NCBI GenBank assembly: GCA_902806175.1
Contig: CADCVQ010000030.1
Span: forward strand, 1 to 33,925
Direction of reading: 5' to 3'
DNA length: 33,925 nt
DNA from: an uncultured Solirubrobacteraceae bacterium
GTDB lineage: Bacteria; Actinomycetota; Thermoleophilia; Solirubrobacterales; Solirubrobacteraceae
Made by a program: the position numbers and the translations under genes. The notes below the pieces were generated by a model. It was not told the origin of the DNA. It searched no databases and was given only the letters and a program-made list of their open reading frames with translations. This document shows, one piece after another, positions 1 through 33,925 of this stretch; the stretch's first letter is position 1, and each line of letters begins with the position of its first letter.

Positions 1-2
1 CG

Positions 3-131
3 CGCCCCGAGGCACGCGTCCCGGCCGCGCCACGGCCGACACCGCCGCCGGCTCCCAGGCCGCGCCCGGCAAGGCCGACAGCACCACCACCGCCGGCGCC
101 ACCGCCCGACTTCCACGGCGAGTTCGGCTGA
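3..131 (+). CDS. C-terminal fragment of an unknown Pro/Ala/Arg-rich protein
   Basis: The window opens inside a plus-strand reading frame that ends at TGA 129-131. The visible 42 residues are almost entirely proline, alanine and arginine, then finish with a short non-repetitive end (PDFHGEFG). Low-complexity proline-rich tails of this kind are common at the C-termini of high-GC actinobacterial proteins and usually behave as disordered linkers. The frame carries the expected mix of G/C third bases, and its stop lies 6 bp from the convergent stop of the otsA-like gene, which fits a real gene end. The body of the protein lies outside the window, so no function can be given. Confidence 0.5.
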   Translation, partial: RPEARVPAAPRPTPPPAPRPRPARPTAPPPPAPPPDFHGEFG

Positions 132-137
132 CCGCAG

Positions 138-1631
138 CTACCCGGCCGAGCCGGGCGTCAGCGCGGCGCCCTTGGCCTTCATGTCCGTCAGCTGCTCGTC
201 GATCCAGTCGCCCGGGTCGCGCTCGGTGACCGCTGCCTTGAGGCCGCTCGCGCGCCGCTCGCGCTCCTCGGCGCTCATCGTCAGTGCGCGGAAGATCATG
301 TCGGCCGTCTCCTTGATGTCGAACGGGTTGACGCTGAGCGCCCACGCGCCGAGCTCCTCGTGCGCGCCGGTGTTCTCCGACAGGATCGAGACGCCGCTGC
401 GCTCGTTGACGAGCGGGCCCTCCTTGGCGACGAGGTTCATCCCGTCGAACATCGCGTTGACGATCATGACGTCGTAGTGCTTGTACGCCGCGACGGCCTC
501 TTCGAGGTCGTCGCGGAGCTTGAGCTGGATCGGCATCCAATCCGGCGTGCCGTGGCGATGGTTGACGATCGCGACGAGCGCCTCGATGCGCCCGAGGTAC
601 TCGCGGTACTCGGGCACGTCCATCCGCGACGGCATGAGCTGAGCGATGAACGTCACGTTCTCGATGAACTCCGGATGCTCGTCGAGGAACTGGTCGAACG
701 CCGAGAAGCCGCGCAGCACGTTCTTCGACAGGTCGGAGCGGTCGACGCGCAGGATCAGGTGGTCACGGCGGCGACGCTCGATCTCCCGCTCGAACTCCTG
801 CGTGCGGTCGCTCGCGGCGACCTTGCGCGTCGCCTCGTAGTCGATCGGCAGCGGGTAGTGGCGCACCCACACCTCGCGGCCGTCGACGTGCACGACGCCG
901 CGCTCGAAGTCCACCTCGAGGTCCATCAGGTCGCGGCAGCACTGCAGGAAGTTCCAGCGGTAGGAGCGCGTGTGAAAGCCGACGATGTCGTTGGCCAGCA
1001 CCCCGCCGTAGATCTGGTCGCGCATGCGCTTGGGCAGCACGCGCCACGCGTCGGGCTGCGTCCACGGGATGTGGATGAAGTGGTGCAGGAAGACGTCGGG
1101 TCGCGCCTGGCGGATGATCGCGGGCAGCGTGTAGAGGTGGTAGTCATGGACCATCACGACGGGCGCCTCATCGCCCTCGATCTGCTCGATGACGGCCTGC
1201 GCGAGGTCGTTGTTGACGACCTTGTAGCCCTCCTCGAAGGCATGGACCTCGTTCTCGCGGATGTCCGGCGCGTTGGAGAGATCCCAGAGGTAATGCTGGA
1301 TGAACCACAGCATCGGGTTGGCGACGACGTTGTAGAAGCGGTCATAGGCGTCTGCCTCGGAGGCGACGAGCCGGACGTGAAAGTCGCCCAGCGGCGTCTG
1401 CACCTCGAACGCGCGGCCATCGTTCTCGCACGACTTGGCGACGTCGCCCTCGCCCATCGCCGAGGCGATCCAGACCGCGTCGCGGTGCGTCGCAAGGCCG
1501 GTCAGCGCGGTGACGAGGCCACCGGTGCCGCGCGTGAACGAGCCGTCGACGTCGAACGTCACCGGGCCGCGGTTGGACACCAGCACGAGTGGCCGCTGCG
1601 GTGCATCGCCGCCGTCGTTGGAGGTCGCCAT
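138..1631 (-). CDS. otsA: Trehalose-6-phosphate synthase-like glycosyltransferase (GT20)
   Basis: 497 residues, the usual length for a bacterial OtsA, with the GT-B fold landmarks in order. They are an N-terminal SNRGP motif (Arg21) and a GGL loop near residue 37, then HDYHL at 162-166, a HIPW segment at 187-190, GFHT at 218-221, the nucleotide-binding Arg298-x4-Lys303 pair, and DGMNLVAKE at 396-404. The family transfers glucose from UDP-glucose to glucose 6-phosphate in the cytosol, giving the precursor of the osmoprotectant trehalose. The Arg/Lys segment reads SKN where classical OtsA has TKG, so the acceptor is less certain than the family. No trehalose-6-phosphate phosphatase (otsB) is in the window. 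ATG at 1629-1631 follows a kinase gene by 60 bp on the same strand, suggesting co-transcription with the upstream two-component pair. Confidence 0.85.
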   Translation of the reverse strand: MATSNDGGDAPQRPLVLVSNRGPVTFDVDGSFTRGTGGLVTALTGLATHRDAVWIASAMGEGDVAKSCENDGRAFEVQTPLGDFHVRLVASEADAYDRFYNVVANPMLWFIQHYLWDLSNAPDIRENEVHAFEEGYKVVNNDLAQAVIEQIEGDEAPVVMVHDYHLYTLPAIIRQARPDVFLHHFIHIPWTQPDAWRVLPKRMRDQIYGGVLANDIVGFHTRSYRWNFLQCCRDLMDLEVDFERGVVHVDGREVWVRHYPLPIDYEATRKVAASDRTQEFEREIERRRRDHLILRVDRSDLSKNVLRGFSAFDQFLDEHPEFIENVTFIAQLMPSRMDVPEYREYLGRIEALVAIVNHRHGTPDWMPIQLKLRDDLEEAVAAYKHYDVMIVNAMFDGMNLVAKEGPLVNERSGVSILSENTGAHEELGAWALSVNPFDIKETADMIFRALTMSAEERERRASGLKAAVTERDPGDWIDEQLTDMKAKGAALTPGSAG

Positions 1632-1691
1632 GTCTGCCTGTCTTCCCGTTGATCGCGGTGATGATGTCCGGAGCGGCGAGATGTTCGGCCC

Positions 1692-3089
1692 TCAGGCCGG
1701 CAGCTCGAGCGCGAACGTCGTGCGGCCCCTGCCCGGATCGATCTCGAGCGAGCCATCCATCCGCTCGGCGAGCTCGCGCGCGATCGCCAGGCCCAGGCCC
1801 GAGCCCTGCGCGTCGTCGGAGGTGAAGAAGGGCTCGAAGACGCGCTGCGCCGCGGCGTCGGAGATGCCGGGGCCGTCATCGCTGACCGCCAGGCGCACCG
1901 ATCCGTTGTCGCGCGCTGCCGAGACGACGACAGCGGTTCCCGCGGGCGTGTGCGTGAGGGCGTTGTCGATCAGGATGCGCAGCACCTGCGCGACGCGCTC
2001 GGGATCGCAGACGGCATCGATCCGGTCGCCGCCGAGGCGCAGCTCGAGCTTGGAGTCGTGCTTGTCCAGCGCGGGCGCGAACTCGGCGCTGACGGCGCGC
2101 GTGAGCTTGCCGAGGTCGGTCTCTTCGCGGCGCAGCTCCAGCGAGCCCGCCTCCAGCCGCGAGAGGTCGAGCAGGTCGGTCGCGAGCTTGCCGAGGCGCT
2201 CGACCTGCTCGCGCACGGTCGCGACGAACTGGCGCCGGGTCTCGTCGTCGAGCTCCTCGTCCTCCATGAGCTCCAGGAAGCCGCCGATCGAGAAGATCGG
2301 CGTGCGCAGCTCGTGCGATGCCGTTGCGATGAAGCGCCGCCGCGCGCTCTCGAGCTGGGCGAGCTGGCGCTGCATGTCGTCGAGCGCGGCCGCGAGCTGG
2401 CCGAGCTCGTCGTCCTTGCCGGCGGGGAAGACCGCCGTGAAGTCGCCCGAGGCCACCTGGTCGGCGCCGCGCTCGAGCACCCGCACCCGCCGCGCGATCC
2501 GGCGCGACACGACAAAGCCGACGACCAGCGCGAGCAGCAGCCCGAGCGCGCCCGCGGTCAGGATCTGGCGGCGGATCAGCGCGACGTTGCCCCGCACGTC
2601 GGCCAGCGGCGCCGAGAAGACGGCGACGCGGCTGACGGTCCCCGCGTCGCGGATCGGCACGGCGACCTGGCCGAGCTCGCCCTCGCGCGAGGGCTCCTCG
2701 CCGAGGGCGGTGCGGCCGGTCCGCGCGGCGACGTCGGCGACCTCGAAGCGTAGGTCCGTGATGCGGTTGTCGGTGTAGGAGTCCGAGAAGATCGACAGCT
2801 GCAGCCCTTCGGTGCCGTCGCCGACGGCCAGCAGCGTCACGCGCGCGTTGGTGCGGTCCGAGATCGACGAGACGAGGTTGTTGATCTCGTCGTCGCTGCC
2901 GTTGCTGCGTACGAGCCGGGTGATCTGCGGCGTGAAGACGAGCGCGGTCTCCGTGAGCGCCTTCATCTTCTGGTCGCGCAGCGAGGACTGCAGCTGCGGC
3001 GTGACGTAGAACAGGACCGCGAGGATCGCGACGAGCGTGACCGCGAAGGAGAGGATCGTCAGCTGCGTGCGCAGCGAGCCCCAGCGCAT
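1692..3089 (-). CDS. Membrane sensor histidine kinase (HAMP-HisKA-HATPase)
   Basis: 465 residues from ATG 3087-3089. Transmembrane helix 1 (about residues 9-29) is followed by a roughly 145-residue extracytoplasmic sensor region and helix 2 (about 176-195). A HAMP linker then leads to the dimerisation/phosphoacceptor helix with His259 in SHELRTP, and a HATPase domain with N-box (DNALTHT), DGPGI and GSGLGLAI motifs. It should autophosphorylate and pass phosphate to the OmpR-type regulator encoded 38 bp upstream on the same strand. A TTG 18 nt further upstream is an alternative start, but the ATG has an AGAAGG ribosome site about 8 nt ahead. The signal is unknown. The operon with an otsA-like gene suggests osmotic or envelope stress, which is inference only. 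Confidence 0.92.
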   Translation of the reverse strand: MRWGSLRTQLTILSFAVTLVAILAVLFYVTPQLQSSLRDQKMKALTETALVFTPQITRLVRSNGSDDEINNLVSSISDRTNARVTLLAVGDGTEGLQLSIFSDSYTDNRITDLRFEVADVAARTGRTALGEEPSREGELGQVAVPIRDAGTVSRVAVFSAPLADVRGNVALIRRQILTAGALGLLLALVVGFVVSRRIARRVRVLERGADQVASGDFTAVFPAGKDDELGQLAAALDDMQRQLAQLESARRRFIATASHELRTPIFSIGGFLELMEDEELDDETRRQFVATVREQVERLGKLATDLLDLSRLEAGSLELRREETDLGKLTRAVSAEFAPALDKHDSKLELRLGGDRIDAVCDPERVAQVLRILIDNALTHTPAGTAVVVSAARDNGSVRLAVSDDGPGISDAAAQRVFEPFFTSDDAQGSGLGLAIARELAERMDGSLEIDPGRGRTTFALELPA

Positions 3090-3127
3090 CAGGGGGCCTT
3101 CTCGCAACGGTCCACGCGAAGACCTCC

Positions 3128-3847
3128 TCAGCTCTCGTCGCGGAACCGGTAGCCCACGCCACGCACGGTGAAGAGGTACTCCGGGTGCTTGGCGTCGAGC
3201 TCGAGCTTCTCGCGCAGGTGGCGGATGTGGACGTCGATCGTGCGCGGGTCGCGGTAGGCGGCGTCGCCCCAGATCCGTGTCAGCAGCATCTCGCGCGTGA
3301 AGACGCGGCCTGGCGCCGTCGCGAGCGCGGCGAGGATCTCGAACTCGACGAACGTCGTCTGCGCCGGCGCGCCGCGCACCCGGACGGCGCGCTTGTCGAA
3401 GTCGATCCGCAGGCCCGCGACCTCGAGCGGCCCGTCCGACGCGTCGCGCTCCTCGCGCCCGTCCTGCGGACGCATGTCGGCGCGGCGCAGCGCGGCCTTC
3501 ACCCGGCTGCGGAACTCGCGCATCGAGAACGGCTTGGTGATGTAGTCGTCGGCGCCGATCTCGAGCCCGAGGACCTTGTCGATCTCCTCCGCGCGCGCCG
3601 TCAGCATGATGATCGGCACCGTGCTGCGCGCACGGATCCGGCGGCAGACCTCGAGGCCGTCGAGCTTGGGCAGCATGAGGTCCAGCACGACGAGGTCGTA
3701 GGAGCCCTCGGAGAACCGATCCAGCGCCGCACGGCCGTCGGTGGCCTGCACGACGTCGTAGCCTTCCTTGCGCAGCGGATAGGACAGCAGCGTCTGGATT
3801 GCGTGCTCGTCATCGACGAGAAGGATGCGAGGAGCACGATCCACCAT
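3128..3847 (-). CDS. OmpR/PhoB-family response regulator
   Basis: 239 residues: a receiver domain (1-120) with the acidic pair Asp12-Asp13, phosphoacceptor Asp56 in VLDLMLP, conserved Thr in LTA and Lys in TKPF, then a winged-helix DNA-binding domain ending in RGVGYRF. I chose ATG 3845-3847 because the receiver beta-1 strand begins five residues later; a longer frame would add 13 unsupported residues. It is the first gene of a minus-strand run with the sensor kinase (38 bp gap) and the GT20 gene. The gap to the divergent M28-like gene is only 22 bp, so the two promoters must overlap. Phosphorylation would promote dimerisation and operator binding; targets are not evident. Confidence 0.93.
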   Translation of the reverse strand: MVDRAPRILLVDDEHAIQTLLSYPLRKEGYDVVQATDGRAALDRFSEGSYDLVVLDLMLPKLDGLEVCRRIRARSTVPIIMLTARAEEIDKVLGLEIGADDYITKPFSMREFRSRVKAALRRADMRPQDGREERDASDGPLEVAGLRIDFDKRAVRVRGAPAQTTFVEFEILAALATAPGRVFTREMLLTRIWGDAAYRDPRTIDVHIRHLREKLELDAKHPEYLFTVRGVGYRFRDES

Positions 3848-3853
3848 CCCCAA

Positions 3854-3859
3854 TAGTGT
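3854..3859 (+). promoter_or_regulatory. Candidate -10 box (TAGTGT) of a leaderless promoter
   Basis: TAGTGT fits the TANNNT consensus of primary-sigma -10 elements and ends 10 nt before ATG 3870. No Shine-Dalgarno sequence is present between them, so the transcript probably starts at or next to the start codon. The whole divergent gap is only 22 bp. Confidence 0.4.
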
Positions 3860-3869
3860 GACAACGACG

Positions 3870-5654
3870 ATGATCGATCCGCGCATTTACCGGGCTGCGC
3901 TGATTCCCGTCCTGTTTGCGTTCGTGCTGCTCGCGTTCTCGCTCGAGAACCGGCCCCAGCCGATGCGCACGCCGATCGCCCCCGACGCCTTCCAGGGCGA
4001 CCGGGCCTTCGAGAGCGCCTACGAATCCGGCGAGGGGCTGTCAGAGCGCTTCGCGCAGCGCCGGCCGGGCTCGGACGGTGACAACCGGCTCGCCGGGGAG
4101 GTCGCGGCACAGATGCGCGACGCCGGCTTCCGCGTGCGCACGGTGCAGCGCGCGGGCGACACGATCGACGGCCGCCAGAGGCTGCGCACGGTCATCGCGC
4201 GGCGGCCGGGCACGATCGACGAGCAGATCGTCGTCGTCGCGCACCGCGACGCAGCGGGCACGCGCGCCGAGGCCGAGCTCTCCGGGACGGCCGCGCTGCT
4301 GGAGCTGACGCGCGTCTTCGGCGCCCCGCGCCAGGCGCGCCACACGCTCACGCTCGTCTCGACGAGCGGTGGCAGCGGTGGCTCGGCGGGCGCCGCCGAG
4401 CTCGCGCGCGAGCTCGGCGGGCTGCCCGTCGGCGCCGTCGTCGTGCTCGGCGACCTGACGTCGCGCAACGTCCGCGCGCCACTTGTCACGCCGTGGTCAA
4501 ACGCGCTCGGTGGTTCACCGCAACGACTGCGCGCAACCGTTCAGGAGGCGGTGCGCCTGGAGACCGGGTCGGGCTCCGGAGCGCCGCGGGCGCTGAGCCA
4601 GTTCGCGCGCTTCGCGATGCCCGCGACGTTCGGCGAGCAGGGCGCGCTGCTGGCGCGCGGGCTGCCCGCCGTGCTGCTGTCGATCGGCGGCGACAGCCCG
4701 CCGCCGGCGAACGCGCCGATCTCGCGCGAGCGCCTCGAGACCTTCGGCCGCGCGGCGCTGCGCTCGGTGACGGCGCTCGACAGCGCTCCCGCCGCGCGCC
4801 CGATCACGACCGAGGCGTCCAGCCGCGACCTGCTCACGAGCCGCAAGATCGTTCCGGCGTGGGCGATCAGGCTCTTCACGGGGGCGCTGCTGCTGACGGT
4901 GCTCATCACCGCGGTGGACGCGCTCGCGGCGCTGCGGCGCCGGCGCGAGCCGATCGTCATCTGGCTTGGGTGGACGCTGACTGCGGCGCTGCCGTTTCTG
5001 CTGGCGGCCGTGTTCGCGCTGCTGCTCAACGCCGTCGGTTTGCTCGACGCGCCGGGCGCCCCGGTGCCGGCGCAGGCGCTGGCGGCCGAGCTGCCGGCGC
5101 TGCTCGCCGTGCTGCTCGTCTTCGCGCTCGGCTGGGTCTGGTTGCGTCGCGCCGCGCTGCGTCTGCTGCGCGGCGGCGCGGCCGACCGCTCGCAACCCGG
5201 CGCGCAGGTCGCGATCGTTCTCGTCGCGACGGCGGTCGCGAGCGTCATGTGGATCACCAACCCGTATGCCGCCGCGCTGCTGATCCCCGCACTGCACATC
5301 TGGCTGTTTGCGGTCGGGCCCGACCTGCCGATGGGGCGCGCGCTGCGCCTGGTGGTCGTGGCGCTCGGTGTCGTGCCGGCCGCTGCTGTCGCGCTCGCGC
5401 TCGCCCGCTCGCTCGACCTCGGTGTGATCGACGCGACGTGGCAGCTCGTGCTGCTGACGGCCGGTGGACACATCTCGCCGCTCAGCGTGCTGCTGTGGAG
5501 CGTCGCGGCCGGCTGCGCCGTCAGCGCGCTGCTTGCCGCCGCGCACGCCGCCGGCCCCGCCGGCGATGACGACGTCGCGATCACCGTCCGCGGGCCCAGG
5601 ACGTACGCCGGACCCGGTTCGCTCGGCGGAACAGAGTCGGCTCTGCGGCGATGA
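3870..5654 (+). CDS. Polytopic membrane protein with degenerate M28 peptidase-like domain
   Basis: 594 residues. One N-terminal transmembrane helix (10-24) precedes an extracytoplasmic domain (about 40-310) that follows the M28 zinc-aminopeptidase pattern, then about seven more hydrophobic helices (about 325-575). The first zinc motif survives as AHRD (His125, Asp127). The segment that normally reads GA-D-D-N-x-SG is instead AEAELSG, so the metal-bridging Asp is replaced by Ala135. The double Glu of the catalytic loop is replaced by Ser/Gly in VSTSGGSGGS. I therefore expect no peptidase activity; the domain may bind peptides or act as a scaffold. The layout recalls FXNA/GAA1-type membrane M28 relatives. 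Its stop overlaps the start of the sortase gene (ATGA), so the two are translationally coupled. ATG 3870 is chosen because the membrane helix begins just after it; a start 45 nt upstream would read into the divergent regulator. Confidence 0.75.
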   Translation: MIDPRIYRAALIPVLFAFVLLAFSLENRPQPMRTPIAPDAFQGDRAFESAYESGEGLSERFAQRRPGSDGDNRLAGEVAAQMRDAGFRVRTVQRAGDTIDGRQRLRTVIARRPGTIDEQIVVVAHRDAAGTRAEAELSGTAALLELTRVFGAPRQARHTLTLVSTSGGSGGSAGAAELARELGGLPVGAVVVLGDLTSRNVRAPLVTPWSNALGGSPQRLRATVQEAVRLETGSGSGAPRALSQFARFAMPATFGEQGALLARGLPAVLLSIGGDSPPPANAPISRERLETFGRAALRSVTALDSAPAARPITTEASSRDLLTSRKIVPAWAIRLFTGALLLTVLITAVDALAALRRRREPIVIWLGWTLTAALPFLLAAVFALLLNAVGLLDAPGAPVPAQALAAELPALLAVLLVFALGWVWLRRAALRLLRGGAADRSQPGAQVAIVLVATAVASVMWITNPYAAALLIPALHIWLFAVGPDLPMGRALRLVVVALGVVPAAAVALALARSLDLGVIDATWQLVLLTAGGHISPLSVLLWSVAAGCAVSALLAAAHAAGPAGDDDVAITVRGPRTYAGPGSLGGTESALRR

Positions 5655-6343
5655 CGGGCGCGACGCGGCGCGCGCTGCGCGCCCTCTCCACCGTGCTGAT
5701 CGTCGCCGGCGTGCTCATGCTCGCCGATGCGTTGCTGACGCTCCTGTGGCAGGAGCCGGTGTCGGCGATCTACGCGACGATCGTGCAGGGACAGCTCGGC
5801 GGCGACCTCGAGAAGCTCGAGACGCGCAGGCCGACGACGCTCGACCTCGCCGCCCTGCAGAGGCTCGCCACCGAGCGCCGGCGGATGGCGTTTCTCGCGC
5901 GCCGGCTGCGCGCCGACAGCGACGCGGGCGCCGCCGCCGGACGCATCCTGATCGACAAGATCGACGTCGACTTCGTGCTCGTCAACGGGACCGACGGCAA
6001 CGACCTGCGCAGGGGGCCCGGCATCTACGACGACGTCCCGTTCCCGGGGGCGCCGGGCACGACCGCGATCGCCGGCCATCGCACGACGTTCGCCGCGCCG
6101 TTTAGGCGGATCGATCGCCTGCGCCCAGACGACCGCGTCATCGTCGAGATGCCCTACGGCCGCTTCACCTACGAGGTCGAGAAGACGCGCATCGTCGCGC
6201 CGACCGAGGTCTCGGTCATCAAGCGCGTGAAGTTCGACCGGCTCGTGCTGTCGGCGTGTCACCCGCTCTACAGCGCGGCGCAGCGGATCGTCGTCTTCGC
6301 GCGCCTCGTCGCCGCGCAGGCGCGCGGCGCTGCGCGGCTGTAA
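5651..6343 (+). CDS. Class E-like sortase
   Basis: 230 residues. A membrane anchor (about 12-32) is followed by the sortase beta-barrel with the complete catalytic triad: His143 in AGHRTTF, Cys203 in LSACHP and Arg212 in AAQRIVV. The Cys-His-Pro context and N-terminal anchor match class E sortases of high-GC Gram-positives, which cleave an LAxTG/LPxTG-type signal and attach the protein to peptidoglycan or join pilin subunits. No protein in this window carries an obvious sorting signal, so the substrate is elsewhere or unconventional. ATG 5651 overlaps the upstream stop by 4 nt, so the M28-like membrane protein and the sortase should be made together. Confidence 0.88.
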   Translation: MTGATRRALRALSTVLIVAGVLMLADALLTLLWQEPVSAIYATIVQGQLGGDLEKLETRRPTTLDLAALQRLATERRRMAFLARRLRADSDAGAAAGRILIDKIDVDFVLVNGTDGNDLRRGPGIYDDVPFPGAPGTTAIAGHRTTFAAPFRRIDRLRPDDRVIVEMPYGRFTYEVEKTRIVAPTEVSVIKRVKFDRLVLSACHPLYSAAQRIVVFARLVAAQARGAARL

Positions 6344-6394
6344 CGCGCCCGCGTGCAGCATTCTGTGGCCGACTACCGGATACTTGCGGAGCCG

Positions 6395-6664
6395 ATGAGC
6401 CTTTCACTCAAGCGCGAGGATGCGCCGCTCGATACCTCCCGCGAGATGCGAATGCAACAGATCAAGCAGCGCGTGCAGAGCGCGGACTACAGCGTCGACC
6501 CGGCGCTGGTCGCAGAGGCCATGCTGCGCCACGCCGTCAGTCACAGGCGGTGCTGGAAGCCGCGTGCCGACTGGGCGACGCCGCCGGACAGCAACTCCAC
6601 GCCCGGCGCCGCGTCGTTCACGCTGCCGATCCAGGTCAGCGGCGCGGCGGACTCGGCCGCGTAG
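6395..6664 (+). CDS. FlgM-like anti-sigma factor homologue
   Basis: 89 residues from ATG 6395, which has GGAG 4 nt upstream. Residues about 18-50 carry the FlgM core pattern: Arg-x-x-(Met/Ile)-x-x-Ile-Lys-x-x-Val, then a Tyr-x-Val-Asp-Pro turn and an Ala-x-Ala-Met-Leu helix. FlgM proteins bind and block sigma-28 (FliA) until the flagellar hook is complete. No flagellar or sigma-factor gene is nearby, so the partner is unknown. The open frame does not end where family members normally end; it runs another 40 codons, antisense over the 3' end of thiL (124 nt overlap). The extra tail is probably not important. The gene is small, so this is a motif-level call. Confidence 0.55.
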
Positions 6665-7491
6665 CGGTCGGCCTGCGCGACGCACACGAGCAGTTCGTAG
6701 TCCTCGCCGGCCGCGGCACCGAGCTCCCAGGCGGGACAGGCGAGCTGCTGCGCGACGCCGGCCACGCCGTCGGCGAGCGGCAGCACGTCGAGGTCGATCT
6801 GCAGCGCGACGCCGCTGGCGCGCGCGACGTGCGCGGCGTCGGACGCGAGGCCGTCGGAGAGATCGATCATCGCGTGCGCGCCGATCCGCGCGAGCGCTCG
6901 GCCTTCGGCCAGCCGCGGCTCGGGACGCCGGTGGCGCTCCGTCAGCGCCGCCGGCCCGTTCGCGCGGCCATCGAGGATCGCAAGCCCCGCACCGGACGCG
7001 CCGAGCGTGCCGGTCACGCCGACGAGATCACCCGCGCGCGCGCCCGCGCGCCGCACGACCTGCTCGAGCTCGTCGGCCCAGCCCACGACCGTGACCGCGA
7101 GCGTCAGCACGGGGGCGGCCGTGATGTCACCGCCGACGAGCGCGACGTCACAACGCCGCGCGAGCGCCGCCATCGCGTCGGCGAGGTCGATCGCGTCGGC
7201 GTGCTCGAAGGCGGGCGGCAGGCCGAGCACGACGTAGGCCTCGCCGGGGTCGGCGCCCATCGCGGCGATGTCCGACAGCGCGCCGGCGAGCGCGCGGTGG
7301 CCGGCATCGGCGGCGCTCGCGGTGTGGCCGAGGCGAAAGTGCACGCCGTCGACCATCGCGTCCGTCGACGTGACCGACAGGGTGCGCGCGCGGACGACGG
7401 CGGCGTCGTCGCCACTGCCGACGAGCACGCGCTCGGGCGGCGCAGCGAAGCGCTCCCGCAGCGCCGCGATGAGGTGAAACTCGTCCGTCAG
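6541..7491 (-). CDS. thiL: Thiamine-monophosphate kinase ThiL
   Basis: 316 residues if read from CTG 7491. It is an AIRS/PurM-fold enzyme that phosphorylates thiamine monophosphate to thiamine diphosphate with ATP. Diagnostic motifs in order: GSGDDAAV near residue 25 (Mg/ATP), MVDGVHF near 44, [10 protein letters not shown] near 70, VGGD near 106, [10 protein letters not shown] near 198 and GEDYELL near 266. The start is awkward. The conserved N-terminus (DEFHLIAAL) begins exactly at the infA stop, and no ATG, GTG or TTG lies between that point and GTG 7428, which would delete it. The most consistent reading is a CTG start in a CTGA overlap with the infA stop. Its 3' end is antisense to the FlgM-like gene. 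Confidence 0.9.
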
Positions 7492-7706
7492 CGGTGGCGG
7501 TAGACGATGCGCGCGCGGTCGAGGTCGTAGGGCGACAGCTCGACGCGGACCCGGTCTCCCGGGAGGATCCGGATCCGGAACCGGCGCATCTTGCCGGCGA
7601 CGTGGCCGAGCACCATGTGATCGTTGTCGAGCTTCACGCGGAACATCGCGTTGGGCAGAGCCTCGACGACCTCGCCCTCGAACTCGACTTTTTCTTCCTT
7701 GGCCAT
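7488..7706 (-). CDS. infA: Translation initiation factor IF-1
   Basis: 72 residues, exactly the usual length of bacterial IF-1, an S1-type OB-fold protein that occupies the ribosomal A site during 30S initiation. The sequence begins [20 protein letters not shown] and contains the family segments [17 protein letters not shown] and the C-terminal RIVYR. ATG 7704-7706 is fixed by homology. It has no convincing Shine-Dalgarno but has a TACCGT element ending 9 nt upstream, suggesting a leaderless mRNA. The gene sits outside the usual ribosomal protein cluster and overlaps thiL at its stop. Confidence 0.96.
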
Positions 7707-7715
7707 TGCGCCGCA

Positions 7716-7721
7716 ACGGTA
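7716..7721 (-). promoter_or_regulatory. Candidate leaderless -10 box (TACCGT) of infA
   Basis: On the minus strand TACCGT fits TANNNT and is followed by 9 nt and then ATG of infA. No Shine-Dalgarno lies between. No TTGACA-like -35 is evident, as is common in high-GC actinobacteria. Confidence 0.45.
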
Positions 7722-7746
7722 GCGCACTGCGCCGGGGGCTACGGCG

Positions 7747-9930
7747 CTACGGCGGGGTGACTTCGCCCGGGTCCTCGGGCTCGACTTCCACGTCGGGCGG
7801 GTTGTCGTAGACGTCGGGGTTGTAGGCGTCGGGGTTGTAGCCGTTGCCGCCGGTTCCGCTCTGCGGCGTGCTCGGCGTCGGCCTGATCGCGCCCTGGTCG
7901 CGCTGCACCTGCTCCTGGGCCTGCCGGGCCTGCTCGGCAAGCTGGTCGGGGGTGTACTGCGGCTGGACCGGCGCCGGGTTTGCGCGCTTGCGCTTGAACG
8001 CCTTCGCCTTGAACTGCTGCTTGGGCTTCTGGAACTTGCCGCAGAAGCCGCGCGCAGCGGCCTTCATGTACTGGCCCCAGATCTGCGCGGGGAACGTGCC
8101 GCCGTCGACGTTGGCGCCGTTGAACAGCGGGCCCATCGGGATCCGGCCCTTCGGGAACCCGACCCACGTCGACGTCGCCAGGCGCGGTGAGAAGCCGACG
8201 AACCACGCGTCGGAGTTCTTGTCGGTCGTGCCGGTCTTGCCGCCGACCGGGCAGCCGGTCTTCGCGCGGCCGCCCGTCCCGGGCTTTGAGATGTTCATCT
8301 CGAGGATCTTCACGACCTCGTACATCGCCGCTTCCTGAAAGAGCCGCTTGCGCTTTGGCTTGGAGAGGTCGTCGACCTCGCCGTTGGGGAACGTGACCTT
8401 CGTGATCGCCTTGGGCGTGTTGCGCCAGCCGCCGTTGACGATCGTCGCGTAGGCGTTGGCCATCTCCAGCGGCGAGCAGCACTTCTCCAGCCCGCCGAGC
8501 GTCTCGGACGGGTAGCCCTGCAACGACGACGTGATCCCGAGGTCCTGCGCCGCCCGCTTGACCTTCTTCGGGCCGAGGTCGAGCGCGAGGCGGATGTAGA
8601 CGGTGTTGTCGGAGCTCAGCGTGCCCGAGATGAGGTTCGGCGAGCCGCCCTTGCACCTGCCGCCGTAGCAGTTGATCGTCACGCCGCCGTACTGCGGGCC
8701 GAGCGTGATCGGGCCCGACGGGTAGCTCGCCGACGCCGGGTTGATGCCCGCGCGGACGGCCGCGACGAGCGCCATGATCTTGAATGCCGAGCCGGGCTGG
8801 CGCTTGCCGTCGGCGGCGAGGTTGTACTGCGAGGTGCCGTACTTCGCCGACGACGCCATCGTCCGGATGTAGCCGTTCTTCGGATCGATGCTCACGATCG
8901 CGGCCGACGGCGCGCCGTCGAAGCTCAGGTTGTCGGCGATCGCCTTGCGCGCCTTCTTCTGCAGGTCGAGGTCGAGCGTCGTCTTCACCCGCAGGCCGCC
9001 GCCGCGCACGCGCTTGACGCCGTAATCCTTGATGAGCTGGTCGGTCACGTAGTCAAAGAAGAAGCTCTCGCGCTTCTGGCGGAAGTAGCCGCTCGGCTTG
9101 AGCTCCAGCGGCTGCGCGACCGCGTCGGCGGCCTCGCGCTCGCTGATGTAGCCCAGGTCGGCCATCTTGCGCAGCACCTGGTTGCGGCGCGCGACCGCGG
9201 CGGCCTCGGCGCGGAACGGGTTGTACTCGCTCGGCGCCTGCGGCAGGCCCGCGAGCAGCGCCGACTCCCCGAGCGACAGCTTCGAGGCGCTCTTGTCGAA
9301 GTACGCGCGCGACGCCGCCTCGATGCCGACCGCCTGCTGGCCGCCGTTGGTCCCGTAGGGCACCGAGTTGAGGTACTTCGTGAGGATCCACTCCTTGCCC
9401 TTGCGACCGGTGTGGACGTTCTCGAGCTCCTCGGCGAGCTTCGCCTCGCGGACCTTGCGCTCGAAGGACTTCTCGCGGTTGCCGGTATAGAGCGTGCGGA
9501 TCAGCTGCATCGTCAGCGTCGAGCCGCCCTGCAGCGTCTTGCCCGAGCTGGCGTTCTTGAACGCGGCGCGAATGACGCCCTCGAAGTCGACGCCCTTGTG
9601 CTGGTAGAAGCGCTCGTCCTCGATCGCGACGGTCGCATCGCGGACGTTCTTCGGCATCTTGCTCGACGCGATCGGGATCCGCAGCACGTCGTTCTGGATG
9701 ATCCCCAGCTGCTGGCCGTCGGCGGCGTAGACGCGCGAGATGCGGCCGGGGTCCTGCGGCTGCAGCGCGTTGAGCTCGGGCGCGGAGTTCGCGATGCCGA
9801 CGACGTAGCCGACGGCGCTCAGCCCCGCGATGACGGCACCCGCGATCAGCACGGAGATCGTGATGATGATGACGCGGCCGGCCCCGCCTCGCTGGCGGCG
9901 TCGGCGCTGGCGTTCGAGGCGCGCGGACAT
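7747..9930 (-). CDS. Class A penicillin-binding protein (PBP1, transglycosylase/transpeptidase)
   Basis: 727 residues. A basic cytoplasmic start precedes a membrane anchor (about 20-46). The GT51 glycosyltransferase domain has catalytic Glu104 in [16 protein letters not shown] at 134-143 and the RK-rich third motif near 158-166. The transpeptidase domain has Ser381-x-x-Lys384, SDN 440-442 and KTG 565-567. It polymerises lipid II and cross-links peptidoglycan outside the membrane. The C-terminus is a disordered Pro/Gln/Asn-rich tail with an [10 protein letters not shown] repeat and an acidic end. The transpeptidase half has an unusual number of cysteines (421, 426, 484, 485, 560 and one near 650). 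ATG 9928-9930 has no clear Shine-Dalgarno; a TAGAAT box lies about 50 nt upstream. Confidence 0.95.
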
Positions 9931-9977
9931 TGTTGGCAGTCGCGCGCCGCTCGCCGGGAGCAGCCGCGCAACGATGG

Positions 9978-9983
9978 ATTCTA
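9978..9983 (-). promoter_or_regulatory. Candidate -10 box (TAGAAT) upstream of the PBP gene
   Basis: TAGAAT on the minus strand differs from TATAAT at one base and lies in the 166 bp divergent gap 9931-10096. Transcription from it would give a leader of about 40 nt before ATG 9930. I see no recognisable -35 at 16-18 bp. Confidence 0.4.
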
Positions 9984-10045
9984 GGGCAGAGCCACCTTCG
10001 CCCTCGTGGTACCCGATCCTGCCCGTGCACGGTCACGACGATCGG

Positions 10046-10073
10046 TTGCCAAGATGGCCAGGTGGGTCATGTT
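10046..10073 (+). promoter_or_regulatory. Weak promoter candidate for the mannosyltransferase gene
   Basis: TTGCCA (10046-10051) and CATGTT (10068-10073) are 16 bp apart, about 24 nt before ATG 10097. Both hexamers are imperfect, so this is only the best candidate in the gap. Confidence 0.22.
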
Positions 10074-10096
10074 GAACGTCACGACAGCAGCCACTG

Positions 10097-11347
10097 ATGC
10101 TCTTGCGCGCGCTGCCCGGCCGCATCGCCGTGGCGGCCGACGAGGCCGTCGCCGACGCGTGGCGGGCGCTGTGGATCTCGCGGCTGCTCGTGTGGGCTGC
10201 GGCGATCGGCGCGGTCGCGCTGTTCGGCCTGTCGGCGCGCGCGGGGGACTTCGATCCCGCCGGGCTGACGACGCCCTACGGCGCGACCGGCGACGCGCTC
10301 GCCGCGCCGCTCGGGCGCTGGGACTCGGTCTGGTTCATGGCGATCGCGTCAGACGGCTACGGCGGCGGCGCGCGCGAGGCGTTCTTTCCGCTCTATCCGC
10401 TGCTCGTCCGCGGCGCGGGTGCGCCGTTGGGGTCGACCCTGATCGGCGGCGCGCTGGCGTCGACGGCGCTGCTCTTCGTGGCGCTCGTCCTGCTGCACCG
10501 GCTCGTCGCGCTGGATCACGACCGCGCGGTCGCGCGCAACGCCGTCCTCGTCACGGCGCTGTTTCCGATGTCGTTCTTCTTCTCGGCGGTCTACAGCGAG
10601 TCGCTCTTTCTCAGTCTCTCGGTCGGCGCGATCTATGCAGCGCGGCGCGAACGCTGGGCGTGGGCGGGGGCGCTCGGGCTGCTCGCCGCCACGACGCGCA
10701 GCGCGGGCGTGCTGCTGCTCATCCCGCTGGCGATGATCTACCTCTGGGATGTCGCGCGCCCGAGCCTGCGCACGATGCGCCCCCTGCGCGCCGACGCGCT
10801 GTGGTTGGTGCTCGTGCCGCTCGGCCTGGCCGCCTACTGCGGATTTCTTGCGCTCGACGGCCACGACCCGCTGGCGCCGTTCAACGCGCAGGAGGTCTGG
10901 TTTCGCTCGTTCGCAGGACCCTTCGCCGGCGCGTGGGACGGACTCGTCGCCGCGGTGCAGGGAGCGCGCCAACTGCTCTCGGGCGCGCGCGAGCCGGTCT
11001 ACTTCACCGCCGCCGGCGGGGATCCGTTCGTCGTCGCGCGGCACAACATCGAGCTGCTCGTATGGCTCGTGCTGGCGCTCGTCGCCGTGGCCGGCGTGCT
11101 GCGGCGGCTGCCCGCGGCCTACGGCGCCTACGTCGTGGCGGCGCTCGCGCTGCCGCTCTCCTATCCCGTCGGGCCGCAGCCGCTCATGTCGCTGCCGCGG
11201 TTTCTGGCGGTGCTCTTTCCGCTGGCGATCTGGCTCGCCGTCTGGATGACCGGCCGTGTCGCGCGCGAGCGCGTCGTCGTCGCCGTGTTCGCCGTCGCCC
11301 TCGCGGTCTATACGGGCATCTTCGCCACGTGGCACTGGGTCGCGTAG
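10097..11347 (+). CDS. PIG-V-like (GT76-type) membrane mannosyltransferase
   Basis: 416 residues, almost entirely hydrophobic, with about nine to ten transmembrane segments. The first periplasmic loop has an acidic RWDSVWF motif followed by FFPLYPLLVR. Downstream is the segment FPMSFFFSAVYSESLFL and then TRSAGVLLL. This arrangement is typical of PIG-V/GT76 polyprenyl-phosphate-mannose-dependent transferases, where the Asp in the first loop is the likely catalytic residue. In actinobacteria such enzymes mannosylate lipids or secreted proteins; the acceptor here is unknown. The stop lies inside the overlapping start of the HAD gene, so the two are coupled. Confidence 0.8.
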   Translation: MLLRALPGRIAVAADEAVADAWRALWISRLLVWAAAIGAVALFGLSARAGDFDPAGLTTPYGATGDALAAPLGRWDSVWFMAIASDGYGGGAREAFFPLYPLLVRGAGAPLGSTLIGGALASTALLFVALVLLHRLVALDHDRAVARNAVLVTALFPMSFFFSAVYSESLFLSLSVGAIYAARRERWAWAGALGLLAATTRSAGVLLLIPLAMIYLWDVARPSLRTMRPLRADALWLVLVPLGLAAYCGFLALDGHDPLAPFNAQEVWFRSFAGPFAGAWDGLVAAVQGARQLLSGAREPVYFTAAGGDPFVVARHNIELLVWLVLALVAVAGVLRRLPAAYGAYVVAALALPLSYPVGPQPLMSLPRFLAVLFPLAIWLAVWMTGRVARERVVVAVFAVALAVYTGIFATWHWVA

Positions 11348-12033
11348 TCACGCTCGACGCGCTTGGGACGCTCGTCGAGCTCGAGCGACCCGCGCCGCGA
11401 CTTGCGGCCGAGCTGCGCGCCCGCGGCCTGCAGGTCAGCGACGCGCAGGCCGGCGCCGCGCTGCGCGAGGAGATCGCCTACTACCGCGCGCACCACGACA
11501 TCGCCGTGGACGCGGCGTCGCTTGCGCTGCTGCGCGAGCGCTGCGCGCAGGTGCTGCACGTCGCGCTGCAGCGTGCGGGCGCCGGCGCGGGCGCGCTTGC
11601 GCCGGGCGAGCTGCGCGACGCGCTTCTGGCGGCGCTGCGCTTCCGGCCGTTTGACGACGTGCCCGGCGCACTCGCCGAGCTGCGCGCGGCCGGCCACCGC
11701 CTGATCGTCGTGTCCAACTGGGACGTGTCGCTGCACGAGATGCTGCGCACGACCGGCCTGGACATGCTCGTCGACGGCGCGATCAGCTCCGCGGAGGCCG
11801 GCGCGCGCAAGCCGGCGGCGGGCATCTTCCGTCGCGCACTGCAGCTCGCCGCGTCGCCGGACCGCGGGCGCCCGGCGCTGCACGTCGGCGACTCGGTGAC
11901 GCTCGATGTCGCCGGCGCGCTGGGTGCCGGCCTGCGCGCGGTGCTCGTCGCCCGCGGCGCCACGCCGGACCGCGTTCCGGCGGGCGTGCCGGTGCTCGCG
12001 ACACTGGACGGGCTCGCGGCGCTCGCTGCGTAA
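11329..12033 (+). CDS. HAD-superfamily hydrolase
   Basis: 234 residues from GTG 11329, overlapping the end of the mannosyltransferase gene by 19 nt. HAD motifs: I, the nucleophile Asp in TLDALGTL near residue 10; II, VVSNWD near 128; III, Lys in RKPAAGIF near 161; IV, HVGDSVTLD near 185. An alpha-helical cap lies between motifs I and II. Motif I is DALGT instead of DxDGT, so the usual acid/base Asp is missing. That is the pattern of haloacid-dehalogenase and HDHD3-like members rather than ordinary phosphatases. The substrate cannot be told from sequence. No ATG is available near the start, so GTG is inferred from motif I position. Confidence 0.8.
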   Translation: MALGRVVTLDALGTLVELERPAPRLAAELRARGLQVSDAQAGAALREEIAYYRAHHDIAVDAASLALLRERCAQVLHVALQRAGAGAGALAPGELRDALLAALRFRPFDDVPGALAELRAAGHRLIVVSNWDVSLHEMLRTTGLDMLVDGAISSAEAGARKPAAGIFRRALQLAASPDRGRPALHVGDSVTLDVAGALGAGLRAVLVARGATPDRVPAGVPVLATLDGLAALAA

Positions 12034-12036
12034 CCT
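12031..12036 (+). promoter_or_regulatory. Candidate leaderless -10 box (TAACCT) that includes the HAD stop codon
   Basis: TAACCT contains the TAA stop of the HAD gene (12031-12033) and ends 9 nt before ATG 12046 of the CPBP protease gene. The same spacing occurs at infA, pyrE and the Ddn-like gene. No Shine-Dalgarno is present in the 9 nt. Confidence 0.4.
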
Positions 12037-12045
12037 GCCCCGACG

Positions 12046-12948
12046 ATGTCCGATGCACCGCCCCCGCCGGAGTCCCCGCCCAGCGCGCCTGCTGCTCCCG
12101 CACCCGCGCAGCCCGCGGGCGCGCCGCCACTGCTCGGTCGCGCCGGGTGGCCGCCGTGGCTGGCGGCGCTCGCGTTCGTGGCGGGCTTCGGGATCACGAT
12201 CGTCGCCGGCCTCTTCGTCTTCGTCGCGGCGACGGCGGTCGGCGTCTCCGAGGACGCGCCCGGCATCGGTATCGGCCTGACGCTCGCGCAGAACGTCGCG
12301 CTCGTCGGCGCGGCCTTCTTCTTCGCGTCGATGGGGCGCGGCCGGGCGGCGGCGGCGGACTTCGGCCTGCGCCGGCCGCGATTCTGGGCAAGCGTCGGAC
12401 TGCTCGTCGCGGTCTGGATCGGCTTTCTCCTGCTGAGCGCCGCGTGGGCCACCGCGTTCTCGCTCGACGAGCCGCAGGAGCTGCCCGACGAGCTCGGCGC
12501 AAACGGCCCGCTGCTCAACGCGCTCGCGGTCGTCGTGCTCGTCACGGTCATCGCACCGCTGGGCGAAGAGCTGTTCTTCCGGGGCTTCTTCTTCGGAGCT
12601 GTGCGCAACTGGAAGGGGCCATGGCCCGCGGCGCTGATCACCGGCATCGTCTTCGGGGGCATCCACGCCGGCTCGTCGCCGGTCGGTTACCTCGTACCGC
12701 TGATGATCCTGGGCGCCGCCCTGTGCCTGCTCTACGAGTGGACCGGCTCGTTGTATCCGCCGATCGCGCTGCACGCGCTGAACAACTCGATCGCGCTCGG
12801 CGCGAACCTCGACTGGGACTGGCAGATCCCGGCGATGATGGTCGGCTCGACCGCGGCGGCGCTGCTGTGCGCCTGGCTGCTCGCGCGCGCTGTCGGCGAC
12901 GCGCGCCGCGTGCCGGCCGCGAGTTCGCCGGCGCCCGGCGCCGCCTGA
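12046..12948 (+). CDS. CPBP-family intramembrane metalloprotease
   Basis: 300 residues. A disordered Pro/Ala-rich cytoplasmic start (1-35) is followed by about eight membrane segments. The three CPBP/Abi motifs are intact: GEELFFRG with Glu174-Glu175 and Arg179, FGGIHAG with His207, and HALNNS with a second His near 244. These are the metal and catalytic residues of Rce1-like proteases. In bacteria such proteins process membrane peptides, including bacteriocin precursors, or modulate anti-sigma factors, but no substrate gene is visible. It lies 12 bp after the HAD gene and probably has its own start site. Confidence 0.9.
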   Translation: MSDAPPPPESPPSAPAAPAPAQPAGAPPLLGRAGWPPWLAALAFVAGFGITIVAGLFVFVAATAVGVSEDAPGIGIGLTLAQNVALVGAAFFFASMGRGRAAAADFGLRRPRFWASVGLLVAVWIGFLLLSAAWATAFSLDEPQELPDELGANGPLLNALAVVVLVTVIAPLGEELFFRGFFFGAVRNWKGPWPAALITGIVFGGIHAGSSPVGYLVPLMILGAALCLLYEWTGSLYPPIALHALNNSIALGANLDWDWQIPAMMVGSTAAALLCAWLLARAVGDARRVPAASSPAPGAA

Positions 12949-12975
12949 ACGGAGTCGTCCGCCTGCGCCACGTGG

Positions 12976-12981
12976 CATAGT
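12976..12981 (+). promoter_or_regulatory. Candidate -10 box (CATAGT) of the L,D-transpeptidase gene
   Basis: CATAGT matches TATAAT at four of six positions and ends 9 nt before ATG 12991, the same spacing as other leaderless candidates here. It is weaker because the first T is absent. Confidence 0.28.
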
Positions 12982-12990
12982 GCCGCCTCG

Positions 12991-13959
12991 ATGCGTCGCG
13001 CCGCCGTCATGTTCTCCCTCTTGGTGGCGGCGGGCGCACCGACCGCGGCCGCGCGCGCCCAGGCACCTGCCGCGCCGCCGCCGCCGGCCGACGCGCAGAT
13101 GACGCTGAAGGTCGAGCGCGTCGGCGGAGCGCGCGCCACCGTCCTCAGCGGGTCGAGCGTTCGGGTCCGCGGGACGCTGCCCGTGTTCGCTGCGGGCGAG
13201 ACGGTGACGGTGCGGTTCTACATCGCCGGCAAGAAGCGCTTCGCGCGCCGCGTCGCGCTGCAGCCGCAGGCGGACGGAACGGGCGCGATCGCGCTCTCCT
13301 ACAGGCCGCGGCGGGTCGGCACGATGAAGATCACGGCGACGCATCCCGCGTCGCCGGCGATCAACGTCTTCATCGCGAAGGCGCCCGCGGTCGACGTCAT
13401 CCCGCGCCGCGTCACGCCCAGCAGCGGCGCAGCATCGATCCGTGCGCTGCAGCGCCGGCTGCGCCGGCTGGGCTATGTGACCGGGGCGCGCGGCTCATTC
13501 GACGGGCGCACGGCGCGCGCTGTCCTCGCGTTTCGCAAGGTCTCGGGGATGGCGCGCACGACGAGCGCCTCGACGGGCGTCATGCGGGCGATCGCGCGCG
13601 GCAAGGGCCGCTTCGTGATCCGCTTTCCCAAGCACGGCCGCCACATCGAGGCCGACCTCTCGCGCCAGGTCATCGCCCTGATCCAGGCTGGTCGCGTGCG
13701 GCGCATCTACCCGGTCTCGTCGGGTGCCCCCAGCACGCCGACGGTGCAGGGCTCCTTCAAGGTCTACTCCAAGACGCCCGGCACGAACGCCAAGGGCATG
13801 GTCCACTCCGCGTACTTCATCCGCGGCTACGCGACGCATGGCTATCCGTCGGTGCCGGTCTACCCGGCCAGCCACGGCTGCCTGCGAGTGCCGATCCCCG
13901 ACGCGCTCAGCCTCTTTCGGTGGATCAAGATCGGGACCCCGGTCGACGTCTACCCGTAG
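12991..13959 (+). CDS. L,D-transpeptidase with peptidoglycan-binding domain (YkuD)
   Basis: 322 residues. A signal peptide (1-24, cleavage likely near ARA-QA) is followed by an Ig-like beta region (about 38-135). A type 1 peptidoglycan-binding domain follows (about 147-190, with LQRRLRRLGY and a TARAV helix), then a YkuD catalytic domain (about 207-321). The active site is complete: His283 in THGY and the SHGC box with His295 and Cys297, followed by Arg299. The enzyme forms 3-3 meso-diaminopimelate cross-links or attaches proteins to peptidoglycan outside the membrane and is carbapenem- rather than penicillin-sensitive. With the PBP1 gene 3 kb away, the region encodes both cross-linking chemistries. 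The last 10 bp overlap the convergent small membrane protein gene. Confidence 0.93.
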   Translation: MRRAAVMFSLLVAAGAPTAAARAQAPAAPPPPADAQMTLKVERVGGARATVLSGSSVRVRGTLPVFAAGETVTVRFYIAGKKRFARRVALQPQADGTGAIALSYRPRRVGTMKITATHPASPAINVFIAKAPAVDVIPRRVTPSSGAASIRALQRRLRRLGYVTGARGSFDGRTARAVLAFRKVSGMARTTSASTGVMRAIARGKGRFVIRFPKHGRHIEADLSRQVIALIQAGRVRRIYPVSSGAPSTPTVQGSFKVYSKTPGTNAKGMVHSAYFIRGYATHGYPSVPVYPASHGCLRVPIPDALSLFRWIKIGTPVDVYP

Positions 13960-14336
13960 CGCGGACGCGCGAGGGGGCTGCCGCGCCCCTTGGCATAGCG
14001 CGAGGCGAAGCCGAGCAGGAAGCCGTACACGAGCAGTCCCAGGAGCGCCGGCACGCCGCGCCGCACCCAGCGGCTGTCGGCGTTCGCGGAAACGGCGGCG
14101 AAGGGCCGCAGCAGCACGTCGTTGGCGTCGTCGATCGCCTCGCGGACCGCGCCGTTGCGCCGCTCGCGCTCGCGCTCGCCGGCGGGCGTCGGGTCGGCGG
14201 CGCGCGGATCGCCGGTGATCCGGTTGCGCGAGGCGTCCGACGCGCGGTCGATGTCGGCGACGGCGAACAGGATGAAGCCGCAGGCGACGATCAGGCTCAG
14301 GGCGATCGCGAGGAAACGCAGGAGACGTTCGGCCAC
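13950..14336 (-). CDS. Small two-helix membrane protein, unknown function
   Basis: 128 residues from GTG 14334-14336. One helix at the N-terminus (about 5-27) and one near the C-terminus (about 95-111) flank a charged, Arg/Glu-rich middle segment (about 30-75) likely to lie outside the membrane. I recognise no domain. Frame and composition are convincing because the hydrophobic segments are clean and the neighbouring frames are Arg-rich nonsense. It converges on the L,D-transpeptidase gene with 10 bp overlap and is divergent from pyrE across 20 bp. Confidence 0.65.
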   Translation of the reverse strand: MAERLLRFLAIALSLIVACGFILFAVADIDRASDASRNRITGDPRAADPTPAGERERERRNGAVREAIDDANDVLLRPFAAVSANADSRWVRRGVPALLGLLVYGFLLGFASRYAKGRGSPLARPRYG

Positions 14337-14341
14337 GCATC

Positions 14342-14348
14342 TAAGGTA
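14342..14348. promoter_or_regulatory. Shared bidirectional -10 element (TAAGGTA)
   Basis: The 20 bp between GTG 14336 (minus) and ATG 14357 (plus) contains TAAGGTA. Read forward it gives TAAGGT, 9 nt before pyrE. Read backward it gives TACCTT, 6 nt before the membrane protein gene. One TANNNTA block therefore offers a -10 box to both genes, and both transcripts would be leaderless. Confidence 0.42.
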
Positions 14349-14356
14349 GGCGAGCG

Positions 14357-14905
14357 ATGAACGCGCATGGACGATTGACCGACGAGCTGCGCGACCACGC
14401 GCTCGTCATCGGCGAGGTGACGCTGACGAGCGGGCGCAAGGCGCAGTACTACGTCGACGCCAAGCGGGCGATCCTGCGCCGCGCGGGCTTCATGGCGCTC
14501 GGCGAGCTGCTCGCCGCGCGCGCCGAGCAGTGGCGAGCGACCGCCGTCGGCGGCATGACGATGGGCGCCGACGCCGTCACCTGCGCCGCGCTGGCCGGCG
14601 GCGCCGACGTAAAGGGCTTCTTCGTGCGCAAGGAGGTCAAGCGCCATGGTCTCTCGCGGCGCATCGAGGGCCCGCTGCTGGCGCCCGAGGACCGCTGCCT
14701 CGTCGTCGAGGACGTCGTCAGCACCGGCGGCTCGACGGTCGCGGCGATCGAGGCGCTGCAGGAGGCCGGCCACGAGATCTGCGGTGTCGTCAGCGTCCTT
14801 GACCGCCTTGCCGGAGGCGGCGTGCGGATCGAGGCCGCCGCGGGCGCCCCGTACGCGGCGCTGGTCACGATCGACGACATCTACCCCGAGCGCCCCGACC
14901 GCTGA
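14357..14905 (+). CDS. pyrE: Orotate phosphoribosyltransferase
   Basis: 182 residues of a type I phosphoribosyltransferase fold. Orotate reacts with PRPP to give orotidine 5'-monophosphate, the fifth step of pyrimidine synthesis. Visible landmarks are the N-terminal LTSGRKAQYYVDAK stretch that contacts orotate (24-37), the flexible catalytic loop with FVRKEVKRHG (91-100), and the PRPP-binding signature LVVEDVVSTGGST (115-127). The gene stands alone, without other pyr genes. ATG 14357 is set by the family's short N-terminus and lies 9 nt after a -10-like box. Confidence 0.95.
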   Translation: MNAHGRLTDELRDHALVIGEVTLTSGRKAQYYVDAKRAILRRAGFMALGELLAARAEQWRATAVGGMTMGADAVTCAALAGGADVKGFFVRKEVKRHGLSRRIEGPLLAPEDRCLVVEDVVSTGGSTVAAIEALQEAGHEICGVVSVLDRLAGGGVRIEAAAGAPYAALVTIDDIYPERPDR

Positions 14906-14990
14906 GGCGGCGCCCGACGAGGTTGTCGATGCGATCGTGGCGTTTCTTGCTCGGTATGGCGCAGCAATCACGCCATCACGGACCCGGGCG

Positions 14991-15012
14991 GCGACGCGGC
15001 GGCCGCCGTCGC
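14991..15012. terminator. GC hairpin between convergent pyrE and Ddn-like genes
   Basis: A perfect 10 bp palindrome (GGCGGCCGCC, 14998-15007) is flanked by arms GCGA and TCGC that extend the stem past a small bulge. It lies in the 198 bp convergent gap 14906-15103. There is no T-tract, so it can only be called a possible bidirectional stop. I see nothing else in this gap. Confidence 0.28.
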
Positions 15013-15103
15013 GGGCTCACGCCATATCTCACCCGGGTAGCGAGCGAGCGCCCTCGTGGCGCATATCCCGCTCACACGCGCGTCACATAGGCCACGCCAC
15101 GAG

Positions 15104-15520
15104 CTACGCGTCGAGGTCGACGCGCACCACGAGCAGGTCGCTGCCCATCGCCCGCACGCTGCTGGCGTTCATCCGCGACATCGAGCGCAGGCGCGCCCGC
15201 GGATCGTCGCCGTCGAGCACGTGCGCGGTCCCGCTGCGCCAGCGCCCATGCACGCGGATCCGCACGCGCGGATCGGCCTCGATGTTGCGCACGTACGCGG
15301 CCTTGCGGCCCATCTCGGCGACGATCCAGAACGTGTTCGTCGCGCGCTCGAAGCCGTTCGATACCGGCGTGCGGCGCGGCTCGCCGCTCTTGCGGCCGGT
15401 CGTCTCGAGCAGCGCGATTCCGGGCGCCAGGCCGCGCGCGGCGAGCGCGCGGATCGGCGGGTTGAACACGCGCACCTGAAACGCGGTGACGAGCCGGCGC
15501 TTGCGATCTGGCGACGCCAC
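15104..15520 (-). CDS. Ddn-like deazaflavin (F420)-dependent nitroreductase/quinone reductase family protein
   Basis: 138 residues with the split-barrel pattern of the Ddn/Rv3547 family: LLETTGRKSGEPRRTPV near 38-54, the core strand with FWIVAEMGRKAAYVRNIEADP near 64-84, and a GTAHVL strand. In mycobacteria these proteins use reduced cofactor F420 to reduce quinones or activate nitroimidazoles. Presence implies F420 biosynthesis elsewhere in the genome. GTG 15518-15520 is preceded by TAGACT ending 9 nt upstream and no Shine-Dalgarno. The N-terminal helix is basic, consistent with membrane association seen in the family. Confidence 0.85.
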   Translation of the reverse strand: MASPDRKRRLVTAFQVRVFNPPIRALAARGLAPGIALLETTGRKSGEPRRTPVSNGFERATNTFWIVAEMGRKAAYVRNIEADPRVRIRVHGRWRSGTAHVLDGDDPRARLRSMSRMNASSVRAMGSDLLVVRVDLDA

Positions 15521-15529
15521 GGGCGCCCG

Positions 15530-15535
15530 AGTCTA
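15530..15535 (-). promoter_or_regulatory. Candidate leaderless -10 box (TAGACT) of the Ddn-like gene
   Basis: On the minus strand TAGACT fits TANNNT and is followed by 9 nt of pure G/C and then the GTG start. It is the clearest example in the window of this spacing. Confidence 0.45.
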
Positions 15536-15733
15536 GATGGCTGATTCCACAACCGGCACCGCCATCTGCACGCGTCTCGCGGCGCAGGATCGCCACATGT
15601 CACAGGAGGCCGTGCCGCTGGCACTGTCCACCTTTGACCTGCGACCCCCTGCATCCGCGATACACGCACATCTGACGGCCCCGGCCGCGGAATCAACCAT
15701 CTAAGTTCGCGATCAGCGCGCGGCCGCAGCGGG

Positions 15734-15758
15734 GCGACGCGACGTGGCGCGTCGTCGC
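15734..15758 (-). terminator. Hairpin downstream of the peptide-transporter operon and tRNA-Arg
   Basis: Arms GCGACGCGACG (15734-15744) and CGTCGTCGC (15750-15758) form a strong stem with one bulge and a 5 nt loop, 18 bp beyond the tRNA 3' end. There is no T-run on the minus strand, so termination is plausible but unproven. The remainder of 15521-15776 (256 bp) shows no open frame I would defend. Confidence 0.35.
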
Positions 15759-15776
15759 TCGCTATTGCGGAGGGAG

Positions 15777-15849
15777 TGCCCCAGGCAGGAGTCGAACCTG
15801 CGGCCTACCGCTTAGGAGGCGGTCGCTCTGTCCACTGAGCTACTGGGGC
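15777..15849 (-). tRNA. tRNA-Arg (anticodon CCU)
   Basis: The minus strand folds as a complete 73 nt cloverleaf. The acceptor stem is GCCCCAG/CTGGGGC with discriminator A. The D-arm is GCTC/GAGC. The anticodon stem ACCGC/GCGGT encloses loop CTCCTAA, giving anticodon CCT. A 5 nt variable loop is followed by T-arm GCAGG-TTCGACT-CCTGC. It decodes AGG. CCA is not encoded. Its first 10 nt overlap the end of the upstream peptide-transporter ATPase gene, whose TAG stop is formed by tRNA positions 8-10. Confidence 0.96.
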
Positions 15850-16976
15850 GCGGCGGCGGACTTCGCCCCGGAGGCTACCTGCGGCGGCGTATCGGTCGCC
15901 GCAGCGGGGCTCTCGGGAGAACGCGTCGAGGCGGCGGCCTCGGCGGCCTTGACGTTGAGCGGGAAGTGGCAGGCGGCGAGATGGCCGCCGGCGTATTCGC
16001 TCAGGCGCGGGACCTCGACGCGGCAGATGTCCTGCGCGCGCGGACAGCGCGTGTTGAAGACACAGCCGGAGGGAGGATCGACCGGTGACGGCGGCTCGCC
16101 GGTGACCACGGCGCGCTCGCGGGCGCGGTTCTCGCGCGGGTCGGGGATCGGGATCGCCGACAGCAGGGCGCGGGTGTACGGGTGGATCGGCTTGACGTAG
16201 AGCTCCTCCGACGGCGAGAGCTCCATGATCCGCCCGAGGTACATGACCGCGACGCGGTCAGACACATGGCGCACGACCGACAGGTCGTGGGCGACGAAGA
16301 GGTACGTCAGGCCGAGGTCGTCCTGCAGGTCGTCGAGCAGGTTGACGATCTGCGCCTGGATCGAGACGTCGAGCGCGCTGACGGGCTCGTCGAGCACGAT
16401 GAGCTTGGGCTCCAGCGCCAGCGCGCGGGCGATCCCGATGCGCTGGCGCTGACCGCCGGAGAACTCGTGCGGAAAGCGGCTGAGGTGCTCGCGCTGCAGG
16501 CCGACGCGGTCCAGCAGCTCGGCCGAGCGCGTCGCGATCGCCTCCTTCTCGACGCCGTGCAGGGCCAACGGCGCGCCGATGATCTGACCGATGCGCTTGC
16601 GCGGGTTCAGCGACGCGAACGGGTCCTGGAAGACCATCTGCATCTCGCGCCGCACGGGCTTGAGCTTCGCGCGGCTGGTCTTCGTGATGTCCTTGCCGCG
16701 GAACGTGATCGTGCCCGCGGTCGGGTCGAGCAGGCGCATGAGCGTGCGCGACAGGGTCGTCTTGCCACAGCCCGACTCGCCGACGAGGCCGAGCGTCTCG
16801 CCTTCGCGCAGGTGCAGCGTCACGTCGTCGACGGCGTGGACGTTGCCGACGACGCGGTCGACCAGCAGCCCCTTCTTGATCGGGAAGTACTGCTTGATGT
16901 GATCGGCCGCCAGCAGCACCGGACGCTCGCCGTTGGAACGCCCGGCGACGGGCGCGGTCTTCGCGGTGGCGCTCAT
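15840..16976 (-). CDS. dppF: Peptide ABC transporter ATPase, DppF/OppF type
   Basis: 378 residues. Walker [10 protein letters not shown] near 74-82, Q-loop [12 protein letters not shown], signature [15 protein letters not shown], Walker [13 protein letters not shown] and the switch His in VAHDLSVV are all present. The family's Cys-rich C-terminal motif (GC-x5-RCP-x5-C, then a late Cys in AACHF), thought to bind an Fe-S cluster in Opp/Dpp ATPases, is intact. Partner of the DppD-type ATPase; its ATG overlaps that gene's stop by 4 nt. After residue about 340 comes a disordered Ala/Pro/Ser tail not usual in the family. The tail ends inside the tRNA-Arg gene. Confidence 0.93.
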
Positions 16977-18022
16977 CCGGTCACGCCGCCGGCGACGAGG
17001 CCGATCTGGCCGTCGGTCTCGCGCAGCGCGGCCTTGCGCTCGGGCGTCACCACGCAGCGGTCGGTGTGGCCGCTCTCCCCGCCGACCCGCGCGATCAGCT
17101 CGGGCTTGGCCAGGCACGCGTCGTGCGCGTGCGGGCAGCGCGGCCGGAAGTGGCAGCCCTGCGGTCGCGTGATGAGCGACGGCGGCATCCCCGGGATCGA
17201 CGGCAGCCGCGTCGGGCGCGGCCGGTCGACGCGCGTGATCGAGCCCAGCAGGCCCCACGTGTACGGATGCTGCGGGTTGTAGAAGATCTCGTCCGTCGAG
17301 CCCTGCTCGACGATCCGCCCGGCGTACATGACCGCGATCCGGTCGGCGATGTCGGCGACGACGCCGAGGTCGTGCGTGACGAGGATGATGCCGGCGTTCG
17401 TGCGCGTGCGCAGCTCCTTGAGGACCTCGAGGATCTGCGCCTGGATCGTGACGTCGAGCGCCGTCGTCGGCTCGTCGGCGATGAGCACGGCGGGATCGCA
17501 GGACAGCGCCATCGCGATCATCACGCGTTGGCGCATGCCACCGGAGAACTCGTGCGGGTAGGAGTCGAAGCGCTCGCGGGCGCGCGGGATCCCGACCCGC
17601 TCGAGCAGCGCGACGACCTGGTCGCGCGCCTCGCCGTCGGGCACGTCGCGGTGCGCCTGGATCTGCTCGACGATCTGGCGCCCGACGCGGTGCACCGGGT
17701 TCAGCGACGTCATCGGGTCCTGGAAGATCATCGCGATCTCCTCGGCGCGGACCTTGCGCAGCTGGTCGTCGCTGGCGGTCACGAGGTCGAGGTCGCGCAG
17801 CTTCGCCGATCCGGCGAAGCGCGCGTTCGGCGAGCGCGTGAGCCCCATCAGCGTCATCGCGGTGACCGACTTGCCCGAGCCCGACTCGCCGACGACCGCA
17901 AGGACCTCGCCCGCGTGCAGTGCAAGCGACACCTCGTCGACGGCGTGGACGATTCCCTCCTCGGTCGCGAACGAGACGTTGAGGTCCTGCACGTCGAGCA
18001 GCAGCTCTGAATTCGGGGCCAT
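16973..18022 (-). CDS. dppD: Peptide ABC transporter ATPase, DppD/OppD type
   Basis: 349 residues from ATG 18020-18022. Motifs: Walker A GESGSGKS near 43-50, IFQDPMTSLNP, signature FSGGMRQRVMIAMAL, Walker B VLIADEPTTALD, and switch VTHDLGVVAD. The oligopeptide-transporter C-terminal extension with GCHFRPRCPHAHDAC and a later Cys is present. The start overlaps the permease stop (TGATG) and the end overlaps dppF (ATGA), so the three genes are translationally coupled. It pairs with DppF to energise peptide import. Confidence 0.94.
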   Translation of the reverse strand: MAPNSELLLDVQDLNVSFATEEGIVHAVDEVSLALHAGEVLAVVGESGSGKSVTAMTLMGLTRSPNARFAGSAKLRDLDLVTASDDQLRKVRAEEIAMIFQDPMTSLNPVHRVGRQIVEQIQAHRDVPDGEARDQVVALLERVGIPRARERFDSYPHEFSGGMRQRVMIAMALSCDPAVLIADEPTTALDVTIQAQILEVLKELRTRTNAGIILVTHDLGVVADIADRIAVMYAGRIVEQGSTDEIFYNPQHPYTWGLLGSITRVDRPRPTRLPSIPGMPPSLITRPQGCHFRPRCPHAHDACLAKPELIARVGGESGHTDRCVVTPERKAALRETDGQIGLVAGGVTG

Positions 18023-18972
18023 CACGACAGCCTGATCCGCGGGTCGAGCGCCGCGTAGACGATGTCGACGACCGTGTTGAGGATCACGATGAAGAACGCG
18101 CCGAAGAGCGTCACGGCGAGCACCGGCGGCACGTCGAGCGTGCCGATCGACTCGGCGAAGTACTGGCCGACCCCGTCGAGGTCGAAGACCGTCTCGGTGA
18201 GGATCGCGCCGCCGCCGAGGACGGCGCCGAAGTCCAGGCCCCACAGCGTGACGATCGGGATCAGCGAGTTGCGCAGGACGTGGTGGATCATCACCCGGCG
18301 CTCGCTGAGCCCCTTGGCGCGCGCGGTGCGCACGTAGTCGTCGTTGATCGTGTCCAGGACGTTTGAGCGCAGCACGCGTGAGTACACGCCGATGAACAGC
18401 GTCGCGAGCACCGTCCAGGGCAGGATCATGTGCTTGACCCACTCCCACAGGCCCTCCTCGCCGATCTCGGCATAGCCGCCGTTGGGGAACAGGCCCGCCT
18501 TGAACCCGAGGTAGTAGCTCGCCAGCGCGCCGAGCCAGAAGACGGGCATCGAGACGCCGATCAGCGCGAGGACGGTGACGAGCGTGTCGGACCATCTGCC
18601 TGCGCGGATCGCGGTGTACAGGCCGAGCGCGGTGCCCATCGCGAACCACAGCAGCGCCGCGCCGATCGCCAGGGCGAACGTCCGCGGGATCCCGCGCCTG
18701 ATCTGCTCGGCGACGTTGGTCTGGGTGTAGTAGGAGACGAGGTCGCCTGTGAAGACCTTCTCCATCGTCGTCGCGTACTGGACGGGCAGCGACTTGTCGA
18801 AGCCCCACTCCTTCTCGATCGCGTCGATCTGCACCGGGGTGGAGTTCTTGCCGGCCATCCGGTCGGCGGGATCGCCGTTGGGGATGACGTTGAAGATCAG
18901 GAACGTCAGCACCGAGACGGCGAACATCACGAGGAGCATCCCGACGACGCGGCGCGCGACAAAACGTCCCAT
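18022..18972 (-). CDS. dppB: Peptide ABC transporter permease, DppB type
   Basis: 316 residues, six membrane segments. The N-terminal RRVVGMLLVMFAVSVLTFLIF helix with the following VIPNGDPA segment is typical of DppB/OppB. The EAA loop that docks on the ATPases is seen near residues 210-240 (DDYVRTARAKGLSERRV). ATG 18970-18972 is chosen because a GGGGA ribosome site lies about 10 nt upstream and the first helix follows at once. It lies 37 bp after the DppC-type permease and overlaps dppD by one base. Confidence 0.93.
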   Translation of the reverse strand: MGRFVARRVVGMLLVMFAVSVLTFLIFNVIPNGDPADRMAGKNSTPVQIDAIEKEWGFDKSLPVQYATTMEKVFTGDLVSYYTQTNVAEQIRRGIPRTFALAIGAALLWFAMGTALGLYTAIRAGRWSDTLVTVLALIGVSMPVFWLGALASYYLGFKAGLFPNGGYAEIGEEGLWEWVKHMILPWTVLATLFIGVYSRVLRSNVLDTINDDYVRTARAKGLSERRVMIHHVLRNSLIPIVTLWGLDFGAVLGGGAILTETVFDLDGVGQYFAESIGTLDVPPVLAVTLFGAFFIVILNTVVDIVYAALDPRIRLS

Positions 18973-19009
18973 CAGTGGTTGTCCCCGTGGGTACGTGCGG
19001 GGGCGACCA

Positions 19010-20050
19010 CTAGTGCTCCAGGCGGACCTTCGCCCGCGGGTCCAGGGCATCGCGCACGCCGTCGCCGAAGACGTTGAGCGCGAGCACGGTGAGGACGAGC
19101 ATGAGGCCCGGGACGATCGTCAGGTGCGGCGCCGTCGACAGCAGCTCGACGCCGTCGGAGAGCATCGTGCCCCAGGACGGCTCGGGCGGCTGCACCCCGG
19201 CGCCGAGGAAGGAGAGCGCGGCCTCGAGCAGGATCGAGTTGGCGACGAGCAGCGGGAAGAACACGAGGATCGTCGACGCCAGGTTGGGCAGCAGCTCGCC
19301 GAACATGATGCGAATCGGCCCGGCGCCCTGCGCGCGCGCGGCCTCGACGAACTCCTTCTCGCGCAGCGACAGCACCTGGCCGCGGATCGGTCGCGCGAGG
19401 TAGACCACACCGACGAAGCCGATGATCAGCGTCGGGATCCACTTCGATCCGCCGGAGATCTGCAACGGCCCGATCTGCAGGCCGCCGAGCGCGAGCGACA
19501 CGCCGAGCGCGACGCCGAGCAGCAGCACCGGGAAGGCCCACATGACATCCAGGCTGCGCGAGATGATCGCGTCCGTCCAGCCGCGGAAGTAGCCGGCGAG
19601 CGTGCCGAGCATCACCGCCAGCAGCACGGTGATGATGGCCGCGGTGATGCCGATGAAGAGCGAGTTGCGCGCTCCGTAGAGCAGGCGCACGGCGACGTCA
19701 CGGCCGTTTGAGTCGGCGCCGAGGAAGAACTTCTTCTGGAACGTCGGGGCGATCGGAACGCCGTCGAAGGTCACGACCTGCTCGGATTTGCCGTTGACGA
19801 CGATCGTGTCCGAGAGGTGATTCTTCGCAGGGGTCGTGTCGGCGATCTGGGCCCACAGCGGGGCGGCGAGCGCAAGCGCGACGAGGAGGAAGAACAGAGC
19901 GCCGAACAGCAGCGCCGGCTTGTTGCGCTTGAGCCTGCGTCGCGCGAGCTGCCACGCGCTGACGCCCGGTGCGGGAGCGGCCTCGGCCTGCCCCCCGTCG
20001 CTGAGGACGGGGGACAGGTCGGGCTGAACTGACGAGTCGGCGATCGACAT
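19010..20050 (-). CDS. dppC: Peptide ABC transporter permease, DppC type
   Basis: 346 residues. A 35-residue Pro/Ala-rich cytoplasmic start precedes an RRRLKRNKPAL membrane entry and the first helix (about 46-66). A periplasmic loop with the DppC-type HxLGxDSNGRDV element follows (here FFLGADSNGRDV, near 110-121), then five further helices. The EAA loop reads EFVEAARAQGAGPIRIM. The C-terminus ends with FGDGVRDALDPR, the DppC signature. Unusually the C-type permease precedes the B-type gene. It starts 45 bp after the binding-protein stop. Confidence 0.93.
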   Translation of the reverse strand: MSIADSSVQPDLSPVLSDGGQAEAAPAPGVSAWQLARRRLKRNKPALLFGALFFLLVALALAAPLWAQIADTTPAKNHLSDTIVVNGKSEQVVTFDGVPIAPTFQKKFFLGADSNGRDVAVRLLYGARNSLFIGITAAIITVLLAVMLGTLAGYFRGWTDAIISRSLDVMWAFPVLLLGVALGVSLALGGLQIGPLQISGGSKWIPTLIIGFVGVVYLARPIRGQVLSLREKEFVEAARAQGAGPIRIMFGELLPNLASTILVFFPLLVANSILLEAALSFLGAGVQPPEPSWGTMLSDGVELLSTAPHLTIVPGLMLVLTVLALNVFGDGVRDALDPRAKVRLEH

Positions 20051-20095
20051 CCGCGCTAGCTATCCATGCCGTGGTCGATTGCCGTGTTCACGGCT

Positions 20096-21784
20096 CTACT
20101 TCAAGCAGAGGTTCGTGAAGTCGAGGTTGTACACGGGGTGCCACACGGTGCAGTTCTCGAAATCCACCTTGTCCGAGTAGAACACGGTGAGCTTGCGATG
20201 GCCGTAAGGCACGACGTGCGCGCCCTCGACGATCAGCTTGTCCGCCCGCGCGTAGTCATCGGCAACCGCCTCGATGTCGGCGTTCTGGTCGGCCTCGGCG
20301 AAGATCGCCTGGGCCTCCGGATCCTTCACGTTGCCGAAGTTCTGGTTGTTCGTCTCCTGGATCGACCGCTCGTCGACGAGGAAGAAGAAGTTCCCGGGAT
20401 GCGGGAAGTCCTGAAACCAGTTGGCGAAGCCGGCTTGCGCCTTGGTCTTCTGGTTGCCGATCGTCGTGAAGTAGACCGAGGCCTCGACGATCCGCGGCTT
20501 GGCCTTGAAGCCGATGTCGTTGAGGACGTCGGACAGGTACTCCGCCAGGGACTTGCTCTCCGGCTCGTCGTTGCCGTAGACCGTCACCGACTGGCCGTCG
20601 ACGCCGGCTTCCTTGACGAGCGCCCGGGCCTTCTCCACGTCCGGCGCTGCCGTCGGGTCGCCCCACGGGCAGGGATCGATCTTCTCGTAGCCCTGCATGC
20701 CCGGCGGCAGGAAGTTGCAGCCCGGCTCGAGCAGACCACCGAACAGGCGGGCGAGGGAGCGCTTGTCGACGGCGAAGTTGACCGCCTGGCGCGCCTTCTC
20801 GTTGTTGAACGGCGCCACGTCGTGGTTGAGGAAGTAGTAGTACGTGGAGTTCGTGACGAACTCCTTGTAGCGCTTGTCGGTGTACTGCGCGCGCACGTCG
20901 CGCAGCTGGTCGGGCGCCGGCGGGTCGTTCATGTAGTCGATCTTGTTCTGGATCGTGTCCTGCGTCTGCCGGCGACGGTTCTTGATGATCTCGACTTCGA
21001 TCTTGTCGGCCTTGCCGACCTGCTGGTCGGGGACGTTGAAGTCGGGCATCTTGACGAGGTCGTAGCCGCGGTTGACGCGGACGTTCTCGAACTTGTACGG
21101 CCCGACGCCGGGCGGCGGGTCCTTCGTCATGTTCTGAAACGGCGTGTCGCCCGGGACGAGCGACGCGAAGACCATCGTCAGGATGTACGGGAAGCGGCCG
21201 TCGGGCTTGAGCAGGTTGATCGTGATCTCGCCCGTCTGGTCGTTGGCCTCGATGCCGGTGATGTCGGCCCGTGCCTTGCCGTCCTTGACGTACTTCTCGG
21301 CGCCCTCGATGCCGAGGTAGAAGGACGATCCGCCCGACTCGAGGTTCAGCACGCGCTTGATCGAGTGCTCGAAGTCAGACGCCTTGACGGCCGTGCCGTC
21401 GCTGTACTTGACGTTGTCGCGCAGTTGGAAGGTGTACGTCTTGCCGGCGTTGGTGATCTCGGGCATGTCCTCGGCCAGACCCGGCACGACGGTCGCGCCC
21501 TCGGCGCCTTCCTCGTGCCTGTAGGTCAGCAGCGGCGTGTAGACCGTCCACAACGACTGCCATCCCTCCTGCGTGTACGAGAGCGCCGGATCGAGGTAGT
21601 CGGGAAACGACGTATACGCGGTCCTGATCGTGCCGCCGGCCTTGCCGCCGGCATCAGACGCGGCGGTGCCGCCGCCCGTCGTCGTACCGGCGCTGTCGTC
21701 GTCATCTCCGCCGCATGCAGCGAGGCCGAACGTGGCCGTGCACGCGAACAAGAGGCACAACACGCCTCTGAGGGACCTTGGCAT
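20096..21784 (-). CDS. dppA: Peptide-binding lipoprotein of an ABC importer (SBP family 5)
   Basis: 562 residues. A lipoprotein signal peptide ends in the lipobox LAAC (Cys24), followed by an acidic GGDDDD linker and a low-complexity Gly/Ala/Thr spacer. The mature domain starts with GGTIRTAYTSFPDYLDPALSY and contains the family 5 hallmarks: YTFQLRDNVKYSDGTAVKASDF near 125-146 and later RQAVNFAVDKRSL. It should sit lipid-anchored outside the membrane and deliver peptides or other ligands to the DppBC permease. Ligand specificity is not readable. It is first in the operon and has the strongest ribosome site in the window (AGGAGGAAG, 8 nt before ATG). Confidence 0.93.
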   Translation of the reverse strand: MPRSLRGVLCLLFACTATFGLAACGGDDDDSAGTTTGGGTAASDAGGKAGGTIRTAYTSFPDYLDPALSYTQEGWQSLWTVYTPLLTYRHEEGAEGATVVPGLAEDMPEITNAGKTYTFQLRDNVKYSDGTAVKASDFEHSIKRVLNLESGGSSFYLGIEGAEKYVKDGKARADITGIEANDQTGEITINLLKPDGRFPYILTMVFASLVPGDTPFQNMTKDPPPGVGPYKFENVRVNRGYDLVKMPDFNVPDQQVGKADKIEVEIIKNRRRQTQDTIQNKIDYMNDPPAPDQLRDVRAQYTDKRYKEFVTNSTYYYFLNHDVAPFNNEKARQAVNFAVDKRSLARLFGGLLEPGCNFLPPGMQGYEKIDPCPWGDPTAAPDVEKARALVKEAGVDGQSVTVYGNDEPESKSLAEYLSDVLNDIGFKAKPRIVEASVYFTTIGNQKTKAQAGFANWFQDFPHPGNFFFLVDERSIQETNNQNFGNVKDPEAQAIFAEADQNADIEAVADDYARADKLIVEGAHVVPYGHRKLTVFYSDKVDFENCTVWHPVYNLDFTNLCLK

Positions 21785-21943
21785 CTAGAGCTTCCTCCTG
21801 GACAGGCCCCCGCGTCCTACGCGCGGAGGCGGTATGGGCTGCGCATACCCGAACCCGGCGCGATAAGCGTACTCCTCACGCTCCGGCGGGCGATTGAAAT
21901 GGACAGTAACGTTCAGTTGGCCGCTGCTGCGCCGTTTCCTGCG
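21785..21943 (-). promoter_or_regulatory. Leader of the peptide-transporter operon with two inverted repeats
   Basis: This 159 bp gap between the nitroreductase stop and dppA holds the operon leader. AGGAGG lies at 21799-21794. Two inverted repeats follow: CGCGT-CCT-ACGCG (about 21811-21823) and GGTATG/CATACC (21831-21836 and 21844-21849, 7 nt loop). A TACGCT hexamer near 21868-21873 is a possible -10 box, which would put both repeats in the transcribed leader. They could be operator sites or RNA hairpins. Confidence 0.35.
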
Positions 21944-22456
21944 TCAGTCCAGGTAGCTGGCGACCGACTCGACCGGCGCGCGCTCGGGCACGCGCGGGTG
22001 CTGTCGCGCGTGACCGAGGTGCAGCAGCCCGAGCACGCGCTCGGCGTCGGGTATGCCGAGCGCCGCGCGGCCGCCGGCCGTGCGCAGAACGCCCGGCGTG
22101 CGCCAGTAGCCGGCAAGGCCGCGGCCGTGCGCGGCGAGCAGGACGACGTAGGCCGCCGCGGCGGTCGCGAGCATGTCCTCCTCGTCCATGACCGGGTCGC
22201 CGGACTGCGTCGTCGTGACCGCGACGAGCGTCGGTGCGCGGTCGAGCTTGGCGGCCGCGACCGGGTCCTCGACGGCGGCCTTCAGCCGCTGCAGCGCCCG
22301 CGGCCCGAGGACGCGAAAGCGCCATGGGTTCGTGAGCTTGTGGTTCGGCGCCCAGCGCGCGAGCTCGAAGAGCTCGTCGAGCGTCTCGCGGTCCAGCGCC
22401 TCGGGCGCGTAGGCCTTGTGCGTGCGACGCGTGCGGATTGCCTGCTCGAGCTCCAT
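21944..22456 (-). CDS. Nitroreductase-family FMN oxidoreductase
   Basis: 170 residues. The N-terminal RTRRTHKAYAPEALDR stretch gives the basic FMN-phosphate contacts, followed by LARWAPNHKLTNPWRF, the pattern of small nitroreductases of the YdjA type. A late GYWRTP and LGIPDAERVLGLLHLG complete the fold. These enzymes form FMN dimers and use NAD(P)H; natural substrates are often unknown. Its ATG directly abuts the TAG stop of the upstream unknown gene (TAGATG), so it is translated from the same mRNA as that gene and probably the two-component system. Confidence 0.87.
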   Translation of the reverse strand: MELEQAIRTRRTHKAYAPEALDRETLDELFELARWAPNHKLTNPWRFRVLGPRALQRLKAAVEDPVAAAKLDRAPTLVAVTTTQSGDPVMDEEDMLATAAAAYVVLLAAHGRGLAGYWRTPGVLRTAGGRAALGIPDAERVLGLLHLGHARQHPRVPERAPVESVASYLD

Positions 22457-23107
22457 CTAGCGGTCGTCCCCCGGGTCCTCCTCGCCGGAGTCCTCGTCGT
22501 CCTCGTAGAGCGATTCGCGCGCAAGCTCGGTGCCCTTGGCGTCGAAGAGCTTGCAGTCCAGCGTGTCGCCGCGGTAGCTGTCGGGCGCCAGCAGCGTGAA
22601 GCGCTCCATGACCAGCGTGCACTGGTCGACTGTGAGGTCGGCGAGCTCGCCGGTGACGACCGCGCCGCCGGCGACGAGCGGCCGGCCCCAGACGAGCGTC
22701 ATCGTCGCGATGTTGCCGTCCTCGCCGCGCCAGCTGCCGATCGCCTCGTCGCAGAGGTCGAGCTCCCAGTCCGGGTTGGCCTGCGCGGTGTCGGCCGTGT
22801 AGTCCGCGACGGCGTCGAACTCGGTCGGCTCGCGATCCTCGCCGCCCGGCCGGAACGAGACGTAGCCGAACAGCTCATAGCCGTTGGACGTGATCGTGGT
22901 CGCCGGGACGAACGTGCGCCCGTGCCAGGTGCGGTCGGGGTAGAACGCGATCTCACCGGGATCTCCGAGCTCGTCCTCGCCCGGCTCGATCGCGTCGCAG
23001 GCGCCGAGGAAGTGGCGCTCGAGCGTCGTCGCCCAGCGCCCGTAGGGCAGCGGTTCCTGCGGGGGTTCGGCGACGAAGCGCGGAACGAGGCGGGGCTCGA
23101 CGGGCAT
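22457..23107 (-). CDS. Conserved-looking cytosolic protein of unknown function
   Basis: 216 residues; I do not recognise a family. There is no signal peptide or membrane segment. The body looks like a mixed alpha/beta globular domain, with one Trp/Phe-rich stretch (FYPDRTWHGRTFVP) and two well-spaced Cys residues in the middle and C-terminal part. It ends with a strongly acidic tail (last 20 residues mostly Asp/Glu). ATG 23105-23107 is preceded by TAGACT ending 7 nt upstream, overlapping the regulator's stop codon, so it may have its own leaderless promoter as well as read-through. It lies between the NarL-type regulator (10 bp) and the nitroreductase (0 bp). Confidence 0.7.
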   Translation of the reverse strand: MPVEPRLVPRFVAEPPQEPLPYGRWATTLERHFLGACDAIEPGEDELGDPGEIAFYPDRTWHGRTFVPATTITSNGYELFGYVSFRPGGEDREPTEFDAVADYTADTAQANPDWELDLCDEAIGSWRGEDGNIATMTLVWGRPLVAGGAVVTGELADLTVDQCTLVMERFTLLAPDSYRGDTLDCKLFDAKGTELARESLYEDDEDSGEEDPGDDR

Positions 23108-23114
23108 CGGCCGC

Positions 23115-23120
23115 AGTCTA
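23115..23120 (-). promoter_or_regulatory. Candidate leaderless -10 box (TAGACT) overlapping a stop codon
   Basis: TAGACT on the minus strand begins with the TAG stop of the response regulator gene and ends 7 nt before ATG 23107. It has the same sequence as the box upstream of the Ddn-like gene. Confidence 0.35.
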
Positions 23121-23819
23121 TGGCGCAGGCGCACCGCCGGATGGATCAGCGGCCTCGCCTGCCGGCAGCCCCGGGGAGATGAATCCGGTCTGGTAGGGGC
23201 GGATGACGGCTTGGGTGCGGTCACGGGCGTTGAGCTTGGTGAGCACGTGCGCGACGTGGGTCTTGACCGTTTCCGGGCTGACGACGAGCTGCGCGGCGAT
23301 CTCCGCGTTGGTCAGCCCCTGGGCGAGCAGGCGCAGGACCTCGGCCTCGCGGTCGGTGAGCCCGGCGGCGTCGAGGCCGCCGACGGGAGCCTCGGCGGCT
23401 GCGTGGCGCGCTGCCAATTCGCGGATCGCGGCCGGGAACAGCAGCGAATCACCGGCGGCGAGGAGCCGGATCGCGCGCACGACCTCGTCGGGTCGGGCGC
23501 GCTTGAGCAGAAACGCGGACGCTCCGGCGCGGAGGGCATCGAAGACGTAGTCGTCGTTCTCGAAGGTGGTGAGCACGAGGATTCGAGGCGGGTCGTCGAC
23601 GTTGCTCAGCAGGCGGCGGGTCGCTTCGATTCCGTCGACGATCGGCATGCGGACGTCGATCAGGACGACGTCGGGGCGCAGTCGGCGCACCAGCGGCGTG
23701 ACGGCGGCTCCGTCGTCGGCTTCGCCGACCACGCTGAGGTCCGGCTCGGCATTGATGATCGCGCGCAGGCCGCTTCGGATGAGCGGTTCGTCGTCGACGA
23801 GCAGCACGCCGATGTTCAT
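23118..23819 (-). CDS. NarL/LuxR-family response regulator
   Basis: 233 residues. The receiver domain has acidic residues Asp9-Asp10, phosphoacceptor Asp55 in LIDVRMP, a Thr in LTTF and a Lys in LLKRARP. A linker leads to a LuxR-type helix-turn-helix (about 155-215) with LTDREAEVLRLLAQGLTNAEIA and SPETVKTHVAHVLTKL. ATG 23817-23819 overlaps the sensor kinase stop (ATGA). The protein should dimerise when phosphorylated and bind inverted or direct repeats; the GGGGGAC pair in the divergent promoter at 25106-25134 is a candidate site. Confidence 0.93.
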   Translation of the reverse strand: MNIGVLLVDDEPLIRSGLRAIINAEPDLSVVGEADDGAAVTPLVRRLRPDVVLIDVRMPIVDGIEATRRLLSNVDDPPRILVLTTFENDDYVFDALRAGASAFLLKRARPDEVVRAIRLLAAGDSLLFPAAIRELAARHAAAEAPVGGLDAAGLTDREAEVLRLLAQGLTNAEIAAQLVVSPETVKTHVAHVLTKLNARDRTQAVIRPYQTGFISPGLPAGEAADPSGGAPAP

Positions 23820-25060
23820 GGCGCGGGGTGCAGGGGAAGGCGCACCTTGACGCGCCAATGACCGGCGTCGGGACCCGCGAACACGTGGCCGCGCAGGCTG
23901 GTGACGCGCTCGCGAATGCCGTTCAGCCCGCGACCGCCGCCCGCACGCTGCGGCTGCGATGCGTCGAGAGGATTGGTCAGCTCGAGTTCGAGGTCGTGGG
24001 CACCGACGTCCAACCGCAGCCTGACCGGCGCGCGGCCGGCGTGGCGCGCGGCGTTGGTGAGGCTCTCCTGGACGATTCGGTAGGCCTCACGCGAGACCGC
24101 TTGGGGAACCTCGTCGATCCGGCCCGTCAACTGCGTCGTGACGTCGATGCCGGCCAACCGCGAGCTTTCGACGAGCCGCTGCAGGTCGGTCAGCGTGGGC
24201 GTCGGCGCGCGCGACGCGGCGCCGTCGTCGCGCAGCAGGCCGAGGACGTGGTCGAGGTCGCGCAGGCCGTTGCGGGCCGATGTCTCGATGCTCGTCAGGG
24301 CTTCGCGGACGAATCGCGGATCGTCTTCGAGCACGCGCCCGGCGGCGCCGGCCTGCACGGTCACGATACTGAGCGCGTGGCCGACGGAGTCGTGAAGCTC
24401 GCGCGCGAGGCGGTTGCGCTCGGCCAGGCGGATCGCGTCGCGCTGCACGGCAGCGAGACGTTCGGCCGGCGACGGGCCGAGCAGTCGCGGCGCAAGGCGC
24501 GCGAGCAGCGCGCCCGCCGCAGCCGCGAGGTACACCAACGCGAGCGGTGAAAGCAGCGCCAGCGGCACGATCCAGGCGCTCCCCGCCCCGCCCGGAACCG
24601 TCGCGTCCAGCTGGCCCAGCTGAACGTCTGCGGACGCAAACGGCGCGTTGCAGGCAGAGACCACCGCAGGGGGCAGCACGACCGTCAGGCTGCCGATCAC
24701 GCCGCCCACGATCAGGTGCGCGACGAACCACGCGGCCGAGCGTCGGCGCGTCTGCCACGAGGGCTGCGCGTCAATCGCCGCCGGGCCGGCGATCTGCACG
24801 CCGAGCAGGCTCCGCACCGCGCCGATCTCGAGCTCGCGCACGGCGGGCAGCATGCCGATCGCGATCGGCAGCGCCACGCCGCACACCGCGATCGCCAGTC
24901 CCCAGGCCGCGGCCTCGCCGAGTCCGCCCTCCAGCGCCGGCGCGACGAACCCGGCGAGCGTCCCGAACGGCGGCACCAGCGCCGCGCCGATCACGAGGTA
25001 GGCATAGCGCTGCCACGTCGAGGCGGCCGCTGGGATGGCGAGCACGCGCACCCGAGGCAT
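23816..25060 (-). CDS. NarL-system sensor histidine kinase (HisKA_3 type)
   Basis: 414 residues from ATG 25058-25060. The N-terminal half has four hydrophobic helices (about 18-42, 50-74, 110-136, 163-190) with little extracytoplasmic sequence. That suggests sensing within the membrane or by a partner, as in DesK/LiaS-like kinases. Then comes the HisKA_3 helix with phosphoacceptor His223 in ARELHDSVGHALS, and a compact HATPase with ESLTNAARHAG and GGRGLNGIRERV. A region between helices 2 and 3 carries VGSL-type sensor-domain character but I cannot name it. It is the first gene of a minus-strand run with its regulator, an unknown protein and a nitroreductase, and diverges from the small membrane protein pair. 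Confidence 0.92.
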   Translation of the reverse strand: MPRVRVLAIPAAASTWQRYAYLVIGAALVPPFGTLAGFVAPALEGGLGEAAAWGLAIAVCGVALPIAIGMLPAVRELEIGAVRSLLGVQIAGPAAIDAQPSWQTRRRSAAWFVAHLIVGGVIGSLTVVLPPAVVSACNAPFASADVQLGQLDATVPGGAGSAWIVPLALLSPLALVYLAAAAGALLARLAPRLLGPSPAERLAAVQRDAIRLAERNRLARELHDSVGHALSIVTVQAGAAGRVLEDDPRFVREALTSIETSARNGLRDLDHVLGLLRDDGAASRAPTPTLTDLQRLVESSRLAGIDVTTQLTGRIDEVPQAVSREAYRIVQESLTNAARHAGRAPVRLRLDVGAHDLELELTNPLDASQPQRAGGGRGLNGIRERVTSLRGHVFAGPDAGHWRVKVRLPLHPAP

Positions 25061-25105
25061 GGCGCGATCGTGACAGACGCCCGGAAGCTCGCACATCCCT
25101 CGCGC

Positions 25106-25134
25106 GGGGGACACAGATCGCCCAGACGGGGGAC
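25106..25134. repeat. Two GGGGGAC direct repeats 22 bp apart in a divergent promoter
   Basis: GGGGGAC occurs at 25106-25112 and again at 25128-25134, exactly 22 bp (two helical turns) apart, in the 108 bp gap between the sensor kinase start and the membrane protein start. The first copy also forms an imperfect inverted repeat with TCCC about 10 bp upstream. The spacing suits a dimeric regulator on one face of the DNA. Confidence 0.4.
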
Positions 25135-25168
25135 GAACGAGCCGCCGATCGTCGCCAGAGTGGTGGCC

Positions 25169-25699
25169 ATGACACCCGCACCTCACAAGCAGGCGGTCAC
25201 GGCAGCGCTCCTGGGATGCGCCGCCGCAGGGGGATACGCCGTCCTCAAAGCCGCGTGGGCCCTGGGGAGCACCGTCGGCGTGACCGCCGATCCGGCGGCC
25301 TGGGAGGCCTTCCTGGCCCGGATGGGCGGACGAACGCTCGCGCTCTCAGGGACGGTGCCGCTCGCGCTGCTGGCCGCTGTGATCTTGCTGTCGCTCGTGC
25401 AGCCATGGGGCCGGCGCGTGCCGCGGCGCGTGCGCGCGTCGCTGGCATGGATCGGTGCTGCGGTCATGACGCCCGTCGGGCTGCTGGGGCTCGGCGGCAC
25501 GATCGGCGACGCGCTCGCCGGCAGGCCCTTCCCGCTGCTGACGCCGGCGATCTACATCTACGTCTACGGCTGCTTCGCCGTGCTCGGCCTGTCGTTCGCC
25601 GTAGCCGCGCGGCGGACCCGCGAACTGCCACCGAGCCCGGCCTCGGCCCGCGCCGGACGTCTCGCCCCATCTTTCGCCCATCCACAGGAGGACCGATGA
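25169..25699 (+). CDS. Four-helix integral membrane protein, unknown function
   Basis: 176 residues with four predicted membrane helices (about 10-32, 52-75, 88-110, 120-145) and a charged, disordered C-terminus. I recognise no named domain, though the sequence resembles membrane proteins found beside DUF3995 genes in actinobacteria. ATG 25169 is preceded by GTGGTGGCC, so a GTG two or three codons upstream is also possible. It is divergent from the sensor kinase gene across 108 bp and overlaps the next gene by 4 nt (ATGA), so the two membrane proteins are coupled. Confidence 0.72.
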   Translation: MTPAPHKQAVTAALLGCAAAGGYAVLKAAWALGSTVGVTADPAAWEAFLARMGGRTLALSGTVPLALLAAVILLSLVQPWGRRVPRRVRASLAWIGAAVMTPVGLLGLGGTIGDALAGRPFPLLTPAIYIYVYGCFAVLGLSFAVAARRTRELPPSPASARAGRLAPSFAHPQEDR

Positions 25700-26187
25700 C
25701 CCCCACGCCTACCGCATCGACCCGCGCCCCGAGGAGCACCGTCATGACGAGCACGAGCCCCGGCAGAACCGCGACGTCCGTGCCGCGCATCGCCGGCCAG
25801 GCCGCCACGGCGATCCTCGTCGCCGTCTTCGGATTTCACGCCTACTGGGGCGCCGGGGGACGATGGGGAGCCGCCACCGCCTACGGCTCACCCGACATCC
25901 CGCCACCGGCGGCCAGCGCCGTCGTCGCGGTCCTGATCGCCGCCGCGGCGCTGCTGCTGCTCGCGCGCATCGCGATCCTCGCAACCCCGCTGCCGCGGCG
26001 GATGCTGCGTATCGGAACGCGGCTGCTCGTCGCGGTCTTCGCGCTCGCGGGCGTCAACAACCTCATCCAGCCCCAGGAGGCCTACGCCCGCGACTGGCAC
26101 ATCTACCTCTTCGGGCCGCTGCTCCTGGCCCTGGCCGCCCTCTGCGCCATCGCCGACCGCTCCAAGCACGACGTTCGCGCCAGCTGA
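25696..26187 (+). CDS. DUF3995 domain membrane protein
   Basis: 163 residues, four membrane helices (about 34-55, 72-96, 110-128, 137-155). The first helix ends with the HAYWGAGGRWG motif that characterises DUF3995, a small family of unknown function. AGGAGG lies 4 nt before ATG 25696; a second start at ATG 25744 has GAGGAG at a better 7 nt spacing and would remove a Thr/Pro-rich leader. Coupled to the upstream four-helix protein, so the two may form a complex, possibly under control of the adjacent NarL-type system. That control is inference. Confidence 0.8.
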   Translation: MTPTPTASTRAPRSTVMTSTSPGRTATSVPRIAGQAATAILVAVFGFHAYWGAGGRWGAATAYGSPDIPPPAASAVVAVLIAAAALLLLARIAILATPLPRRMLRIGTRLLVAVFALAGVNNLIQPQEAYARDWHIYLFGPLLLALAALCAIADRSKHDVRAS

Positions 26188-26337
26188 TCGTGAACACGCC
26201 GAGCATCGACCTGCGAAATCGGCTTCAGCCTCCGGATACGACGCGATCGTGGAATCGTCCGGACGAACGGGCTCGACACCGCCTCCACGCGGGTCCAGTC
26301 GGGGGCCGGCCGCTGACGGGAAGGTGACGAGCCGCAG
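26188..26337. other. Convergent gap with a 12 bp perfect palindrome
   Basis: The 150 bp between the DUF3995 and methyltransferase stops has no open frame worth defending. It contains TCGTCCGGACGA (26255-26266), a perfect 12 bp palindrome, and a second TCCGGA at 26231-26236. No terminator-like T-run is present. Confidence 0.4.
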
Positions 26338-27051
26338 TCAGCGATCGCGCGCGAGGACGCACCGCATGTGCAGGAAGTACGGTCGGCTCGCGGCCCGGGC
26401 GAGCATTGGCGCTGCAGCGAGCGCGGTCGCCGTCGGCTTGGGCTCGCGCAGCTCCTCCATGAGAAGGCCGCCACGCGACAGGGCGCGTGTGTAGGCCTCG
26501 AGCGGCCGGTCGATGCCCTCGAAGGTCATGTGCAACCCGCCGACCTCGAGCTCCTCGGCGAAGCGCTGCTCGGCGAAATAGTCGTCCAGCGCTTCGGGTG
26601 CACGGTTGAGCGGATGCACGATCGCCAGGCAGAACCTCCCGCCGGGCTCGAGCACTCGGGCGATCTCCGTCACCGCGCCTGTCAGGTCGTCCATGTCGTG
26701 CAGCGACATGAAGGCCAGCGCGAGGTCGAAGCTGTGGGCCTCCCACGGCAGCTTTGCGGCGTCGCCGCAGACAAGCTCGTCGTAGCCGCCAGCCTCACGC
26801 GCCAGGTCGACAAGCGTCGGGGAGCTGTCGATTCCCACCAGGCGATGCCCCTCGGCGGCCAGTGTGCGGCCCACCCGGCCCTCGCCACAGCCGACATCCA
26901 GCGTGCTGCGGCCCGCAGGCGGGACGAGCGCATGAAAGGCCGGCCAGTTGAGCTGCTCGTAGTACACGTCGTGGCCGACCACGCGCGTCCACCGTTCCCA
27001 TCGCGCGGCGTGGCGCTCCCATGCGTCGCTCAGCGATCCGAAGCCCTCCAT
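26338..27051 (-). CDS. Class I SAM-dependent methyltransferase (Methyltransf_11 type)
   Basis: 237 residues. Motif I LDVGCGEGR at 51-59 binds S-adenosylmethionine, motif II has the acidic residue after VGID, the next strand reads VCGDAAKLPW, and post-motif FDLALAFMSLHDMDD and RVLEPGGRFCLAIVHP follow. The substrate is not evident. The His-containing segment after the last strand is typical of small-molecule methyltransferases of this group. No clear Shine-Dalgarno precedes ATG 27051. It is separated by 80 bp from the dtd gene upstream on the same strand and may be independent. Confidence 0.88.
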   Translation of the reverse strand: MEGFGSLSDAWERHAARWERWTRVVGHDVYYEQLNWPAFHALVPPAGRSTLDVGCGEGRVGRTLAAEGHRLVGIDSSPTLVDLAREAGGYDELVCGDAAKLPWEAHSFDLALAFMSLHDMDDLTGAVTEIARVLEPGGRFCLAIVHPLNRAPEALDDYFAEQRFAEELEVGGLHMTFEGIDRPLEAYTRALSRGGLLMEELREPKPTATALAAAPMLARAASRPYFLHMRCVLARDR

Positions 27052-27131
27052 CGCCGCATCTTCGCGCAGCTACGACGAGCCAGCCATCTGCTCGGCCGGG
27101 CCGGGATCTGCAGGCCCGCTATGACATCGAC

Positions 27132-27548
27132 CTAGCCCTCCAGCACGAGCGTGACCGGTCCGTCGTTGACGAGCTCGACCTGCATGTCGGCGCCGAAGAC
27201 GCCGCCCGCCGCGCCCAGCTCGGCACGGAAGATCTCGTACAGCGGCTCGGCGACCGCCCCCGGCGCCGCGGCGACGTATGACGGCCGGTTGCCCCTGCTC
27301 GCGTCGCCGTAGAGCGTGAACTGGCTGACGACGAGCACCTCGCGGTCGCCGAGCGGCTCGTTCATCCGCCCGTCGGCATCCGGGAAGATCCGCAGCGCGC
27401 GGACCTTCTGCGCGAGCTTGATCGCGACCGCACGGTCATCGTCGTGGGTGATCCCCAGCAGGACCAGCAGCCCGGGGCCGATCTGCGACACGACGTCGCC
27501 GCCCGCGCGCACGCTCGCGCGCGACACGCGCTGGACGAGCGCTCGCAC
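27132..27548 (-). CDS. dtd: D-aminoacyl-tRNA deacylase
   Basis: 138 residues from GTG 27546-27548. The two DTD motifs are complete: SQFTLYGD near 84-91, where Thr supports the chiral pocket, and the C-terminal NDGPVT near 127-132 that provides the cross-subunit Gly-Pro. The start [13 protein letters not shown] is the family N-terminus. The homodimeric enzyme hydrolyses D-aminoacyl and glycyl-tRNA(Ala) errors in the cytosol. It sits 12 bp after the phosphofructokinase gene and is the last gene of the AEC-HD-pfk-dtd run. Confidence 0.95.
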
Positions 27549-27560
27549 GCGCGCGACCCA

Positions 27561-28598
27561 CTAGCCGAAGAAGACCTGCGCCGTCTCGAAGAGCGCCGGG
27601 TCGAGCAGCTTGGGCTGGCTGAGTGCGTCCTCGAGCGCGACGAGCTCGATCGCCGTGCCGTGCAGCGCGACCATCTGGCCGAAGTCACCGTTGGACGCGG
27701 CGTCGATCGCGGCGACGCCGAAGCGCGTGCCGAGGACGCGATCGAAGGCGACCGGCGAGCCGCCGCGCTGGATGTGGCCGAGCACCGTCGCGCGGCTCTC
27801 GTAGCCGGTGCGCTCCTCGATCTCCTTCTCGAGCTCGAAGGCGATCCCGCCGAGGCGGACATGGCCGAAGGAGTCCAGCGTGTCGGCGGCCGTCGCCGCG
27901 GCGCCGCCGTCCGAGCGCGTCGCGCCCTCGGCGACGACGACGATCGAGAAGGTCCTGCCGCTGTTCTCGTGGCGGTTGCGGATGTGCGCGCAGACCTCGT
28001 CGACGTCGAAGGGGTGCTCGGGCACGAGGATGACGTCGGCGCCTCCGGCCATGCCCGACCAGCAGGCGATCCAGCCCGCGTCGCGGCCCATGACCTCGCA
28101 GACGATCACGCGGTCGTGCGACTCGGCCGTCGAGTGCAGGCGGTCGATCGCCTCGGTCGCGATCTGCACGGCGGTCTGAAAGCCGAAGGTGAAGTCCGTC
28201 GCGTTGAGGTCGTTGTCGATCGTCTTGGGGACGCCGACGGTGGGAAAGCCCGCCGCGAAGAGCTTGTTCGCGACGCCGAGCGTGTCGTCGCCGCCGATCG
28301 GGATGAGCACGTCGATGCCACGCTCCTGCAACGACGCCAGCACCCGCTCTTCGCCGTTCTCGGTCTTGTAGACGTTGGTGCGCGACGTGCCGAGCATCGT
28401 GCCGCCCTTGTGCAGGATGCCGCTCGTGTTCTCGCGCGTCAGCTCGATCGCGTCGTTCTCGAGCACGCCCTTCCAGCCCTTGCGAAAGCCGAAGATCTCG
28501 TGGCCGTAGTGATCGATGCCCTTGCGGACGATTGCGCGGATGACGGGGTTCAGGCCGGGGCAGTCGCCGCCGCCTGTCAGAAGTCCGATGCGTGCCAT
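27561..28598 (-). CDS. 6-phosphofructokinase, pyrophosphate-type signature
   Basis: 345 residues from ATG 28596-28598, chosen over an ATG 9 nt upstream because CAGGA lies 8 nt before it and the protein then begins MARIGLLTGGGDCPG, as in the family. Other landmarks: GGTMLGTSR near 65-73, GGDDT 102-106, the catalytic PKTIDND 124-130, MGRDAGWIA and GHIQRGGSP. In E. coli PfkA the positions equal to Asp105 and Lys125 here are both Gly. Asp plus Lys at these positions is the pattern of pyrophosphate-dependent enzymes such as that of Amycolatopsis. The enzyme would therefore convert fructose 6-phosphate to the 1,6-bisphosphate reversibly using PPi. It lies 27 bp after the HD gene. Confidence 0.93.
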   Translation of the reverse strand: MARIGLLTGGGDCPGLNPVIRAIVRKGIDHYGHEIFGFRKGWKGVLENDAIELTRENTSGILHKGGTMLGTSRTNVYKTENGEERVLASLQERGIDVLIPIGGDDTLGVANKLFAAGFPTVGVPKTIDNDLNATDFTFGFQTAVQIATEAIDRLHSTAESHDRVIVCEVMGRDAGWIACWSGMAGGADVILVPEHPFDVDEVCAHIRNRHENSGRTFSIVVVAEGATRSDGGAAATAADTLDSFGHVRLGGIAFELEKEIEERTGYESRATVLGHIQRGGSPVAFDRVLGTRFGVAAIDAASNGDFGQMVALHGTAIELVALEDALSQPKLLDPALFETAQVFFG

Positions 28599-28625
28599 GC
28601 GCGCCATCCTGCCACGCGGGCGCCG

Positions 28626-29222
28626 TCAGCCGTCGGCACCCTCGTGGCCCGAGCGGGTGAGCGCGCGGCGCGCGCGCATGAGCGGCAGCGGGTCGCGCGG
28701 ATGGCGCACGATGCGGCGCGCGAGCCCCGGCGCGACGACGCGCGCGAAGAACGGTCCGGCGTCGAAGGCGCTGCGCACGGCCTTCACATACGCGCGCGAA
28801 AGGCCGGGATGCAGCAGTCCCTGGCTGAGGTCGGCGAGATCGGCCCGGCGGAAGGCCTCGACGAGCGGCGCGTGGGCGCGGCGGTAGGGCGTCAGCTTGT
28901 GGTGCTCGGCCACGACGAGGGCGAGTTCGTCGGCCCAGGCGGAGCGGCCGGTGCGCGCCAGCCAGGCGTCTTGGGCGGCGATCGACGGCGCCAGGTAGTC
29001 GAGCGTCCTGAACGCCACGAGATCGTGGAAGGCGCCGGCGATCGCGAGCTTCTCGTCGCGGTCGGGGCTCTGCGGCGCGAGCGTGCGGGCGAGGTTCAAC
29101 ACGCGGTAGACGTGCGCGTGGTACCCCTGCCAAGAGCGCTCGTCCGGGCCCCCGTGGCCGCGGTGCTCGGCAAGGATCTGCTCGACGAGCGGGTGCTCCC
29201 GGATCAGCTCGGGAGCGACCAC
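28626..29222 (-). CDS. HD-domain phosphohydrolase-like protein
   Basis: 198 residues from GTG 29220-29222, which has GAGGA about 7 nt upstream. The HD metal-binding pattern is visible: a His in YHAHVYRVLNLA near 35-37, the HD pair in GAFHDLVAF near 68-69, a His pair in AEHHKL near 108-109 and a late Asp in RADLADLS near 128. Such proteins hydrolyse nucleotide or small phosphate esters; the substrate here is unknown and no nucleotide-binding domain is attached. It follows the AEC transporter stop by 17 bp, so I read the two as co-transcribed with pfk and dtd. Confidence 0.78.
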   Translation of the reverse strand: MVAPELIREHPLVEQILAEHRGHGGPDERSWQGYHAHVYRVLNLARTLAPQSPDRDEKLAIAGAFHDLVAFRTLDYLAPSIAAQDAWLARTGRSAWADELALVVAEHHKLTPYRRAHAPLVEAFRRADLADLSQGLLHPGLSRAYVKAVRSAFDAGPFFARVVAPGLARRIVRHPRDPLPLMRARRALTRSGHEGADG

Positions 29223-29239
29223 CCGCGGATCCTCGCAGA

Positions 29240-30148
29240 TCAGCTCAGCGCCCCGCCGGCGAGCGCGAGCACCAGCGCGAGCGCGGTCGTCCACGCGAAG
29301 GCCGACGCCGCAAGGCCGCGGTCGAGGTCGTAGGCGTGGGCGACGACGAGCGAGTTCACGCCGACGGGCATCGCCACCTGCAGGAGATAGGCGTCGGGAA
29401 CGTCGACCGCGGTCGCCGCCGCGAATCCGAGCAGCACCAGCGGCCCAACCCCCATGCGCAGGCCGACGACGATGCCCACGGGCGCGCTCAGCCGCGGCGC
29501 CAGGCCCGTCCGTTCCGCCGCGAGCTGGACGCCGGCGACGAAGAAGCCCAGCGGCGCGAGCCCGAGCACGACCGCGCGGGCGATGTCGACGAGCACGTCG
29601 GGCGCAAGCGCATCGGGCGCCACGAGCGCCGCGGCGACAGCGATCAGCGGCGGATTGCGCACGAGATAGGTCCGCAGCCGCAGGCCCGGCGCCTGCCCGC
29701 GGGTCGTCATCGCGGCGGCAACCGCGAACGCCACGATGAAGAACGTCGGCCCGCCGACGAGGGCGTCGTAGGTGATCGCCGCGCCGAGCTCCTCGCGGCC
29801 GAGCAGCGTGGCGACGACCGGCGCCCCGAAGTAGCCCGTGTTGCCCATGATCGTGGCGACGACGACCATCGCGGCGGTCGCCACGGGCAGCCTGAGGACG
29901 CGCGTCGCCAGGCCGTAGGCGGCGAGGCCGGCGACGGCGAGCGCGGCGTAGCCGAGCAGCAGGCCGATTCCCGCGCCCGCCGTCAGCTCCGCTCGCGCCA
30001 GGACGAAGAACACGACGAACGGCAGCGCGGCGTAGAGCATCGCGTCGAGGATCCGCCGCGTGAGCCTGTCCGCCGCGGCGCCATAGCGGCGCTCGGCCCA
30101 GACGCCCGCGGCCACGGAGGCGACGATCGCCAGCGCCAGGAGGGCCAT
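29240..30148 (-). CDS. AEC-family transporter (auxin efflux carrier-like permease)
   Basis: 302 residues with about ten hydrophobic helices in two five-helix repeats. Typical AEC features are ATIMGNTGYFGAPV near 93-106 and the second-half crossover MPVGVNSLVVAHAYDL near 260-275. The family exports or exchanges organic anions such as malate, and auxin in plants; bacterial substrates vary. ATG 30146-30148 begins the first helix with no clear Shine-Dalgarno. It is the first gene of the minus-strand run leading to the HD protein, pfk and dtd. Confidence 0.87.
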   Translation of the reverse strand: MALLALAIVASVAAGVWAERRYGAAADRLTRRILDAMLYAALPFVVFFVLARAELTAGAGIGLLLGYAALAVAGLAAYGLATRVLRLPVATAAMVVVATIMGNTGYFGAPVVATLLGREELGAAITYDALVGGPTFFIVAFAVAAAMTTRGQAPGLRLRTYLVRNPPLIAVAAALVAPDALAPDVLVDIARAVVLGLAPLGFFVAGVQLAAERTGLAPRLSAPVGIVVGLRMGVGPLVLLGFAAATAVDVPDAYLLQVAMPVGVNSLVVAHAYDLDRGLAASAFAWTTALALVLALAGGALS

Positions 30149-30180
30149 CGCAGAGATTGTGCTGCACGCTCGCGTTGCGA

Positions 30181-30195
30181 CCGGGCGCGCCCCGG
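30181..30195 (-). terminator. Small GC hairpin after the galT-like gene
   Basis: CCGGG-CGCGC-CCCGG (30181-30195) lies 5 bp beyond the TAA of the galT-like gene and before the AEC start. The perfect 5 bp arms have no T-run. It may reduce read-through. Confidence 0.22.
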
Positions 30196-30200
30196 GGGGA

Positions 30201-31181
30201 TTACGCCTCGCGCAGCTCCGCCGCCGCCTGCTCGGGCGCGACCGTGTTCATGTGCACCCCGGTCCCGAGCTCCAGCGCCGCCTCGTGCGCCAGGCGCGGG
30301 ACGATGTCGATGCGCCAGCAGAAGCGGTCTGCGTCACGTGGCGCCGTGCGGATCCACAGGTTCACCGGCGGGCTCGCGCCGAAGCGCCGGCGCAGCCGCG
30401 ACAGCGCGTCGTGCAGGAGCGCGACGCCGCTCGGCCCGTCGTCCTCGAAGCGCTCGCGGCGCCGGCGCGGCGTGAGCATCAGCGTGTACTCGTGGCGCGA
30501 GGCGTAGGGGCAGGTGAGCACCGCCTCGTCGTCGATCGCGACGACGCGATCGCGCCGCCGCACCTCCTCCTGGACGAGATCCTCGAGCAGGTTGGCGCCC
30601 ATCGTGCGCGCGGCGTGGGCGCTGAAGCGCTCGCGCTCGCGGGCGACGGTCGCCGGCACGAAGCGCAGGGCGAAGAGCTGCGCATGCGTGTGCGGCTGCG
30701 TGGCGCCGGCCTCGGCGCGCTCGTTGACGCAGAGGTGCAGGTACGCGGCGCCCTGCTGCGCGCGCATCCGCTCGCGCCAGACCTCGACGGCAAGCGCGGC
30801 CTGCTCGACCGACAGGTCAGCCAGCGAGCAGACGGGCTCGGGGCTGTTGACGATCACCTCGTGTGCGCCCCGCGCCGGCAGCGCCGTGTACAGCTCGGGC
30901 CGGGCGTCGGGCGGCGCATCGTCCGCGCCCGCCGTGAGCGCGGGGTAGCTGTTGGGCACCACGCGGACGGTCCAGCCGGGGCCGTCGGCCGCCCCGCCGC
31001 CCGGGCGCAGCGCGAGCAGCTCGGGCGGTGTCTGGTCCTCGTTGCCCGTCGCGAACGGGTCTTTCGCCGGGTCGATCGGCGCGGGCGCCGTGACTGTCAG
31101 CTCGGCGCCCGGGCGCGTTGCCCGCTCGGTCGCGACGATCGCGCGCAGGCCCGTCAGGGGATCGATGCGGATCTCCGGCAC
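30201..31181 (-). CDS. galT: Galactose-1-phosphate uridylyltransferase-like protein (HIT superfamily)
   Basis: 326 residues from GTG 31179-31181. GalT-type features are VVPNSYPAL near 74-82 and AGATQPHTHAQLFAL near 158-172, where His166 would be the nucleotidylated residue and Gln168 its partner. The enzyme class exchanges UMP between UDP-glucose and galactose 1-phosphate in the Leloir pathway. The structural zinc site of E. coli GalT (two Cys of CPFC and His115) is absent: the first motif reads DPFATGNE and the second SPEPVCS. The family assignment is therefore firm but the exact substrate is not; it may be a related nucleotidyltransferase or phosphorylase. No galK or galE is nearby. It follows the thioredoxin-like gene by 6 bp. 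Confidence 0.75.
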   Translation of the reverse strand: MPEIRIDPLTGLRAIVATERATRPGAELTVTAPAPIDPAKDPFATGNEDQTPPELLALRPGGGAADGPGWTVRVVPNSYPALTAGADDAPPDARPELYTALPARGAHEVIVNSPEPVCSLADLSVEQAALAVEVWRERMRAQQGAAYLHLCVNERAEAGATQPHTHAQLFALRFVPATVARERERFSAHAARTMGANLLEDLVQEEVRRRDRVVAIDDEAVLTCPYASRHEYTLMLTPRRRRERFEDDGPSGVALLHDALSRLRRRFGASPPVNLWIRTAPRDADRFCWRIDIVPRLAHEAALELGTGVHMNTVAPEQAAAELREA

Positions 31182-31187
31182 GTCCGC

Positions 31188-31772
31188 TCAGCGCGCCAGC
31201 GCGTAGCGCTCGATCGCGGCCGCCAGCTGCGCCTCGCTCGTGAAGCGGCCCTGGTGGACGACGCGCTTGCCGCGCGCGTCGTAGAACGCCGTCGCCGGCA
31301 GCCCGACCGCGCCGTAGCGCCCGGTCATCGCCTGGCGCGGATCCTCGATCGACGGATAGGGCATCGGAAAGCGCGCGCTGAGCTTGCGCGCGTCGCCGCG
31401 GTTGTCGCCCGAGTTCACCCCGAGAAAGGCGACGCGCGCTCCATACCTGAGCGCCACGCGCTGGAAGATCGGCAGCTCGAAGATGCACGGGTCACACCAC
31501 GACGCCCACAGGTTCACCACGACCGGCCGGCCGCGCAGCGCGCGCAGCTGCGCGTCGAGTGCTCTCGCTCCACCGGGCTGCAGGTCGTTGACGCGACGCT
31601 GCAACGCCGCGAGCTCGGCCGGCGCTCCGGCGACTGGACGCGAGACCTGTGCCAGCGAGAGGGGGCGCAGCACGTCGGAGCCGCCGCTGTTGCTGTCGCC
31701 GGCCTGCAGCAGGCCGACGACGACGGCCGCGCCGACGGCGAGGCAGGCGATCGTGACGAGAGCCTTGCGCAT
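31188..31772 (-). CDS. TlpA/ResA-like extracytoplasmic thioredoxin
   Basis: 194 residues from ATG 31770-31772. A membrane anchor or signal (5-23) precedes a Ser/Gly linker, a helical spacer (40-80) and a thioredoxin fold with VVNLWASWCDPC (Cys93, Cys96) and cis-Pro in VGLPATAFYD. Such proteins reduce disulfides outside the membrane, often for cytochrome c maturation or redox repair. The helical spacer before the fold replaces the usual short strand, an unremarkable lineage variation. It is first in a pair with the galT-like gene, a pairing with no obvious functional logic. Confidence 0.88.
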   Translation of the reverse strand: MRKALVTIACLAVGAAVVVGLLQAGDSNSGGSDVLRPLSLAQVSRPVAGAPAELAALQRRVNDLQPGGARALDAQLRALRGRPVVVNLWASWCDPCIFELPIFQRVALRYGARVAFLGVNSGDNRGDARKLSARFPMPYPSIEDPRQAMTGRYGAVGLPATAFYDARGKRVVHQGRFTSEAQLAAAIERYALAR

Positions 31773-31962
31773 GGGCGAGAAGGGTCGCAGACCATCGAAA
31801 TACCCCTCACCACATGCAGGACGTTCGCTATCATCCGCGCTACGCGGGTAAGGGCCAGTTGTACGCAGTGGCGCCTCACCCCGCCCCCGGGTTCGTCCCG
31901 GGCGTCTGGATCGCGAAGGCTCGTGCACGCGATCCACCTCACGTTCGAGCAGGAAGCCGATC
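31773..31962. promoter_or_regulatory. Divergent regulatory gap with a CCCGGG hairpin and a TATCAT box
   Basis: 190 bp between the thioredoxin-like gene (minus) and the helicase (plus). TATCAT at 31829-31834 differs from TATAAT at one base and could be the plus-strand -10 box. It would give a leader of about 125 nt that contains CCCGGG-TTCGT-CCCGGG (31886-31902), a perfect 6 bp stem with a UUCG-like loop. I see no small open frame here. Confidence 0.35.
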
Positions 31963-33925
31963 TTGGCTGATCCCACGCCAGTGGCCACCGTGGCCGCGTC
32001 CGTTCTTCCCAATCCTTCCGACATCGCCCGCGCGGAGAAGTTCACCCGCGAGGCGTTCGTGCACGCCGGTGAGACCACCGAAGGCGCGCTCGCGCGCGGC
32101 ACCGCTCGGCGCCGCGCCTTCGATGCTGCGCTGCTGGAGATCGAGGCGGGCGCGAAGGTGCCGTCGACCGACTGGCGCCGGCGCTATTCGCTCATGCTGG
32201 GCCTCGAGCGCGTCCTGTCTGACGACGAGCCCAAGCTCGCCGACGGGACGTCGCTGAACCCGCACCAGGTCGACGCCCTGTCGGGCACCCTGACCGCGCT
32301 GCTTGCCGACGCGCAGCGCCAGAACGGCAACGGCTCCGCCAACGGCGCGCTCGCGTCGGCCACGCCCGTCCTGGCCGTCGACGACGAGCAGGAGGACTTC
32401 GAGGAGCCCGCGCCCGTCGCCACCGCCGACGAGGATGACGACGATGACGAGCCGGAGGTCATCGAGCCGCTGGACTTCGAGGTCGACATCGACATCGACG
32501 ACGAGGAGGACGAGCCCGAGGCCGAGGAGGAGCCCGACGAGGACGGCGCGGAGAGCGTCTTCGACGAGGACCAGCTCGACGAGCAGCCCGACGATCCAAA
32601 CGCGCACAAGCGCTTCTGGTTTGAGCATGCGACGGGCGCCGGCAAGACCGTCGCCGCGATGGGCTTCGTCGACGCGTCGCGGACCGGCGGGATCCTGATC
32701 CTGACGCACCGCCGCAACCTCGTCGACCAGTTCCACGGGGAGCTCAAGGACCGCGGCTACGCCAAGCGCGTGACGCCCGCCCTGCTGAAGGGCCAGGACG
32801 CCGCCAACGGCCCGGTCACGGTCGAGACGTACCAGTGGTTCGTGCGCAACGCGGGCAACGTCTCGCCGTGTTACTCGATCGTCATCTGCGACGAGGCGCA
32901 CACCGCGCTGGGCGAGAAGACGAGCGCCGCGATCCGCGAGTGGTCGGGGCCGATCTTCATCGGCATGACCGCGACGGGCGCGCTGATCGCGCGCCACGTC
33001 ACCGATCTCTTCCCGACCCAGACGTCGCGCTTCGACCTCGCGCAGGCCGCGCGCCGCGGCGTCATCGCGCCGCTGCGCTGCGTGCGCATCCCGCCCGGCC
33101 CCGGCGTGCGCACGATTGCCAAGGTGCCGCTGCGCCGCGGCGAGGTCGACGTCGAGTTCGACCAGGAGATGCTCGCCGAGCTGCTCGACCAGGCGCCGTT
33201 CAACTTCGCCGTCGCCGACCTCTACAAGACGCGCTTCTACGGCGTTCCCGGCGTCGTCTACGCCGCGGGCGTACGCCACGCCTACAACGTCGCGGAGGCG
33301 TTTCGCGAGCACGGTATGAAGGCGATGGGCGTCTCCGGCGAGACGCCCAAACGCGAGCTCGCCGAGATCCTCGCCAGCTACGAGCGCGGCGACATCGACG
33401 TCCTCGTCAACGCGCAACTGCTCGCCGAGGGCTGGAACTCGCCACGCGCGACCGTCTGCATGCACCTCGCGCCGACCGCCTCCAAGCGGATCTACCAGCA
33501 GCGCGTCGGCCGCGTCACGCGTCGCCATCCGGGCAAGGAGGCCGGCATCGTCGTCGACTTCGTCGCGCCCGACACGAAGAACGACGACGCCGTCGTCACG
33601 CTGCACTCGCTGCTGGAGCGCGACGTCTATCGCGGCGGGGCGATCGTCGTCGGCCCGGTGCGCCGCGGCCGCGGGCGGCGCGTGCGCGTCGAGCGTCGCG
33701 TGCTGCCGGTGACCTCCGACGAGGACCGGCGGATCGAGGTCTTCGAGCGCGAGCTCTGGCGGATCGCGGTCGAGCACCTGCCTTACGGTGAGCAGATCCA
33801 GTGGGCGGCGCTGGCCGGTGCGCGCGTCGCGCCGAGCGGCTGGCGGCGCGCCCGCGCGATGCTGCACTTCGACCGCGGCGGCGAGTTCAAGCGCGCCTTC
33901 CTGCTGACTGACGTCGAGCGCAACA
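31963..33925 (+). CDS. SF2 DEAD/DEAH-box helicase with large acidic insertion (3' end beyond window)
   Basis: 654 codons are visible and the frame is still open at the window edge. I take TTG 31963 as start because CAGGAAG lies 8 nt upstream; GTG 31981 is an alternative. N-terminal helical region (20-85), a Q-like segment with LNPHQVDAL (98-106), then an acidic low-complexity stretch (about 139-213, largely Asp/Glu). Then Walker A HATGAGKT (222-229), DEAH box 310-313, motif III MTATG (335-339), helicase domain 2 with VSGETPKREL and LAEGWNSPRAT, and motif VI QQRVGRVTRR (512-521). The family covers restriction-type and repair helicases. There is no methyltransferase or nuclease beside it, so a stand-alone DNA/RNA helicase is the safest call. 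The sequence matches a helicase I recall as conserved in Thermoleophilia. Confidence 0.9.
   Translation, partial: MADPTPVATVAASVLPNPSDIARAEKFTREAFVHAGETTEGALARGTARRRAFDAALLEIEAGAKVPSTDWRRRYSLMLGLERVLSDDEPKLADGTSLNPHQVDALSGTLTALLADAQRQNGNGSANGALASATPVLAVDDEQEDFEEPAPVATADEDDDDDEPEVIEPLDFEVDIDIDDEEDEPEAEEEPDEDGAESVFDEDQLDEQPDDPNAHKRFWFEHATGAGKTVAAMGFVDASRTGGILILTHRRNLVDQFHGELKDRGYAKRVTPALLKGQDAANGPVTVETYQWFVRNAGNVSPCYSIVICDEAHTALGEKTSAAIREWSGPIFIGMTATGALIARHVTDLFPTQTSRFDLAQAARRGVIAPLRCVRIPPGPGVRTIAKVPLRRGEVDVEFDQEMLAELLDQAPFNFAVADLYKTRFYGVPGVVYAAGVRHAYNVAEAFREHGMKAMGVSGETPKRELAEILASYERGDIDVLVNAQLLAEGWNSPRATVCMHLAPTASKRIYQQRVGRVTRRHPGKEAGIVVDFVAPDTKNDDAVVTLHSLLERDVYRGGAIVVGPVRRGRGRRVRVERRVLPVTSDEDRRIEVFERELWRIAVEHLPYGEQIQWAALAGARVAPSGWRRARAMLHFDRGGEFKRAFLLTDVERN

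What the first reader, a model, noticed from the sequence alone, without database searches (positions are those of the whole stretch)
3870..6343. Catalytically degenerate M28 peptidase domain in a polytopic membrane protein, coupled to a class E sortase
The M28-like domain keeps the first metal motif (His125, Asp127) but has Ala at the metal-bridging Asp position and Ser/Gly in place of the catalytic Glu pair. It is followed by about seven membrane helices. Its stop overlaps the start of an intact sortase (His143, Cys203, Arg212). Translational coupling of a pseudo-peptidase with a transpeptidase suggests a presentation or assembly module, in which the dead domain might hold or orient sortase substrates. 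I know of no described system with this pairing.
Basis: partly seen in the sequence, partly recalled or inferred. Interest (0 to 1): 0.62.

Follow-up and report, generated by a model that had tools for sequence, protein, structure and literature searches.

The report
GPAA1-like dead peptidase paired with sortase
An actinobacterium carries a membrane protein whose peptidase domain has lost its catalytic residues and whose predicted shape resembles GPAA1, a helper subunit of the eukaryotic machine that fixes proteins to GPI anchors; the next, overlapping gene is a sortase, the bacterial enzyme that fixes proteins to the cell surface.

Summary
Window 3870-5654 encodes a 594-aa protein: one membrane helix, an M28-fold domain lacking the bridging Asp (Ala135), both Glu positions (Gly168/Ser169) and the last zinc His, then seven more helices. 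Its stop overlaps (ATGA) the start of an intact sortase (His143, Cys203, Arg212). The family is single-copy, matches 133 of 149 genomes of the class, is not found full-length elsewhere in the phylum sample, and is degenerate in every member aligned. The sortase is directly downstream in three families (f1, f7, f10; 28 of 71 sampled genomes having both genes), but the M28-like protein also persists in 29 sampled genomes with no detectable sortase. The pairing is recurrent, not obligatory.

New here: for the full-length AlphaFold model (pLDDT 90.7) the five best PDB matches are all GPAA1 of the GPI transamidase, ahead of every soluble M28 enzyme; the membrane part alone again ranks GPAA1 first by structural alignment (Z 10-12; next 7), though Foldseek alone finds nothing there. 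Sequence does not place it in the Gaa1 family. Best explanation: a non-catalytic membrane platform that works like GPAA1 and, where co-encoded, serves a sortase. A physical complex is untested.

The parts
3870..5654 (+). M28-like / 8-TM protein (594 aa), single-copy class-wide family
   Evidence: ORF; homologues in 40 of 41 relatives and 133 of 149 class genomes
3879..3938 (+). N-terminal membrane helix (residues 4-23)
   Evidence: AlphaFold model m03bb1259593d; N-in by positive-inside counts
3975..4799 (+). Extracytoplasmic M28-fold domain (residues 36-310), catalytically degenerate: His125 kept, bridging Asp -> Ala135, Glu pair -> Gly168/Ser169, last His absent
   Evidence: fold match Z 29.7; alignments; Pfam M28 20.1 bits
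4857..5543 (+). Seven membrane helices (residues 330-558); best structural match is the GPAA1 membrane region
   Evidence: models; VIA-align Z 11.8/11.4/10.6/10.2 to four GPAA1 entries, next 7.1
5589..5651 (+). Conserved cytosolic C-terminal tail RGPRTYAGPGSLGGTESALRR (residues 574-594), disordered in the model, best-conserved 21-residue stretch of the protein
   Evidence: found on no other protein in the genomes searched; conserved at protein level, not DNA level
5651..5654 (+). ATGA overlap of the M28-like stop and the sortase start
   Evidence: sequence; junctions in other families also overlap or abut
5651..6343 (+). Sortase (230 aa; His143, Cys203, Arg212; N-terminal membrane helix); the only PF04203 sortase found in this genome
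   Evidence: PF04203 102.7 bits; own-genome search; residues
1692..3847 (-). Divergent two-component system (histidine kinase 1692-3089, OmpR-type regulator 3128-3847), conserved neighbour
   Evidence: neighbourhoods

Best explanation
The protein is a non-catalytic integral membrane protein built like GPAA1: one helix, an extracytoplasmic M28-fold domain without a working zinc site, and seven further helices, with both ends inside. It most likely acts as a membrane platform that binds a substrate or lipid-linked acceptor rather than cutting peptides. Where the sortase gene is in its operon (this genome, most of its family, parts of two other families), the two proteins are most likely made by coupled translation and act on the same membrane event: the dead domain and membrane part hold substrate or acceptor while the sortase's Cys203 does the transpeptidation, as GPAA1 is thought to assist the Cys transamidase PIGK. 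Shown: gene order, overlap, degeneracy, distribution, and the predicted fold with its match to GPAA1. Inferred: binding role, physical contact with sortase, identity of substrate. The protein must also have a sortase-independent role, since it persists without sortase.
For: Degeneracy throughout the class. AlphaFold pLDDT 90.7, pTM 0.88. Foldseek over the PDB: ranks 1-5 all GPAA1, E 1.4e-12 to 7.0e-12, TM-score up to 0.61, about 640 alignment columns, ahead of all soluble M28 chains. Membrane part alone: GPAA1 is the top four entries by VIA-align, Z 10.2-11.8, 186-224 of 261 residues, onto GPAA1's own membrane region; next entry 7.1. Eight helices in both (PMC9098846). GPAA1 lacks the zinc motif; its authors suggest substrate recruitment, and a sortase-like ping-pong for PIGK. 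Pairing with sortase in f1 (21 of 24 sampled f1 genomes having both genes), f7 (6 of 13) and f10 (G053), and in 55 of 77 named loci, with overlapping or abutting starts. The genome encodes an LPLTG-anchored candidate substrate.
Against: The M28-like protein is present in 29 sampled genomes without any PF04203 sortase, and family f9 has sortases without the full-length protein. No sequence match to Gaa1 PF04114. Foldseek alone finds no significant match for the membrane part (best E 0.47), and Z 10-12 is below the level (about 13) at which helical bundles are safely distinct (note). No test of physical interaction was possible.
Confidence: 0.45

Rival explanations
1. The protein is a general envelope protein tied to the neighbouring two-component system (a scaffold, sensor or stress-response component). 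Sortase sits beside it because both are envelope genes regulated together, without physical contact.
For: Its usual neighbours in the window's order are the regulator/kinase pair, thiL, a class A PBP and often an HtrA-like protease, with or without sortase. It persists without sortase. In family f5 the gene abuts a GT2 glycosyltransferase in an apparent operon instead.
Against: Sortase and not some other envelope gene recurs immediately downstream, with overlapping or abutting starts, in three families.
Confidence: 0.35
2. The likeness to GPAA1 reflects only that both are M28 domains attached to a membrane bundle. Other M28-plus-helices proteins (for example the ERMP1/PFF1 type, recalled from memory, no solved structure in the match list) would match as well, and the membrane parts are unrelated.
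For: The M28 domain dominates the full-length score; the membrane part alone is not significant by Foldseek; no Gaa1 sequence signal. GPAA1 is the only M28 + 8-helix chain seen among the matches.
Against: Searched without its M28 domain, the membrane part still ranks four GPAA1 entries first, onto GPAA1's membrane region.
Confidence: 0.3
3. The domain still binds metal or catalyses something (peptidase, cyclase) with shifted ligands.
For: His125 (in most of the window's family) and Asp195 are kept; family f7 homologues keep three of five ligand positions including the DNASG Asp, and one homologue (L104) has an EE nearby.
Against: No homologue aligned has the Glu pair together with the last His; His125 is replaced in 19 of 57 rows. 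GPAA1 mutants in comparable residues keep function.
Confidence: 0.07

Closest known systems
GPAA1/Gaa1, non-catalytic subunit of the eukaryotic GPI transamidase (PDB 7w72, 7wld, 8imx, 8imy, 9ub7)
   Same: Order of parts: one helix, M28-fold domain outside the cytosol, seven helices; eight helices in all; zinc site degenerate; best structural match for the full protein and for the membrane part; works beside a Cys transpeptidase.
   Different: No Gaa1 HMM match; about 14% identity; partner gene is a sortase (not related to PIGK); no PIGT/PIGS/PIGU counterparts shown; a conserved C-terminal tail in one order; also found without a transpeptidase.
Transferrin receptor 1 (catalytically dead M28-fold ectodomain)
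   Same: Best sequence-profile match in the PDB (E 4.9e-8); same replaced positions (HRD/QRD, Glu pair lost).
   Different: Single membrane helix, extra domains, animal receptor.
Active M28 aminopeptidases (BSAP/YwaD 6hc7, AM-1 2ek8, AAP 1amp)
   Same: Domain fold, Z about 29.
   Different: Intact zinc site, soluble, no membrane bundle.
Class E sortases of actinobacteria (e.g. Streptomyces SrtE)
   Same: Neighbouring protein has the sortase domain and triad; class E is its best subfamily model.
   Different: Below the class E model's cut-off; encoded with the M28-like protein, a pairing that I found no paper describing.

Membership tests
Peptidase family M28 (PF04389), active members | M28 fold | tested here: met
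   Z 29.7 to 6hc7, 245 residues, 2.3 A
Peptidase family M28 (PF04389), active members | Pfam gathering score | tested here: not met
   20.1 bits against 21.3 for the window protein
Peptidase family M28 (PF04389), active members | Five zinc ligands and catalytic Glu | tested here: not met
   Bridging Asp, Glu pair and last His absent
Gaa1/GPAA1 (PF04114) | Sequence match to the family model | tested here: not met
   No match in 57 members at E 10; none over the cut-off in 21 genomes
Gaa1/GPAA1 (PF04114) | M28-like domain plus 8 membrane helices in the same order and topology | tested here: met
   Model, topology, full-length match, PMC9098846
Gaa1/GPAA1 (PF04114) | Same membrane-domain fold | tested here: inconclusive
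   Top four VIA entries, Z 10.2-11.8; Foldseek not significant
Gaa1/GPAA1 (PF04114) | Part of a complex with a Cys transamidase | not testable with these tools
   Only genetic linkage to a sortase is shown
Sortase (PF04203) | Sortase domain with His, Cys, Arg | tested here: met
   102.7 bits; His143, Cys203, Arg212
Class E sortase (NF033747) | Score above the curated cut-off | tested here: not met
   109.7 bits against 160, although it is the best subfamily

The most novel reading that the evidence does not exclude
Bacteria of this class have a two-part analogue (or remote homologue) of the GPI transamidase core: a GPAA1-like dead-M28/8-helix subunit that physically serves a sortase, attaching surface proteins to a wall or lipid-linked acceptor. 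GPAA1's membrane fold, reported without known relatives, would then have a prokaryotic counterpart.
Probability: 0.25. Interest if true: 0.85.

Novelty: new variant of a known kind. Interest (0 to 1): 0.62.

Why it matters
The role of GPAA1 in the GPI transamidase is debated and its membrane fold had no recognised relative (PMC9098846). A bacterial protein with the same layout, encoded with a transpeptidase, would give a simpler two-gene system in which to ask what a dead M28 domain does for protein anchoring, and bears on where the eukaryotic machine came from. It would also be a conserved genetic partner for a sortase.

Tried and rejected
Reading the pair as a one-off: rejected, it recurs in three families. 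Reading the pair as obligatory: rejected. My first reading that linkage was restricted to one family plus one case was corrected. The tail as a general targeting tag: rejected, it is found only on this protein; as a DNA/RNA element: rejected, third positions are free; as a sortase marker: rejected, present in G007 and others with no sortase. A substitute transamidase in sortase-less genomes: C13/PIGK-like peptidase in 1 of 22, exosortase in 0 of 22 genomes searched. Gaa1 by sequence: no match. One origin for all linked sortases: not resolved; some rows were fragmentary. Literature on prokaryotic GPAA1, on sortase with GPI transamidase, and on M28 with sortase: nothing relevant in the library; subscription papers are not covered. 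A search for sortase accessory factors recalled from memory (SafA) found no usable paper. The first genome-contig query failed for lack of conserved stretches.

Full report
What was checked. The named residues are as stated, with one refinement: the Glu pair of active M28 enzymes corresponds to Gly168/Ser169, by the profile alignment with the transferrin receptor and by homologues that keep the DNASG motif. Pfam sees M28 only just below its cut-off.

Degeneracy. In the window's order the bridging Asp is Ala or another residue, the Glu pair is gone and the last His is gone. His125 itself varies (38 of 57). In other families (f6, f7, and G150 of f10), His/Asn-Arg-Asp and the DNASG Asp are often kept, and f7 also keeps the second Asp, but the Glu pair and last His are still missing. 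So loss of catalysis looks ancestral in the class and the rest of the site decayed later; no homologue with an intact site was seen.

Distribution. A profile of 26 homologues finds a match in 133 of 149 class genomes, nearly always one full-length copy; some matches, those of family f9 among them, are to the M28 domain alone. In a sample of 296 genomes of the phylum, strong hits outside the class cover only the M28 domain. The named relatives are Solirubrobacterales such as Conexibacter, Solirubrobacter, Svornostia and Paraconexibacter. In the window's order the gene nearly always sits divergent from an OmpR-type regulator and histidine kinase and convergent with thiL; L115 (G159) is an exception for the two-component system.

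Linkage to sortase. A sortase lies directly downstream on the same strand in 21 sampled f1 genomes, six f7 genomes and one f10 genome, and in 55 of 77 named loci with complete context (that set was found partly through the conserved tail, so it is biased towards the window's family). Starts overlap or abut in f7 as well, e.g. TGATG and TAATG. Among 100 sampled genomes with the M28-like gene, 71 have any PF04203 sortase and 28 have it adjacent; naive chance expectation is about 0.03 genomes, though relatives are not independent. On the M28 tree the label changes 5 times against 17.6 for shuffled labels (made before the f7 pairs were known). The other 29 genomes have the gene but no sortase found, including all sampled f4 and most f5 (some of these assemblies are incomplete), and f9 has sortases without the full-length gene. 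So the second refuting condition is half met: the linkage is recurrent, either old or repeatedly gained, but not universal. Sortase trees do not settle one origin or several.

Structure. The full-length model is confident (pLDDT 90.7, pTM 0.88). Its five best PDB matches are all GPAA1. VIA-align gives Z 29.7 for the M28 domain with soluble aminopeptidases. Because that domain could drive the ranking, the membrane part (residues 312-572) was modelled alone (pLDDT 91.8). Foldseek then finds nothing significant, but VIA-align places four GPAA1 entries first, Z 10.2-11.8 over 186-224 residues onto GPAA1's membrane region, against 7.1 for the next entry. The paper on the human complex reports eight helices in GPAA1, no zinc motif and no known relative of its membrane domain, suggests substrate recruitment, and likens PIGK's chemistry to sortase. 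I take kinship of layout as well supported, homology of the membrane part as likely but unproven. By sequence it is not a Gaa1 member.

The tail. Residues 574-594 are the best-conserved 21-residue stretch (mean majority 0.84 against 0.58 for the M28 domain), predicted cytosolic and disordered, found on no other protein, conserved at the protein level, and independent of sortase. It suggests a cytosolic partner common to much of the window's order.

How it may work. Shown: gene order, overlap, predicted fold, degeneracy. Inferred: the M28 fold and membrane bundle bind a substrate or lipid-linked acceptor and, where paired, bring it to the sortase. In f5 the gene instead abuts a GT2 glycosyltransferase, followed by a GT4 glycosyltransferase and LPG_synthase_TM and DUF2079 membrane-protein genes, which would fit a general role in surface assembly, but this is speculation. 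The own genome encodes an LPLTG protein as a likely sortase substrate.

Verdict. The unreported point is the GPAA1-like architecture beside a bacterial transpeptidase.

Noticed in passing
window 5589-5651: C-terminal tail RGPxxYAGPGSLGGTxSALRR is the most conserved part of the protein in the window's order, disordered, predicted cytosolic, found on no other protein.
   Followed up: yes
window 6395-6664: FlgM-like anti-sigma-28 ORF (PF04316, 27.6 bits, cut-off 25) just downstream of the sortase, overlapping the end of thiL on the other strand; a weaker one (21 bits) at the same place in L114.
   Followed up: partly
window 10097-11347: PIG-V-like mannosyltransferase (PF04188, 48 bits), a conserved neighbour in the order; a GPI-pathway-like family near the GPAA1-like gene, perhaps coincidence.
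   Followed up: partly
L100:9743-15894: In family f5 the M28-like gene abuts a GT2 glycosyltransferase, followed by GT4, a methyltransferase-like, LPG_synthase_TM and DUF2079 genes.
   Followed up: partly
L107:4431-5591 and the same gene cluster in many loci: An HtrA-like protease (trypsin + PDZ) often lies next to the two-component system; it is missing in the window itself.
   Followed up: no
window 12178-13959: Rce1-like CAAX protease and a YkuD L,D-transpeptidase, both conserved neighbours.
   Followed up: no
L132, L149, L153, L162: Public MAG records titled Bifidobacterium breve that carry this Solirubrobacterales locus; the organism names look wrong.
   Followed up: no

What the first reader, a model, noticed from the sequence alone, without database searches (positions are those of the whole stretch)
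14337..14356. 20 bp divergent gap with one shared -10 block for pyrE and a membrane protein
TAAGGTA (14342-14348) reads TANNNTA on both strands, so the two opposite -10 boxes overlap on the same 7 bp. Both resulting transcripts would be leaderless. Symmetric -10 elements are known to give divergent transcription, but having two protein starts this close leaves no room for separate promoters and implies mutually exclusive initiation.
Basis: partly seen in the sequence, partly recalled or inferred. Interest (0 to 1): 0.52.

Follow-up and report, generated by a model that had tools for sequence, protein, structure and literature searches.

The report
Shared two-way promoter before pyrE
In a family of soil actinobacteria, the pyrimidine gene pyrE and an uncharacterised membrane-protein gene start back to back only 20 bases apart and appear to share one seven-base promoter core that reads the same way on both strands; this is a clean, evolutionarily conserved case of a known kind of two-way promoter.

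Summary
Start codons of pyrE (+, ATG 14357) and a two-helix membrane protein "P2" (-, GTG 14336) are 20 bp apart. TAAGGTA (14342-14348) gives TANNNT on both strands, with a 6-nt spacer to GTG and 9 nt to ATG. It is the only TANNNTA in the 33.9 kb window (14 expected from base composition). Comparative data support a shared -10. In 23 of 35 Solirubrobacteraceae loci with P2 upstream of pyrE, the 19-21 bp gap holds TANNNTA in place, while its middle three bases and flanks vary (11 heptamers, 6 genera). Base 7 matters only for the minus-strand -10. It is A in 24 of 31 loci with P2 and 0 of 26 without (first calling: 22 of 31 and 1 of 28; the exception has another divergent frame), and A in only 2 of 113 leaderless-type motifs sampled from two genomes. 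The same geometry recurs at UvrD helicase/inositol-phosphatase and HDAC/nadB pairs. Best reading: a symmetric-(-10) bidirectional promoter with leaderless (P2) and leaderless or nearly leaderless (pyrE) mRNAs. Strict leaderlessness of pyrE and mutual exclusion are inferred; no start site was mapped. New member of a known kind.

The parts
14337..14356 (.). 20-bp intergenic gap between the two divergent start codons
   Evidence: gap is 19-21 bp in all 23 loci with the shared heptamer, this one included
14342..14348 (.). TAAGGTA, symmetric TANNNTA shared by both -10 elements
   Evidence: middle three bases vary among the 23 loci selected for TANNNTA
14342..14347 (+). -10 hexamer TAAGGT for pyrE, spacer 9 nt to ATG
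   Evidence: TANNNT 6-10 nt before the pyrE start also in 26 of 53 family loci lacking P2
14343..14348 (-). -10 hexamer TACCTT for the membrane protein, spacer 6 nt to GTG
   Evidence: spacer 6-7 in the 23 selected loci
14357..14905 (+). pyrE, orotate phosphoribosyltransferase (182 aa)
   Evidence: found in 92 of 101 family genomes
13950..14336 (-). P2, 128-aa putative membrane protein of unknown function, GTG start
   Evidence: 39 of 101 family genomes; N-terminus conserved from the GTG in a six-protein alignment
12991..13959 (+). YkuD L,D-transpeptidase gene, convergent with P2; abuts pyrE in many genomes that lack P2

Best explanation
The 20-bp gap is a minimal bidirectional promoter. One symmetric heptamer, TANNNTA, supplies the -10 element (-12T, -11A, -7T) in either direction, so the housekeeping sigma factor can load RNA polymerase facing pyrE or facing the membrane-protein gene. 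Positions 2 and 6 serve both directions, position 1 only pyrE, position 7 only the membrane protein. The minus transcript should start at the G of its GTG (leaderless); the plus transcript at or a few nt before the ATG of pyrE. Shown: the sequence, its geometry, and coupling of the minus-only base to the presence of a divergent gene. Inferred: actual start sites, leaderless translation, and that two polymerases cannot occupy the site together.
For: Geometry and rarity. TANNNT is enriched 6-10 nt before starts in samples of this genome and of G031 while four control hexamer classes show no such peak. 23 of 35 P2-pyrE loci keep TANNNTA in a 19-21 bp gap in 6 genera while the middle and flanking bases vary. 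Base 7 is A in 24 of 31 loci with P2 and 0 of 26 without (first calling 22 of 31 and 1 of 28), and A in only 2 of 113 leaderless-type motifs in two genome samples. G044, where P2 is no longer divergent from pyrE, has base 7 = G although its genus mate G029 has A. Shine-Dalgarno-like tetramers are found in the gap of only 6 of 23 loci on the plus side and 4 of 23 on the minus side. Same geometry at unrelated gene pairs.
Against: No transcript data. 12 of 35 P2-bearing loci do not have the strict shared arrangement; three of them have TANNNTT (L013, L075, L051), which weakens only the minus -10, and the rest have other arrangements. The relatives are not independent: on a pyrE tree the two traits change 7 and 8 times, but only 1 independent pair lies on well-supported branches, so the phylogeny-corrected test has no power. 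The 23 loci were chosen for having the motif, so invariance of its four fixed positions among them is by construction; the free test is base 7. In family f4 the divergent pair persists with other spacings and no evident shared motif.
Confidence: 0.85

Rival explanations
1. Only pyrE is driven from this -10; the apparent minus-strand -10 is a by-product, and the membrane-protein gene is transcribed from a promoter inside pyrE with a leader.
For: TANNNT before pyrE is kept in 26 of 53 loci without P2, so the plus promoter does not need the divergent gene; TANNNT is itself half symmetric.
Against: Base 7, useless to pyrE, is A in 24 of 31 loci with P2 and 0 of 26 without, and A in 2 of 113 ordinary motifs; the spacer to the P2 start is 6-7 in the 23 selected loci.
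Confidence: 0.07
2. The heptamer is the operator of a regulator acting on both genes, not a -10.
For: It is palindromic at its ends and sits between two divergent genes.
Against: Only TA and TA are constant and 11 different heptamers occur in 23 loci, which fits -10 readout and not a usual operator; the same geometry recurs at unrelated gene pairs; no dyad beyond the heptamer is evident among the 23 gaps (by eye).
Confidence: 0.03
3. Phylogenetic inertia: the heptamer is simply inherited with the gene order and was never selected for two-way use.
For: Genera are few and the tree-corrected test has no power.
Against: Middle and flanking bases have diverged among the same loci while the outer bases have not; A at base 7 is absent where P2 is absent in g13, g19, g2 and in G044 of g8.
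Confidence: 0.05

Closest known systems
Bidirectional promoters with a symmetric -10 element (Warman et al. 2021, cited within the papers read, not held; Warman et al. 2026 PMC12825309, abstract, introduction and discussion read; PMC10268837, passages read)
   Same: One -10 with reciprocal -11A/-7T on the two strands; the commonest start-site distance there is 18 bp, and placing each start 7 nt after the hexamer gives 14336 and 14354, 18 bp apart.
   Different: Here both products would be leaderless or nearly leaderless mRNAs of two protein genes, so the core promoter fills the whole intergenic gap; start sites are not mapped; the -18T described for E. coli and Salmonella was not tested here.
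Leaderless TANNNT promoters of Actinobacteria (Cortes et al. 2013 PMC3898074, passages read)
   Same: TANNNT -10, no conserved -35, 5' end within 5 nt of the start codon; that paper notes closely juxtaposed divergent promoters and leaderless starts for the divergent pair prpD/Rv1129c.
   Different: The passages read do not say that the divergent pair shares one -10; here one heptamer serves both and its conservation can be followed across genera.
Divergent pairs UvrD-like helicase/inositol monophosphatase and HDAC/nadB in the same bacterial family
   Same: Same CAY-N5-TANNNTA-N8-RTG arrangement (families for one locus each).
   Different: Unrelated genes; found here by eye among pattern hits, not an exhaustive count.

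Membership tests
Bidirectional promoter with symmetric -10 | -11A and -7T reciprocally paired so that one -10 reads on both strands | tested here: met
   TAAGGTA/TACCTTA at 14342-14348; 23 of 35 P2-bearing loci
Bidirectional promoter with symmetric -10 | Start sites on opposite strands, most often 18 bp apart | not testable with these tools
   Sequence allows 18 bp (14336/14354) or 21 bp if both are exactly leaderless; no transcript data
Bidirectional promoter with symmetric -10 | Polymerase transcribes both ways from the site; shared -10 bases affect both transcripts | not testable with these tools
   Needs in vitro transcription or reporters
Leaderless mRNA promoter, membrane-protein gene | TANNNT about 6-7 nt before the start codon | tested here: met
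   Spacer 6; spacer 6-7 in the 23 selected loci; genome samples peak at 6-7
Leaderless mRNA promoter, pyrE | 5' end within 5 nt of the start codon | tested here: inconclusive
   Spacer 9; within the shoulder of the sampled spacer distribution; predicted leader 0-4 nt, no 5' end mapped
Leaderless mRNA promoter, both genes | No conserved Shine-Dalgarno sequence | tested here: met
   Tetramers in the gap of 6 of 23 (plus) and 4 of 23 (minus) loci; five of the six plus ones are the AAGG inside the heptamer of genus g1
Canonical sigma-70 promoter | TTGACA-like -35 at 16-18 bp | tested here: not met
   None found by scan; hexamers at 16-18 bp are unlike TTGACA

The most novel reading that the evidence does not exclude
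In Solirubrobacteraceae a roughly 20-bp block, start codon-N5-TANNNTA-N8-start codon, is a reusable minimal divergence unit: several unrelated gene pairs (pyrE/P2, helicase/inositol phosphatase, HDAC/nadB) are held back to back by one symmetric -10 from which two leaderless or near-leaderless mRNAs start, so that gene order and spacing are locked by a promoter that has no other room.
Probability: 0.5. Interest if true: 0.55.

Novelty: new member of a known kind. Interest (0 to 1): 0.45.

Why it matters
Bidirectional promoters have been defined mainly from start-site maps. Here evolution supplies the mutagenesis: one base that only the reverse promoter can use is usually present when a divergent gene is present and absent when it is not. 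That suggests a sequence-only diagnostic (base 7 of TANNNT) for two-way promoters in leaderless-rich, high-GC genomes, and gives a natural series for asking whether coupling pyrE to a neighbour has consequences.

Tried and rejected
Shine-Dalgarno reading of AAGG in TAAGGTA: among the 23 loci limited to genus g1; other genera have TAGGCTA, TAGACTA, TAGAGTA and so on. Canonical sigma-70 promoter with -35: none. Raw genome-wide counts of the pattern are not evidence by themselves: 69 of 101 family genomes match the TANNNTA pattern at the window's spacing, 46 of 101 at 5+6 spacing with no recurrent gene pair noticed by eye, and 65 of 101 match a TTNNNAA control; the useful figures are the rate per heptamer occurrence and recurrence at the same gene pair. 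Phylogeny-corrected test: no power. The rule that picks the plus -10 was changed once: one search allowed spacers 5-10 and TTG and mis-picked g15 loci such as L016 and L071; one search used spacers 6-10 and ATG/GTG. Both results are given. The one no-P2 locus with base 7 = A (L083, genus g3, TTG start) drops out; it has a 64-aa divergent frame 11 nt from the motif that reminds me, from recall only, of a carboxylate-amine ligase; Pfam gave nothing. Rows left out: 88 of the 92 genomes with a pyrE match were used; G053 (in-frame stop) and G027, G092, G098 (weak matches only) were not used for this.

Not done: structure prediction of P2; a full count of all spacings; any expression data. Paper Warman et al. 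2021 is not held.

Full report
What is there. The window is contig C30 of a draft genome (4.12 Mb, 183 contigs). The closest named matches to its pyrE are mostly Solirubrobacteraceae MAGs. The reported gap 14337-14356 reads GCATCTAAGGTAGGCGAGCG. pyrE starts at ATG 14357 on the plus strand, and a 128-aa putative membrane protein (P2) starts at GTG 14336 on the minus strand. TAAGGTA at 14342-14348 yields TAAGGT with a 9-nt spacer to ATG, and on the other strand TACCTT with a 6-nt spacer to GTG. The protein starts look right: P2 homologues align from the same start codon in a six-protein alignment (one of the six was entered without its start codon), and pyrE alignments begin at query residue 1 in the nearest relatives.

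Is it more than chance? TANNNTA occurs once in 33,925 bases, exactly in this gap; base composition alone predicts 14. In a 434 kb sample of the genome (window included) there are 11, of which 2 lie between divergent start codons 5-9 nt away on each side; in 400 kb of G031, 1 of 8. The 15 other symmetric heptamers reach 0-24 per 1000. Numbers are small, one of the three is the finding itself, and in another (L225) the left reading frame is only 52 aa because it runs off the contig end.

Are leaderless promoters usual here? With a rough gene finder (591 ORFs from 800 kb of two genomes), TANNNT is enriched 6-10 nt before candidate starts, peaking at 6-7, while four control hexamer classes show no such peak. 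112 of 591 ORFs have such a motif before one of their first four candidate starts. This resembles the leaderless TANNNT promoters mapped in M. tuberculosis (PMC3898074, passages read), where 'leaderless' covers 5' ends within 5 nt of the start codon.

Comparative test. pyrE was found in 92 of 101 family genomes. I read the upstream DNA of 88 of them; the other four were left out (G053 for an in-frame stop; G027, G092, G098 for weak matches only). P2 lies upstream of pyrE in divergent orientation in 35 of 88. In 23 of these 35 the gap is 19-21 bp and holds TANNNTA, 5-6 nt from the P2 start codon and 6-9 nt from the pyrE start codon, in genera g1, g4, g8, g9, g11 and g15. Eleven different heptamers occur; the middle three bases and flanks vary. 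Further g15 loci show the same TAGATTA block by eye (L272, L273, L275, L279, L280, L281). The informative base is number 7: it belongs to the minus -10 only. It is A in 24 of 31 loci with P2 and a recognisable plus -10, and in 0 of 26 loci without P2 (Fisher p 3.6e-10, ignoring relatedness). The first, cruder calling gave 22 of 31 and 1 of 28; the one exception has another divergent frame at the motif. In ordinary leaderless-type motifs of two genomes base 7 is C 61, G 40, T 10, A 2.

Limits of that test. Genomes are related. On a pyrE protein tree of 57 loci P2 presence changes at least 7 times and base-7 A 8 times, but only 1 independent contrast lies on well-supported branches, so no phylogeny-corrected significance can be given. 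By eye, P2 is absent and base 7 is not A in g13 (next to g4), g19 (next to g11), g2, and G044 of g8. In G044 P2 is still present but on the same strand as pyrE (and coordinates), and base 7 is G. Of the P2-bearing loci lacking the strict arrangement, three with the P2 start codon close by have T at base 7 (L013, L051, L075), and others have different spacing or no recognisable shared motif. In family f4 the divergent pair persists with other spacings and no evident shared TANNNTA.

How it most likely works. One symmetric -10 can be read by sigma in either orientation. The minus mRNA should begin at its GTG. For pyrE the 9-nt spacer (7-10 among the 23 shared loci; mostly 8-10 in loci without P2) suggests a start at the ATG or up to about 4 nt before it; with the canonical spacing the starts would be 14336 and 14354, 18 bp apart, the commonest distance reported for bidirectional promoters (PMC12825309 introduction; PMC10268837 passages). 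Mutual exclusion of two polymerases is a fair structural inference. Yet PMC12825309 (abstract, introduction, discussion) reports that basal activity is too low for competition at the promoters tested, so anticorrelated expression should not be assumed.

A wider pattern. The exact spacing pattern CAY-N5-TANNNTA-N8-RTG has matches in 69 of 101 family genomes. Raw counts are not telling, since a TTNNNAA control matches in 65 of 101. But some hits recur at the same gene pair. I picked 20 places by eye and fetched them: 10 are a UvrD-like helicase against an inositol-monophosphatase-family gene in 7 genera (in one, L295, the second frame breaks after 80 aa), and 6 are a histone-deacetylase-family gene against L-aspartate oxidase nadB in 4 genera, the window's own genome included. 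Family names rest on one tested locus each; the others were judged from the translations. The remaining 4 of 20 are single pairs or have no second frame. Because I chose these 20 for recurring, the fraction is not an estimate.

Verdict. A search for Solirubrobacter with leaderless gave one paper, unrelated by its title and abstract start, and searches for leaderless bidirectional promoters listed none whose title showed this arrangement; that is not proof of absence, since key papers are not held.

Noticed in passing
window 12991-14356 and L033, L035, L040, L043, L044, L049: A YkuD L,D-transpeptidase gene precedes pyrE in the same direction in much of the family (57 of 88 pieces hold a match). 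Where P2 is absent it often abuts pyrE, and in 6 loci its TAG stop codon is the TAG of the pyrE -10.
   Followed up: partly
L286-L295: Divergent UvrD-like helicase and inositol-monophosphatase-family genes share TAGGATA in a 20-bp gap in 7 genera.
   Followed up: partly
L296 (G000:C79), L297, L298, L301, L302, L303: Divergent histone-deacetylase-family gene and nadB share TACGGTA or TACCGTA in a 20-bp gap; in L301 the heptamer lies nearer to nadB, in L302 nearer to the deacetylase gene.
   Followed up: partly
G000 sample, L207-L226 and window: TANNNTA is about ten times rarer than other symmetric heptamers of equal composition (11 against 95 TTNNNAA and 136 ATNNNAT in 434 kb).
   Followed up: no
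L083 (genus g3): A different divergent reading frame begins 11 nt from TAGGGTA upstream of pyrE; the frame breaks after 64 aa.
   Followed up: partly
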